Below, piece after piece: positions 1 to 42,621 of a DNA stretch of 42,621 nucleotides. The DNA is taken from contig JAFQDK010000020.1 in the NCBI GenBank assembly GCA_017399305.1, positions 1 to 42,621 of the forward strand, in the 5' to 3' direction. This DNA comes from Clostridia bacterium. GTDB taxonomy: Bacteria; Bacillota; Clostridia; Oscillospirales; CAG-272. The notes beneath the pieces were generated by a model. The model was not told the DNA's origin. It was given only the letters and a program-made list of their open reading frames with translations, and made no database searches. The first letter of the stretch is position 1. Each line of letters starts with the position of its first letter. A program made the translations under genes and the position numbers.

Positions 1-1
1 A

Positions 2-226
2 TTGGTTGCTATGGATATGCAACATCTGTTTGTGCCGGATAACGGAGGAATTCGACAACTAACCTTGAGAGAAGGGTTGAGGTTGTTTGGCTACCCGGAT
101 GATTATAAGTTTAATACATCTATTGAAAATGGATATGATTTGCTTGGCAATACTGTAGTCGTACCAGTAATTAAAGCGGTTGCAAGCAGAGTGCTTGATG
201 TATACTCACAGGAGGTGTGCGAATGA
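2..226 (+). CDS. DNA (cytosine-5-)-methyltransferase, C-terminal fragment (cut by window edge)
   Basis: This is the last 74 residues of an enzyme that would methylate cytosine at C5 in a specific DNA site. Seen: the segment RQLTLREGLRLFGYPDDY, then YDLLGNTVVVPVIKAVA. These match the conserved C-terminal motifs IX-X of C5 methyltransferases (R.LT.RE..RL.G.P, then GN.V..P). The catalytic PC motif and SAM loop lie upstream of the window. The stop TGA overlaps the ATG of the next gene (ATGA), so the two are translationally coupled. That arrangement, with a restriction enzyme directly downstream, marks a type II restriction-modification operon. The frame is open to the window edge, so the true start is not visible. 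Confidence 0.88.
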   Translation: MVAMDMQHLFVPDNGGIRQLTLREGLRLFGYPDDYKFNTSIENGYDLLGNTVVVPVIKAVASRVLDVYSQEVCE

Positions 227-954
227 GATTGACTGCACAACAGGTATATGACAAATTAATTAATGAAGACCGAATTCTTGAAATTGAAGGAAGGATTACC
301 TTTGACTTTGGGGATGTAAATATTATTGTAAAACAGAAGGATGTTGTTGGAAACATTATTCAAGAGTGGCTTCAAGGATGGTTGGAGAAAAATGGTATAG
401 ATTATGCGCCAAGCGAAAATACGCAAATGCCACCAGATATTTTTCTTAATCCCGATGATTTGACAAAGGATTTATTAGAGGTCAAAGCCTTTAATCGCAC
501 CGCTACTCCTGCATTTGACATAGCTGATTTTAGGGCGTATCAAAGAGAGATAGTAACACAGCCGTATATGCTTCATGCCGAATATCTTATTTTTGGATAT
601 GACATGGATGAAAATGGGATAGTAACAATTAAAGATGTATGGCTGAAAAAAGTATGGGAAATAACCAGAAGAATGGAGAATTGGCCGCTAAATCTTCAGG
701 TCAAAAATAATGTTGTGCATAAAATTCGCCCAGGCGTTTTTTATAGCAATCGACCCAGGGATTTCCATATTTTCCGTAATATGGAGGATTTTTTGTCAGC
801 GGTAGAGCAAACAGTATGGCAGAACCCAGATACTCGAATCAATTCGTCAACATGGAAAAGACAGTTTCTTGATAGCTATGAAGCTTTTTACGGCGAAAGA
901 TTGACCATACCTCGCTGGGATGACATAGCAGATACATATAGGGTTGGACGGTAA
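223..954 (+). CDS. Type II restriction endonuclease, NgoBV/NlaIV-like
   Basis: 243-residue protein that probably cuts DNA at the site protected by the upstream methyltransferase. Seen: a PD...E-x-K nuclease core with P71-D72 and E86-V-K88 in LLEVKAFN, followed by TPAFDIADF. The N-terminus LTAQQVYDKL and the overall layout resemble my memory of the NgoBV family (PF09564), whose members recognise GGNNCC. The family and the specificity are recalled, not searched. I chose ATG at 223 because GGAGG at 211-215 sits 7 bases upstream and the start overlaps the methyltransferase stop by 4 bases; an in-frame GTG at 217 is too close to that site. Base composition is AT-richer than the core operon further right, consistent with an acquired module. 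Confidence 0.78.
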   Translation: MRLTAQQVYDKLINEDRILEIEGRITFDFGDVNIIVKQKDVVGNIIQEWLQGWLEKNGIDYAPSENTQMPPDIFLNPDDLTKDLLEVKAFNRTATPAFDIADFRAYQREIVTQPYMLHAEYLIFGYDMDENGIVTIKDVWLKKVWEITRRMENWPLNLQVKNNVVHKIRPGVFYSNRPRDFHIFRNMEDFLSAVEQTVWQNPDTRINSSTWKRQFLDSYEAFYGERLTIPRWDDIADTYRVGR

Positions 955-960
955 GCGTAA

Positions 961-1017
961 TAAAAAAAACGATTACCCACTAAAAAAAACGATTACCCCC
1001 ACTAAAAAAACGATTGC
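961..1017 (+). repeat. Short tandem repeat, about 20-bp unit, 2.7 copies
   Basis: Directly after the endonuclease stop the unit TAAAAAAAACGATTACCC occurs at 961 and 981. A shortened third copy starts at 1003 and ends CGATTGC. There are no unique spacers, so it is not a CRISPR array. Function unknown. Confidence 0.7.
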
Positions 1018-1052
1018 TTTTGCGGCAACGGGGATAATCGAAAAACAACAGA

Positions 1053-1111
1053 AAAAAGCAGCATTTCACTCGTGAAAAACGACTAATTCACAGAGTGTCA
1101 TGCTGCTTTTA
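1053..1111 (+). terminator. Long imperfect hairpin, likely terminator of the R-M operon
   Basis: Arms AAAAGCAGCAT (1054-1064) and ATGCTGCTTTT (1100-1110) are perfectly complementary. The stem extends inward imperfectly through TTCACTC and GAGTGTC. The trailing T run supports termination of the plus-strand restriction-modification transcript. The 1112-1160 stretch holds nothing else I can identify. Confidence 0.6.
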
Positions 1112-1165
1112 TATTTTGAAAAAAACTTGCAAAGCCTTATGGCACAAGGGTTTTCAAACAAAAAG

Positions 1166-1204
1166 TAAAAGCACGCTAATTCTATCAAAATTAGCGTGGC
1201 TTTT

Positions 1205-1206
<2 letters not shown>
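1166..1206 (-). terminator. Bidirectional hairpin downstream of the tRNA pair
   Basis: AAAAGCACGCTAAT at 1167-1180 pairs with ATTAGCGTGGCTTTTT at 1190-1205 with one bulged base. It lies immediately 3' of the minus-strand tRNA genes and has T-rich flanks on both strands. Confidence 0.7.
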
Positions 1207-1282
<76 letters not shown>

Positions 1283-1291
1283 ATATTTAAT

Positions 1292-1378
1292 TGGTGCCGG
1301 AGGCCGGGGTCGAACCGGTACGAGTGTTACCTCACGGGATTTTAAGTCCCGGGCGTCTGCCAATTCCGCCACTCCGGC
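1292..1378 (-). tRNA. tRNA-Leu (TAA)
   Basis: Minus-strand cloverleaf of 87 nt including encoded CCA. The acceptor stem is GCCGGAG/CTCCGGC, the anticodon loop is CTTAAAA with anticodon TAA, and there is a class II long variable arm (TGAGGTAACACTCGTA). The T arm contains GGTTCGACCCC. It decodes UUA/UUG. It is the first gene of a two-tRNA unit with tRNA-fMet. Confidence 0.95.
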
Positions 1379-1403
1379 ACGATCGCCTTTCGGCAACAGT
1401 AGT

Positions 1404-1432
1404 ATATTACCATACTTTTATTTGGTTGTCAA
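1404..1432 (-). promoter_or_regulatory. Promoter of the tRNA-Leu/tRNA-fMet unit
   Basis: On the minus strand TTGACA (1432-1427), a 17-base spacer, then TAATAT (1409-1404). This is close to sigma-A consensus and lies 26 bases before the tRNA-Leu 5' end. Confidence 0.85.
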
Positions 1433-1517
1433 TACCTTTTTAAAAATACTTAAAAAAACGTTCGACGTAATCCGAGATATTTTTTACACTCGATGAAAAT
1501 CAATGTATAATTTTATA

Positions 1518-1546
1518 TTGACTTTTTTACAAGAAAGCGCTATAAT
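1518..1546 (+). promoter_or_regulatory. Promoter of the AraC/shikimate-kinase-like pair
   Basis: TTGACT (1518-1523), 17-base spacer, TATAAT (1541-1546), followed by a leader of about 100 bases before the start at 1650. Confidence 0.85.
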
Positions 1547-1649
1547 TTTGTTGAAATAAAAGAGTTTTTGTGTTGATTTTTTACAGTATCAACCTTTATT
1601 CTTGCAAAATACACAAAAAATTTTATACACTTTTTGTGGAGGACACGAT

Positions 1650-2513
1650 ATGTCTGACGGCATCATTTACAGCTTTGGAACAGAGAAGTATGCATATGAG
1701 AATCTGCACTCTGAATATGAGGGTAATTTTTGTATAGAAAAAATGGGTATCACATATCCCGACAAGCGCTATCTCATAGACCGAGAGAATTATGGCAGAT
1801 ATTTTTACCGTCATATTTATGTGCTTGAATATGTAATCTCAGGCGAGGGATATGTTGAGTGTGATCACGAGGTATACAAAGTAAAAGCCGGCGATTTTTA
1901 TATGCTTTCTAGTCGTCATTTGCATCGCTATTATTGCAATCCTGACAATCCTTATTCAAAAATATGGATCAATGTTGGCGGTCGCTTGATGAATGAGATG
2001 ATGCAGCTTTATAATCTTCAAAGCGGCATTGTAATAAAGCAGATGAATTGCCGCAAGACATTCGATCTCATTTTTGATGAGTGTTCGCGTATCAACTGTG
2101 ATAACAAAGCAGAGATATATCGCAGTGTGTTTAAACTGATTGTGCGTTTGCTTGATCAGCTCACCAGTGATTCTGCCTGTGACATGCTTGCGCCTTCATC
2201 TTATAAAATCCGAGACTTTATTGATGCAAACATTCAGGCAGATATTTGTCTCGATGATATAGCAAGTAAGTTCTTCTTCAGTAAGTCGTATATCATCAGT
2301 TGTTTCAAGAATGAGTTTGGTATTTCGCCAAAGCAGTACATAATTCAAAAGAAGATTGAAACTGCAAAAAATATGTTGCTTGAAACGGATATGAGCATCA
2401 AGGCGATTGCCGAGATGCTACATTTTGCGGACAGTCACCATTTTTCAAATACGTTTAAAAAGCAGACAGGCACTGCGCCTGTTGAGTTCCGCATGAAAGC
2501 AGGCCAAAGCTAA
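1650..2513 (+). CDS. AraC-family transcriptional regulator with N-terminal cupin
   Basis: 287-residue DNA-binding regulator. The N-terminal half has the jelly-roll signature of AraC ligand-binding domains (YVISGEGYVECDHEVYKVKAGDFYML). The C-terminal ~100 residues carry two helix-turn-helix motifs: DICLDDIASKFFFSKSYIIS, and SIKAIAEMLHFADSHHFSNTFKKQTGTAP in outline. I chose ATG at 1650 because GGAGG at 1638-1642 lies 7 bases upstream; an in-frame TTG at 1602 has no ribosome site. The stop TAA is directly abutted by the ATG of the next gene, so the pair is one transcript. This group usually controls sugar use; the effector and targets here are unknown, and no sugar operon is adjacent. Confidence 0.88.
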   Translation: MSDGIIYSFGTEKYAYENLHSEYEGNFCIEKMGITYPDKRYLIDRENYGRYFYRHIYVLEYVISGEGYVECDHEVYKVKAGDFYMLSSRHLHRYYCNPDNPYSKIWINVGGRLMNEMMQLYNLQSGIVIKQMNCRKTFDLIFDECSRINCDNKAEIYRSVFKLIVRLLDQLTSDSACDMLAPSSYKIRDFIDANIQADICLDDIASKFFFSKSYIISCFKNEFGISPKQYIIQKKIETAKNMLLETDMSIKAIAEMLHFADSHHFSNTFKKQTGTAPVEFRMKAGQS

Positions 2514-3011
2514 ATGAATATTATTCTCATAGGTATGCCCGGTTGCGGCAAGAGTACGGTTGGAGTTGTACTTGCTAAAGTAATGGGTATGCATTTTTGC
2601 GACACGGATATTGTAATTCAACAGCGCGAAGGAAGAAAACTCCAAGAGATTATCAATACAGACGGAAATGATGCTTTTCTCGTTTGCGAGAAAAACGCGC
2701 TTCTTTCGCTTGATATTGATGATACTGTAATCGCCACGGGAGGCAGCGCGATATATTCCGATGAAGCGATGCAATATTTGAAAAAGAGCGGCAAGGTTGT
2801 TTATCTCAAGGTCAGCGAAGAGGAGATTGAGCGCCGCCTTGCTGACTTCGCGGCGCGCGGAGTCGCTATAAAGGACGGTATGACCGTAAAGGATTTATAC
2901 AACGAGCGCATTCCGCTTTATGAAAAGTATGCGGATATAACAGTAAAAGGCGAGGGAAGTGACATCCCGGCGGTAATCGGAAAGATTGCTGAAGAACTTG
3001 CAAGAATTTAA
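2514..3011 (+). CDS. Shikimate-kinase-family small-molecule kinase (atypical substrate site)
   Basis: 165-residue P-loop kinase of the AroK fold. Seen: Walker A GMPGCGKST at residues 7-15, D30-T-D32 of the substrate site, the ATGGS strand, and the lid/adenine region ending NERIPLYEKYADI. Two residues that bind shikimate in known enzymes differ. The Arg of the usual FRxxE motif is Leu here (AFLVCE), and the GGG loop is GGS. The fold is secure, the substrate is not; this may be a paralogue rather than the aromatic-pathway enzyme. It follows the AraC stop with no gap and is probably co-transcribed. No other aro genes are in the window. Confidence 0.75.
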   Translation: MNIILIGMPGCGKSTVGVVLAKVMGMHFCDTDIVIQQREGRKLQEIINTDGNDAFLVCEKNALLSLDIDDTVIATGGSAIYSDEAMQYLKKSGKVVYLKVSEEEIERRLADFAARGVAIKDGMTVKDLYNERIPLYEKYADITVKGEGSDIPAVIGKIAEELARI

Positions 3012-3051
3012 AATAACACCGCTTTGCGAAACAGCAAGGCGGTGTTATTTT
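3010..3051 (+). terminator. Intrinsic terminator after the kinase gene
   Basis: AAATAACACCGC (3011-3022) pairs with GCGGTGTTATTT (3039-3050), extended inward by TTGC/GCAA, and ends in a T run. Confidence 0.88.
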
Positions 3052-3105
3052 AGTGGTATAGGCGAGGCGGTGTTGACTGTCTCGCTGTTTTTGTATTATT
3101 TATAC

Positions 3106-3134
3106 TTGTTAAAATCATAAATATATGTTATTAT
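3106..3134 (+). promoter_or_regulatory. Putative promoter of the lipid kinase/polC operon
   Basis: TTGTTA (3106-3111), 17-base spacer, TATTAT (3129-3134), 36 bases before the ATG at 3171. Moderate match to sigma-A consensus. Confidence 0.6.
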
Positions 3135-3170
3135 AAATTATTAAGTATTATCAATGTGTGAGGTGCCACC

Positions 3171-4052
3171 ATGCTTAAAAAATTGATGCTTATTGTCAAT
3201 CCCGTTGCCGGAAAAAAGAAACTTAAAAATTTGCTTTTGGATGTTGTTGAGATCTTTGGTAAGGGTGGATATGCAACTACAGTTATGGTTACAGGACGTC
3301 GCGGTGAGGCAAGTGAATTTGCAGCTTTCGGCAATGATTTTGATATGATTGTATGCTGTGGCGGTGATGGTACTCTCAATGAGGCGATAAGCGGTATGTT
3401 GCAGAACAATATCACTATTCCTCTTGGATATATTCCCTGCGGAAGCACCAATGATTTTGCAAACAGTATGGGTGTGGAGCTGGATATTAAGAAATGTGCC
3501 GAATCAATCGCACTTGGAATGCCGCTTCCTCTTGATGTTGGAAAATTCAATGAAAGATTTTTTACTTATGTCGCATCTTTCGGTGCGTTTACCGCTTCCT
3601 CATATTCGGCACCGCAGAGCATAAAGAATGTTTTTGGTCACGCGGCGTATCTGTTTGAAGGCATTAAGGATTTGCAGAGTATAAAGCCCTATCACATGAA
3701 GTTTGTTGTTGACGACAAAGTTTACGAAGGCGATTATGTCTTTGGCGCGGTTGCCAACTCCACATCTTTTGGCGGAATAGTCAAACTTAAAAACGAGCTT
3801 GTTTCTCTTAACGACGGGCTTTTTGAAGTGTTGCTTGTAAAAATGCCAAAGAATATTGCTGATCTCAGTGTGATAATAAACGCGCTTACAACCAGCAATT
3901 ATGACAATGACCGCTTTGAGTTTTTCAAAGCGTCAAAGTTGACAATTTGTCCTCCAGGGGCTATGTCATGGTCGCTTGACGGAGAATATATGCACACCGA
4001 TGGAGATGTTACCGTTAATAATCTTCACGGTGCGGTTGATTTTGTAAAGTAA
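3171..4052 (+). CDS. Diacylglycerol/lipid kinase (DagK/YegS-BmrU family)
   Basis: 293-residue cytosolic or membrane-associated kinase that phosphorylates diacylglycerol or a related lipid, typically to return lipid to phosphatidic acid synthesis. Seen: N-terminal IVNPVAGKKK, the nucleotide-binding GGDGTLNEA at residues 64-72, IPCGSTNDFA at 88-97 (the conserved GTxNDxA-type loop), and the C-terminal SLDGEY strand. Length is normal for the family. Start ATG with GAGG 7 bases upstream. PolC begins 9 bases after the stop, so they form one transcript. The lipid substrate cannot be read from sequence. Confidence 0.88.
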   Translation: MLKKLMLIVNPVAGKKKLKNLLLDVVEIFGKGGYATTVMVTGRRGEASEFAAFGNDFDMIVCCGGDGTLNEAISGMLQNNITIPLGYIPCGSTNDFANSMGVELDIKKCAESIALGMPLPLDVGKFNERFFTYVASFGAFTASSYSAPQSIKNVFGHAAYLFEGIKDLQSIKPYHMKFVVDDKVYEGDYVFGAVANSTSFGGIVKLKNELVSLNDGLFEVLLVKMPKNIADLSVIINALTTSNYDNDRFEFFKASKLTICPPGAMSWSLDGEYMHTDGDVTVNNLHGAVDFVK

Positions 4053-4061
4053 GGATTTGTT

Positions 4062-7000
4062 ATGGCAAAAACATTATCAGAATATTTATATAAATACACG
4101 CCGTCGTGCCAACAGTATGCCGATATTTTGTCGGCAGGCGAGATTACGACTGTCCGTGCTGATAAAGAGCTGCGCATGCTTGAGGTAGGCGCAGCTTTTA
4201 AGGCTTTGGTAGAGAAGAAAGACCTCTATGCAGTGGAGCGTGAGATAGCAGCAGCTTATGCGTTGAACTCTGTGCGCGTTCTTCCTCACTATCCGTCTTC
4301 GCTGTTTACAAAGTCTTATATGAATTCGGTCCTGCTTGAAACCGAGCGTGTCGGAACAGTATCAAAGGGCTTTTTCAACTATGCTGACATACAGATAAAT
4401 GACGGTGAAATTGTAATTGAGATTCCTTTTGGCATGGGCGGTATTGGTTTGCTTGAAACTGCGCAAACTGCCGCAGTTATAGCCGGGATAATCAAAAGTG
4501 AATTTGAGCTTGACTTTAAAGTGGATATCCGAGCAAATGAAAATGCTGAGTATGTAGCGAGCCTGCACCGCTCGGCATTTGAAGAGGATCTCCGCCGTAT
4601 AGATGCTAACATTGCATTAGCACTTCAAAATGAAGCGGCAGCTGCGCCGCATCGTGACGCACCTTCGGAGGGGGCACCGGTGGCGGAGCGTTTGCCTATG
4701 ATTGACACTCTCAGCACTGAAGAACTTGAAAGCGAACAGATAAGTGAGAATGTTTACAAGAGCGGAAACATGACATTTGACGTTTCGGAAAGCTCCATTA
4801 TTCTCGGTGAGGAGTTTGAGTTTTCTACTCCTACTCCGATGCGTAAATTGCAGAGATTGGATGGCACAGTGCTTATTATGGGCAAGGTGTTTTCTATAGA
4901 GACCAAGGAAACGCGCAAGGGTGATAAAATCAATGTCACAATAGGCATTACAGACAATGATTCGTCGATATCTCTCCGCGGAGTTTTTCCGATAGAAAAG
5001 GCAGAGTTTGCCGGTAAAATGAAAATTGGCAAGAGCTATGCTGTTCTTGGTAAAGTCAAGATGGATACATTCTTCAATGAGCATGTTATGCGTCCTGTTC
5101 GTATTGCTGAGATAAAGCAGGTGCTTCGCAAAGATACTGCCGAGAAAAAGCGTGTTGAGCTTCATCTTCACAGTGTAATGTCGCAGATGGATGCAATAAT
5201 AGAGCCGTCCGAGCTAATTGCAACAGCAAAGCGATTCGGACATAAGGCCGTTGCAATTACTGACCACGGCAATGTACAGTCATTCCCCGAGATGATGCTT
5301 GCGGCAGAAAAACAGGGAGATATAAAGGTCATCTACGGTATGGAAGCATATTTTGTAGATGATACGGCGCGTGCAGTTTACGGCGAGAGCAGTGAGCCGC
5401 TCAACGGTGAATTTATTGTCTTTGATATTGAGACAACCGGTCTGTCCGTGGCGAATTGCGGAATCACCGAAATAGGCGCTGTAAAGATAAAAGGCAGTGA
5501 GATAATTGACCGGTTTAATATCTTTGTCAACCCGGAAATGCCAATTCCGCAGAACATCGTGGAGCTTACCGGTATCACCGATGATATGGTCAAGGATGCT
5601 CCAAAGATCGATGAGGCAATACCACAGTTTTTCGAGTTTTGCGGTGATCTCACGCTTATAGCGCACAATGCAAACTTTGATACAAGTTTTATCAGGGCTG
5701 CTGCAGAAAAACTCAAGATTCCGTTCAAGAATCCATATCTTGATACGGTTGCGCTTTCGCGATTTGCAAACCCCGAGCTGAAAAAGCATAAACTTGATAT
5801 ACTTGCTGATTATTACAAGCTTGGCGACTTCAATCATCACCGTGCTTGTGATGATGCGGAGATGCTCGCACATATTTATTTTAAGATGTCTGAAAAGATA
5901 ATGAACGAAGGCATCGGAGATCTTGGCGGAATCAACGCCGCGATGAGTGAACATTCCGATCCGCTTAAGCTTCGTACATATCACCAGATTATCCTTGTTA
6001 AAAATCAGGTTGGACTCAAGAATCTTTATCGTTTGATATCCGACAGTTATCTAAAGTATTATAAACGAAATCCGCGTATCCCTAAGACAGTGCTTGAGCA
6101 GTATCGTGACGGATTGATTATAGGTTCGGCGTGTGAAGCGGGCGAGCTTTTTATGGCGATACTTGACGGACAGTCGCAAGAGGAGATAGAGCGCATTGCA
6201 AACTTCTATGATTATCTTGAGATACAGCCTATATGCAACAACCGTTTCCTTATTGCTAACGGAAAAGTTGCAGATGAAGAGGGGCTGCGTGAGCTTAATC
6301 GCAAGATTGTTGCGCTTGGTAAAAAGCTTGGCAAGCCTGTTGTTGCCACCTGTGATGCACACTTTCTCAATAAAGAAGATGAGATCTACCGCAAGATTTT
6401 GCTTGCAGGCATGAAGTTTGCCGATGCCGACAGAGATATTGGACTGTATTTCCGCACTACAGACGAGATGCTTGAGGAGTTCTCTTATCTCGGCGAAGAA
6501 ACTGCGTATGAGGTAGTTGTAGAGAATACCAATCTCATCAACGATATGATAGAGGAGATACGCCCGATACCCAAGGGAACATACACTCCTAACATGGAGG
6601 GAGCAGAAGAGGATCTTCAGCGCATCTGTTGGGAGCGTGCGCGCTCTATCTATGGTGAAGATTTGCCTGAGATAGTTTCTCAGCGACTTGACAAAGAGCT
6701 GACATCTATCATAAAACACGGTTTTGCGGTGCTTTATATGATCGCGCAAAAGCTTGTTGCGTATAGTGAGAGCCAAGGATATCTTGTAGGTTCAAGAGGT
6801 TCTGTAGGCTCGTCATTCGTTGCTTCAATGGCGGGTATATCCGAGGTTAATCCTTTGCCTCCGCATTACGTGTGCCCAAAATGTAAATACAGTGAGTTCT
6901 TCACAGACGGTTCTGTTGGTTCCGGATTTGACCTGCCCGACAAGGACTGCCCGAAATGCGGCGGTCCTCTCATCGGTGAAGGACATGATATTCCGTTCGA

Positions 7001-8450
7001 AACCTTTCTTGGATTCTATGGCGACAAATCACCCGATATCGACCTTAATTTCTCAGGCGATGTTCAGGGTAAGGTCCATAAATACACAGAGGAACTTTTT
7101 GGCAGCGAAAACGTGTTCCGTGCAGGAACTATCGGTACTATGGCGTCCAAAACCGCGTTCGGTTTTGTTGCCAAGTATCTTGATGGCAAGGGAATATCGC
7201 TTTGCCGCGCAGATATGGATAGACTTGTTGCAGGATGCGTAGGCGTTAAGCGTACCACCGGACAGCATCCCGGCGGCATTATCGTTGTACCGAAAGAGTA
7301 CAGTGTTTATGATTTTACTCCGGTACAGCATCCGGCAGATGACCCCAATTCCAGCATAGTTACAACGCACTTCCAGTTCTCGTATCTGCATGATACTATT
7401 TTGAAACTGGATGAGCTTGGACACGATATGCCGACTAAATACAAGATGCTTGAAAAGTATACAAATACAAGCGTTATGGACGTAAAGATGAACGACCGTT
7501 CGGTTTATGAATTGCTTGAGTCTACAGCACCGCTTGGCGTTACCGAGGAGGATATTGACTGCCCGATAGGCACGCTTGGACTCCCTGAACTTGGCACACG
7601 ATTTGTGCAGCAGGTTCTTGTCGAGGCAAAGCCGCGTACTTTCGCCGACCTTTTGCAGGTATCGGGACTTACGCATGGCACTGACGTTTGGCTTGGCAAC
7701 GCACAGGATCTTATCCGTGACGGTATTTGTACTATTTCGCAGGTAGTAGGTACGCGTGACGGTATCATGCTTGACCTTATCCGATACGGACTGGATAACG
7801 GTAATTCATTTACGATAATGGAGTCTGTACGTAAAGGTAAGGGACTTAAGCCTGAGTGGGAAGAGGATATGCGCGCGCATAATGTGCCGGAATGGTACAT
7901 AGACTCGTGTAAAAAGATTAAATACATGTTCCCGAAAGCGCACGCGGCGGCGTACGTTATGAGTGCTATCCGACTTGCATGGTATAAGATTTATTACCCT
8001 ATGGAGTTTTATGCTGCATTCTTTACGGTTGCGCCAGGAGGATTTGACGGCGAGCTTATCATGCGCGGCAAGGGCGCTGTAACCGCTACTATCAACGAGC
8101 TTTCAAAGAAAGAGGATGCAACGCAGAAAGACGCAGAAACGATATCGTCAATGTCGCTTGCGCGTGAAGCACTTGCAAGAGGAGTGCAGTTCCTCGGCGT
8201 TGATCTGTATAAGTCGGATGCTACAGCTTTTCTCCCTGAAAACGGCAAGATACGACTTCCGTTCTCGTCACTTGGCGGACTTGGAGAGGGTGCGGCGCAG
8301 AAGATAGTCGAGGCAAGAGCAGACGGTGAATTTTTCTCGATTGAGGAACTCCGCGAACGTGCGAAACTCACTAAGAGTGTAATAGAGATTCTTTCACGAA
8401 ATGGCGTGCTTGATAATTTGAGCGAAACAAATCAGTATACATTTTTCTGA
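4062..8450 (+). CDS. polC: DNA polymerase III subunit alpha, Gram-positive PolC type
   Basis: 1462-residue replicative polymerase with built-in 3'-5' proofreading. Order of domains seen: N-terminal domain (about 1-230), OB fold (about 240-350), first part of the PHP domain with VELHLHSVMSQMDA (about 365), inserted DnaQ-type exonuclease starting FIVFDIETTG (D455, E457) and ending at HHRACDDAEML, remainder of PHP, zinc ribbon CPKC 938-941 and CPKC 963-966, polymerase active site PDIDLNFSGD (D992, D994), and TGQHPGG in the fingers. Length matches the family (about 1440). The exonuclease inserted in PHP is diagnostic of PolC and excludes DnaE. It shares an operon with the upstream lipid kinase. 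Confidence 0.98.
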   Translation: MAKTLSEYLYKYTPSCQQYADILSAGEITTVRADKELRMLEVGAAFKALVEKKDLYAVEREIAAAYALNSVRVLPHYPSSLFTKSYMNSVLLETERVGTVSKGFFNYADIQINDGEIVIEIPFGMGGIGLLETAQTAAVIAGIIKSEFELDFKVDIRANENAEYVASLHRSAFEEDLRRIDANIALALQNEAAAAPHRDAPSEGAPVAERLPMIDTLSTEELESEQISENVYKSGNMTFDVSESSIILGEEFEFSTPTPMRKLQRLDGTVLIMGKVFSIETKETRKGDKINVTIGITDNDSSISLRGVFPIEKAEFAGKMKIGKSYAVLGKVKMDTFFNEHVMRPVRIAEIKQVLRKDTAEKKRVELHLHSVMSQMDAIIEPSELIATAKRFGHKAVAITDHGNVQSFPEMMLAAEKQGDIKVIYGMEAYFVDDTARAVYGESSEPLNGEFIVFDIETTGLSVANCGITEIGAVKIKGSEIIDRFNIFVNPEMPIPQNIVELTGITDDMVKDAPKIDEAIPQFFEFCGDLTLIAHNANFDTSFIRAAAEKLKIPFKNPYLDTVALSRFANPELKKHKLDILADYYKLGDFNHHRACDDAEMLAHIYFKMSEKIMNEGIGDLGGINAAMSEHSDPLKLRTYHQIILVKNQVGLKNLYRLISDSYLKYYKRNPRIPKTVLEQYRDGLIIGSACEAGELFMAILDGQSQEEIERIANFYDYLEIQPICNNRFLIANGKVADEEGLRELNRKIVALGKKLGKPVVATCDAHFLNKEDEIYRKILLAGMKFADADRDIGLYFRTTDEMLEEFSYLGEETAYEVVVENTNLINDMIEEIRPIPKGTYTPNMEGAEEDLQRICWERARSIYGEDLPEIVSQRLDKELTSIIKHGFAVLYMIAQKLVAYSESQGYLVGSRGSVGSSFVASMAGISEVNPLPPHYVCPKCKYSEFFTDGSVGSGFDLPDKDCPKCGGPLIGEGHDIPFETFLGFYGDKSPDIDLNFSGDVQGKVHKYTEELFGSENVFRAGTIGTMASKTAFGFVAKYLDGKGISLCRADMDRLVAGCVGVKRTTGQHPGGIIVVPKEYSVYDFTPVQHPADDPNSSIVTTHFQFSYLHDTILKLDELGHDMPTKYKMLEKYTNTSVMDVKMNDRSVYELLESTAPLGVTEEDIDCPIGTLGLPELGTRFVQQVLVEAKPRTFADLLQVSGLTHGTDVWLGNAQDLIRDGICTISQVVGTRDGIMLDLIRYGLDNGNSFTIMESVRKGKGLKPEWEEDMRAHNVPEWYIDSCKKIKYMFPKAHAAAYVMSAIRLAWYKIYYPMEFYAAFFTVAPGGFDGELIMRGKGAVTATINELSKKEDATQKDAETISSMSLAREALARGVQFLGVDLYKSDATAFLPENGKIRLPFSSLGGLGEGAAQKIVEARADGEFFSIEELRERAKLTKSVIEILSRNGVLDNLSETNQYTFF

Positions 8451-8473
8451 TTTGGTAAATGAAACCGTAAACT

Positions 8474-8502
8474 TGTAGGGCAGGGGATTGCTCCTGCCGC
8501 CT
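8474..8502. repeat. Palindromic intergenic repeat
   Basis: GTAGGGCAGGGGATTGCTCC followed by TGCCGCC forms a hairpin (GGCAGG/CCTGCC arms). A related element beginning GTAGGGGATG lies at 28901. The style matches short dispersed palindromes common between genes of gut clostridia (family knowledge). It may also damp read-through from polC. The rest of 8451-8546 shows nothing else. Confidence 0.55.
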
Positions 8503-8558
8503 TGGGCTTCTATAGTGATAGGAAGTAACCTTATCGATTGCAAAACGGAGGTTGTAAA

Positions 8559-9095
8559 ATGAAGAAATTTATATTATATACAGTTATCGCTACAGTTATC
8601 GCTATCGCTGCTCTTGCGACCATACTGATACTCGGTAATCCTGAACTTATGGAAGAGCTTCCTCAAAGGCTTGCATTATATCACAATACAGGTAATGTTA
8701 CGGTAACGGTAAACGGTGAGCAAATCGACCTTGACGGAATATCAATTAACGAAGGTGCGTTCTATGAGGTTTCATCACAAATTGAAAAAGTCGTAACAAT
8801 AGATAATAATGCTTTTAAGTTTAAAGAAGGCTCGTACGGAACAAATATGTTCAGATTTTCCACTCCTGTTAATGAATACGGGGATGTCACAGTTGAATTC
8901 GGTCACTTTAATACAAATTGGTGGCATGAGGTTCATTATGACATAGAATTAAATCTTATTACCAACTTCGATGGTTCATTGACCGCTGACATTTTTCAAA
9001 CAGTTTCATACGGTGGTGAAGAGCAATTCTCGCATAGTAAAACCGATATACTTGATAAAACAAATAGTTTAATATCTATTGCCGTTTGTCCATAA
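8559..9095 (+). CDS. Hypothetical membrane-anchored extracytoplasmic protein
   Basis: 178 residues, not recognised. Residues 4-27 form one hydrophobic helix after MKK, consistent with an uncleaved signal anchor; no lipobox cysteine is seen. The remainder is polar and beta-rich, with alternating T/V strands (NVTVTVNGEQIDL) and an aromatic patch FGHFNTNWWHEVHYDIEL. The start is ATG at 8559 with GGAGG 7 bases upstream; an in-frame TTG at 8538 lacks a ribosome site. No clear promoter of its own is visible, so it may be read from polC. It is more AT-rich than its neighbours. Function unknown. Confidence 0.65.
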   Translation: MKKFILYTVIATVIAIAALATILILGNPELMEELPQRLALYHNTGNVTVTVNGEQIDLDGISINEGAFYEVSSQIEKVVTIDNNAFKFKEGSYGTNMFRFSTPVNEYGDVTVEFGHFNTNWWHEVHYDIELNLITNFDGSLTADIFQTVSYGGEEQFSHSKTDILDKTNSLISIAVCP

Positions 9096-9139
9096 TGAAA
9101 ACTAAATTAAAGTTTATATGACGGCACCTATGGGTGACT

Positions 9140-9246
9140 ACCCCTCATCCGTCGCCGTGTGGCGACACCTTCCCCCAAGGGGGAAGGCTCATTAATAAAG
9201 GCTTCCCCTTGAGGTGAAGCTGTCAGCGGAGCTGACTGATGAGGTG
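9140..9246. mobile_element. MITE-like palindromic repeat element
   Basis: An approximately 105-bp imperfect palindrome. The left end reads CCCTCATCC and the right end GATGAGG. Internally, ACCTTCCCCCAAGGGGGAAGG at the left is answered by GCTTCCCCTTGAGGTGAAGC at the right. No coding capacity. Sequences of this style recur in many gut Firmicutes as dispersed non-autonomous elements (general knowledge, not searched). It fills most of the 284-base gap before pyrH; the rest holds the pyrH promoter. Confidence 0.65.
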
Positions 9247-9315
9247 TAGCCGCAGCAGCGGCGTTCTCCCGTAAACATTAATTTATCAACTTAACCACAT
9301 TTTTTCAAAAAACAG

Positions 9316-9344
9316 TTTACAAACCGACAATAATCGTATAAAAT
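9316..9344 (+). promoter_or_regulatory. Promoter of the pyrH-ispG cluster
   Basis: TTTACA (9316-9321), 17-base spacer, TAAAAT (9339-9344), 35 bases before the pyrH start. Confidence 0.65.
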
Positions 9345-9379
9345 AGAGGAAGAAATATAATAACAGCGAGGAAATTCCA

Positions 9380-10096
9380 ATGGCAGAAACAAAACAGCCT
9401 AAATTCAAGCGTGTGCTTCTCAAACTTTCTGGCGAAGCACTTGCAAGAGATTCTGAGGGCATATACAATCACGGTTTTATTGATGAAATCGCTCAGGTAG
9501 TTAAGAAATGTATAGATGCAGGCGTCGAGATTGGCGTTGTTGTCGGTGCAGGTAACATTTGGAGAGGCCGTCAGGGTGTCAATATGGACAGAGTTCGCGC
9601 CGACCATATGGGTATGCTTGCAACTGTTATCAACTCACTTGCATTGCAGGATGCGTTTGAGCGCGCAGGTGTTACAACACGTGTTATGACGGCTATTGAG
9701 ATGAATGCAATGGCTGAGCCGTATATCCGCAATCGCGCAGTGCGTCATCTTGAAAAGGGCAGAGTCACCATTTTCGGATGCGGACTTGGTTCTCCGTATT
9801 TTTCTACAGATACAGCGGCAGTGCTTCGCGCTGCTGAAATAGATGCAGATGTAGTTCTCCTCGCAAAGAATATAGACGGTGTTTATACCGCCGATCCTCG
9901 CAAGGATGCAAGCGCAACCAAGATAGATGAGATCACATATCAGGAGATCCTCTCCCGTGGTCTTGCGGCAATGGATTCTACCGCTACATCATTCTGCATG
10001 GATAATCACATTCCGATCCTTGTATTCGGTCTTGATGATCCCGATAACATCTATCGTGCTGTTATGGGTGAAGAGATCGGCACTATTGTAAAATAA
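9380..10096 (+). CDS. pyrH: UMP kinase
   Basis: 238-residue cytosolic kinase that converts UMP to UDP in pyrimidine synthesis. Seen: N-terminal [13 protein letters not shown], glycine-rich [14 protein letters not shown], the [16 protein letters not shown] helix, the [14 protein letters not shown] nucleotide loop and a C-terminal MGEEIGT. All are typical of bacterial hexameric PyrH of the amino-acid-kinase fold, and the length is normal. Start ATG preceded by GAGGA. It is the first gene of a seven-gene cluster, with frr 19 bases downstream, an arrangement conserved across Firmicutes. Confidence 0.97.
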
Positions 10097-10115
10097 TTTG
10101 AAAGGAATCAATACT

Positions 10116-10670
10116 ATGAGCTTTGATACTAAAGAATTTGAAGGCAAGATGAATAAAACAATAGATTCTCTTCGCCAGAATCTCGGCACTGTTCGTGCAG
10201 GCAAGGCAAACCCTGAGGTACTTTCACGTGTTTCTGTAGATTACTACGGCACTCCCACCCCCATTTCTCAGATGGCGGCTATCCAGGTTCCCGACCCTCG
10301 CACTCTTACCATTTCTCCTTGGGATACAACTACTGTCAAGGATATCGAAAAGGCTATCCTTGCTTCTGATATAGGCATCACTCCTCAGAGCGACGGCAAG
10401 GTTATCCGCCTTGCATTCCCTCAGCCTACCGAGGAGCGCAGAAAAGAGCTTACAAAGCAGGTTTCCAAGATGTGTGAGGAAGCAAAGGTTGCTATCCGTA
10501 ATCTTCGCCGCGATGCCAACGATAAGGTAAAAGAGTTGAAGAAGAACGGCGAACTCACCGAGGACGATGTTAAGATCAGCGATAAGAAGGTACAGGATCT
10601 TACAGATAAGTTTATCAAGGACATTGACAATATCGGCGCTGAAAAGAGCAAAGAAATCATGTCTATCTAA
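10116..10670 (+). CDS. frr: Ribosome recycling factor
   Basis: 184 residues, the usual length. With EF-G it splits the post-termination ribosome. Seen: an N-terminal three-helix-bundle half (LGTVRAGKANPEVL), the beta-rich domain II (YYGTPTPISQMAAI, DTTTVKDIEKAI) and the C-terminal helix with RNLRRDANDKVKELKK. ATG at 10116 is preferred over an in-frame TTG at 10098 because AAAGGA sits 9 bases upstream and length then fits the family. Confidence 0.97.
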   Translation: MSFDTKEFEGKMNKTIDSLRQNLGTVRAGKANPEVLSRVSVDYYGTPTPISQMAAIQVPDPRTLTISPWDTTTVKDIEKAILASDIGITPQSDGKVIRLAFPQPTEERRKELTKQVSKMCEEAKVAIRNLRRDANDKVKELKKNGELTEDDVKISDKKVQDLTDKFIKDIDNIGAEKSKEIMSI

Positions 10671-10682
10671 AATTAAACTCTT

Positions 10683-10706
10683 TGAGCCGGGGCAAAACTC
10701 CGGCTC
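10683..10706 (+). other. Hairpin between frr and uppS
   Basis: GAGCCGG (10683-10689) and CCGGCTC (10699-10705) pair perfectly around a 9-base loop. No proper T tract follows, so it is more likely a mRNA-stability or partial attenuation element than a full terminator. Confidence 0.5.
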
Positions 10707-10727
10707 TATTGCTGTATTGAGGTAACT

Positions 10728-11441
10728 ATGTTTTTTAAGAAGAAAGAAACTGTTGCCATGGTTGATGACAGGTTGCGCCATATAGCGTTTATTATGGATG
10801 GCAACGGACGTTGGGCAAAGAAGCGCTCAATGCCACGAGAATTCGGTCATGTCAATGGGGCAAAAACTTTTAAAAAGATCATTCGCTATTGCGGCGACAA
10901 GGGCGTTAAGATAATCACAGTTTATGCGTTTTCGACCGAAAACTGGAAGCGCCCTAAGAACGAAGTCGATGCAATAATGAAGTTGCTTTCGGATTACATA
11001 GATGATGCGGTTGCATCCGTTGATGAGAATAACATTCAGCTTCATTTCCTTGGCGATATGAGTATTTTCCCAGAGAACATTAAGGCGAAAATAGAAAATG
11101 CCGAAAAAGTGTCGGCAGACAAAGAGCTTGTTCTTAATATTGCTCTCAATTACGGTGCACGTGCTGAGATAGCGCATGCCTGTGAGGTGCTTATCAAAGA
11201 GGGAAAGACAAACGTCAGCGAAGATGATGTCACAGGCGCTTTGTATACTGCACATTGTCAGGACCCCGATCTTATCGTGCGTACAGGCGGTGACTTACGC
11301 CTTTCAAACTTCTTGCTTTGGCAGGCGGCATACGCGGAATTCTATTTTACAGATACGCTCTGGCCTGACCTTGACGAGCGTGAAATTGACAAAATCATCG
11401 ACGATTTCTATACGAGAAAGCGCCGTTATGGAGGAATTTAA
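10728..11441 (+). CDS. uppS: Isoprenyl transferase (undecaprenyl diphosphate synthase)
   Basis: 237-residue cis-prenyltransferase that builds C55-PP, the carrier lipid for wall synthesis, from FPP and IPP. Seen: HIAFIMDGNGRWAKKR with catalytic D24, the FSTENWKRP signature, and C-terminal RTGGDLRLSNFLLWQAAYAE. Length is normal. cdsA starts 2 bases after the stop. The cluster also makes its precursors (dxr, ispG), a sensible metabolic grouping. Confidence 0.97.
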   Translation: MFFKKKETVAMVDDRLRHIAFIMDGNGRWAKKRSMPREFGHVNGAKTFKKIIRYCGDKGVKIITVYAFSTENWKRPKNEVDAIMKLLSDYIDDAVASVDENNIQLHFLGDMSIFPENIKAKIENAEKVSADKELVLNIALNYGARAEIAHACEVLIKEGKTNVSEDDVTGALYTAHCQDPDLIVRTGGDLRLSNFLLWQAAYAEFYFTDTLWPDLDEREIDKIIDDFYTRKRRYGGI

Positions 11442-11443
11442 AA

Positions 11444-12280
11444 ATGCTGACAAGAATAATCACAGGTATTTGTCTTGCGCTTGTCGCAGTTCCGGTAATC
11501 ATCTTTTCACATACGGTGGCACTTGAGATAGCGGTTGCGCTGCTTTCAGGAGTTGCGGTGTTTGAGATGATGCGTTGCCTTGGTTTACATAAAAACTATT
11601 ATTTGTCTATACCGTCGTACATCATTGCGATAGCTGTTCCGGCAACAGTACGTAGCCTTATTGGTATACAGTCTGCAGTGCTTGCACTGTTTGCAGTGGT
11701 ATATATATATGCGCTGTACGTCCTTGCTTGTGCAATGTTTTCACAGGGTAAAATACGCTTTAAGGATGCGGCAAAGGCTTTCCTCTCTACAATGTATATC
11801 ATTTGCGGATTTTCATGCCTTGTTGCAACACGCGCGCTTGACCATGGAGTATTCCTGCTTATTATGGTGATGGTAGTTGCGTTTGCAACAGATATATTTG
11901 CATATTTTTCCGGTATGTTGTTTGGCAAGCATAAACTTATACCGGCTGTCAGTCCCAAGAAGACTGTCGAGGGCGCAATTGGCGGAACTCTTATTTCGGC
12001 AGCGGCATTTGTCGGTGCAGGATTTCTCTATTCGCACCTTTATGAAAGTGCTGCTCCTGATGTAATTGCTTTGTTCGTTTGCGGCATAGCGCTTTCTGTG
12101 GTTTCGCAGATAGGCGACCTTATCGCATCGTATATCAAGCGTGAGCGCGATATTAAGGATTACGGTAACCTTTTCCCCGGTCATGGCGGTGTGCTTGACC
12201 GTTTTGACAGTATTATAGCGGTTGCCCCTATTCTTTATCTCATGCTTGCAAATCCGGGTTTCTTGAGTATATTTGGTTGA
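11444..12280 (+). CDS. cdsA: Phosphatidate cytidylyltransferase (CDP-diglyceride synthase)
   Basis: 278-residue polytopic membrane enzyme making CDP-diacylglycerol from CTP and phosphatidic acid. Seen: seven or so hydrophobic segments, SPKKTVEGAIGG in the middle, and the C-terminal family signature beginning SQIGDLIASYIKRE and continuing through KDYGNLFPGHGGVLDRFDS. The ribosome site GGAGG lies inside the uppS tail, so translation is coupled. Confidence 0.97.
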   Translation: MLTRIITGICLALVAVPVIIFSHTVALEIAVALLSGVAVFEMMRCLGLHKNYYLSIPSYIIAIAVPATVRSLIGIQSAVLALFAVVYIYALYVLACAMFSQGKIRFKDAAKAFLSTMYIICGFSCLVATRALDHGVFLLIMVMVVAFATDIFAYFSGMLFGKHKLIPAVSPKKTVEGAIGGTLISAAAFVGAGFLYSHLYESAAPDVIALFVCGIALSVVSQIGDLIASYIKRERDIKDYGNLFPGHGGVLDRFDSIIAVAPILYLMLANPGFLSIFG

Positions 12281-12284
12281 TAAT

Positions 12285-13430
12285 ATGGAAAAATCTATTA
12301 TAGTTCTCGGCTCGAGCGGTTCTGTCGGTACACAGGCGCTTGATGTTGCACGAGCACACAATATAAAAGTTGATGCCATTACGGGCGGAAAAAATGTTGA
12401 GCTTGTTGAAAAACAGATACGCGAATTCAAACCAAGATTTTGCGCTATGGCTGATGAAAACGCGGCTCGCGACCTTGCCACTCGTGTTGCCGATACATCC
12501 ACCAAGGTGCTTTGCGGTACAGACGGAATTATCGAAACAATAAATCTCACTGATGCAAAAACCGCGGTCAACTCAGTTCTTGGACTTGCCGGGCTTGCCC
12601 CCACTCTTGCGGCGGCAAAGCGCGGTATGCGTATTGCTATTGCCAATAAAGAATCTTTGGTTGCCGCAGGCGATATCGTAAAGGCAGAGGTTAAAAAAGG
12701 CGGCGCAGAGCTTATTCCTGTTGACAGCGAACACAGCGCGATATTCCAGTGCCTACATGTAGGAAAGCGCAATGAGGTTAAAAAGCTTTGGCTTACTGCA
12801 TCGGGCGGGCCCTTTTTTGGATATACTTCTGAGCAGCTTCGCGCAGTTACACGCGCCGATGCTCTAAAGCATCCAACGTGGTCTATGGGCGCTAAGATAA
12901 CCATTGACAGCGCAACGCTTATGAATAAGGGACTTGAGGTAATTGAAGCAGTGCGTCTGTTTGATGTAGCTCCGTCTCAGATCCAGGTTGTGGTTCACCG
13001 CGAAAGTATAATTCACAGTGCGGTGGAATATATTGATAATGCTGTTATTGCACAGCTTAGCTGCCCGGATATGCGTGAGTGCGTTCAGTTTGCGTTGACA
13101 TATCCTGACCGTACAGCCGCGGTAATCGAGCCTCTTGATATATTCAAGGTTGGAACACTCACGTTTAAAGAAGCAGACAGAAAGACATTCCGCCTGCTGG
13201 ATCTCGCGTTCTATTCAATTGAACAGGGCGGACTTCTTCCATCGGTATTAAGTTCTGCAAATGAAGCGGCAGTCGCTCTTTTCCTCGACGATAAGATTCG
13301 TTTTTATGAGATTGCCGAGGTAGTGGAGGATGCAATAAATGCCTTCCAAAACAAGCTTGACTTTACTGTAGAAGATGTGTTTGCTGCGGATAAAGAAGTG
13401 CGCGACAGAATTAATTTTGAAAGGAACTGA
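12285..13430 (+). CDS. dxr: 1-deoxy-D-xylulose 5-phosphate reductoisomerase
   Basis: 381-residue NADPH enzyme for the first committed step of the MEP isoprenoid pathway. Seen: NADPH fold VLGSSGSVGTQALDV near the N-terminus, AIANKESLVAAG, the metal/substrate loop VDSEHSAIFQCL, LTASGGPF, and HPTWSMGAKITIDSATLMNKGLE in outline. ATG at 12285 gives the normal length. An in-frame TTG at 12273 overlaps the end of cdsA and is possible, as no strong ribosome site precedes either. It ends 2 bases before rseP. Confidence 0.97.
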   Translation: MEKSIIVLGSSGSVGTQALDVARAHNIKVDAITGGKNVELVEKQIREFKPRFCAMADENAARDLATRVADTSTKVLCGTDGIIETINLTDAKTAVNSVLGLAGLAPTLAAAKRGMRIAIANKESLVAAGDIVKAEVKKGGAELIPVDSEHSAIFQCLHVGKRNEVKKLWLTASGGPFFGYTSEQLRAVTRADALKHPTWSMGAKITIDSATLMNKGLEVIEAVRLFDVAPSQIQVVVHRESIIHSAVEYIDNAVIAQLSCPDMRECVQFALTYPDRTAAVIEPLDIFKVGTLTFKEADRKTFRLLDLAFYSIEQGGLLPSVLSSANEAAVALFLDDKIRFYEIAEVVEDAINAFQNKLDFTVEDVFAADKEVRDRINFERN

Positions 13431-13432
13431 AC

Positions 13433-14458
13433 TTGATAACTGTTCTTTATATTATTTTGGCGATATTTGCTTTTGGGCTGATGATCGCCATTCACGAGGG
13501 CGGCCACTTTTTTGCTGCACGCGCTTGTGGGGTTAAAGTCTATGAGTTTTCACTCGGTATGGGACCGCGCATTTTCGGAAAGCGTGGTAAAGACGGCACC
13601 GAGTATAACCTTCGTCTGTTTCCAATCGGCGGCTATGTTTCAATGAAAGGTGAAGACGAAGATGCAGATGGGGAGGATTCCTTCTCGCAGAAAAAACCAT
13701 GGCAGCGTTTTATCATAGTTGCGGCAGGCGCGACTATGAATATAATACTCGGCGTTATTCTTTGCTTGATTCTCACACTTTCAACTCCGCTTGCATCAAA
13801 TGTTGTGGCAGAGTTCTTGCCTGAGTCAACAAGTCATGAGTGGCTTATGCCTGGCGACGAGATTGTCGAAATTAATGGCACAAAGGTTTATACCTATGAT
13901 GACATGCATTATGAGATTACACATGACGGATATGAGCCGCTTGATATCGTTGTCATCCGCGATAACGAACGTGTACTTTTAGAGGATGTTGTTTTCCCAA
14001 CCATTGCTGAAAGTGGAATGGTATTCGGCGACCGCGATTTTATTGTGTTCGCCGCGAAAAAGACTTTTGGCGGAGTGGTAAAACATACATGGTTTATGGC
14101 AGTTTCTACTGTCAGAATGATATGGGAATCTCTGTTTGACCTTCTTTTAGGCAGAGTCGGTGTTGAGGCAGTCAGCGGACCTGTAGGTGTAACCGAAGCT
14201 ATCGGTACAGCGGCAAAGAACGGCTTGTATTCGCTTGCTTATTTGCTCAGCGTGCTTACCATGAACCTTGGCGTGTTCAATCTTTTGCCTATTCCGGCAC
14301 TTGATGGCGGCAGACTTGTATTTATCCTTTTTGAGATGGTATTCCGCCGCAAAGTACCGCCGAAATTTGAAGGTCTTGTACACACAGTTGGCATCATGCT
14401 TTTGTTTGGTCTGATGATATTTGTGACCTTCAAGGACGTAATCAAACTTATAAGTTAA
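13433..14458 (+). CDS. rseP: RIP metalloprotease RseP (site-2 protease family)
   Basis: 341-residue intramembrane zinc protease that cleaves transmembrane anti-sigma factors or signal-peptide remnants. Seen: HEGGH at residues 21-25 in the first membrane helix, a central PDZ domain (about 125-180, GDEIVEINGTKVYTYDD), and the third zinc ligand region NLLPIPALDGGRL near the C-terminus. The start codon is TTG, supported by AAAGGAA 7 bases upstream; no ATG fits. Its place between dxr and ispG is the usual Firmicute order. Confidence 0.95.
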   Translation: MITVLYIILAIFAFGLMIAIHEGGHFFAARACGVKVYEFSLGMGPRIFGKRGKDGTEYNLRLFPIGGYVSMKGEDEDADGEDSFSQKKPWQRFIIVAAGATMNIILGVILCLILTLSTPLASNVVAEFLPESTSHEWLMPGDEIVEINGTKVYTYDDMHYEITHDGYEPLDIVVIRDNERVLLEDVVFPTIAESGMVFGDRDFIVFAAKKTFGGVVKHTWFMAVSTVRMIWESLFDLLLGRVGVEAVSGPVGVTEAIGTAAKNGLYSLAYLLSVLTMNLGVFNLLPIPALDGGRLVFILFEMVFRRKVPPKFEGLVHTVGIMLLFGLMIFVTFKDVIKLIS

Positions 14459-14470
14459 AGGAAATAAACT

Positions 14471-15559
14471 ATGCTTACTGCATACAATTATATGCGCCGC
14501 GGCGCAAAGGAAGTTAAAATAGGTCGAGTTGTTATAGGTGGTAAAAATCCTATCGCGGTTCAGTCTATGACCAATACTGATACTCTTGATCGTCTGGCTA
14601 CTTTTTCTCAGGTTCGCGCCCTTGAAGACGCAGGGTGTGACATTGTGCGCATCACTGCTCCCACTCCTGAAAGCGCGGCAACATTTTCGTATCTTAAAGA
14701 GATGGGCATAAAGGTGCCACTTGTTGCAGATATCCACTTTGACTATCGTATAGCGCTTGAATGTGTCAGCGCCGGAGTTGATAAGATACGTATAAATCCG
14801 GGAAATATCGGCGATGAGGGCAGAGTTAAGCGCGTTGTTGATGCGTGTAGCAAGAATAATGTGCCGATTCGCATAGGTGTAAATGGTGGCTCGCTTGAGA
14901 AAACCATACTTGAAAAATACGGTTCACCTACGGCAGAAGCTCTTGCGGAAAGCGCGATGTATCATGCGTCATTACTTGAAAAATACGACTTTGATAATAT
15001 TGTTCTCTCTGTAAAATCATCAAATGTTACTGCTATGGCGCAGGCAAACGAGATACTCGCCAACCGTTGCAATTATCCGTTACATATAGGCGTTACCGAA
15101 GCTGGTGGCGGCAAAATGGGACTTATCAAGGGTGCTGTTGGCATTGGCGGAACTCTTCTTCGCGGCATCGGCGATACTATTCGCGTTTCGCTCACTGCAA
15201 ATCCCGTAGATGAAGTTGAAGCGGCGCATGAAATTCTTGCTGCTCTTGACATGAGTCCACGTAGAAGAATGAACATCGTTTCATGTCCTACCTGTGGCAG
15301 AACCAAGATTGATTTGATTGCACTTGCGAAAGAATTTGAAGAAGCGGCGGCTAAAGAGAATCTCCTTGGCAAGGATATCAAGGTTGCGCTTATGGGCTGT
15401 GTGGTAAATGGTCCCGGCGAAGCGCGTGAGGCTGATATTGGTATCGCGGGTGGAAACGGCGAAGCGGTACTCATTAAAAAAGGTGAGATAATCGAAAAAA
15501 TTTCCGAGGGCGATATTATCGCACGACTTATTGCAGAAATAAAAAAAGAGACACTTTAA
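14471..15559 (+). CDS. ispG: 4-hydroxy-3-methylbut-2-en-1-yl diphosphate synthase
   Basis: 362-residue [4Fe-4S] enzyme of the MEP pathway that converts MEcPP to HMBPP. Seen: N-terminal TIM-barrel start IGGKNPIAVQSMTNTDT, the central KIRINPGNIGDEGRV, and cluster cysteines C272 and C275 (SCPTCGRT) with C310 (MGCVVNGPGEARE). Length is normal for the compact bacterial form. Start ATG with AAAGGA upstream. It is the last gene of the cluster; its stop codon lies inside the terminator hairpin. Confidence 0.97.
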   Translation: MLTAYNYMRRGAKEVKIGRVVIGGKNPIAVQSMTNTDTLDRLATFSQVRALEDAGCDIVRITAPTPESAATFSYLKEMGIKVPLVADIHFDYRIALECVSAGVDKIRINPGNIGDEGRVKRVVDACSKNNVPIRIGVNGGSLEKTILEKYGSPTAEALAESAMYHASLLEKYDFDNIVLSVKSSNVTAMAQANEILANRCNYPLHIGVTEAGGGKMGLIKGAVGIGGTLLRGIGDTIRVSLTANPVDEVEAAHEILAALDMSPRRRMNIVSCPTCGRTKIDLIALAKEFEEAAAKENLLGKDIKVALMGCVVNGPGEAREADIGIAGGNGEAVLIKKGEIIEKISEGDIIARLIAEIKKETL

Positions 15560-15576
15560 AGTGTCTCTTTTTTTAT
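15541..15576. terminator. Bidirectional terminator between ispG and the HAD gene
   Basis: AAAAAAAGAGACACTTT is followed at once by AAAGTGTCTCTTTTTTT, a perfect palindrome with A/T tracts on both sides. It contains the ispG stop codon and touches the stop of the convergent gene. Confidence 0.93.
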
Positions 15577-16295
15577 GCTTTTTCAACGAGAGCCTGCAGT
15601 TCTTTGAAGCTGTCTACAACATCAAATTGCAATTTGGGCATATTGGAATAGTCACGCATATGTGCGCCTGTATATAGCACGGGATGCATACCGACACCGC
15701 TTGAGCCTACGACATCGGCATTTGGATTATCGCCTATATACCATATCTCACGCGGGTCAAGGTTCGCACGTCGTATAGCCACATCAAAGATAAGTTTTTC
15801 CGGCTTGCGAAGAACATAGTCAGAACTGGTTATTACAAATTCAAAACGGTTGTTGGGCAGATAACGGTTCAGCCTTGTGCGTAGTGCCATGTTAGCATAG
15901 CACATATTGCTGATAACACCGGTACGGATGCCGTTTTCGTGCAAATAATCAAGGAACTCGGCAGCGCCCGGAGAGGCAAATGAGCCGTGCGTCGCACTGT
16001 CCCAATAAAGCAGGTCAGCCTCGGCGATGGATATGTCAAGCTTTAGTCCGTATGCATCGCAGAGTAGTCGCAGGAATTTTTCGTGTTCTATCTCTCTGCA
16101 GCTCTCGCGGCGGTTGCCCATAACATGTTCAAAAAGGCTGTTTGAACAGTGGCAGAATTCATCTGCGCTCATTCCTTCTGGAATGTGGTTAGCGTGGTTA
16201 AGGATCGCAAGATTTGCCGCGGTCCAGTCAAATTGAGGTTCTACTATAAGAGTCTGACCGTAGTCAAACAGAATCATTTTCGGTTTCATTGTCAT
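15573..16295 (-). CDS. HAD superfamily hydrolase (subfamily IA type)
   Basis: 240-residue phosphatase-like protein. Seen: motif I ILFDYGQT near the N-terminus (nucleophile Asp), motif II GVISNM, a conserved Lys (RKPEKLIF) and motif IV YIGDNPNADVVGS. A helical cap lies between motifs I and II. The Asp two residues after the nucleophile is replaced by Gly (DYGQT), a pattern known in some HAD-IA proteins. The start ATG overlaps the stop of the upstream kinase by 4 bases (ATGA), implying coupled translation and perhaps a role with CoA or a phosphorylated intermediate. Substrate unknown. Confidence 0.88.
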   Translation of the reverse strand: MTMKPKMILFDYGQTLIVEPQFDWTAANLAILNHANHIPEGMSADEFCHCSNSLFEHVMGNRRESCREIEHEKFLRLLCDAYGLKLDISIAEADLLYWDSATHGSFASPGAAEFLDYLHENGIRTGVISNMCYANMALRTRLNRYLPNNRFEFVITSSDYVLRKPEKLIFDVAIRRANLDPREIWYIGDNPNADVVGSSGVGMHPVLYTGAHMRDYSNMPKLQFDVVDSFKELQALVEKA

Positions 16296-17116
16296 TTTAG
16301 TGCACAGAGCGCCGCGCCTATAACAGTTGAATACTGCGCGCGCTCGGGAATCATGAAGTTGATGTCAAACATTTCGGATAATGTGGCGAATGTGGAGGGT
16401 GCCTGAGCAATTTGCGTGAGGTTGCCTGTAAGGACGATATCGCGTGTCTTATGCATACGGGAATTGAAGACAGCCATCATACCAACGGTCTCATAAATCA
16501 TATTTATAAGTCCAAGTGCGATATCTTCTTTAGTTGCAAGGTCGGCAACTTTGCCGAAGTTTGCCGCCGTCATATTTTCGGGTAGCGTGTAAGAGCCGGG
16601 GGTAATATCCTTTATGCGCAGATCGATATTGTCAAGGTTACCGCCTGAGGCAAGCTGTGAAATATGTTCGGGGTTTTTCATTCCCAGCAGTTTTTCAGAA
16701 AGTCCGACCAGCGTTCCGCCGCCAACACCGGTACCGCCGAGGTATTCGATGTCTCCGCCTCGTTTTGCATGCACAAGCGCTGTGCCTGTTCCCATGCTTA
16801 CAACAATGGCCCTGTCAAGGTTTGAGAGATACAGACCGCCAAGACCTATACATTCAAACTCAGGTACGTTTTCGCAAGGGAGAGAGTATAGCGGTTTGGT
16901 TATATATTTAGAGCCGACACCTGTTATTGAAACTTTTTCAATATCGGAAAGCTCAAGGTTGTTCTGTGTCAAAAACTTTCCGAAAGCACCGTATACCGAC
17001 GTGACCGGATCGGTAGCTTTCACCGAAAGCGGTTCGATGAGTTTGTGCGAACTATCAGAAGTAAAGCCTACAATCTTTGTAGTGCTTCCACCAATGTCAA
17101 TTCCTATGGTGACCAA
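16292..17116 (-). CDS. coaW: Type II pantothenate kinase
   Basis: 274-residue ASKHA-fold kinase for the first step of coenzyme A synthesis (pantothenate to 4'-phosphopantothenate). Seen: ATP loop IGIDIGGSTTKIVGF at the N-terminus, a second phosphate motif VSMGTGTALVHA, and GGTGVGGGTLVGLS, the signature of the fumble/type II family. Length matches the short staphylococcal form. Start is TTG at 17116, with AGGGGA 7 bases before it. It is the first gene of a two-gene unit with the HAD hydrolase. Confidence 0.9.
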   Translation of the reverse strand: MVTIGIDIGGSTTKIVGFTSDSSHKLIEPLSVKATDPVTSVYGAFGKFLTQNNLELSDIEKVSITGVGSKYITKPLYSLPCENVPEFECIGLGGLYLSNLDRAIVVSMGTGTALVHAKRGGDIEYLGGTGVGGGTLVGLSEKLLGMKNPEHISQLASGGNLDNIDLRIKDITPGSYTLPENMTAANFGKVADLATKEDIALGLINMIYETVGMMAVFNSRMHKTRDIVLTGNLTQIAQAPSTFATLSEMFDINFMIPERAQYSTVIGAALCALK

Positions 17117-17156
17117 AGAAAAGTCCCCTTTCTATGTTTAATGCCAAATCATAATA

Positions 17157-17185
17157 ACTATACCACAAGCGGCATTGAAATGCAA
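17157..17185 (-). promoter_or_regulatory. Promoter of the pantothenate kinase/HAD unit
   Basis: Minus strand TTGCAT (17185-17180), 17-base spacer, TATAGT (17162-17157), 40 bases before the TTG start. Confidence 0.75.
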
Positions 17186-17200
17186 GCGAAGTCATATAAA

Positions 17201-17237
17201 AATAAAGGTCGGAAAATTTAAATTTTTCCGACCTTTG
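17201..17237 (-). terminator. Terminator of the S24 repressor gene
   Basis: AAAGGTCGGAAAA (17204-17216) and TTTTCCGACCTTT (17224-17236) form a perfect stem; on the minus strand it is followed by TTTATTTTTAT. It separates the repressor from the kinase promoter. Confidence 0.88.
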
Positions 17238-17301
17238 TCCGATTTATTGGACAGACGTTCTGCTATACTATAGATGCGAGAGGGAAGTAGGGCTTATGAA
17301 T

Positions 17302-18066
17302 TCAACCTCTTTGACGCAGAGTACCGATTACGGCACCGCGGCATGAAAAAGATTCAAATTGCGAAAGCTGTATAGGAGCATACTTTTTGTTGAGAGAAAT
17401 AAGGCAGCCCTTGCCAAGTTCCTTAAAGTAGCCCTCGCCATCGCAGATGAAGATTCCAAGCTCGCCAATATCAATGTTTGGTGTATTCTCTACCAGCAAA
17501 ATGTCACCGTCGTGATAGCGTGGCTCCATCGAGTCGCCCGAAACACGCAGTGCAAAGTCAGCACGCTTTGTTTTTTCATTTTCTACAACGCTGATTTCGG
17601 TGTATTCGTCGGATTCAAGATGTTCACCAAGGCCGGCTGAAACGCGGTCTGAAAAGAAGGGTATCTTTATCATGCGTGCTTTCTTTTTGACATTTCCGGT
17701 TTCGGAAATAGCTTCGCCAATATCGGCGCGAACATTTCTCGACACGGCGGCACAGCGCATGTATTCTTCATCTAATATAAAGTCGCACACCCGCGCACCG
17801 TGCGCGTCAAGTGCGCGGTATTTTTCAAGACGTGTTTCCTCTGCTTCGCTAAGACGCATGGGCTCCTCTTTACCGGTGGCAAGGTATTCAAGAGAGCAGT
17901 CAAGCGCTTCTGCAATTGAGATGGCAGTGGAAAGCTTCGGCTCCTCGGTAAAGCCTGAAAGCAGCTTGCCGAGGGTGCCAAGCGGAATACCGCTTGCTTT
18001 AGAGAGAGCTTCGTTGGTGACTCCTTTTTCCTTCTTTATAAGTTTAACTCTTTCGGAAAAACTCAT
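17302..18066 (-). CDS. XRE/S24 self-cleaving-type transcriptional repressor
   Basis: 254-residue repressor of the CI/LexA-like class. Seen: N-terminal helix-turn-helix (residues 5-62, EALSKASGIPLGTLGKLLSG), an acidic linker, and a C-terminal S24 peptidase domain. Ser179 lies in GDSMEP and Lys215 in GYFKEL, the catalytic dyad. A candidate cleavage pair A144-G145 lies in RVSAGLG. The dyad is intact, so RecA-stimulated or other self-cleavage is plausible (family knowledge). It is divergent from a small membrane protein; the shared 214-base gap carries matching operator-like palindromes within both promoters, suggesting it represses itself and that gene. No phage genes are adjacent, so it is probably not a prophage repressor. 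ATG with AAAGGAG 7 bases upstream. Confidence 0.92.
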   Translation of the reverse strand: MSFSERVKLIKKEKGVTNEALSKASGIPLGTLGKLLSGFTEEPKLSTAISIAEALDCSLEYLATGKEEPMRLSEAEETRLEKYRALDAHGARVCDFILDEEYMRCAAVSRNVRADIGEAISETGNVKKKARMIKIPFFSDRVSAGLGEHLESDEYTEISVVENEKTKRADFALRVSGDSMEPRYHDGDILLVENTPNIDIGELGIFICDGEGYFKELGKGCLISLNKKYAPIQLSQFESFSCRGAVIGTLRQRG

Positions 18067-18115
18067 TTTCGTTGCTCCTTTTACAAAAATCTACATTAAA
18101 TTTATTGTTAATTCG

Positions 18116-18144
18116 ATTATATCACCGATTTTCCAAAAAGTAAA
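18116..18144 (-). promoter_or_regulatory. Promoter of the S24 repressor with embedded operator
   Basis: Minus strand TTTACT (18144-18139), 17-base spacer, TATAAT (18121-18116). The spacer contains the palindrome TTTTGGAAAA (18138-18129) followed by TCGGTGA. The same arrangement occurs in the divergent promoter. Confidence 0.82.
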
Positions 18145-18186
18145 TACATTTTTCGATATTTTTTCTAAAACGGCAAAAAATATTTT

Positions 18187-18201
18187 CTATTTCGGAAATA
18201 T
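18187..18201. promoter_or_regulatory. Possible third operator between the divergent promoters
   Basis: ATTTCGGAAAT (18189-18199) is a near-palindrome of the same TTT-N-GGAAA type as the two promoter palindromes, and sits between them. Assignment is by resemblance only. Confidence 0.35.
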
Positions 18202-18216
18202 TTTTCAAAAAATGTA

Positions 18217-18245
18217 TTGACATTTTCCAAAAGTGGTGATATCAT
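18217..18245 (+). promoter_or_regulatory. Promoter of the small membrane protein with embedded operator
   Basis: TTGACA (18217-18222), 17-base spacer, TATCAT (18240-18245). The spacer begins with the palindrome TTTTCCAAAA (18223-18232) followed by GTGGTGA, matching the repressor's own promoter in position and flanks. Confidence 0.85.
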
Positions 18246-18280
18246 AAAAACACAAAGGACAAACCTTGGAGGTAAAAACT

Positions 18281-18550
18281 ATGAACGCATACGGCTACAG
18301 AGACAATGTAAGAGCAAGAAGAAACCGCTCGGCAATATCTATGGTTATTCGTTTCCTTCGCGCGGTATTTGAAGTTATCTGCGAGCGCATCACCGCAAGC
18401 GGTGTTCGTATGGCGGCTGTTGTTTTCAGCTTTGTAGTTGCTCTTGGTATTATCGGTGGTATGGAGATTGGTATGATTTCACTCTATATCGGATTGCCGG
18501 TTTGCCTTGTTATCGCATGTGCTGCGTTGCTTATGCATTTTGATGATTAA
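18281..18550 (+). CDS. Small two-helix membrane protein, likely target of the S24 repressor
   Basis: 89 residues, no family recognised. A basic N-terminus (RDNVRARRNRS) precedes an amphipathic region, then two hydrophobic segments: about residues 44-60 (MAAVVFSFVVALGIIGG) and about 65-85 (SLYIGLPVCLVIACAALL). It ends HFDD. The positive-inside rule places the N-terminus in the cytoplasm. ATG at 18281 has a perfect GGAGG 8 bases upstream. Monocistronic, followed by a strong terminator. Because its promoter carries the palindrome seen in the repressor promoter, it may be induced when the repressor is inactivated, as damage-induced membrane peptides or division inhibitors are. The function is inference only. 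Confidence 0.75.
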   Translation: MNAYGYRDNVRARRNRSAISMVIRFLRAVFEVICERITASGVRMAAVVFSFVVALGIIGGMEIGMISLYIGLPVCLVIACAALLMHFDD

Positions 18551-18580
18551 ATCTGTTTCCCCCATAATCTATATATAAAA

Positions 18581-18618
18581 CAATAGCGTGCTGTCTTCCC
18601 CCAGACAGCACGCTATTG
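18581..18618. terminator. Strong bidirectional terminator
   Basis: CAATAGCGTGCTGTCT (18581-18596) and AGACAGCACGCTATTG (18603-18618) are perfectly complementary. The minus-strand side has a TTTTATATAT tail, serving the M42 peptidase gene. Confidence 0.93.
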
Positions 18619-18620
18619 CT

Positions 18621-19658
18621 TTATACTTCGGTATATCCTTTTAAGACCTTAAGTGTGTTCCACACTCCATCAATATGGCTGCGCTCATATCCGTGACTTG
18701 CATATACACCTGCGCCGATAAGACCGTGACGAATGTCGCTTCCTGCCGACAGTGTTGCTTCAACGTCCGAACCGTAATGCGGATATACATCTACTGCATA
18801 GTCAGCATTCTCTTTTTTAGCTGATTCAATCAGTTTGCCTACCACTTCATAGCTGTATGGACCGCCTGAGTCTTTTGCACAGATTGATACCTGACGTTCA
18901 GTGCAGGCAAGTCCATCGCCCACGCAACCCATATCGACACTTATCGCTTCGGTAACTCCGACAGGGACAGAAGCCGCTCCACCATGACCGACTTCTTCAT
19001 AAACGGTAATGTGTGCGTATATCTTACGTGTTGGAAGGGCGTTAACATCTTTTAAATACTTTGCAAAGCCGAGCAGAATTCCGACAGAAAGCTTGTCGTC
19101 TAAAAAACGGCTTTTGATATATCCTGATTCTGTTATGCGAGTGCGCGGATCGGCACATACTATGTCGCCTACCTCAATGCCAAGCGCGCGAGTGTCATCT
19201 GCGCTGTTTACATCTTCGTCGATAACAACTTCAAGTGTGTCAAAGGTTCGCTTGGTGTCGCCATAACTGCCGTTCACATGTACAGATGCATTGCAGAGTT
19301 GAAGAGTACCGTCAATAATTTTTCCGTCCCTTGTATGGATCCGCACATTTTCTGCCTCGCAGTTCTCTGCACGCAATCCGCCGAGATTAGTAACTCTCAG
19401 ACGACCGTTAGACTTGATTTCTGCTACCATTGCGCCGAGTGTATCTGCGTGTGCACAAAGCAAAAGAGCATCGCTTTCATCATTGCCGCCAAGATCTACC
19501 ATTACACCGCCTTTGGTAGTTATGTTTGCGGAAAATCCAAGCTCTTCAAAGGCGTTCTTTACCCACGCCGCGGCTTCTTTTGTATATCCTGTCGGGCTGT
19601 CTATTTTAAGCAACTCTTCTGCCTCTTTTGTCGCATATACTGCATATTCGCGTTCCAT
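18621..19658 (-). CDS. M42 family metallopeptidase (aminopeptidase)
   Basis: 345-residue cytosolic dinuclear-metal aminopeptidase, usually a large self-compartmentalised oligomer. Seen: first metal ligand in CAHADTLGA (H70, D72), the inserted beta domain (about 75-170), the bridging Asp in SRFLDDKLSVG, the catalytic Glu pair YEEVGHGGAA, and C-terminal ASHGYERSH with the last His ligand. Length is normal. Start ATG preceded by GGAGG. Substrate preference (glutamyl, leucyl or deblocking) cannot be read from the motifs. Confidence 0.93.
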   Translation of the reverse strand: MEREYAVYATKEAEELLKIDSPTGYTKEAAAWVKNAFEELGFSANITTKGGVMVDLGGNDESDALLLCAHADTLGAMVAEIKSNGRLRVTNLGGLRAENCEAENVRIHTRDGKIIDGTLQLCNASVHVNGSYGDTKRTFDTLEVVIDEDVNSADDTRALGIEVGDIVCADPRTRITESGYIKSRFLDDKLSVGILLGFAKYLKDVNALPTRKIYAHITVYEEVGHGGAASVPVGVTEAISVDMGCVGDGLACTERQVSICAKDSGGPYSYEVVGKLIESAKKENADYAVDVYPHYGSDVEATLSAGSDIRHGLIGAGVYASHGYERSHIDGVWNTLKVLKGYTEV

Positions 19659-19687
19659 CTATATATCCTCCGGGTGCGTTTTTTATT

Positions 19688-19716
19688 AGTATAACATAAA
19701 ATATTAAAATAGTGAA
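19688..19716 (-). promoter_or_regulatory. Putative promoter of the M42 peptidase gene
   Basis: Minus strand TTCACT (19716-19711), 17-base spacer, TATACT (19693-19688). Confidence 0.6.
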
Positions 19717-19744
19717 GATAAATTAAAGTTTACCCCCCATGCAC

Positions 19745-19773
19745 TTGACTTTACCTTTTTAGTGCTGTATAAT
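19745..19773 (+). promoter_or_regulatory. Promoter of asnA
   Basis: TTGACT (19745-19750), 17-base spacer, TATAAT (19768-19773). The leader is only about 25 bases, which excludes a T-box or other riboswitch. Confidence 0.88.
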
Positions 19774-19805
19774 TAGTTATTCCTATTCCCATGGAGGGCA
19801 AAAAT

Positions 19806-20813
19806 ATGAACAAGGTAATCATTCCAGAAGGCTATAAGCCTTTGCTTGACGAATACGACACTCAGCGTGCTATCGCTTATATCAAGCAGACTTTTCAGAG
19901 CGAGCTGTCTTCTGCACTCAATTTGAAACGTGTTTCTGCGCCGCTTTTTGTTACAGAAGCATCGGGACTCAATGATAATCTTAACGGTTATGAGCGCCCC
20001 GTTTCTTTTGATGTGCCTGCAATCGGTGTTGATGCACAGGTTGTACATTCGCTTGCTAAGTGGAAGCGTCTGGCGCTAAAGCGTTATAACTTTGTTGTCG
20101 GCAACGGTCTTTATACTGATATGAATGCTATCCGACGCGATGAAGAGCTTGACAACATTCATTCAATTTATGTTGACCAGTGGGACTGGGAGAAGATAAT
20201 CACACGCGATAATCGCAATGTTGAATATCTTGAACTTATCGTAAGTGCTATTGCAGATGCACTTGCAAATACAAACAATCGCCTGCGCGTACATTTTCCG
20301 CAGCTTCATACAAATATTAACCGCAAGGTTAAGTTTATCACTTCACAGGAGCTTGAAGATATGTATCCAGAAATGACTCCTGTAGAGCGCGAAAAAGAGA
20401 TTACACGTGAGCATGGAACTGTGTTTATCATGCAGATTGGCGGTGTGCTTAAGTCTGGCAAGCCTCATGGCACACGTGCACCTGACTATGACGACTGGCA
20501 GCTTAACGGTGACTTGCTTCTTTGGAACGAGGTGCTTGGCAATGCACTTGAGATTTCTTCAATGGGTATCCGTGTTGACGCCGAGTCGCTTGCTTATCAG
20601 CTTGATGTTTCTGGCTGTAATCGGCGCAGAGAGCTTCCGTTCCATCAGATGCTTTTGAATGATGAGCTCCCGCTTACTATCGGCGGCGGTATCGGGCAGT
20701 CCCGTCTTTGCATGTTGCTTATGGGATGCGCTCACATCGGTGAGGTACAGTCCAGTATATGGGATGCCGAAACTATCAATGAGTGTGAAAAGGCAGGAAT
20801 TAGACTGCTGTAA
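19806..20813 (+). CDS. asnA: Aspartate-ammonia ligase (asparagine synthetase A)
   Basis: 335-residue cytosolic enzyme that makes asparagine from aspartate, ammonia and ATP, with a class II aminoacyl-tRNA-synthetase fold. Seen: ALNLKRVSAPLFVTEASGLNDNLNG in outline, KRLALKRYNF, YVDQWDWEK, and the C-terminal ATP-site motif TIGGGIGQSRLCMLLMG. Length matches the E. coli enzyme (330). I chose ATG at 19806; the ATG at 19791 lies within the ribosome site GGAGGG, which then sits 7 bases upstream of 19806. Monocistronic with its own promoter and terminator. Confidence 0.95.
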   Translation: MNKVIIPEGYKPLLDEYDTQRAIAYIKQTFQSELSSALNLKRVSAPLFVTEASGLNDNLNGYERPVSFDVPAIGVDAQVVHSLAKWKRLALKRYNFVVGNGLYTDMNAIRRDEELDNIHSIYVDQWDWEKIITRDNRNVEYLELIVSAIADALANTNNRLRVHFPQLHTNINRKVKFITSQELEDMYPEMTPVEREKEITREHGTVFIMQIGGVLKSGKPHGTRAPDYDDWQLNGDLLLWNEVLGNALEISSMGIRVDAESLAYQLDVSGCNRRRELPFHQMLLNDELPLTIGGGIGQSRLCMLLMGCAHIGEVQSSIWDAETINECEKAGIRLL

Positions 20814-20842
20814 TAAAAGGAGCTTTATGCTCCTTTTATTTT
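20814..20842 (+). terminator. Terminator of asnA
   Basis: AAAAGGAGC (20816-20824) and GCTCCTTTT (20829-20837) around a short loop, then TATTTTTG. Confidence 0.9.
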
Positions 20843-20863
20843 TGCAAATTTTTGAAATAGCCG

Positions 20864-20892
20864 TTGAAATTAAAGATAATATGGAGTATAAT
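20864..20892 (+). promoter_or_regulatory. Promoter of the DUF1846 gene
   Basis: TTGAAA (20864-20869), 17-base spacer, TATAAT (20887-20892). Confidence 0.82.
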
Positions 20893-20930
20893 AAATAAGT
20901 TAGTAGAAATAAAGGACGGTGGTTTGCGTT

Positions 20931-22418
20931 ATGTTAAAAATTGGATTTGATAATGATAAGTATTTGGAGATGCAGTCAAAGCATATTCGTGAGCGCATTG
21001 CCACCTTTGGCGGTAAACTTTATCTTGAGTTTGGCGGCAAGCTGTTTGACGACTTTCATGCATCGCGCGTTCTTCCCGGATTTAAACCGGATAGTAAGTT
21101 GCAGATGCTTTTGCAGCTTAAAGATGATGCTGAAATCGTTATCGCTATCAATGCGGCAGATATAGAAAAAAATAAGGTTCGCGGTGACCTTGGCATAACG
21201 TATGATCTTGATGTTATGCGCCTTATTGATGCATTCCGCAGTGTTGGGCTTTATGTTGGCAGTGTTGTACTCACCAGATATTCCGAGCAGGGGGCGGCTG
21301 TTCAGTTTGTTCGCAAGCTTGAAAGCCTTGGTGTTAAAGTATACCGTCATTATTCTATTGAAGGATATCCCTTCAATGTTGAAAAAATAGTCAGTGACGA
21401 GGGCTATGGCAAGAACGATTATATCGAGACCACACGCCGACTTGTCATCGTTACAGCTCCCGGTCCCGGAAGCGGAAAGATGGCAACATGCCTTTCACAG
21501 CTTTACCATGAGAACAAGCGCGGGGTAAAATCCGGTTATGCAAAGTTTGAGACATTCCCAATTTGGAATATTCCGCTCAAGCATCCTGTAAATATGGCGT
21601 ATGAGGCGGCAACTGCTGACCTTAATGACATAAATATGATTGACCCTTTCCATCTTGAGGCGTATGGCGAAACGGCAGTTAACTACAATCGCGATGTTGA
21701 GATTTTCCCCGTGGTTGATGCTATGTTCAAAAAGATATTTGGTTCATCGCCATATAAATCACCTACTGACATGGGCGTGAATATGGCAGGTAACTGTATT
21801 ATCGATGACGCTGTTGTTTGTGAAGCATCAAATCAGGAGATAATCCGTCGTTATTATACCGCACTTTGTGATGAAAAAGAGAATATGGTTTCATCAAACA
21901 CAGTGCACAAGCTTGATCTATTGATGAAGCAGGCACATATCACTGCAGAAAATCGTCCTGTTATCGCCGCGGCTCTTGCAAAAGCAGAGACTACCGATGC
22001 TCCTGCAGCGGCAATGCAACTTCCCGATGGCCGCATCATCACCGGCAAGACTTCTTCTTTGCTTGGTGCTTCCTCGGCATTGCTCCTCAATGCATTAAAG
22101 GCATTTGCAGAGATTGATGATGAGGTTGAACTTATTTCTCCTACAGTTATTGAGCCTGTACAGCGCCTGAAAACCGGTTATTTTGGTAACCATAATCCTC
22201 GCCTTCATACTGATGAGGTGCTTATTGCGCTTGCTATAAGCGCTGTCACTTCAGTCACTGCGGCACACGCTCTTGACCAACTCGGCAAACTTGCCGGCTG
22301 TGAGGTACATTCCAGTGTTATTCTCTCGCAGGTGGACAGCAAGACCTTTAAGAAACTTGGTGTAAATCTTACCTGCGAACCTAAATATCAGGCGAAAAAA
22401 CTTTATCATGCAAAATAA
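20931..22418 (+). CDS. DUF1846 domain-containing protein
   Basis: 495 residues spanning the whole length of the DUF1846 family (PF08903), conserved in Firmicutes and of unassigned biochemical role. Seen: N-terminal IGFDNDKYLEMQSKHIRERI, a glycine-rich nucleotide-binding-like loop TAPGPGSGKMATC at about residues 176-188, DMGVNMAGNCIIDD in the middle, and LHTDEVLIALAISAVTS near the C-terminus. The loop resembles a P-loop but does not match a strict Walker A. ATG at 20931 is preferred to an upstream GTG at 20919 that sits on top of the AGGACGG ribosome site. It is single-gene with its own promoter and terminator. The family identification is confident; the function is not known. Confidence 0.9.
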   Translation: MLKIGFDNDKYLEMQSKHIRERIATFGGKLYLEFGGKLFDDFHASRVLPGFKPDSKLQMLLQLKDDAEIVIAINAADIEKNKVRGDLGITYDLDVMRLIDAFRSVGLYVGSVVLTRYSEQGAAVQFVRKLESLGVKVYRHYSIEGYPFNVEKIVSDEGYGKNDYIETTRRLVIVTAPGPGSGKMATCLSQLYHENKRGVKSGYAKFETFPIWNIPLKHPVNMAYEAATADLNDINMIDPFHLEAYGETAVNYNRDVEIFPVVDAMFKKIFGSSPYKSPTDMGVNMAGNCIIDDAVVCEASNQEIIRRYYTALCDEKENMVSSNTVHKLDLLMKQAHITAENRPVIAAALAKAETTDAPAAAMQLPDGRIITGKTSSLLGASSALLLNALKAFAEIDDEVELISPTVIEPVQRLKTGYFGNHNPRLHTDEVLIALAISAVTSVTAAHALDQLGKLAGCEVHSSVILSQVDSKTFKKLGVNLTCEPKYQAKKLYHAK

Positions 22419-22445
22419 AAAAAGGAGCCTTTGGCTCCTTTTTTA
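22417..22445. terminator. Bidirectional terminator
   Basis: AAAAAAAGGAGCC and GGCTCCTTTTTT around TTT, shared by the DUF1846 gene and the convergent glycosyltransferase. Confidence 0.92.
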
Positions 22446-23132
22446 CTTTCCAAAGAAAATAAACTTCAGATGTCTAAGTCCGTCGGGGATACTGCGCAGA
22501 TGCGTAGGACCGTTTCTATGGTCAGGGCGCAGCTTTGTCGGTATTTCGCAGATAGGTTCTTTAGCTTTTGCGAATTTTGCGATTATCTCTGTTGCAAATT
22601 CCATGCCACTGCATTTAAGCTCAAGCGAGAGTGCTTTTTCACGGTCAAATGCGCGAAGCCCGCAGTGAAAGTCACCAATCTTCACTTTATAGCGGAGTCT
22701 GCCAAGTAAAGATAGCACAGGCACGCCGAGGTACTTGTGCGAAAATGGCATTGCTCCTTTTTCAATACCACCTTTAAAGCGGTTACCCATGACGAGAGAA
22801 TAGTTTTCACGCAGTTTCTCTAAGAATCTTGGCGCATCGGCAAAAATATAGCTTCCGTCGCAGTCACCCATCAAAACATACTTTCCGTGTGCTGCTTTGA
22901 TGCCACCGATAAGAGCGTTGCCATAGCCCTTTTCTTCGATATGTACTACACGCGCACCAAGACTCTTGGCGATTGTAACAGACTTGTCGGTTGAGCCGTT
23001 GTCAGCTATCAATACTTCGCCGCATATGTTGTTGTCGGCAAGCGCCTGCATGGCTTCATCAACACAAAATGTAATTGACTTTTCCTCGTTATAGCAGGGC
23101 ATAAGTATTGTAAGTTCAAGATTATTTTCCAT
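22443..23132 (-). CDS. Family 2 glycosyltransferase (DPM1-like)
   Basis: 229-residue GT-A fold transferase of the dolichyl-phosphate-mannose-synthase-like group, which in bacteria usually charges undecaprenyl phosphate with a sugar. Seen: ILMPCYNEE at 10-17, IADNGSTDKS at 42-51, and the metal-binding GDCDGSY with the D90-C-D92 triad. No C-terminal membrane helices are present, unlike GtrB-type enzymes. Its start overlaps the end of the upstream polytopic membrane protein by 11 bases. That pairing suggests the membrane protein uses the lipid-linked sugar it makes (inference). Confidence 0.9.
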   Translation of the reverse strand: MENNLELTILMPCYNEEKSITFCVDEAMQALADNNICGEVLIADNGSTDKSVTIAKSLGARVVHIEEKGYGNALIGGIKAAHGKYVLMGDCDGSYIFADAPRFLEKLRENYSLVMGNRFKGGIEKGAMPFSHKYLGVPVLSLLGRLRYKVKIGDFHCGLRAFDREKALSLELKCSGMEFATEIIAKFAKAKEPICEIPTKLRPDHRNGPTHLRSIPDGLRHLKFIFFGK

Positions 23133-24435
23133 CTTTTATTTTTCCTTTGCTTACGCTGAGAATAACTGCACCGAATACCGCCACCATTGTTGATACAAGT
23201 GCGCGATAGGTAAATAACATGTGGAGTATGGAGTGATTGTTCATAATTACAAATCGTGCAATAACTACACTGCCAAGAAGCAGAAGTAGTTTGATACCTA
23301 CACCGTAATTGTTTTCTTTGTGGAAAATATAGCAAAAAAGACCGATTACAAGCAGGGAAATGCAGATGCCTGCAACAGCAAGTGGTACATCAATACGTAC
23401 TTTGGTTGCGTTAAAGAGCATTGAGAAATTAGAGAGTATAGCAGAATATATTCTTTCCCAAAGTGTGTCGGCTTGTATTTCTGTTATCTCACCTGCAAAG
23501 CGTACTCCTGCAGAAGAAAATGCAAGTGCAAACTTGTTTTCGCCTGTAATGATTGATGCAATCGACCATTTGGCAAGGAAAGTCGCACCATATGCCATCA
23601 CGAAACGAAGACCGCAGAAGAACAGTCTTGAAACATTGGGTTTGAACTCGCCGAGGCGATCTTCTTTGGTACGCACCAAAACAACAAAGATAAGCGGAAG
23701 AAGAATGGCAAGAGTTTCTGTGGTGAGAAAATCAAAGAAAGCGATAAGCGTTCCGCTGAGTACCGAGAGTGTAAAAAGCGCATTGTCTCCTTTTTTCTCG
23801 AACAGCAAAAACAGCACGCACATCAAAAGTCCAATGGCAAAAGCTGGTTGGTACTCAATGCAGTATAGCAACACCCATATTTTCACAGCTATAAGTGAGA
23901 GTAGGAAAACTATCGCAACGGCATATTGTTTTTTGCGGCAGAGCAGCAGGATAACTGCAAGCGCAAGTATCATTATTACAGAAAATCCTATTGCTTTAAT
24001 GCCGTTTATGTCAGTGAAAAGGTGAAACAGACGAATAAATCCGGCAGTGCCGTGCCAATAGCGTGAATAGTCCACATTTGGCTCTGCTACGCCTATTATA
24101 GCAAGCTGGAGTCCGGCATATACGCCAAGTCTTTCGCCGTCAAAATAATTTGTGTCAACAGATGATTTTACAGCGTTGCCGTTACCCATATTCCAGGCTA
24201 TTTGAGTCAGTATCGAGTCGGCATAGTAGTCGATAAACGTGTTCCACTTTTGACCTTCATATTCCAGAGCCACATCTTCTATGTCAGGATTCAATTGGCT
24301 GGCACTTTCCATCATATTGTCATATATAGCTTTGTTTGGAATTAAGGATGTAAGCATCAAAAAGCCCCAAAGCAGGACAATAACTGCTATAAACACGCCT
24401 ATATCGCGTGCGATATGTGAGAAATGTTTTTTCAT
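23122..24435 (-). CDS. Polytopic membrane protein, possible GT-C-type glycosyltransferase
   Basis: 437 residues, no family recognised with certainty. One helix at about 10-27, a long extracytoplasmic region (about 28-145) and then roughly eight to nine hydrophobic helices, including LALAVILLLC, IAVKIWVLLYC and LFTLSVLSGTLIAFFDFL. A large first outer loop followed by many helices is the general plan of GT-C transferases, which use the lipid-phosphate sugars that DPM1-like enzymes make. I chose ATG at 24435 because AAGGA sits 8 bases upstream; an ATG at 24468 overlaps the -10 box. It is first in a two-gene operon with the GT2 gene. Confidence 0.72.
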   Translation of the reverse strand: MKKHFSHIARDIGVFIAVIVLLWGFLMLTSLIPNKAIYDNMMESASQLNPDIEDVALEYEGQKWNTFIDYYADSILTQIAWNMGNGNAVKSSVDTNYFDGERLGVYAGLQLAIIGVAEPNVDYSRYWHGTAGFIRLFHLFTDINGIKAIGFSVIMILALAVILLLCRKKQYAVAIVFLLSLIAVKIWVLLYCIEYQPAFAIGLLMCVLFLLFEKKGDNALFTLSVLSGTLIAFFDFLTTETLAILLPLIFVVLVRTKEDRLGEFKPNVSRLFFCGLRFVMAYGATFLAKWSIASIITGENKFALAFSSAGVRFAGEITEIQADTLWERIYSAILSNFSMLFNATKVRIDVPLAVAGICISLLVIGLFCYIFHKENNYGVGIKLLLLLGSVVIARFVIMNNHSILHMLFTYRALVSTMVAVFGAVILSVSKGKIKDGK

Positions 24436-24466
24436 GTCGTTTTTCCTTATAAAATATACTGCATAC

Positions 24467-24495
24467 ATTTTACTTCAAAATGTTTTTTATGTCAA
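24467..24495 (-). promoter_or_regulatory. Promoter of the membrane protein/glycosyltransferase operon
   Basis: Minus strand TTGACA (24495-24490), 17-base spacer, TAAAAT (24472-24467). Confidence 0.82.
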
Positions 24496-24501
24496 TAGAG
24501 A

Positions 24502-24530
24502 TTGACTTTAAGGTTTTTTTACATTATAAT
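24502..24530 (+). promoter_or_regulatory. Promoter of the ABC transporter/hisS operon
   Basis: TTGACT (24502-24507), 17-base spacer, TATAAT (24525-24530). Its -35 box is 6 bases from the -35 of the divergent promoter. Confidence 0.85.
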
Positions 24531-24563
24531 TAATAAGATGTATTGGAGGTGGAAAAACCTGAT

Positions 24564-26282
24564 ATGCAAATGGTGAAAAGGTTTTGTGCCTATTATAAAC
24601 CGTATCTTAAACTTTTTACATTGGACATGCTTTGCGCACTTGGTGTAGCATTGTGCAATCTCGTTTATCCCAAACTCACGGGTGTTATTATTGATGACTT
24701 CATACCCAATAAGAATGTAAAATTTATACTTATCCTGGCGGCTGTTCTGGTGGTTCTTTATTTTGTAAAGAAACTGATGAACCAGTTTATACAGGATTAC
24801 GGCCACCGAATGGCTGCGGATATGCAGGCAGACATGCGCCGTGACCTGTTTAATCATATGCAAAAGCTGCCGTTTACATTTTATGATAATAACAAGACGG
24901 GCGCATTGCTTTCGAGAATTGTAGGCGACCTTCTGGATGTTTCCGAGCTTGCGCATCACGGCCCTGAAGATTTGTTCTTGTCTGTTGTTCTGCTCGTGTG
25001 TTCGTTTGTGCTCATGGCGCAGGTTAACATATGGCTCACGCTGATTATTTTTGTTTGCATACCGTTTATGCTTTTGTTTGCACTACATATGCGCAAGAAA
25101 ATGAGCGTTGAGTTTAAGGCAATGCGTGTTGTTAATGCTGAGATCAATGCCAATATTGAAAATAGCCTTACAGGTATCAGAGTTACCAAGGCATACGTTG
25201 CGCGTGATTTTGAGAATGATAAGTTTAATCAGGTCACCGACAAGTATGTCAAAACAAGATACCGTGCGCTCAGCGCAATGGCGCAGTTCCATAGTACATC
25301 CACATTCCTTTTCGATTTGCTGAAGCTTGTTGTGCTTATAAGCGGCGGTCTGTTCTGCATATACGGCAAGATAACCCCAGGTGATTTTGCGGCATTTCTT
25401 ATTTATGCAAACGTGTTTGTAGACCCGATAAACAGACTGGTAAACTTTGTGGAGCAGTTTCAAAACGGTATCAGCGGATTTGAGCGCTTCTGTTCTATTA
25501 TGGATACACCTGCAGAGAGCGACGTAGAAGACGCAAAGCCGATTGATAAGGTGGCAGGCGAAATAGAGTTTGATGATGTTTCTTTCCGTTACAGCGACTC
25601 AAAAGAGATCCTCAGTCATCTTTCTTTTAAGGTTGCTCCCGGCAAGACACTTGCGCTTGTTGGTCCTTCGGGCGGCGGTAAGACGACGATTTGCAATATT
25701 ATTCCGCGATTCTATGATATAGAGGGCGGCAGCGTTAAGATAGACGGTACAGATGTACGAAACATAACGCTTGACTCGCTCAGAAGTCATGTTGGTATAG
25801 TTTCTCAGGATGTGTTCCTCTTTGACTCTACTATCCGCGATAACATTTGCTATGGCTCTTGTGACGTTAGTGATGATGAAATGATAGCCGCGGCAAAGCG
25901 TGCAAATATACATGAGTATATCATGAGCTTGCCTGAAGGCTACGAAACGCAGGTAGGTGAGCGAGGAGTCAAGCTTTCCGGCGGTCAGAAGCAAAGAGTT
26001 GCGATAGCACGCGTATTCCTCAAAAATCCGCCAATACTCATTCTTGACGAGGCGACAAGTGCCCTTGATAATGCAACTGAAAAAATGATATCAGAGAGCT
26101 TGAATGAGCTTTCTGTGGGTAGAACAACGATAGTTGTTGCTCACCGTCTTTCTACCGTAAAACAGGCAGACGAGATAATCGTCATGACCGATGACGGCAT
26201 CAAAGAGAGAGGCAATCATGATGAGCTTATCAATATCGGCGGCATATATAAAGAACTTTACGATTACCAATTCCGTGTCTAA
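24564..26282 (+). CDS. ABC transporter, fused permease and ATPase (exporter half)
   Basis: 572-residue half-transporter of the MsbA/type IV exporter class, expected to work as a dimer in the cytoplasmic membrane. Seen: six membrane helices within the first ~310 residues, including LFTLDMLCALGVALCNLVYP at the start. The ATPase has Walker A GPSGGGKTT (about 367-375), Q-loop IVSQDVF, signature LSGGQKQRVAIAR (about 471-483), Walker B ILILDEATSALD and H-loop VAHRLS. All catalytic motifs are intact. ATG at 24564 was chosen; the upstream TTG at 24543 precedes the GGAGGTGG ribosome site. hisS follows after 14 bases. Substrate (lipid, drug or peptide) is unknown. Confidence 0.93.
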   Translation: MQMVKRFCAYYKPYLKLFTLDMLCALGVALCNLVYPKLTGVIIDDFIPNKNVKFILILAAVLVVLYFVKKLMNQFIQDYGHRMAADMQADMRRDLFNHMQKLPFTFYDNNKTGALLSRIVGDLLDVSELAHHGPEDLFLSVVLLVCSFVLMAQVNIWLTLIIFVCIPFMLLFALHMRKKMSVEFKAMRVVNAEINANIENSLTGIRVTKAYVARDFENDKFNQVTDKYVKTRYRALSAMAQFHSTSTFLFDLLKLVVLISGGLFCIYGKITPGDFAAFLIYANVFVDPINRLVNFVEQFQNGISGFERFCSIMDTPAESDVEDAKPIDKVAGEIEFDDVSFRYSDSKEILSHLSFKVAPGKTLALVGPSGGGKTTICNIIPRFYDIEGGSVKIDGTDVRNITLDSLRSHVGIVSQDVFLFDSTIRDNICYGSCDVSDDEMIAAAKRANIHEYIMSLPEGYETQVGERGVKLSGGQKQRVAIARVFLKNPPILILDEATSALDNATEKMISESLNELSVGRTTIVVAHRLSTVKQADEIIVMTDDGIKERGNHDELINIGGIYKELYDYQFRV

Positions 26283-26296
26283 GAAAGGACAATATC

Positions 26297-27616
26297 ATGT
26301 CTAATACAAAAACCGAGCCCCGCGTGCTTCAGGGCACAATGGAGCTTCTCCCCCCCGACCAGATACTTTTTAATAAGATGTACGATACTATCCGTGAGGT
26401 TTATGAGAGCTTTGGATTTCTCCCTCTCGATACTCCCGTACTTGAGTATTCTAATGTACTGCTTGCAAAGGCAGGTGGCGAAACTGAAAAGCAGATCTAT
26501 CGTTTCACCAAGGGCGATACCGACCTTTCAATGCGCTTTGACCTGACTGTTCCGCTTGCACGCTATGTATCGCTTCACAAAAACGACCTTGTTTTCCCCT
26601 TCAAGCGTTATCAGATGGGCAAGGTTTACAGGGGTGAACGTCCGCAGAAGGGACGTTTCCGCGAGTTTTATCAGTGCGACATTGATATCATCGGTGCAGA
26701 GGCGCTTGACCTTATGTATGATGCAGAGATGCCTGCTGTAATTTATAATGTATTTACCAAGCTTAACTTTGGCGAATTTGTTATCCGTATCAACAACCGC
26801 AAAGTGCTTAACGGTTTCTTCTCTTCGCTCGGTCTTGCAGATAAGATTGGCGACATTCTCCGTACTATAGATAAGCTTGAAAAAATCGGTGCAGAGAAGG
26901 TAATGGCAGAGCTCAGTGAATTCGGCGTTGACGGCGCCGCCGCTGATAAGATACTTGCATTTATCAATATCAAGGGTACCAACGCAGAAGTGCTTAGCGC
27001 ACTTAAAGCTGTTGACTGCGCAGATGAGACATTCAAAACAGGCGTTGACGAACTTGAAAAGGTTGTTAACTACGCATATATGTACGGTATTCCCGAAAAG
27101 AATATCTCCATTGACCTCACCATTGCGCGCGGACTTGATTATTATACAGGCACTGTTTATGAAACCAAGATGGTTGACTATCCTGCACTTGGAAGCGTAT
27201 GCTCAGGCGGCAGATATGATAATCTCACAGGTTATTACACCGATGACAGTTTACCCGGTATCGGTATCTCCATCGGTCTCACACGTCTTTTCTCTCAGCT
27301 CAGAAGCGAGAATATTATTTCGGATGACCGCAAGAGCCTTGTAGATGTTCTCTTTATTCCCATGGATAAAAGTCACATCGACTTTGTGCTTGAAAGTGCG
27401 GCTGTAATCAGAAATGCCGGTCTAAAGGTAGATGTATATTGCCTTGATAAGGGTATGAAGCCCAAGATGAAATTTGCAAACCGCAGTGGTATTCCTTATG
27501 TTGCTCTTGTCGGCGATAGCGAAGCCGAGGAGGGCAAGATTATGCTTAAGAATATGGAAAGCGGCGACCAGGAACTTCTCACTCCTGCCGAAGCCGCAGC
27601 AAAGCTTACAAAATAA
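26297..27616 (+). CDS. hisS: Histidyl-tRNA synthetase
   Basis: 439-residue class II synthetase. Seen: motif 1 region ending LDTPVLEYSNVLL, motif 2 region RFDLTVPLARYV and QMGKVYRGERPQKGRFREFY, the HisA signature ARGLDYYTGTVYE, CSGGRYDNL, motif 3 GIGISIGLTRL, and a C-terminal anticodon-binding domain starting about residue 345. Because that domain is present, HisS is favoured over the regulatory paralogue HisZ. Start ATG with GAAAGGA upstream. It is the second gene of the transcript started before the ABC transporter; no T-box lies in the 14-base gap. Confidence 0.95.
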   Translation: MSNTKTEPRVLQGTMELLPPDQILFNKMYDTIREVYESFGFLPLDTPVLEYSNVLLAKAGGETEKQIYRFTKGDTDLSMRFDLTVPLARYVSLHKNDLVFPFKRYQMGKVYRGERPQKGRFREFYQCDIDIIGAEALDLMYDAEMPAVIYNVFTKLNFGEFVIRINNRKVLNGFFSSLGLADKIGDILRTIDKLEKIGAEKVMAELSEFGVDGAAADKILAFINIKGTNAEVLSALKAVDCADETFKTGVDELEKVVNYAYMYGIPEKNISIDLTIARGLDYYTGTVYETKMVDYPALGSVCSGGRYDNLTGYYTDDSLPGIGISIGLTRLFSQLRSENIISDDRKSLVDVLFIPMDKSHIDFVLESAAVIRNAGLKVDVYCLDKGMKPKMKFANRSGIPYVALVGDSEAEEGKIMLKNMESGDQELLTPAEAAAKLTK

Positions 27617-27647
27617 CAAAAAAGGAAGTCGTAAGACTTCCTTTTTT
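27616..27647 (+). terminator. Terminator of hisS (copy 1 of an identical 32-bp sequence)
   Basis: AAAAAAGGAAGTC and GACTTCCTTTTTT around GTAA. The same 32 bases, from ACAAAAAAGG to the six T's, occur again at 28864-28895. Confidence 0.92.
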
Positions 27648-27666
27648 AATGAACGTTATATTACTC

Positions 27667-27696
27667 ATGAAAAAAGAGCCCAAAGGCTCTTTTTAT
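27667..27696 (-). terminator. Terminator of the XRE regulator
   Basis: AAAAAAGAGCC and GGCTCTTTTT around CAAA. It overlaps the regulator's stop and acts mainly on the minus strand. Confidence 0.85.
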
Positions 27697-27980
27697 TTTA
27701 AAAATCTCTTTATTTCGTCGATTTCTTTTTCGATTTTATCGAGTTTTTCAATAACGTCTTTGTTGCTTGAGAGATTTGAGTTTGAATATCCTAACAAGTA
27801 GTCGGTTGTTACTTTGAAGAATTCTGCGAGTTTTATTATGGAATAACTGTCAGGATTTGTTTTGCCTGTTTCATAGTTGGACAAGGTTTTTTGGTCAATG
27901 CCTGTTGCAAGTGCAACATCAATTTGCCTTAGATCCATGTCCTCGCGCAAATCGCGAATTCTGTTCTTAAAAACGACCAC
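27693..27980 (-). CDS. Small XRE-family regulator with C-terminal coiled coil
   Basis: 95-residue DNA-binding protein. Residues 5-65 form the Cro/CI helix-turn-helix (LRQIDVALATGIDQKTLSNYETG, then LAEFFKVTTDYLLGY). The tail IEKLDKIEKEIDEIKRFL has a heptad pattern that should form a short coiled coil. The only start is GTG at 27980, with AAAGGA 11 bases upstream, a long spacing. It is divergent from a secreted protein whose promoter carries a 22-bp palindrome, a likely operator. There is no peptidase or ligand domain, so control is probably by dimer binding alone or a partner protein. Confidence 0.85.
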   Translation of the reverse strand: MVVFKNRIRDLREDMDLRQIDVALATGIDQKTLSNYETGKTNPDSYSIIKLAEFFKVTTDYLLGYSNSNLSSNKDVIEKLDKIEKEIDEIKRFLK

Positions 27981-28004
27981 AGTAAATTCATCCTTTTTTC
28001 GCTA

Positions 28005-28013
28005 ATTATACCA
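28005..28013 (-). promoter_or_regulatory. Extended -10 promoter of the XRE regulator
   Basis: Minus strand TGGTATAAT (28013-28005) is an extended -10. No good -35 lies 17 bases upstream. Confidence 0.5.
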
Positions 28014-28031
28014 TTAAATTTCTAAGCGCCC

Positions 28032-28060
28032 TTGACAAACTAATAATTTACCTATATAAT
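28032..28060 (+). promoter_or_regulatory. Promoter of the secreted stalk-domain protein
   Basis: Perfect consensus: TTGACA (28032-28037), 17-base spacer, TATAAT (28055-28060). Confidence 0.92.
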
Positions 28061-28064
28061 ATTT

Positions 28065-28086
28065 GCATACTAATATATTGGTATGC
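28065..28086. promoter_or_regulatory. 22-bp operator-like palindrome over the transcription start
   Basis: GCATAC (28065-28070) and GTATGC (28081-28086) flank TAATATATTG, giving a 22-bp palindrome with a single mismatched pair. It begins 5 bases after the -10 box, so a bound repressor would block initiation. Confidence 0.72.
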
Positions 28087-28111
28087 GATCGCGAATATAG
28101 GAGGAATTATC

Positions 28112-28861
28112 ATGAAAAAAAGATTGCAAGTAATTATATCATTGGCACTTGCTGTTTGCATGGCGCTTTTGATCATCCCTGCTTTTGCTAAAGAAGCGGC
28201 AGAGCAGATTACAGCCGTATACCGCAACATAAAGCTTGTTGTTGACGGCGTTTTGGTTGAGCCCAAGGATGCTAACGGCAATGTGGTTGAGCCTTTTATT
28301 TACAATGGTACAACTTATCTCCCCGTGCGTGCCGTAGCAACTGCATTTGAAAAAGATGTTGCATGGGATGGCGAAAACGCAATCGTTTATCTCGGCGGCA
28401 AGGTAGATAAACCCGCAAAGGAGCTCACCGTTTGGAATCGCTCATATCTCGAGTGCAGCAACAATGATATGATGTCAATGTATGAGGATAACGGAATAGG
28501 TTATATCAAACTGGATTATAGATGGAATAGTAGTCAATGGGAACAACTCAGCAACGGTAGATTTTTCCACGCATTTACTGTATCATATCCTGTAAATACT
28601 CTTGCCAAAACATTCAGCGGCACATATTATGTAGAAGGTGGCCAAGCACGCGAAGGTGTTCTTAAGGTTCTCAATTCTAACGGCAAGGTGCTATACCAGT
28701 CGCCCATTATGCGCAACGGTGTTACTCCTATAGATTTTGAAGTAAACATTGAAAATGAAATTGCTATTGAAATAGTAATTGAGGAGACTGTTAACGGTGC
28801 TTATTCTTCAAATATAAGACACTACATCAAGAACCCCATTTTTGTTTCATCCGATTATTAA
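28112..28861 (+). CDS. Secreted protein with copper-amine-oxidase-type stalk domain
   Basis: 249 residues. A signal peptide spans 1-26 (KKRLQVIISLALAVCMALLIIPAFA with AFA before the cut). Residues about 38-96 form the stalk domain of PF07833 (KLVVDGVLVEP..., FIYNGTTYLPVRAVATAFEKDVAWDGENAIVYL in outline), a common wall or surface module in clostridia without oxidase activity. The C-terminal ~150 residues are a beta-rich domain (NPCBM-like in its FHAFTVSYPV pattern, uncertain) that may bind carbohydrate. ATG with GGAGG 9 bases upstream. A strong consensus promoter with an overlapping palindrome implies high but repressible expression. Confidence 0.82.
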   Translation: MKKRLQVIISLALAVCMALLIIPAFAKEAAEQITAVYRNIKLVVDGVLVEPKDANGNVVEPFIYNGTTYLPVRAVATAFEKDVAWDGENAIVYLGGKVDKPAKELTVWNRSYLECSNNDMMSMYEDNGIGYIKLDYRWNSSQWEQLSNGRFFHAFTVSYPVNTLAKTFSGTYYVEGGQAREGVLKVLNSNGKVLYQSPIMRNGVTPIDFEVNIENEIAIEIVIEETVNGAYSSNIRHYIKNPIFVSSDY

Positions 28862-28863
28862 TG

Positions 28864-28895
28864 ACAAAAAAGGAAGTCGTAAGACTTCCTTTTTT
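28864..28895. terminator. Bidirectional terminator (copy 2 of the identical 32-bp sequence)
   Basis: Identical base for base to 27616-27647. It serves the stalk-domain gene on the plus strand and probably the thioredoxin operon on the minus strand. Confidence 0.92.
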
Positions 28896-28899
28896 GTAT

Positions 28900-28928
28900 A
28901 GTAGGGGATGGCGTGCTCGACATCCCTT
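28900..28928. repeat. Palindromic intergenic repeat
   Basis: GTAGGGGATGGCGTGCTCGA followed by CATCCC gives GGGATG/CATCCC arms. It shares the GTAGGG opening and hairpin plan of the element at 8474. Confidence 0.5.
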
Positions 28929-28935
28929 TGCGCTT

Positions 28936-29517
28936 TTACTCAAGCAATCCGTTTATCAGATTAAACAGTGTGGTTTCGTTCATTGCGCCGATGCGTGCAT
29001 CGTAGACCGAGCCGTCGGCATTTATCATTACCGTCACAGGGATTGAATATGTGCCGTAGGCGTTAGCCGCACTGTATTCTGTGTCAAAGAAAACAGGGAA
29101 GCTGTATCCGCCGTCACTCACAAATTTTCTGACTTTTTCTTCTGTATCCTGAACACCGTCTGTTAGGTTTACCATGAGGAATTCAATTTCTTCACCGTAC
29201 TCGGCATAGGCTTTGTCAAATGCAGGTAGCTCCGACTTGCAAGGGCCGCACCAAGTAGCCCAGAAATTAATTACAATAGGTTTGCCGAAGAAATCGGAGA
29301 GTTTTACCTTGTTGCCGGAGTAGTCGGTGACGGTAAAATCAGGAGCCATTATTTTTTCTTCGGTTGTAGCCGCACTGCCTTCTGCGACTGTGGTTTCTGC
29401 AGGTACAAAATCATCTGGAGAGTATTGCTCAGACAGGTTGTTATATGCGAATACTGCAATAACTATAAGCACAATCAGAGCCGCAAGCAGAATTATGATA
29501 GCAATATTTTGTTTCAT
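28936..29517 (-). CDS. Membrane-anchored TlpA-family thiol-disulfide oxidoreductase
   Basis: 193-residue thioredoxin-fold protein exposed outside the membrane. Seen: N-terminal membrane anchor residues 5-25, an acidic/Thr-rich linker (about 30-55), then the AhpC/TlpA domain APDFTVTDYSGNKVKLSDF, active site W89-C90-G91-P92-C93, and the cis-Pro loop YSIPVTVMI. Both catalytic cysteines are present. ATG at 29517 was chosen with AGGGG 6 bases upstream; an in-frame start at 29607 would overlap ccdA and lacks a ribosome site. Its gap to ccdA is 8 bases, so CcdA is the likely electron donor. Confidence 0.92.
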   Translation of the reverse strand: MKQNIAIIILLAALIVLIVIAVFAYNNLSEQYSPDDFVPAETTVAEGSAATTEEKIMAPDFTVTDYSGNKVKLSDFFGKPIVINFWATWCGPCKSELPAFDKAYAEYGEEIEFLMVNLTDGVQDTEEKVRKFVSDGGYSFPVFFDTEYSAANAYGTYSIPVTVMINADGSVYDARIGAMNETTLFNLINGLLE

Positions 29518-29525
29518 AATTACCC

Positions 29526-30182
29526 CTAAATTGTAAAAATTGAAAGTAGCCTTGTCATTAGACCAAAGCACATTGAAATGCCGACAATGATAAGAAAGAT
29601 TCCGCAAACGGTATTGATAATCTTATAGTGCTTCTTTATAAAGTTGAATGCACCGCTTAACTGTTTTATCAGCACTGCGGAAATCAGGAAAGGCAGACCG
29701 AGACCAAGCGAGTATGTTACAAGCAACAGCGTGCCGCGCAGCGCCGTACCCGATACAGCCGCCTGTGCCAGAGCTGAACTTAAAAATGCACCGATACACG
29801 GTGTAAGGCTGACAGAATAAACTATGCCGAAAAGGAATGCCGAAACTACAGTTGATGCATTGTGACCACGCGTGATACCTTTAAATATCGGAATGTGTAT
29901 TATTTCAAGATAACTAAGACCAAAGATTATAACCAGAATACCTGTAGCGATGTTTACGGCTGTCTGATATTTTCTGAGCAGAGCGCCGAGTGTTCCTGCT
30001 CCAAGCCCCAGCAGGCTGAATACAATAGTGAAGCCAAGCACAAATGCAAGAGCACGTATCAACACGCGATGCCGTTTGTCCGCACCGCCGGCAAAATACG
30101 AAATGTATATTGGCAACATAGGCAGCATACATGGGGATATAAACGAGATAATTCCCTCAAGAAAAGTAATCAAAAAATCCAT
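29526..30182 (-). CDS. ccdA: CcdA-type transmembrane thiol-electron carrier
   Basis: 218-residue membrane protein of the DsbD/CcdA family with six predicted helices, which passes electrons from cytoplasmic thioredoxin across the membrane. Seen: the first conserved cysteine in SFISPCMLPMLPIYISYF and the second in SLTPCIGAFLSSALAQA, each with flanking prolines as in the family. Length is normal. It starts 3 bases after the stop of the NifX-like gene and is followed by the TlpA-like protein, forming a complete redox relay to the cell exterior. Confidence 0.93.
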   Translation of the reverse strand: MDFLITFLEGIISFISPCMLPMLPIYISYFAGGADKRHRVLIRALAFVLGFTIVFSLLGLGAGTLGALLRKYQTAVNIATGILVIIFGLSYLEIIHIPIFKGITRGHNASTVVSAFLFGIVYSVSLTPCIGAFLSSALAQAAVSGTALRGTLLLVTYSLGLGLPFLISAVLIKQLSGAFNFIKKHYKIINTVCGIFLIIVGISMCFGLMTRLLSIFTI

Positions 30183-30185
30183 AGC

Positions 30186-30578
30186 TTATTTCGAATGGCA
30201 GTTGCCGCCGCAAGAGTGGTTGTTGCAATCATGGTCGCCGTGATCGTGGTGGTCACAGTGAACCTCGGGGTCATATTCAAGCTTGCCCGCCATAAAAGAA
30301 TGTACAGCAATATCTGCATTGCCACTGACACCGCCGTAAATAGTAATACCAACTTCTTCAAGCGCTTTTTTAGCACCTGCACCGATTCCGCCGCAGATAA
30401 GCGTGTCAATATCATGAGCGGATAAAAATCCGGCAAGCGCACCGTGACCGCTGCCGAGAGTCGGAAGAATCTTCATAGTCACGATTTTGTTGTTTTCTAT
30501 TTCATAAAATTTAAAAGCATCTGCATGTCCGAAATGTCCGAAGATATTCTCATTTTCAAAAGGAATGGCGATTCTCAT
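30186..30578 (-). CDS. NifX/NifB-type metal-cluster-binding protein with His/Cys-rich tail
   Basis: 130 residues. Residues 1-105 form the dinitrogenase iron-molybdenum cofactor domain (PF02579): MRIAIPFENENIFGHFGHAD, then GALAGFLSAHDIDTLICGGIGAGA. No nitrogenase genes are in the window, and such stand-alone members occur widely in anaerobes. The tail (about 107-130) is exceptionally rich in His, Cys and Asp (CDHHDHGDHDCNNHSCGGNC), a probable metal store or metal-sensing tail. ATG preceded by GGAGG. First gene of the operon with ccdA and the TlpA-like gene, which suggests a link between metal handling and extracytoplasmic thiols. Confidence 0.88.
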   Translation of the reverse strand: MRIAIPFENENIFGHFGHADAFKFYEIENNKIVTMKILPTLGSGHGALAGFLSAHDIDTLICGGIGAGAKKALEEVGITIYGGVSGNADIAVHSFMAGKLEYDPEVHCDHHDHGDHDCNNHSCGGNCHSK

Positions 30579-30607
30579 ACTGTAACCTCCGATATATATA
30601 TATTAGT

Positions 30608-30615
30608 ATTCTACC
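30608..30615 (-). promoter_or_regulatory. Possible extended -10 of the NifX-like operon
   Basis: Minus strand GGTAGAAT (30615-30608), 30 bases before the start. The -35 is poor (TTTATT at 16 bases). Weak. Confidence 0.35.
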
Positions 30616-30625
30616 ACATCATTAC

Positions 30626-30662
30626 AAAAAATAAAAGGGGAAATTTATTTTCCCCTTTTATC
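30626..30662. terminator. Terminator of the glycyl-radical operon
   Basis: AAAAGGGGAAA and TTTCCCCTTTT around TTTAT; on the minus strand it is followed by ATTTTTTG. It separates the 1047-residue gene from the NifX-like operon. Confidence 0.9.
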
Positions 30663-30665
30663 ACT

Positions 30666-33600
30666 TTATTTAACTATAATAACAGGCCATGTAGCAGTAT
30701 TGCTGAGAGCCGCGTTTGAGAAGGTATCGGAAACTTTGCTCTCGTTTTTGTCCTGATTGTAGAGAGTTGCATTCACGCTGATTTGCTTTGATGTAAACAG
30801 CGACATAGGAATTGCTATCTCAATTACACTTCCTTTATCGGTATCGTTAGGGGCATTGACTGTGCCGATGTTGGTGGCAGCAAAATCAAGTGTGCTTGTA
30901 TCACACTTTTCAAGTGTTTCACCAGAGCGGACAAACTCTTCGATGCCGCCGTTAGTAAGTCTTATACGCAGGAATCCGTCCATGCCTTCTTCTGACAGGT
31001 ATAAAGTTATGCTGTCGCCATTGGTGATAGAGTAGTCTGCGCGTTCAATAAGCAGATAAAGTTTATTGTCGTTGACAGCCGCGCGAATAGACGCTTGCGC
31101 CTGAGATTCACTGCCGATGAACAATGCTTCGGTGTTTACGCCCCACTCCTTGGTATCGCCGTCAAGAGTGATAGTATTGTTTGCGGCGGTTATTGCATGA
31201 TTGAGATAGAGTGTACCTATCATGATAGAGTTTGAACCACTTGAAACAATATTTGCCATCGAACCGATAGCAGAGTGTGAGGTGCGCTTCTCAAGCGTGC
31301 CCCAGTAACCTGTTTTTGTGAAAGGAACAATTGAATTACCGAAGTTTTCGCCGTTTGTATCGCCGATACGAACAGAGAAACGGTTGTTTACGTTATAAGA
31401 AAGCAATGTTTCGCCAGAATCAAATTGCAGGATATAGGGGGCAGCGCCCTCAAAAATATTATCTGCACGTTTCGCAGGACCTACGTCGTCAATTCCAAGC
31501 GTGGTTTGCCAATTGTCAGCTGAATAGCCAAGCGAGATATAAAGCTCGCCTGCATCGGGACGTGACTCTACAGCCATGACAGATGTGCCATTGTTGAGAT
31601 GTGCAACCGAAGGCATCTGGTCGGTGTAGAGCGTTGATATTGCGGCAACTTTACGTCTTTGCTGCATTACGATGCTTGCGCTGTAAGGTGCTTCCTTGAC
31701 ATCAGGTGTCCATGTGTCGCCGTTGTCAGAGGAACGAAGCATGCCGACGCCACTTGAGAGATAGTCTGGGTCAAGCTTACCGTCGAGATAGAATTTGGGT
31801 GCGTTGTGGGTAAAGAATATTTGCACTTCACCGTCTTTTGTCTGGGTGATATAAGGCTCCCAGTTGATACCAACATAGATTACCTTTTCGTCACTCCAGG
31901 TCTTGCCGTTGTCAGAAGAACGGCGCATTGCAAGCCCACCTTGCGATGCATCAATTCCATAGCCGAGATTGTATCTGTATGATGCAACGGCAAGAATGTC
32001 GCCATTGGCAAGAACTACAGCATCGCATGTTGAATAGCGGAGAGCATCCTGCGCACCTTTGATGTTGGTTACAGCATTGGTTTTGAAGAGAACCTCAGCC
32101 TTTGCCCAGTTGAGAGTGTCTTTGCTGGTTGTGAAATAAATATTTGAGCCTATCTGACCATTCTGGTAAAAGAGTATGTATTCGCCGTTTGCCATCTGTT
32201 TGATACGCGGATATGTTGCGCTGCTTGTCATCAGGACAGTGGCAGGAACTTCTACGTATTCGCGAAAGTTAAGCTCTACAGAGCTAAAATTTGAAAGACC
32301 CTCGTGCGAATCGGCAGAGGGCTTTTCGGTGTTGAGCTCAGCAATAGTGTGAAGCTTGATTCCGGATGTAACGGTTTGAGAAACCTGAGGAGCCGCGTCA
32401 GCGACTCCTATCTTTGTGAGAGTTGCGGTTGAGGTTGCTCCGTCCCACTGGATATCCTCGTTTTTAACGCCGAGAGCATTTGCAATTGCACGTACGGGCA
32501 GGTATGTGCGATTGTTTTCGATAATAGCTGGCGAGTCAAGCAATACCGCCTCGCCGTTTACTACCATAGCAAGCGCGTTTATTGTGATACTGATGGTAAC
32601 TTCAGAGTTTGTGAGGGTGGCTGTGCGGGTTTGTGCATCCCACTTGATGCCTTCGTTAGGAACGCCAAAAGTATTGGCAAGAAAACGTACGGGCAACATT
32701 GTGCGGTCGTTTTTGATTATCGGAGGTGCATCAAGTGTAACCGCTTCGTCATTGATATAAGCTGTAGTCTGACCGATTGTCATTTTTACAATTGTCTTGA
32801 CTTCGGGGGCAGGTTCTTCGCCTTCTTTAAGTACAGTATCAAACTGTTCGCTTATAGTAGCAAAGTTAGCAGCTTTTGCAGTTTCATCAGAATAGAAAAG
32901 TGTTTTTCCGTTTGAGAAGATAACATCATTGCCGCTTGCGAATTTGTCGGAATATTTACCAACGGTTCCGCCGAGCCAGTTGAAGGTAATACCTTCTGCA
33001 AAGCCGGTGGAAGTTGATGCATATACTTCACCTATTTTGGCATTATCTTTAACAGTGAGAACGGTTGTGCCGCAGGTGTAAGGCTTGTTTGCAGGTGTAA
33101 GGAACAGTCTGCCTACTTCAGCATCTCCGCCAACTGTTACATTTGCGGTTCCCATATAGTATGCGCCGTCAATCTGACGTGAGTATGCTGAAATGCATAT
33201 CTTGCTACCACTGAGAACGGTGATGTTGATATCGGTTTCATCTTCTGCAGGGGGAGGATCTTTAACACCGCGAAGCTCAGGCTGACCGGACTGATAGCCG
33301 CCCAGAATACCAAATGCTGTGCCAAATCCGAGACCGTCTGTTGCAGGATTCTCGGTGATTATATTTACGCCGGTATCAACTGTAAAGGGATTGTGGTTGG
33401 CGATGACAAACATATATTTACCGGAAAGGCGGATGTCTATATCCTTGAAAATATATTCACCGCTACAGACAAAACGTGCACCAACACATTCATATTCAGC
33501 ACCGTAGTTACGGTAGTCTATGCCGCCGTAAACGCTGGTGAGTGTAATAGAGCCTGTGAATTCTTCAGGGTATGCGAAGATACCTGTCTGCGAGAATTTG

Positions 33601-33809
33601 CCGCAGACAACGATGGTGCAATCCTGAGTTTTGTCAAGAAGTTCAACCGCTTTGCCAAGCGATCCTACAGGGCTGTTTTCGCTTTCGCCGTTTCCGTTTG
33701 CGCCGGCCTCAAGGTAAACAACTGTCATACCTTCTTCGGCCGAAACCGAAACGGACATAAGTCCGATGAGAAGGCAAAGGGAAAACAGGAGAATCAGTAT
33801 TTTTTTCAT
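30666..33809 (-). CDS. Secreted multidomain protein with stalk domains and Asp-box (sialidase-like) propeller
   Basis: 1047 residues. Signal peptide 1-24 (ends SVSVSA). Residues ~28-320: beta-strand-rich, pectate-lyase/beta-helix-like. About 340-466: two successive copper-amine-oxidase-type stalk repeats (LDAPPIIKNDRTMLPVRFLA and LDSPAIIENNRTYLPVRAIA). About 510-860: a propeller with two Asp-boxes, SSDNGKTW (~629-636) and SSDNGDTW (~691-698), as in exo-sialidases and related hydrolases. About 878-1047: a CBM9/DOMON-like sandwich (LDGDTKEWG). No C-terminal anchor is seen; the stalk repeats may hold it to the wall. It begins 16 bases after the activase stop with AAAGGAA upstream, so it is in the glycyl-radical operon. 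The sialidase substrate is unproven; Asp-boxes occur in other enzymes and in binding proteins. Confidence 0.8.
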   Translation of the reverse strand: MKKILILLFSLCLLIGLMSVSVSAEEGMTVVYLEAGANGNGESENSPVGSLGKAVELLDKTQDCTIVVCGKFSQTGIFAYPEEFTGSITLTSVYGGIDYRNYGAEYECVGARFVCSGEYIFKDIDIRLSGKYMFVIANHNPFTVDTGVNIITENPATDGLGFGTAFGILGGYQSGQPELRGVKDPPPAEDETDINITVLSGSKICISAYSRQIDGAYYMGTANVTVGGDAEVGRLFLTPANKPYTCGTTVLTVKDNAKIGEVYASTSTGFAEGITFNWLGGTVGKYSDKFASGNDVIFSNGKTLFYSDETAKAANFATISEQFDTVLKEGEEPAPEVKTIVKMTIGQTTAYINDEAVTLDAPPIIKNDRTMLPVRFLANTFGVPNEGIKWDAQTRTATLTNSEVTISITINALAMVVNGEAVLLDSPAIIENNRTYLPVRAIANALGVKNEDIQWDGATSTATLTKIGVADAAPQVSQTVTSGIKLHTIAELNTEKPSADSHEGLSNFSSVELNFREYVEVPATVLMTSSATYPRIKQMANGEYILFYQNGQIGSNIYFTTSKDTLNWAKAEVLFKTNAVTNIKGAQDALRYSTCDAVVLANGDILAVASYRYNLGYGIDASQGGLAMRRSSDNGKTWSDEKVIYVGINWEPYITQTKDGEVQIFFTHNAPKFYLDGKLDPDYLSSGVGMLRSSDNGDTWTPDVKEAPYSASIVMQQRRKVAAISTLYTDQMPSVAHLNNGTSVMAVESRPDAGELYISLGYSADNWQTTLGIDDVGPAKRADNIFEGAAPYILQFDSGETLLSYNVNNRFSVRIGDTNGENFGNSIVPFTKTGYWGTLEKRTSHSAIGSMANIVSSGSNSIMIGTLYLNHAITAANNTITLDGDTKEWGVNTEALFIGSESQAQASIRAAVNDNKLYLLIERADYSITNGDSITLYLSEEGMDGFLRIRLTNGGIEEFVRSGETLEKCDTSTLDFAATNIGTVNAPNDTDKGSVIEIAIPMSLFTSKQISVNATLYNQDKNESKVSDTFSNAALSNTATWPVIIVK

Positions 33810-33825
33810 TACAATTTCCTTTCGA

Positions 33826-34725
33826 TTATCTTAAAACTTTTACGCCGTGTGACTCAAGCACTGCACGAGCATTTTCGGCATCTTCTTTTGAGGGGATAGG
33901 CGCATCGGTTTCGCTGAGCGAATAATTCATGTCAAGGGAGTTGTATTTTGTTCCTGAAAGGTTATGATACGGAAGTACCTTTGCGCCTTTCAGCGATTTT
34001 ATTGTAGATAAAAATGTTGCTATTTTTTCGATTTCACCTGCATTCTGATTTGGTACAAAAGGTATGCGAACCTCCATCGGAATGCCGAGTGAGTCAATAT
34101 AGCGGATGTTGTCAAGGATTATGTCATTGAATTGACCTGTAAGCTCCTTGTGCAGATCGCGGTCAATTGCCTTGACGTCGACCAAAAATGTGTCAGTGTA
34201 TGGTATTACCTTTTCGAGCTGTTCACGCGATGCAAAAAGGCAGGTGTCAACTGCGGTGTTTATTTCGTTTTCTTTAAGTAGCTTCAATACCTCAGATGTG
34301 AAATCTGCCTGAAGCAATGGTTCGCCGCCGGAGATTGTAACGCCGCCGCCGGAATTTTTGTAAAACTCTTTGTCAGCAAGAAGCTTTGGCAGAATTTCAT
34401 CAGGGGTAACTCGCTGACCGTAGAATATAAGCGCATCGGCAAGGCAAACGCTTTCGCACTTGCCGCAGGCTTTACACTTTTCGCGGTCAAACTTGTGTCC
34501 GTCATCGCTGATGCTGTGTGCACCGCTTGGGCATTCTGCAACGCACTTGCCGCATCCGATGCATTTGTGCTCGTAGTATCCAAGCTCAGAGCTTGTCGAA
34601 ATGCTTTCGGGATTGTGGCACCACTTGCATTTTAAAGGGCATCCCTTTACAAAAAGTGTGGTGCGAAGTCCATCGCCGTCGTGAATCTCAAATCTTTTTA
34701 CATTTACTATTCTACCGAGAGTCAT
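33826..34725 (-). CDS. Glycyl radical enzyme activase (radical SAM)
   Basis: 299-residue enzyme that installs the glycyl radical on its partner. Seen: radical-SAM cysteines C29, C33 and C36 in GCPLKCKWCHNPE. They are followed by an inserted two-cluster ferredoxin domain, CIGCGKCVAEC (C55, C58, C61, C65) and CKACGKCESVC (C84, C87, C90, C94), then SGGEPLLQ. The ferredoxin insert is typical of activases for enzymes other than pyruvate formate-lyase (family knowledge). ATG at 34725 was chosen with GGAGG upstream; it shares one base with the enzyme's stop (TGATG). An ATG at 34749 would overlap further and has no ribosome site. Confidence 0.94.
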   Translation of the reverse strand: MTLGRIVNVKRFEIHDGDGLRTTLFVKGCPLKCKWCHNPESISTSSELGYYEHKCIGCGKCVAECPSGAHSISDDGHKFDREKCKACGKCESVCLADALIFYGQRVTPDEILPKLLADKEFYKNSGGGVTISGGEPLLQADFTSEVLKLLKENEINTAVDTCLFASREQLEKVIPYTDTFLVDVKAIDRDLHKELTGQFNDIILDNIRYIDSLGIPMEVRIPFVPNQNAGEIEKIATFLSTIKSLKGAKVLPYHNLSGTKYNSLDMNYSLSETDAPIPSKEDAENARAVLESHGVKVLR

Positions 34726-36917
34726 CAGTGTACCTCCGCATTTTCGCATTGGCGTATGAGGTCGTTTTGTTCGGTTTCGGAAAGTTCAACAAAGTATACA
34801 TTCCAGCCGCAAAGGCGAACCTGTAATGTTGCGTATTTTTCGGGTTCTTTCTGTGCCGCGCGCAGTACATCGGGGGACATTACATTCATCTGTATTGCAA
34901 AGCCGTTACGCTGCATATAAGTGGATACCAGCGCACACATCGCGGTCATACCAGCATCACCCTCTGCGGCACTGCTGTGAAGCATAATGTCAAGTACAGT
35001 TCCGTCAGGAACTTTGGTGAAGTCGATTGTTGTTACCGTCTGTATAAGTGCGGTTACGCCCTCTTTGTCCATCGCGGTTACAGCCCCCATGTTCTTTGAG
35101 AGCATTTCGCCTGCCATACGTCCGTCTGGGGTAGCGCCTGTGCGCTCACCGAAAGCAATTCGGTAGTCGATTGAGAACAGGCCAAGGCGGAATACGCCAC
35201 CGCGGTTGTTGGGCTTGCCGTTCACACAACTACCGGCAAAGTCAACCAGTTCTTTTGCAATGTCATCCGGCTCTTTAAGACCATTACCATATTTAGGCAT
35301 CGTGCGAAGCACTTCGCGGTGAAGCTGTTCGTGGCCCTCCCAGTTGTTTGCAAGAATCTTGGCAAATTCGGAGAGTGTGAAGCTCTTTTCTTCGTACACA
35401 AGATGCTTTACCGCCACCAGTGCATCGGCGGTAGTAGCCACGCTGAACGCAACAATAGATGAGTTGCAGTATTTAGCACCGTGGTCATACGCATCTCTGC
35501 CGTTTTCAATGCAGGGTGCAAATGTGGAAGAAAGCAGGGGTGCCTGGCTTACAGTGGGATAATACTTTTCATATTCAAGGATAAGATCCATTGCACCGTC
35601 GATAAAAGCACCGATCTGTTCTTTGACTGCCGCAAAGAATTCATCAAAGTTTTTATAAGAATTCGGATCAGCAGTTACACGACCGATAGTTTTGCCCGAA
35701 TATGCATCATAACCGCCGTTCATTACGGTAAGAAGTGCTTTTGTCATATTGGCACGACCTGCACAGGTGCAGGGGATTTCATTGCCCTGCGCACATGGCT
35801 CATAGCAACCGATAATGATGTAATTGCGTGCATCTGCAGGATCTTCGCCGATGTTGACAAGCGCCTTTTCGATAACATTGTCGTTTACAAAAACAAAGCT
35901 GTTTCTGCCGTTTCTTACTGACTCAAGCACAAGGCGGATAAACTTTTCGGGCATCTCGTTGTACCAGCGGATGTGTATTTTGGGGTCATTAATGTTAAGT
36001 GACGAGTATTCTTCAACAATGAGGTATGAAAGATCGTTGATAGATGAAGAACCGTCAGCAAGACGACCGCCGAGGAAGAAAGGAATGTTGGCAGTTACTT
36101 TTATCGAATAGAGTTTGAAGAAGAAATAGCGGAAAAGTTCACGTATTTCAGCTTCGCTGAATGTGCCATTTTCGATATCGTTTTTGTAGAAGTGGAAGAG
36201 AAGACGGTCAAGTCCACCAAGTGAGCGGATAGGCTCACCCTCAACAAAGGTCTGCAAATTGTAGTAAATCATTATAAGCTGTATAGCTTCAAGAATGTTG
36301 CCGGGGGCACCTACAGCAAGGTTGCGAAGGCTTTTTGCAACAAGCGCAGATTTGCCGCTTCCTGTTTTCTCAGCAGCATCAGCTAATCTGTTTACAAGAG
36401 TAATTGTTGCGCTGAGCACTGTTTCGCAGCAATCATAAAAGGTGCACTGATCTTCGCTGAGGCCGTCTTTTGCGCGTGCGTTTTTTACACGTTCAATAAG
36501 TCCGGTAAGACCAAGCTCAAGGATTGCATTCCAGTCGGGTGCACAGTGACCAAGGTCGAGGTTGCCGGTATATGCAAGACTGTCCTGCTCAGCTTCATGT
36601 TCTGCCAGCTTTTCAGGTATAGTGTAGCGGCGAAGAGCGCGGATCCAGCGATCACGAATACGTGCAATGATTTTGTCATGTCTGAGTCGCTCAGGGAAAA
36701 AGTCTTCTCCACGCACATCAAGCTGCGCGTTCTCAAGAATGTATTTAAACATCAAAGATTTAGCAATAATGCGAGGTTTGGATTCGTTATCTTTTTCGAT
36801 TTCAAGACAACCGTTAAGCAGTTCTTCACCTGTAACACCGCTATTTGCGTCCCAAATGGGCTTCGAGTACATAGTGCTGATTGATTCACGGTCTTTTTCA
36901 AAGTTTCCAAAAATCAT
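34725..36917 (-). CDS. Glycyl radical enzyme, GCYEP subclass, substrate unknown
   Basis: 730-residue oxygen-sensitive enzyme of the pyruvate-formate-lyase/diol-dehydratase fold. Seen: active-site loop IIIGCYEPC with Cys371 and Glu373, and the glycyl-radical loop VRLCGWNVYF with Gly704, 26 residues from the end as expected. The single Cys followed by x-Glu matches lyases/dehydratases, whereas pyruvate formate-lyase has Cys-Cys. The middle residue is Tyr rather than the Val usual in characterised dehydratases (GCVE). It is shorter than most (about 780-850). Its activase is directly downstream, a secreted Asp-box protein follows, and an AraC regulator is divergent. Those neighbours suggest catabolism of a compound freed from an external glycan (inference). 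No microcompartment genes or aldehyde dehydrogenase are nearby. Confidence 0.93.
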   Translation of the reverse strand: MIFGNFEKDRESISTMYSKPIWDANSGVTGEELLNGCLEIEKDNESKPRIIAKSLMFKYILENAQLDVRGEDFFPERLRHDKIIARIRDRWIRALRRYTIPEKLAEHEAEQDSLAYTGNLDLGHCAPDWNAILELGLTGLIERVKNARAKDGLSEDQCTFYDCCETVLSATITLVNRLADAAEKTGSGKSALVAKSLRNLAVGAPGNILEAIQLIMIYYNLQTFVEGEPIRSLGGLDRLLFHFYKNDIENGTFSEAEIRELFRYFFFKLYSIKVTANIPFFLGGRLADGSSSINDLSYLIVEEYSSLNINDPKIHIRWYNEMPEKFIRLVLESVRNGRNSFVFVNDNVIEKALVNIGEDPADARNYIIIGCYEPCAQGNEIPCTCAGRANMTKALLTVMNGGYDAYSGKTIGRVTADPNSYKNFDEFFAAVKEQIGAFIDGAMDLILEYEKYYPTVSQAPLLSSTFAPCIENGRDAYDHGAKYCNSSIVAFSVATTADALVAVKHLVYEEKSFTLSEFAKILANNWEGHEQLHREVLRTMPKYGNGLKEPDDIAKELVDFAGSCVNGKPNNRGGVFRLGLFSIDYRIAFGERTGATPDGRMAGEMLSKNMGAVTAMDKEGVTALIQTVTTIDFTKVPDGTVLDIMLHSSAAEGDAGMTAMCALVSTYMQRNGFAIQMNVMSPDVLRAAQKEPEKYATLQVRLCGWNVYFVELSETEQNDLIRQCENAEVH

Positions 36918-37012
36918 GATGTCTCCTCCAAAATAATTTTGTTTACATTTTTAGAGTATAACACTGAATCAATTTTGTAAATGCATCTTTCGGCTTTATT
37001 TGTATTTTTCGG

Positions 37013-37041
37013 TTGAAAATTTTAGTTTTTCTGCTTAATAT
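37013..37041 (+). promoter_or_regulatory. Promoter of the divergent AraC regulator
   Basis: TTGAAA (37013-37018), 17-base spacer, TAATAT (37036-37041). The glycyl-radical operon promoter lies in the same gap; TTTACA/TATACT with a 15-base spacer, minus strand 36981-36955, is the weak best candidate. Confidence 0.65.
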
Positions 37042-37093
37042 CTTGATTTTGTTTGCATTTTTTGATTAAATTATAGTGAAAGAAGGTGTTGTC

Positions 37094-37909
37094 GTGCAAA
37101 CAGATGAAATGCAACTTTGTAATGTACGTCCTGCGGTTTGTCGTTTTCACCAAGCGGTTGAGGGACGGATAACAAGACGGTTTTACCCGACAAAACAGGT
37201 TGGCAGACCGTCTGACGGCTTTATATATGTTACTGAAGGAAAAATGCGTTATCGTTTTTTGAACGGGAACACAATAGATGTATCTTCAGGTGATGTGTTA
37301 TTTTTAAGCCGTGGCAGCATATATTCTATGGAGCTTATGTCTGACTGTTATAAATATGTGTTTGCAGATTTTGATTTTGAAGATGGCGTCTGCTTGACAA
37401 GCGTTGCTTTTTCTATGCAGAGCTTCAGAGGAATAGAAAGTCTGTTTCGACGTATGCTTGAAAAATGGAGATTGCAAAAACTGGCGGTGAATGAGGATTG
37501 TATGGCAATTCTTTATTCTATTTACGCTGAGATTCTTCGTGCGCAGAGTGTTGCATATATCCCATTGGCGAAACGAACACGCCTTGATGCGGCAGTGCAG
37601 TTCATTTCAGAAAATTTTGCAGACGAATCTCTCACCGTTGAAAGCGTAGCGGCAACGGCCGCTATGAGTGAATCGCATTTTCGCAGGTTGTTTAAAAGCA
37701 CATATCAAGTTTCGCCTGTTAAATATATTAATCTTATTCGCATAAACCGTGCAAAAGAGCTGATACGTTATAGTAATACATCTTTTTCACAGATAGCGCT
37801 TGATACCGGGTTTGCCAATCTTTATTATTTCAGCCGCATATTTAAAAAGGAAGTCGGCTGCACTCCCAGCGAATATCGCGAAGCATACAGCGACTATCAG
37901 GAAACATAA
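37094..37909 (+). CDS. AraC-family regulator, probable controller of the glycyl-radical operon
   Basis: 271 residues. N-terminal cupin-like sensor (FIYVTEGKMRYRFLNGNTIDVSSGDVLFL in outline, about 38-66). C-terminal double helix-turn-helix: SLTVESVAATAAMSESHFRR and then SFSQIALDTGFANLYYFSRI, ending GCTPSEYRE. Start is GTG at 37094 with AGAAGG 7 bases upstream; the in-frame GTG at 37076 lacks a ribosome site. Its divergent position suggests it senses the substrate or product of the glycyl radical pathway and activates that operon (inference from layout). Confidence 0.88.
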   Translation: MQTDEMQLCNVRPAVCRFHQAVEGRITRRFYPTKQVGRPSDGFIYVTEGKMRYRFLNGNTIDVSSGDVLFLSRGSIYSMELMSDCYKYVFADFDFEDGVCLTSVAFSMQSFRGIESLFRRMLEKWRLQKLAVNEDCMAILYSIYAEILRAQSVAYIPLAKRTRLDAAVQFISENFADESLTVESVAATAAMSESHFRRLFKSTYQVSPVKYINLIRINRAKELIRYSNTSFSQIALDTGFANLYYFSRIFKKEVGCTPSEYREAYSDYQET

Positions 37910-37941
37910 AAAACAACCACCTGAAAAGGTGGTTGTTTTGC
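37907..37941 (+). terminator. Terminator of the AraC gene
   Basis: AAAACAACCACCT and AGGTGGTTGTTTT around GAAA. Confidence 0.92.
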
Positions 37942-37991
37942 TATTCATATTGCAACTCTAAAACTTGATTTAAGCATTCAATAAAGTCGCA

Positions 37992-39299
37992 TCAATACTG
38001 TCCGGTTATTCGGTTATACCATCCTTGTCTGGCAACGCATCGTTTTTCAAACTCATTCAAGGTATCTACAAATTCAGAAGGCAATATTGAATTTATTGTT
38101 TCGATATGGGATAAGTCTATAGGGAAGTTGAATTTTCCGCTATCGCAATCTTCTTTGCTGTAATATACCCATGCAATCGAGCCTGTAATTGCCGCAAGAG
38201 TGTCGGTGTCACCGCCAAGCGATACAGCGTTTCGTATCGCATCTTCAAAGCTTTCAGACTCCAAGAATGCAATAATCGCTTGCGGAACAGTATCTTGACA
38301 AGTTTCGTTGAATTCGTATGACTTACGTATTTCGTCTACGGTTTTGTCCAAGGGATAGAATTTATCGGATATATATTTTCTGATTTCGTCTTTCGATTTG
38401 CATGTTTTTGCCATGAAAATAGCGGCGGCAGTTGCCTTAGCCCCTTTGATGCCCTCGGGATGGTTGTGTGTTACACTTGCCGAAATTTCTGCAAGTTCCA
38501 AAGCCTCTTGCAGTTCAACCGCATATATAGCACATGGGGATACACGCATTGCAGAGCCATTGCCAAAACTGTTGTAAGGAGAGGGATTGTTGCTTAAAAT
38601 CCACTGCTCAAATCTTCCGCCGTATCCTCCTTGCGGATGAGGATATTTGCGACCCAAAGTTTTCATTTCCTCAATCAAAGTATTATAAAACTCTGTGTGT
38701 TTTCCATTTGCGTTCATTAAAGCTCTTGCAACTGCAATGGTCATGATTGTATCATCGGTATAGCTGCAGCCGTCTGATAAGAATGGAAACTCTTTTGTCT
38801 TTATATTGTTAAATTCATATTTTGAGCCAACTATATCTCCTATTATCGCACCGTATATACGCGAGTTGTCGGTAGACAGCAGCAATATCGCTTGCGCATA
38901 TTTTTCAGCTCGAGCAATGTCCCTTTCGCTTATGACATCAAGGCGTGACATGTCGCTGTTATGCCTGAGGTCAGCTAATTTGATCTTTTTTGCAGTGCTT
39001 GAGCACCGTTTTATTCTGGCAACATAATCCATGTATGGCATGTTATCATCGTGTGTCAGCAGGGAAATGGCATAAATAATATCATCATTAAATCCCATTT
39101 CTTTTAGCTGATCTAATGTGATGTCTGTGTCCTCGACCACATCGTGTAATAAAGCAACGCAAATTTCATTTTCGGTGTCCATCTGTTCTGCCAGGTGGAA
39201 TGGGTGGTAGATGTATGGAAGTCCTGTTTTGTCAACTTGATCCTTATGAGCTTCGAAAGCTACTTTTAAAGCCTTTTTCGTTAATTCGGTATATAACAT
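37992..39299 (-). CDS. Fusion: SpoT/Mesh1-like HD hydrolase plus ADP-ribosylglycohydrolase
   Basis: 435 residues with two apparently complete enzyme domains. Residues 1-145: RelA/SpoT-type HD phosphohydrolase, with His32 (YHPFH), H52-D53 in ALLHDVVEDTD and the downstream LADLRHNSDMSRL, the pattern of (p)ppGpp hydrolases; there is no synthetase domain. Residues 148-435: ADP-ribosylglycohydrolase (DraG family): YGAIIGDIVGSKYEF, SYTDDTIMTIAVA (D182, D183), SFGNGSAMRVSP, THNHPEGIKGA, and metal ligands SLGGDTDTLAA (D364, D366). One continuous frame, no frameshift at the junction. Monocistronic with its own promoter; ATG preceded by GAGGTG. It may reverse two nucleotide signals, alarmones and ADP-ribosylation; actual substrates are not known. 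Confidence 0.9.
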   Translation of the reverse strand: MLYTELTKKALKVAFEAHKDQVDKTGLPYIYHPFHLAEQMDTENEICVALLHDVVEDTDITLDQLKEMGFNDDIIYAISLLTHDDNMPYMDYVARIKRCSSTAKKIKLADLRHNSDMSRLDVISERDIARAEKYAQAILLLSTDNSRIYGAIIGDIVGSKYEFNNIKTKEFPFLSDGCSYTDDTIMTIAVARALMNANGKHTEFYNTLIEEMKTLGRKYPHPQGGYGGRFEQWILSNNPSPYNSFGNGSAMRVSPCAIYAVELQEALELAEISASVTHNHPEGIKGAKATAAAIFMAKTCKSKDEIRKYISDKFYPLDKTVDEIRKSYEFNETCQDTVPQAIIAFLESESFEDAIRNAVSLGGDTDTLAAITGSIAWVYYSKEDCDSGKFNFPIDLSHIETINSILPSEFVDTLNEFEKRCVARQGWYNRITGQY

Positions 39300-39323
39300 T
39301 CAGTTCACCTCTCTGACAGTGTA

Positions 39324-39352
39324 ATTCTATCATAAAAATATAATAGAATCAA
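39324..39352 (-). promoter_or_regulatory. Promoter of the HD/ADP-ribosylglycohydrolase gene
   Basis: Minus strand TTGATT (39352-39347), 17-base spacer, TAGAAT (39329-39324). The segment 39353-39410 shows nothing else. Confidence 0.78.
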
Positions 39353-39410
39353 TAAGTAGTCGTTGTCACTTTGCGTTACATTACTCACAAACTGTCATCA
39401 AGTTCGTGAA

Positions 39411-39474
39411 ACAAAGCAAAAAACAGCATCCCATGTGGGATGCTGTTTTTACTGGCGGAGAAGGAGAGATTCGA
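39411..39474 (-). repeat. Direct repeat, copy 1: tRNA-Ser 3' fragment plus terminator hairpin
   Basis: 64 bases matching 39559-39621. It contains the last 22 bases of tRNA-Ser (39453-39474, from the T loop through CCA) and the terminator hairpin downstream. After 39474 similarity to the tRNA stops abruptly. Differences are one A in the A-run and the hairpin centre (CCCATGTGGG here, CCCACATGGG in copy 2). Confidence 0.9.
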
Positions 39475-39558
39475 GACGCTCAAGGTCTCGCGTGGCGAGC
39501 CCTAATCAGTTTGCAAGCAAACTGAGCGAGAGTTTCTCTTAGTACTCCCCATCCCCGC
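39475..39558. other. 84-bp unassigned segment between the tRNA-Ser repeats
   Basis: No ORF or tRNA. It contains two small inverted repeats: CAGTTTGCAAGCAAACTG (39508-39525) and CGAGAC/GTCTCG (39472-39490). Possibly residue of a lost element. Confidence 0.5.
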
Positions 39559-39621
39559 ACAAAGCAAAAACAGCATCCCACATGGGATGCTGTTTTTACT
39601 GGCGGAGAAGGAGAGATTCGA
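39559..39621 (-). repeat. Direct repeat, copy 2: terminator and 3' end of the intact tRNA-Ser
   Basis: Partner of 39411-39474. The hairpin AACAGCATCCC/GGGATGCTGTT (39569-39594) with T-rich ends is the terminator of the intact tRNA-Ser gene. Confidence 0.9.
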
Positions 39622-39690
39622 ACTCTCGAACCGTGTTACCGGTTACGCGATTTCCAATCGCGCGCCCTCGACCAACTAGGCGACTTCTCC
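39600..39690 (-). tRNA. tRNA-Ser (GGA)
   Basis: 91 nt with encoded CCA. Acceptor GGAGAAG/CTTCTCC, discriminator G, anticodon loop ATTGGAAA with anticodon GGA, class II long variable arm around CCGGTAACACGG, and T arm GAGAG-TTCGAAT-CTCTC. Decodes UCC/UCU. Confidence 0.96.
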
Positions 39691-39714
39691 TTGTTGCTCT
39701 TTGCAAGCCTTTAT

Positions 39715-39743
39715 ATGATATCATATAGAAAAACAAAAATCAA
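39715..39743 (-). promoter_or_regulatory. Promoter of tRNA-Ser
   Basis: Minus strand TTGATT (39743-39738), 17-base spacer, TATCAT (39720-39715), 25 bases before the tRNA 5' end. The AT-rich 39744-39866 shows no gene. Confidence 0.72.
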
Positions 39744-39866
39744 GTACCATTGCAAAAAAAAGTTGAAAAAATTTTTAATTATTTTGAAAACTTGCATTTT
39801 AGTCGAAGAAAGAGGAAAGCGGAAATTTTGGTGATACTAAAATGTGAAAAAATTGTCGAAATTTAC

Positions 39867-39894
39867 TTGATTTTATTTTTATATATGATATAAT
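39867..39894 (+). promoter_or_regulatory. Promoter of the NodB-family gene
   Basis: TTGATT (39867-39872), 16-base spacer, TATAAT (39889-39894). Confidence 0.75.
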
Positions 39895-39928
39895 GCAGGT
39901 TATGATGTGTTTTTGAGGTATTAATATT

Positions 39929-41425
39929 ATGAAGAAGAAAATCATAATTATCTCGGTGATGCTTGTTATACTCAGCGCTTTGTTTATCACTGTTTCGGGT
40001 TCAATGCTTACTATGTACGGTCCTGACGGTGTACAAACTTCTGTTTTTCCGTATGAAGTTACTGAGTATAAGGCGGCCGGCTGGTATGAGAATGAGAGCG
40101 ATGTTATAAGAACAATGTACGGTGCTGACGGCAGTGAAATCACTGTATATCTTTCGGAAGTATATGACCGTATAGATTCAGGCTGGTTCCTTAATAAAAG
40201 CGATGCTGAGAGGACTCTTTACGCGGCAGACGGAACAGAGAAGGTTGTTTTTCTGGCTGAAGTAGCTGAGAATGTAAAGAACGGTTGGTACGAGAATAAA
40301 AGCGACATTGAAAAGACAATGTATGCTACCGACGGAACAGAAAAGACTATTTACATTGCTCAGATAGAAGAATTCAAGGCTGATGGTTGGTATGAAAGCA
40401 AAGAAGAAGTCATAACGACCATGTATGGTCCGGATGGCGTTACTGTCCCTGTATTTCTTGCAGATATAGAAGAGTATAAGGCTGCAGGCTGGTACGAAAA
40501 CAAGAGCGATGTAGAAAGAACTCTTTATGATATTTACGGTACTGCAAAGACCGTATACCTCACTCAGGTAGAGGAGCACAAACAAAACGGCTGGTATGAG
40601 GATACAAGCTCGATCACTATCACTATGTATGCCGATGACGGTAGCGAAACCTCTGTTTTCCTTGGTAAAATTGATGACTACAGAGCAAACGGATGGCATA
40701 GCGATAAAGCATCGGTAACCGCCGCGGTAATAAAGGGTGGGCAGCGCAAGACTATATACAAGTCACAACTTCAGAGCTATCTTAATGATGGCTGGGTTCG
40801 TTTGCAGGACAACAAAGCAAACCCCTCAAAACCCATGGTTGCACTTACATTTGATGACGGTCCAAGACCTGCATCCACCGGTCGAATCCTCAATGTTCTT
40901 GAAAAATACAATGCAAGAGCTACATTCTTCGTTGTCGGCAACTTCGCCGTAAACAATTCAAGAATTCTTAATAGAATGGTTAGTATGGGATGTCAGATAG
41001 GCAATCATACATACACTCATCCCAATCTCAAATATCTTTCGGCTCAGGGCGTGCTTTCCGAGATAAACAGAACTGCAGAAGTTATAAAGAATGCGGTTGG
41101 TTTTTATCCTACAGCAATCAGACCGCCGTACGGTTCTTATGGTGATACCGTTCGCAAGGTGACAGAGCAGCCTTTGATACTTTGGTCGATAGATACGCTT
41201 GACTGGCAGCATCGAAACACAAACAAGATAGTAGATGCTATACTCAACAATGTACGTGACGGCGACATTATTCTTATGCACGACCTTTACGACACAACTG
41301 CAGCAGCAGTTGAGATCGTTGTACCGATACTTGTGTCGCGCGGATATCAGCTTGTGACAGTTGAGGAGCTTGCGGCATGCCACGGTGGTATGTCGGCGCA
41401 TAGAGCATATCATTCATTCAGATAA
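39929..41425 (+). CDS. Surface polysaccharide deacetylase (NodB domain) with eight 34-residue repeats
   Basis: 498 residues. A signal anchor at 5-25 is followed at about 26-285 by eight repeats of about 34 residues with consensus TMYG.DG....VFL.EVEEYK..GWYENKSDV; the last is degenerate. Residues about 300-485 are a NodB carbohydrate esterase (CE4) with TFDDGP (D309, D310), metal ligands H360 and H364 in HTYTHPN, RPPYGSYG, WSIDTLDWQ and ILMHDLY. All expected CE4 motifs are present, so it should remove acetyl groups from peptidoglycan or a chitin-like polymer outside the cell. The repeats are probably a wall-binding or spacer module. ATG with GAGG 10 bases upstream. Single gene between its promoter and terminator. 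Confidence 0.93.
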   Translation: MKKKIIIISVMLVILSALFITVSGSMLTMYGPDGVQTSVFPYEVTEYKAAGWYENESDVIRTMYGADGSEITVYLSEVYDRIDSGWFLNKSDAERTLYAADGTEKVVFLAEVAENVKNGWYENKSDIEKTMYATDGTEKTIYIAQIEEFKADGWYESKEEVITTMYGPDGVTVPVFLADIEEYKAAGWYENKSDVERTLYDIYGTAKTVYLTQVEEHKQNGWYEDTSSITITMYADDGSETSVFLGKIDDYRANGWHSDKASVTAAVIKGGQRKTIYKSQLQSYLNDGWVRLQDNKANPSKPMVALTFDDGPRPASTGRILNVLEKYNARATFFVVGNFAVNNSRILNRMVSMGCQIGNHTYTHPNLKYLSAQGVLSEINRTAEVIKNAVGFYPTAIRPPYGSYGDTVRKVTEQPLILWSIDTLDWQHRNTNKIVDAILNNVRDGDIILMHDLYDTTAAAVEIVVPILVSRGYQLVTVEELAACHGGMSAHRAYHSFR

Positions 41426-41455
41426 ATAAAACGCCCTTTTTAGGGCGTTTTTTCT
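41426..41455 (+). terminator. Terminator of the NodB-family gene
   Basis: AAAACGCCCT and AGGGCGTTTT around TTTT, followed by TTCTC. Confidence 0.92.
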
Positions 41456-41462
41456 CTTTCTA

Positions 41463-41491
41463 TTGAATTAATAAGATAAATGTGGTATACT
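41463..41491 (+). promoter_or_regulatory. Promoter of the SDR gene
   Basis: TTGAAT (41463-41468), 17-base spacer, TATACT (41486-41491) with an upstream TGTG extension. Confidence 0.8.
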
Positions 41492-41529
41492 TTAAATGTG
41501 AAATGTTTAACAAGGAAAGGGGCATTATT

Positions 41530-42330
41530 ATGGGATTTTTAACAGGAAAAACCGCGATAATCACAGGCGCGGGATATGCAGTTTTGTCAGACGGTAGATG
41601 TGGCTCAATAGGCTACGGTATCGCCACGGCATATGCAAAAGAGGGTGCAAACCTCGTTATTACAGGACGCAATGTATCAAAGCTTGAAAAAGCAAAGGAA
41701 GAGCTTGAGCGCCTTTACGGTATCAAGGTGCTTGCGCTTGCGGCAGATATCGCCGCAGGCTCGGATAATGAGTCAACAGCGAAGGGTGTTGCCGAAGCCG
41801 CAATGAAGGAGTTCGGCAGAATCGACGTGCTCATCAACAACGCGCAGGCTTCCGCTTCGGGTGTAGCTATTCAGGATCACACTACCGAGCAGTTTGACCT
41901 CGCAATGTATTCGGGTCTTTACGCTACGTTCTATTATATGAAGGCTTGCTATCCTTACCTCAAGGAGACACAGGGAAGCATCATTAACTTTGCTTCTGGC
42001 GCAGGACTTTTCGGCAACTACGGTCAGTGTTCTTATGCAGCGGCAAAGGAAGGTATCCGCGGACTTTCAAGAGTTGCGGCAACCGAGTGGGCAAAGGACG
42101 GCATCAATACAAATGTCGTTTGTCCTCTTGCATGGACAGCACAACTTGAACAGTTTGAAAAGGCATATCCCGATGCATTCAAGGCAAATGTAAAAATGCC
42201 TCCCGCAGGACATTTCGGCGATCCAGAAACCGAGATAGGCAGAGTTTGTGTACAGCTTGCAAATCCCGATTTCAAGTACATGAACGGTGAAACGCTCACA
42301 CTTGAAGGCGGCATGGGCTTAAGACCGTAA
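41530..42330 (+). CDS. Short-chain dehydrogenase/reductase (SDR)
   Basis: 266-residue classical-type SDR using NAD(P)H. Seen: the cofactor loop TGAGYAVLSDGRCGSIGYGI, which is longer than the standard TGxxxGxG and resembles the SIG variant of enoyl-ACP reductases. Also NNAQ at 103-106 (usually NNAG), Ser156 in NFASGAG, and Y169-xxx-K173. The catalytic triad is complete. ATG at 41530 was chosen with AAAGGGG upstream; an in-frame TTG at 41482 overlaps the -10 box. Single gene. The substrate is unknown; a fatty-acid or hydroxysteroid/keto-sugar role is possible. Confidence 0.9.
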   Translation: MGFLTGKTAIITGAGYAVLSDGRCGSIGYGIATAYAKEGANLVITGRNVSKLEKAKEELERLYGIKVLALAADIAAGSDNESTAKGVAEAAMKEFGRIDVLINNAQASASGVAIQDHTTEQFDLAMYSGLYATFYYMKACYPYLKETQGSIINFASGAGLFGNYGQCSYAAAKEGIRGLSRVAATEWAKDGINTNVVCPLAWTAQLEQFEKAYPDAFKANVKMPPAGHFGDPETEIGRVCVQLANPDFKYMNGETLTLEGGMGLRP

Positions 42331-42372
42331 GGCAAAAATAAAAGACTGCAAATGCAGCCTCGGTAATCAGTT

Positions 42373-42402
42373 TGGCTCCCCTTGCACAGGGGAGCCTTTT
42401 TG
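42373..42402. terminator. Bidirectional terminator after the SDR gene
   Basis: GGCTCCCC (42374-42381) and GGGGAGCC (42389-42396) around a short loop, then TTTTT on the plus strand. It lies between convergent genes. Confidence 0.85.
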
Positions 42403-42407
42403 ACATC

Positions 42408-42621
42408 TTAGTATTCGGACGGTGAAACACCGAGTAAACGTTTGAACTCGGCAGAAAAGTATTTATAATCGTTATACCCCGACAGGAGTGCAACCTCTTT
42501 TAACGAATAGTCGCCTGTCTCGATAAGCTCGGTTGCCTTTTGAATACGCAAGTTTATAATATATTTCTGTGGGGAGATTCCGTATTCCGCTTTGAATATC
42601 TTTCTGAAATATACTTCGCTC
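42408..42621 (-). CDS. AraC-family regulator, C-terminal DNA-binding part (cut by window edge)
   Basis: Reading from the window edge leftward on the minus strand gives an open frame of about 70 residues ending in TAA at 42410-42408. It contains SEVYFRKIFKAEYGISPQKY and later LKEVALLSGYNDYKYFSAEF, then the terminal GVSPSEY. These are the end of the first and the whole second helix-turn-helix of an AraC regulator. The N-terminal sensor lies beyond the window. It is convergent with the SDR gene. Confidence 0.9.
   Translation of the reverse strand, partial: SEVYFRKIFKAEYGISPQKYIINLRIQKATELIETGDYSLKEVALLSGYNDYKYFSAEFKRLLGVSPSEY

Follow-up and report, generated by a model that had tools for sequence, protein, structure and literature searches.

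Layout of the operon

The window examined here is a 42,621-nt stretch of DNA from a Clostridia bacterium (GCA_017399305.1, contig JAFQDK010000020.1, forward strand), in which a minus-strand operon at positions 30666 to 36917 encodes a glycyl radical enzyme (GRE), its radical SAM activase, and an exported protein (Table 1). The open reading frame of the GRE carries C371-Y-E373 and G704 as a preliminary description of this DNA had claimed, and it matched the PFL-like (349 bits) and Gly_radical (68.7 bits) Pfam models above their cut-offs. Its TGA stop codon and the ATG start of the activase have one base in common at 34725, with GGAGG upstream, which agrees with the overlap described earlier, while the mechanical ORF of the activase begins 24 nt further upstream, at 34749. 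The activase scored 325 bits with TIGR02494 (cut-off 174) and gave Radical_SAM and ferredoxin-cluster matches in the Pfam scan. The gene for the exported protein follows on the same strand after a gap of 16 bp, again as described, and the operon closes with the expected terminator, whose stem is the longest among 15 stems on both strands of 30400-37300 (7.3 expected from shuffles). The divergent AraC gene upstream was likewise recovered.

Table 1. Positions of the operon and its flanking features in the window.
Feature	Positions	Strand	Basis
GRE of the GCYE/CGWN group, 730 aa	34725..36917	-	ORF; PFL-like and Gly_radical Pfam matches
Cys loop, G370-C371-Y372-E373-P374	35796..35810	-	Position computed from the GRE ORF
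Gly loop, R701-L-C703-G704-W705-N706	34800..34817	-	Residue counts across the group
Codon of group-specific R231	36225..36227	-	R in 58/59 of the group, 0/24 other GREs
Radical SAM activase	33826..34725	-	TIGR02494 match; TGATG overlap with the GRE
Exported 1047-aa protein	30666..33809	-	ORF; Pfam scan; orthologues likewise behind the activase in L120 and L121
Intrinsic terminator, end of operon	30630..30662	-	14-pair stem and T tail
Divergent AraC-type regulator gene	37076..37909	+	HTH_18, 84.7 bits; sub-threshold cupin match
Intergenic region shared by the operon and the AraC gene, probably the operator, judged from the layout	36918..37075	.	Sequence read

The exported protein and its place in the operon

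The exported protein has a putative export signal, read off the sequence rather than with a dedicated predictor, and consists of an N-terminal part without a Pfam match, a Cu_amine_oxidN1 pair (110 bits), a sialidase-like (BNR_2) propeller, and a C-terminal part that again lacks a Pfam match. Scanned alone, the propeller stretch reached 34.3 bits with BNR_2 (cut-off 31.4), and within the whole protein 31.2 bits. The Asp-box model PF02012 stayed under its cut-off, and the best solved sialidase matched at E = 0.0012 by single sequence and 0.00035 by profile.

This protein could be a passenger from a large paralogous family of surface proteins, with the GRE turning over some common metabolite of the cytosol that has nothing to do with glycans, an alternative that we consider somewhat unlikely. 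In its favor, the propeller-plus-C-terminal part has nine related places in the source genome at E ≤ 1e-40, the whole protein has 83 matches there at E ≤ 0.01, and the gene was found in place in only three of the five genus genomes that carry the GRE, the other two lacking it. However, a search of 12 genomes located orthologues solely behind this activase, in all three genomes that possess such an orthologue; in the propeller-plus-C-terminal part, these reach 66 and 56%, and all other matches at most 42%. In G725, the orthologue (62% identity) follows the activase at 27 bp, and in G726 (54 and 47% in two parts), the two genes overlap by 4 bp. Because orthologues come after the activase in two congeners, we regard the exported gene as truly linked to the operon; a first view from loci L034 and L035, that it is not conserved, was abandoned once these two additional genus orthologues were found in place. 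The tree also favors loss in the G091/G030 lineage as the simpler history. The gene order activase-GRE-secreted protein, for which recurrence elsewhere had been suggested as a check, thus recurs within part of the genus and is not part of the recurrent unit of the wider group of related enzymes (see below). The preliminary description had named absence of the secreted gene from relatives as evidence against its reading, and since two of the five genomes lack it, that objection holds for part of the genus.

A group of enzymes with its own loop signatures

The GRE has the features of its superfamily, namely a PFL-like domain, a C-terminal glycyl radical domain, a mid-chain Cys, and an RLCGW motif, the superfamily motif being given as RVxG[FWY]-type in the excerpt of PMC11528403. 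It also has the C-x-E Cys loop by which GRE eliminases are defined in the excerpt of PMC8473560. There, the loop of isethionate sulfite-lyase is C-I-E, and the earlier statement that characterised dehydratase and lyase members carry GCVE is accordingly not universal.

The enzyme fell far under the cut-off of every one of the nine matched NCBIfam GRE enzyme models: it scored at most 311 bits with the HypD, CutC, HpfG, HpsG, PRK09983, HPAD, IAD, and PFL equivalogs (cut-offs 994-1150) and 365 bits with TIGR01774 (PFL2/glycerol dehydratase subfamily), where 678 are required. Together with 61 relatives, it makes up what we call the GCYE/CGWN group, which has its own Cys-loop (GCYE) and Gly-loop (R[VLI]CGWN) fingerprints and is separate from HypD, CutC, PflD, YbiW, and PFL. 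Membership was set at 600 bits by a model trained on the group itself, so that the score gap is partly circular. A FastTree tree, which left out two called GRE fragments of <600 aa (L043 and L045), gave a 35-tip group clade with a support of 0.999. In an IQ-TREE tree of 86 tips, the 62 members and a near relative, L071, came together at a support of 100, with the CutC, HypD, PflD, YbiW, and PFL references all outside. Monophyly of exactly the 62 members received a support of just 57 (run capped at 300 iterations) because L071, which has C703 and lacks Tyr372, Arg231, Trp705, and Asn706, may belong inside. For the subclasses tested, both the model scores and the two trees thus bear out the claim that the GRE lies outside characterised subclasses.

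Residues were counted in 59 group members, the two fragments included, and in 24 other GREs. In the Cys loop, C371 is present in 59/59, E373 in 56/59, and Y372 in 54/59 members; a Tyr at this site occurs in none of the 24 other GREs, and the residue that had been put forward as a subclass mark is indeed a trait of the group. In the Gly loop, G704 and W705 are found in all 59 members (the Trp in 1/24 other GREs), and C703 and N706 in 55/59 each (1/24 and 0/24 others). Among the genomes sampled, the group is present in eight families of one class; no published description of it was found among the matches listed, which covered open-licence papers.

Another possibility is that the GRE has diverged within one of the known dehydratase subclasses (glycerol/propanediol, hydroxyproline, or sulfopropanediol) and still uses the known substrate, which we judge to be distinctly improbable. 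Its best solved relatives are the B12-independent glycerol dehydratase (PDB 1r8w; 278 bits) by single sequence and HypD (467 bits) by profile. Both have the C-x-E loop and the strand-1 His in common with it (H124 here, H164 in glycerol dehydratase, H160 in HypD), and HypD further resembles it in fold family and in having its own activase. Yet the GRE scored only 307 bits with the HypD model, which needs 1100, and at most 311 bits against the cut-offs of 1000-1100 of the HypD and sulfopropanediol models, and the best HypD-model E value over 23 group members scanned was 1e-107, with their best E values far from the equivalog cut-off scores. Of the His164, His281, and Asp447 set of glycerol/propanediol dehydratase, the alignments retain just the H164 equivalent: H281 and D447, which we take to be substrate-binding residues, align to E228 or P229 and to C385, respectively. 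Similarly, the HypD D278 site is Q in 27/59 members and Pro in the GRE here, the S334 segment is missing in 58/59, and R156 is not kept.

A predicted pocket, mapped by aligning residues onto the known HypD and CutC pockets, points in the same direction; in the reference sequences, the mapping recovered all the marker residues expected for HypD and CutC, and the roles assigned rest on the alignment. The aromatic residue at the CutC F395/HypD F340 site, which stacks on the substrate in those enzymes, is absent from all 59 group members (N in 28 and G in 20, i.e., 48/59) and present in 9/24 other GREs. H124 and D121 are each kept in 57/57 members (D121 in 1/24 other GREs), and R231 aligns to the strand bearing HypD D278/CutC T334. 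The pocket is not uniform across the group, as the Y450/Y506 tyrosine of HypD/CutC is kept in only 19/59 members and is Arg in the GRE here.

That the GRE is a 2-ketoacid formate-lyase with PFL-like C-C cleavage is hardly credible: the Pfam domain name and two matched NCBIfam models named formate C-acetyltransferase would fit, but it has C-x-E in place of the Cys-Cys pair, scored 112 bits against the PFL cut-off of 994, and shares its genome with a separate PFL-type enzyme that does have Cys-Cys, in line with what had been stated for pyruvate formate-lyase. Escherichia coli PflD and YbiW (annotated as putative) are likewise GREs whose loci are linked to sugars (frw PTS genes; fsaA), but they carry C-V-E or C-I-E and RVAGYS and lie outside the group in both trees.

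Gene neighborhoods and a proposed function

The recurrent unit of the group is GRE, activase, and divergent AraC. The activase lay within six genes in 41 of the 52 group GREs having at least 1.5 kb downstream, and the divergent AraC gene accompanied 40 of the 52 having at least 1.2 kb upstream (counts taken without L120-L124, of which L122-L124 are outside the analysis). The reported lack of microcompartment genes held, with no BMC shell gene (PF00936 at E ≤ 0.01) in any of the seven genomes searched, six of which are <90% complete. Some group loci additionally hold EamA, SGNH-like and SASA esterase, SMP-30 lactonase, GH43, GH3, GH28, GH106-like, and isomerase-like genes, the SGNH assignment drawing on a sub-threshold Pfam match together with a putative hydrolase of solved structure (E = 8e-11). 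These sugar-gene neighbors are scattered, each of four counted families occurring in just 3-7 of 59 operon runs; genomes carrying the group are rich in glycan genes, and the families in the neighbor enrichment test were chosen from the neighbors themselves. No esterase, EamA, or lactonase gene was seen in the operons of the source contig, L034, L035, L120, and L121. Unnamed neighbors in the automatic maps are unreliable because several long ORFs are antisense to real genes (e.g., L035 13073-15436). For lipoproteins of ~500 aa, considered as SBP-like, the members tested gave nothing in Pfam, the PDB, or NCBIfam to back that label, apart from one sub-threshold SBP_bac_1 match, and the label carries no weight here. 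Quinate/chlorogenate as substrate, suggested by the esterases and a 3-dehydroquinase-like gene in L120, was dropped as a single occurrence.

From the sequence, we tentatively infer a substrate-inducible catabolic operon, in which the GRE may be an eliminase acting on a small polar, probably anionic, glycan-derived molecule, a reading to which we give somewhat less than even chances. The activase would place a radical on G704, from where it would pass to C371; the GRE would then carry out a 1,2-elimination in which water is the likeliest leaving group, and its substrate, for instance a sugar acid, would be bound in part through Arg231. At the cell surface, the exported protein would bind or cut the glycan from which that substrate derives, and AraC would sense the sugar-like compound. 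The earlier interpretation, which proposed an undescribed glycan pathway, is supported in part, by the separate group, the Tyr trait, the lack of shell genes in the genomes searched, and the linkage of the exported gene, and is qualified by the absence of that gene from part of the genus. More speculatively, and on balance unlikely, the GCYE/CGWN enzymes might carry out a radical elimination new to GREs, with a sugar acid or a comparable anionic carbohydrate as substrate. They would then be anaerobic, B12-free dehydratases or lyases supplied by proteins that process glycans at the surface, and the matched loop changes (Tyr by C371, and Cys-Gly-Trp-Asn including the Cys just before the radical Gly) would mark a changed radical relay.

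GREs of the gut are known mainly for choline, hydroxyproline, diols, sulfonates, and aryl acetates, and a glycan-derived substrate would add a carbohydrate route to the superfamily. The group can be recognized by a simple sequence fingerprint, and its operon partners suggest compounds to try; many abundant gut GREs are without known function, according to the excerpt of a review (PMC11574389).

At five loci (L036, L040, L099, L114, and L121), two enzymes adjoin one activase, a likeness to the Thr-type aminoacyl radical enzymes in the excerpt of PMC11528403; aminoacyl radical enzymes have Ala, Ser, or Thr for the radical Gly, whereas the group has Gly throughout.

Operon layout and placement of the enzyme

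The preliminary description had proposed a single operon of a glycyl radical enzyme (GRE) gene, its activase gene and a gene for a secreted protein, closed by a terminator and facing a divergent AraC gene. This was borne out by the coordinates, the hairpin and the Pfam domains: as read from the sequence, the minus strand from 36917 to 30630 forms a single unit of GRE, activase, exported protein and terminator hairpin. The GRE carries PFL-like and Gly_radical domains, the activase Radical_SAM and ferredoxin-cluster domains, and the exported protein Cu_amine_oxidN1 as well as BNR_2, which fell slightly below cut-off in the whole-protein scan and scored 34.3 bits (cut-off 31.4) when the propeller stretch was scanned alone. 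The operon is real and compact, and its enzyme belongs to an apparently undescribed GRE subclass.

Features of the operon and its upstream regulator
Feature	Position	Strand	Remarks
GRE gene	34725-36917	(-)	
Activase gene	start at 34725	(-)	shares one base with the GRE stop codon
Exported protein gene	30666-33809	(-)	16 bp after the activase gene
Hairpin	to 30630	(-)	14-pair stem and T tail, at operon end
AraC-type gene	start at 37076	divergent	158-bp gap to the GRE gene

Against NCBIfam, the window GRE matched nine GRE-family enzyme models and three GrcA models, every one below cut-off, the best being the general PFL2-3 subfamily model (365 bits versus a cut-off of 678); the best E-values of 23 scanned members of its group, i.e., relatives sharing the GCYE and CGWN loop fingerprints, were likewise far short of the cut-off scores. 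In a FastTree of 59 GREs, 35 formed one clade with a support of 0.999. When 86 GREs were placed in an IQ-TREE (300 iterations maximum), 62 group members plus one near relative, L071, came together at an ultrafast bootstrap of 100, and the 62 without it at only 57. The references (three CutC, three HypD, Escherichia coli PflD and YbiW, and the genome's own PFL) fell outside the group in both trees. Glycerol and propanediol dehydratases, IslA, HplG and succinate synthases were compared by score only, as solved chains (at most 278 bits by single sequence and 467 by group profile), and HPAD, IAD, HpsG and HpfG via their NCBIfam models (HPAD also as a solved chain), all of these being absent from the trees. 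Searches of open-licence papers turned up no description of a GCYE/CGWN subclass.

Just past the terminator, on the same strand, 28936-30578 encodes a dinitrogenase-cofactor-like protein whose tail is rich in His and a DsbD-type membrane protein, along with an open reading frame whose sequence contains a WCGPC motif. On the other side of the operon lie a 435-residue protein combining an HD and an ADP-ribosylglycohydrolase domain (37992-39299) and a polysaccharide deacetylase (39929-41425), whose N-terminal half consists of imperfect repeats around TMYGPDG...GWYEN; a tandem repeat finder reported none there at the DNA level.

Radical loops and active-site pocket

The two radical-carrying loops of GREs face one another. 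The group differs from other GREs on both, at Tyr372 (54/59 group sequences versus 0/24), Cys703 (55/59 versus 1/24), Trp705 (59/59 versus 1/24) and Asn706 (55/59 versus 0/24), so that the Tyr noted earlier would have matching changes on the opposite loop, and we infer that the changes of the two loops are coupled. The exceptions at position 372 are Asn in four members and Trp in one, and Glu373 is missing in three. Two further positions mark the group: Arg231 (58/59 versus 0/24) and Asp121 (57/57 versus one of the other GREs).

We compared the pocket with the substrate-contacting residues of CutC, HypD and IslA, as listed in PMC8473560, using a joint alignment that recovered all HypD and CutC markers in the reference sequences. 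The window GRE retains C371, E373 and the strand-1 His, H124, which aligns with HypD H160 and CutC D216. In place of the aromatic residue that stacks on choline or hydroxyproline in CutC and HypD, it has N277, a site that is aromatic in 0/59 group members (N in 28, G in 20) versus 9/24 other GREs. The S334/F389 segment is missing in 58 of the 59, and the Y450/Y506 site of HypD and CutC becomes R388 (Y in 19 and R in 15 group members). The HypD D278/CutC T334 site is two residues away from Arg231 on the same strand, so that Arg231 plausibly points into the barrel. Together, these residues suggest that the substrate lacks a cationic head and is polar, perhaps anionic. The enzyme is likely a C-x-E eliminase; that its polar or anionic substrate derives from a glycan is a reasoned guess.

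Distribution and gene neighbourhood

Searching with a 23-row group alignment (E<=1e-180), we found a group GRE in 15 of the 291 genomes searched within the class, spread over eight families and including the window genome, which was the only one of 299 in a phylum sample. It encodes three GREs: next to the group enzyme, one is PFL-type with Cys-Cys and another is of GCVE type. At the family level, 56 of 146 genomes had some match at E<=1e-60; the best match reached E<=1e-110 in 21 of these, each with at least one match inside the group.

A divergent AraC gene lies at most two genes upstream of 40 of the 52 group GREs (59 in total) with at least 1.2 kb of upstream sequence, and where at least 1.5 kb follows the GRE (52 cases), 41 have an activase at most six genes away, 35 of them in the same-strand run. 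At some loci, in the family of the window genome and in others, genes for SGNH-like or SASA esterases, an EamA transporter or an SMP-30 lactonase are inserted between GRE and activase, several overlapping their neighbours by 1 to 4 bases; the operon runs of the 59 hold EamA in 7, SGNH in 4, SASA in 4 and SMP-30 in 3. Relatives of EamA, SGNH, SASA and SMP-30 numbered 8, 5, 5 and 3 in the 4.5-kb downstream same-strand zones (11% of the sampled DNA) versus 0, 3, 1 and 1 elsewhere, an enrichment biased upward because the four families were picked from the neighbours. Genes for GH43, GH3, GH28 and GH106-like proteins, rhamnose isomerase and sugar-isomerase-like proteins occur at single or few group loci.

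At five loci (L036, L040, L099, L114 and L121), one activase serves two different group GREs; at L036 and L121, another divergent AraC gene separates the pair. Thr-type aminoacyl radical enzymes likewise have two enzymes per activase, according to PMC11528403. At another locus (L047:2064-4667, plus strand), an 867-residue protein is an in-frame fusion of an AraC-type helix-turn-helix domain (8-98) and a complete GRE (PFL-like 165-711, Gly_radical 748-848), so that a radical enzyme carries a DNA-binding domain; an activase-like gene follows it.

The exported protein within the genus

Five of the six genomes sampled from the genus have a window-type GRE. In G725, the order is GRE (about 69% identity), activase and, after a 27-bp gap, a 1029-residue orthologue of the exported protein (62%). 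In G726, it is GRE (54%), AraC, another group GRE, the activase and a 1104-residue orthologue overlapping the activase by 4 bp. In the other two, G091 and G030, GRE, activase and AraC are present but different genes lie downstream, and genome-wide searches of these assemblies (about 75% and 84% complete) found no orthologue of the exported protein, the best propeller matches of 35% and 39% being at paralogue level. In the IQ-TREE, G725 is sister to the window, G091 and G030 branch outside this pair, and G726 branches outside them all; given this order, the simplest history is an exported gene present in the ancestor and lost once. The exported partner is genuine, and within the searched genomes it is limited to part of one genus. 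Immediately after the exported gene, G725 has a gene resembling type I 3-dehydroquinase, which is paired with a divergent AraC gene of its own (L120:3366-5141).

The G726 orthologue (L121:1097-4411) matches the S-layer homology domain (21.5 bits over a cut-off of 20.8) at the position that Cu_amine_oxidN1 repeats occupy in the other two, including that of G725 (L120:5174-8263), as if the modules were interchangeable anchors. This exchange suggests that the Cu_amine_oxidN1 repeats may be a surface anchor. A Pfam scan of the N- and C-terminal parts gave zero matches. The propeller part bears only a weak resemblance to sialidases. Such sialidase-like propeller proteins form a large paralogous family, with 9 places in the window genome and 12 in another, G114 (E<=1e-40).
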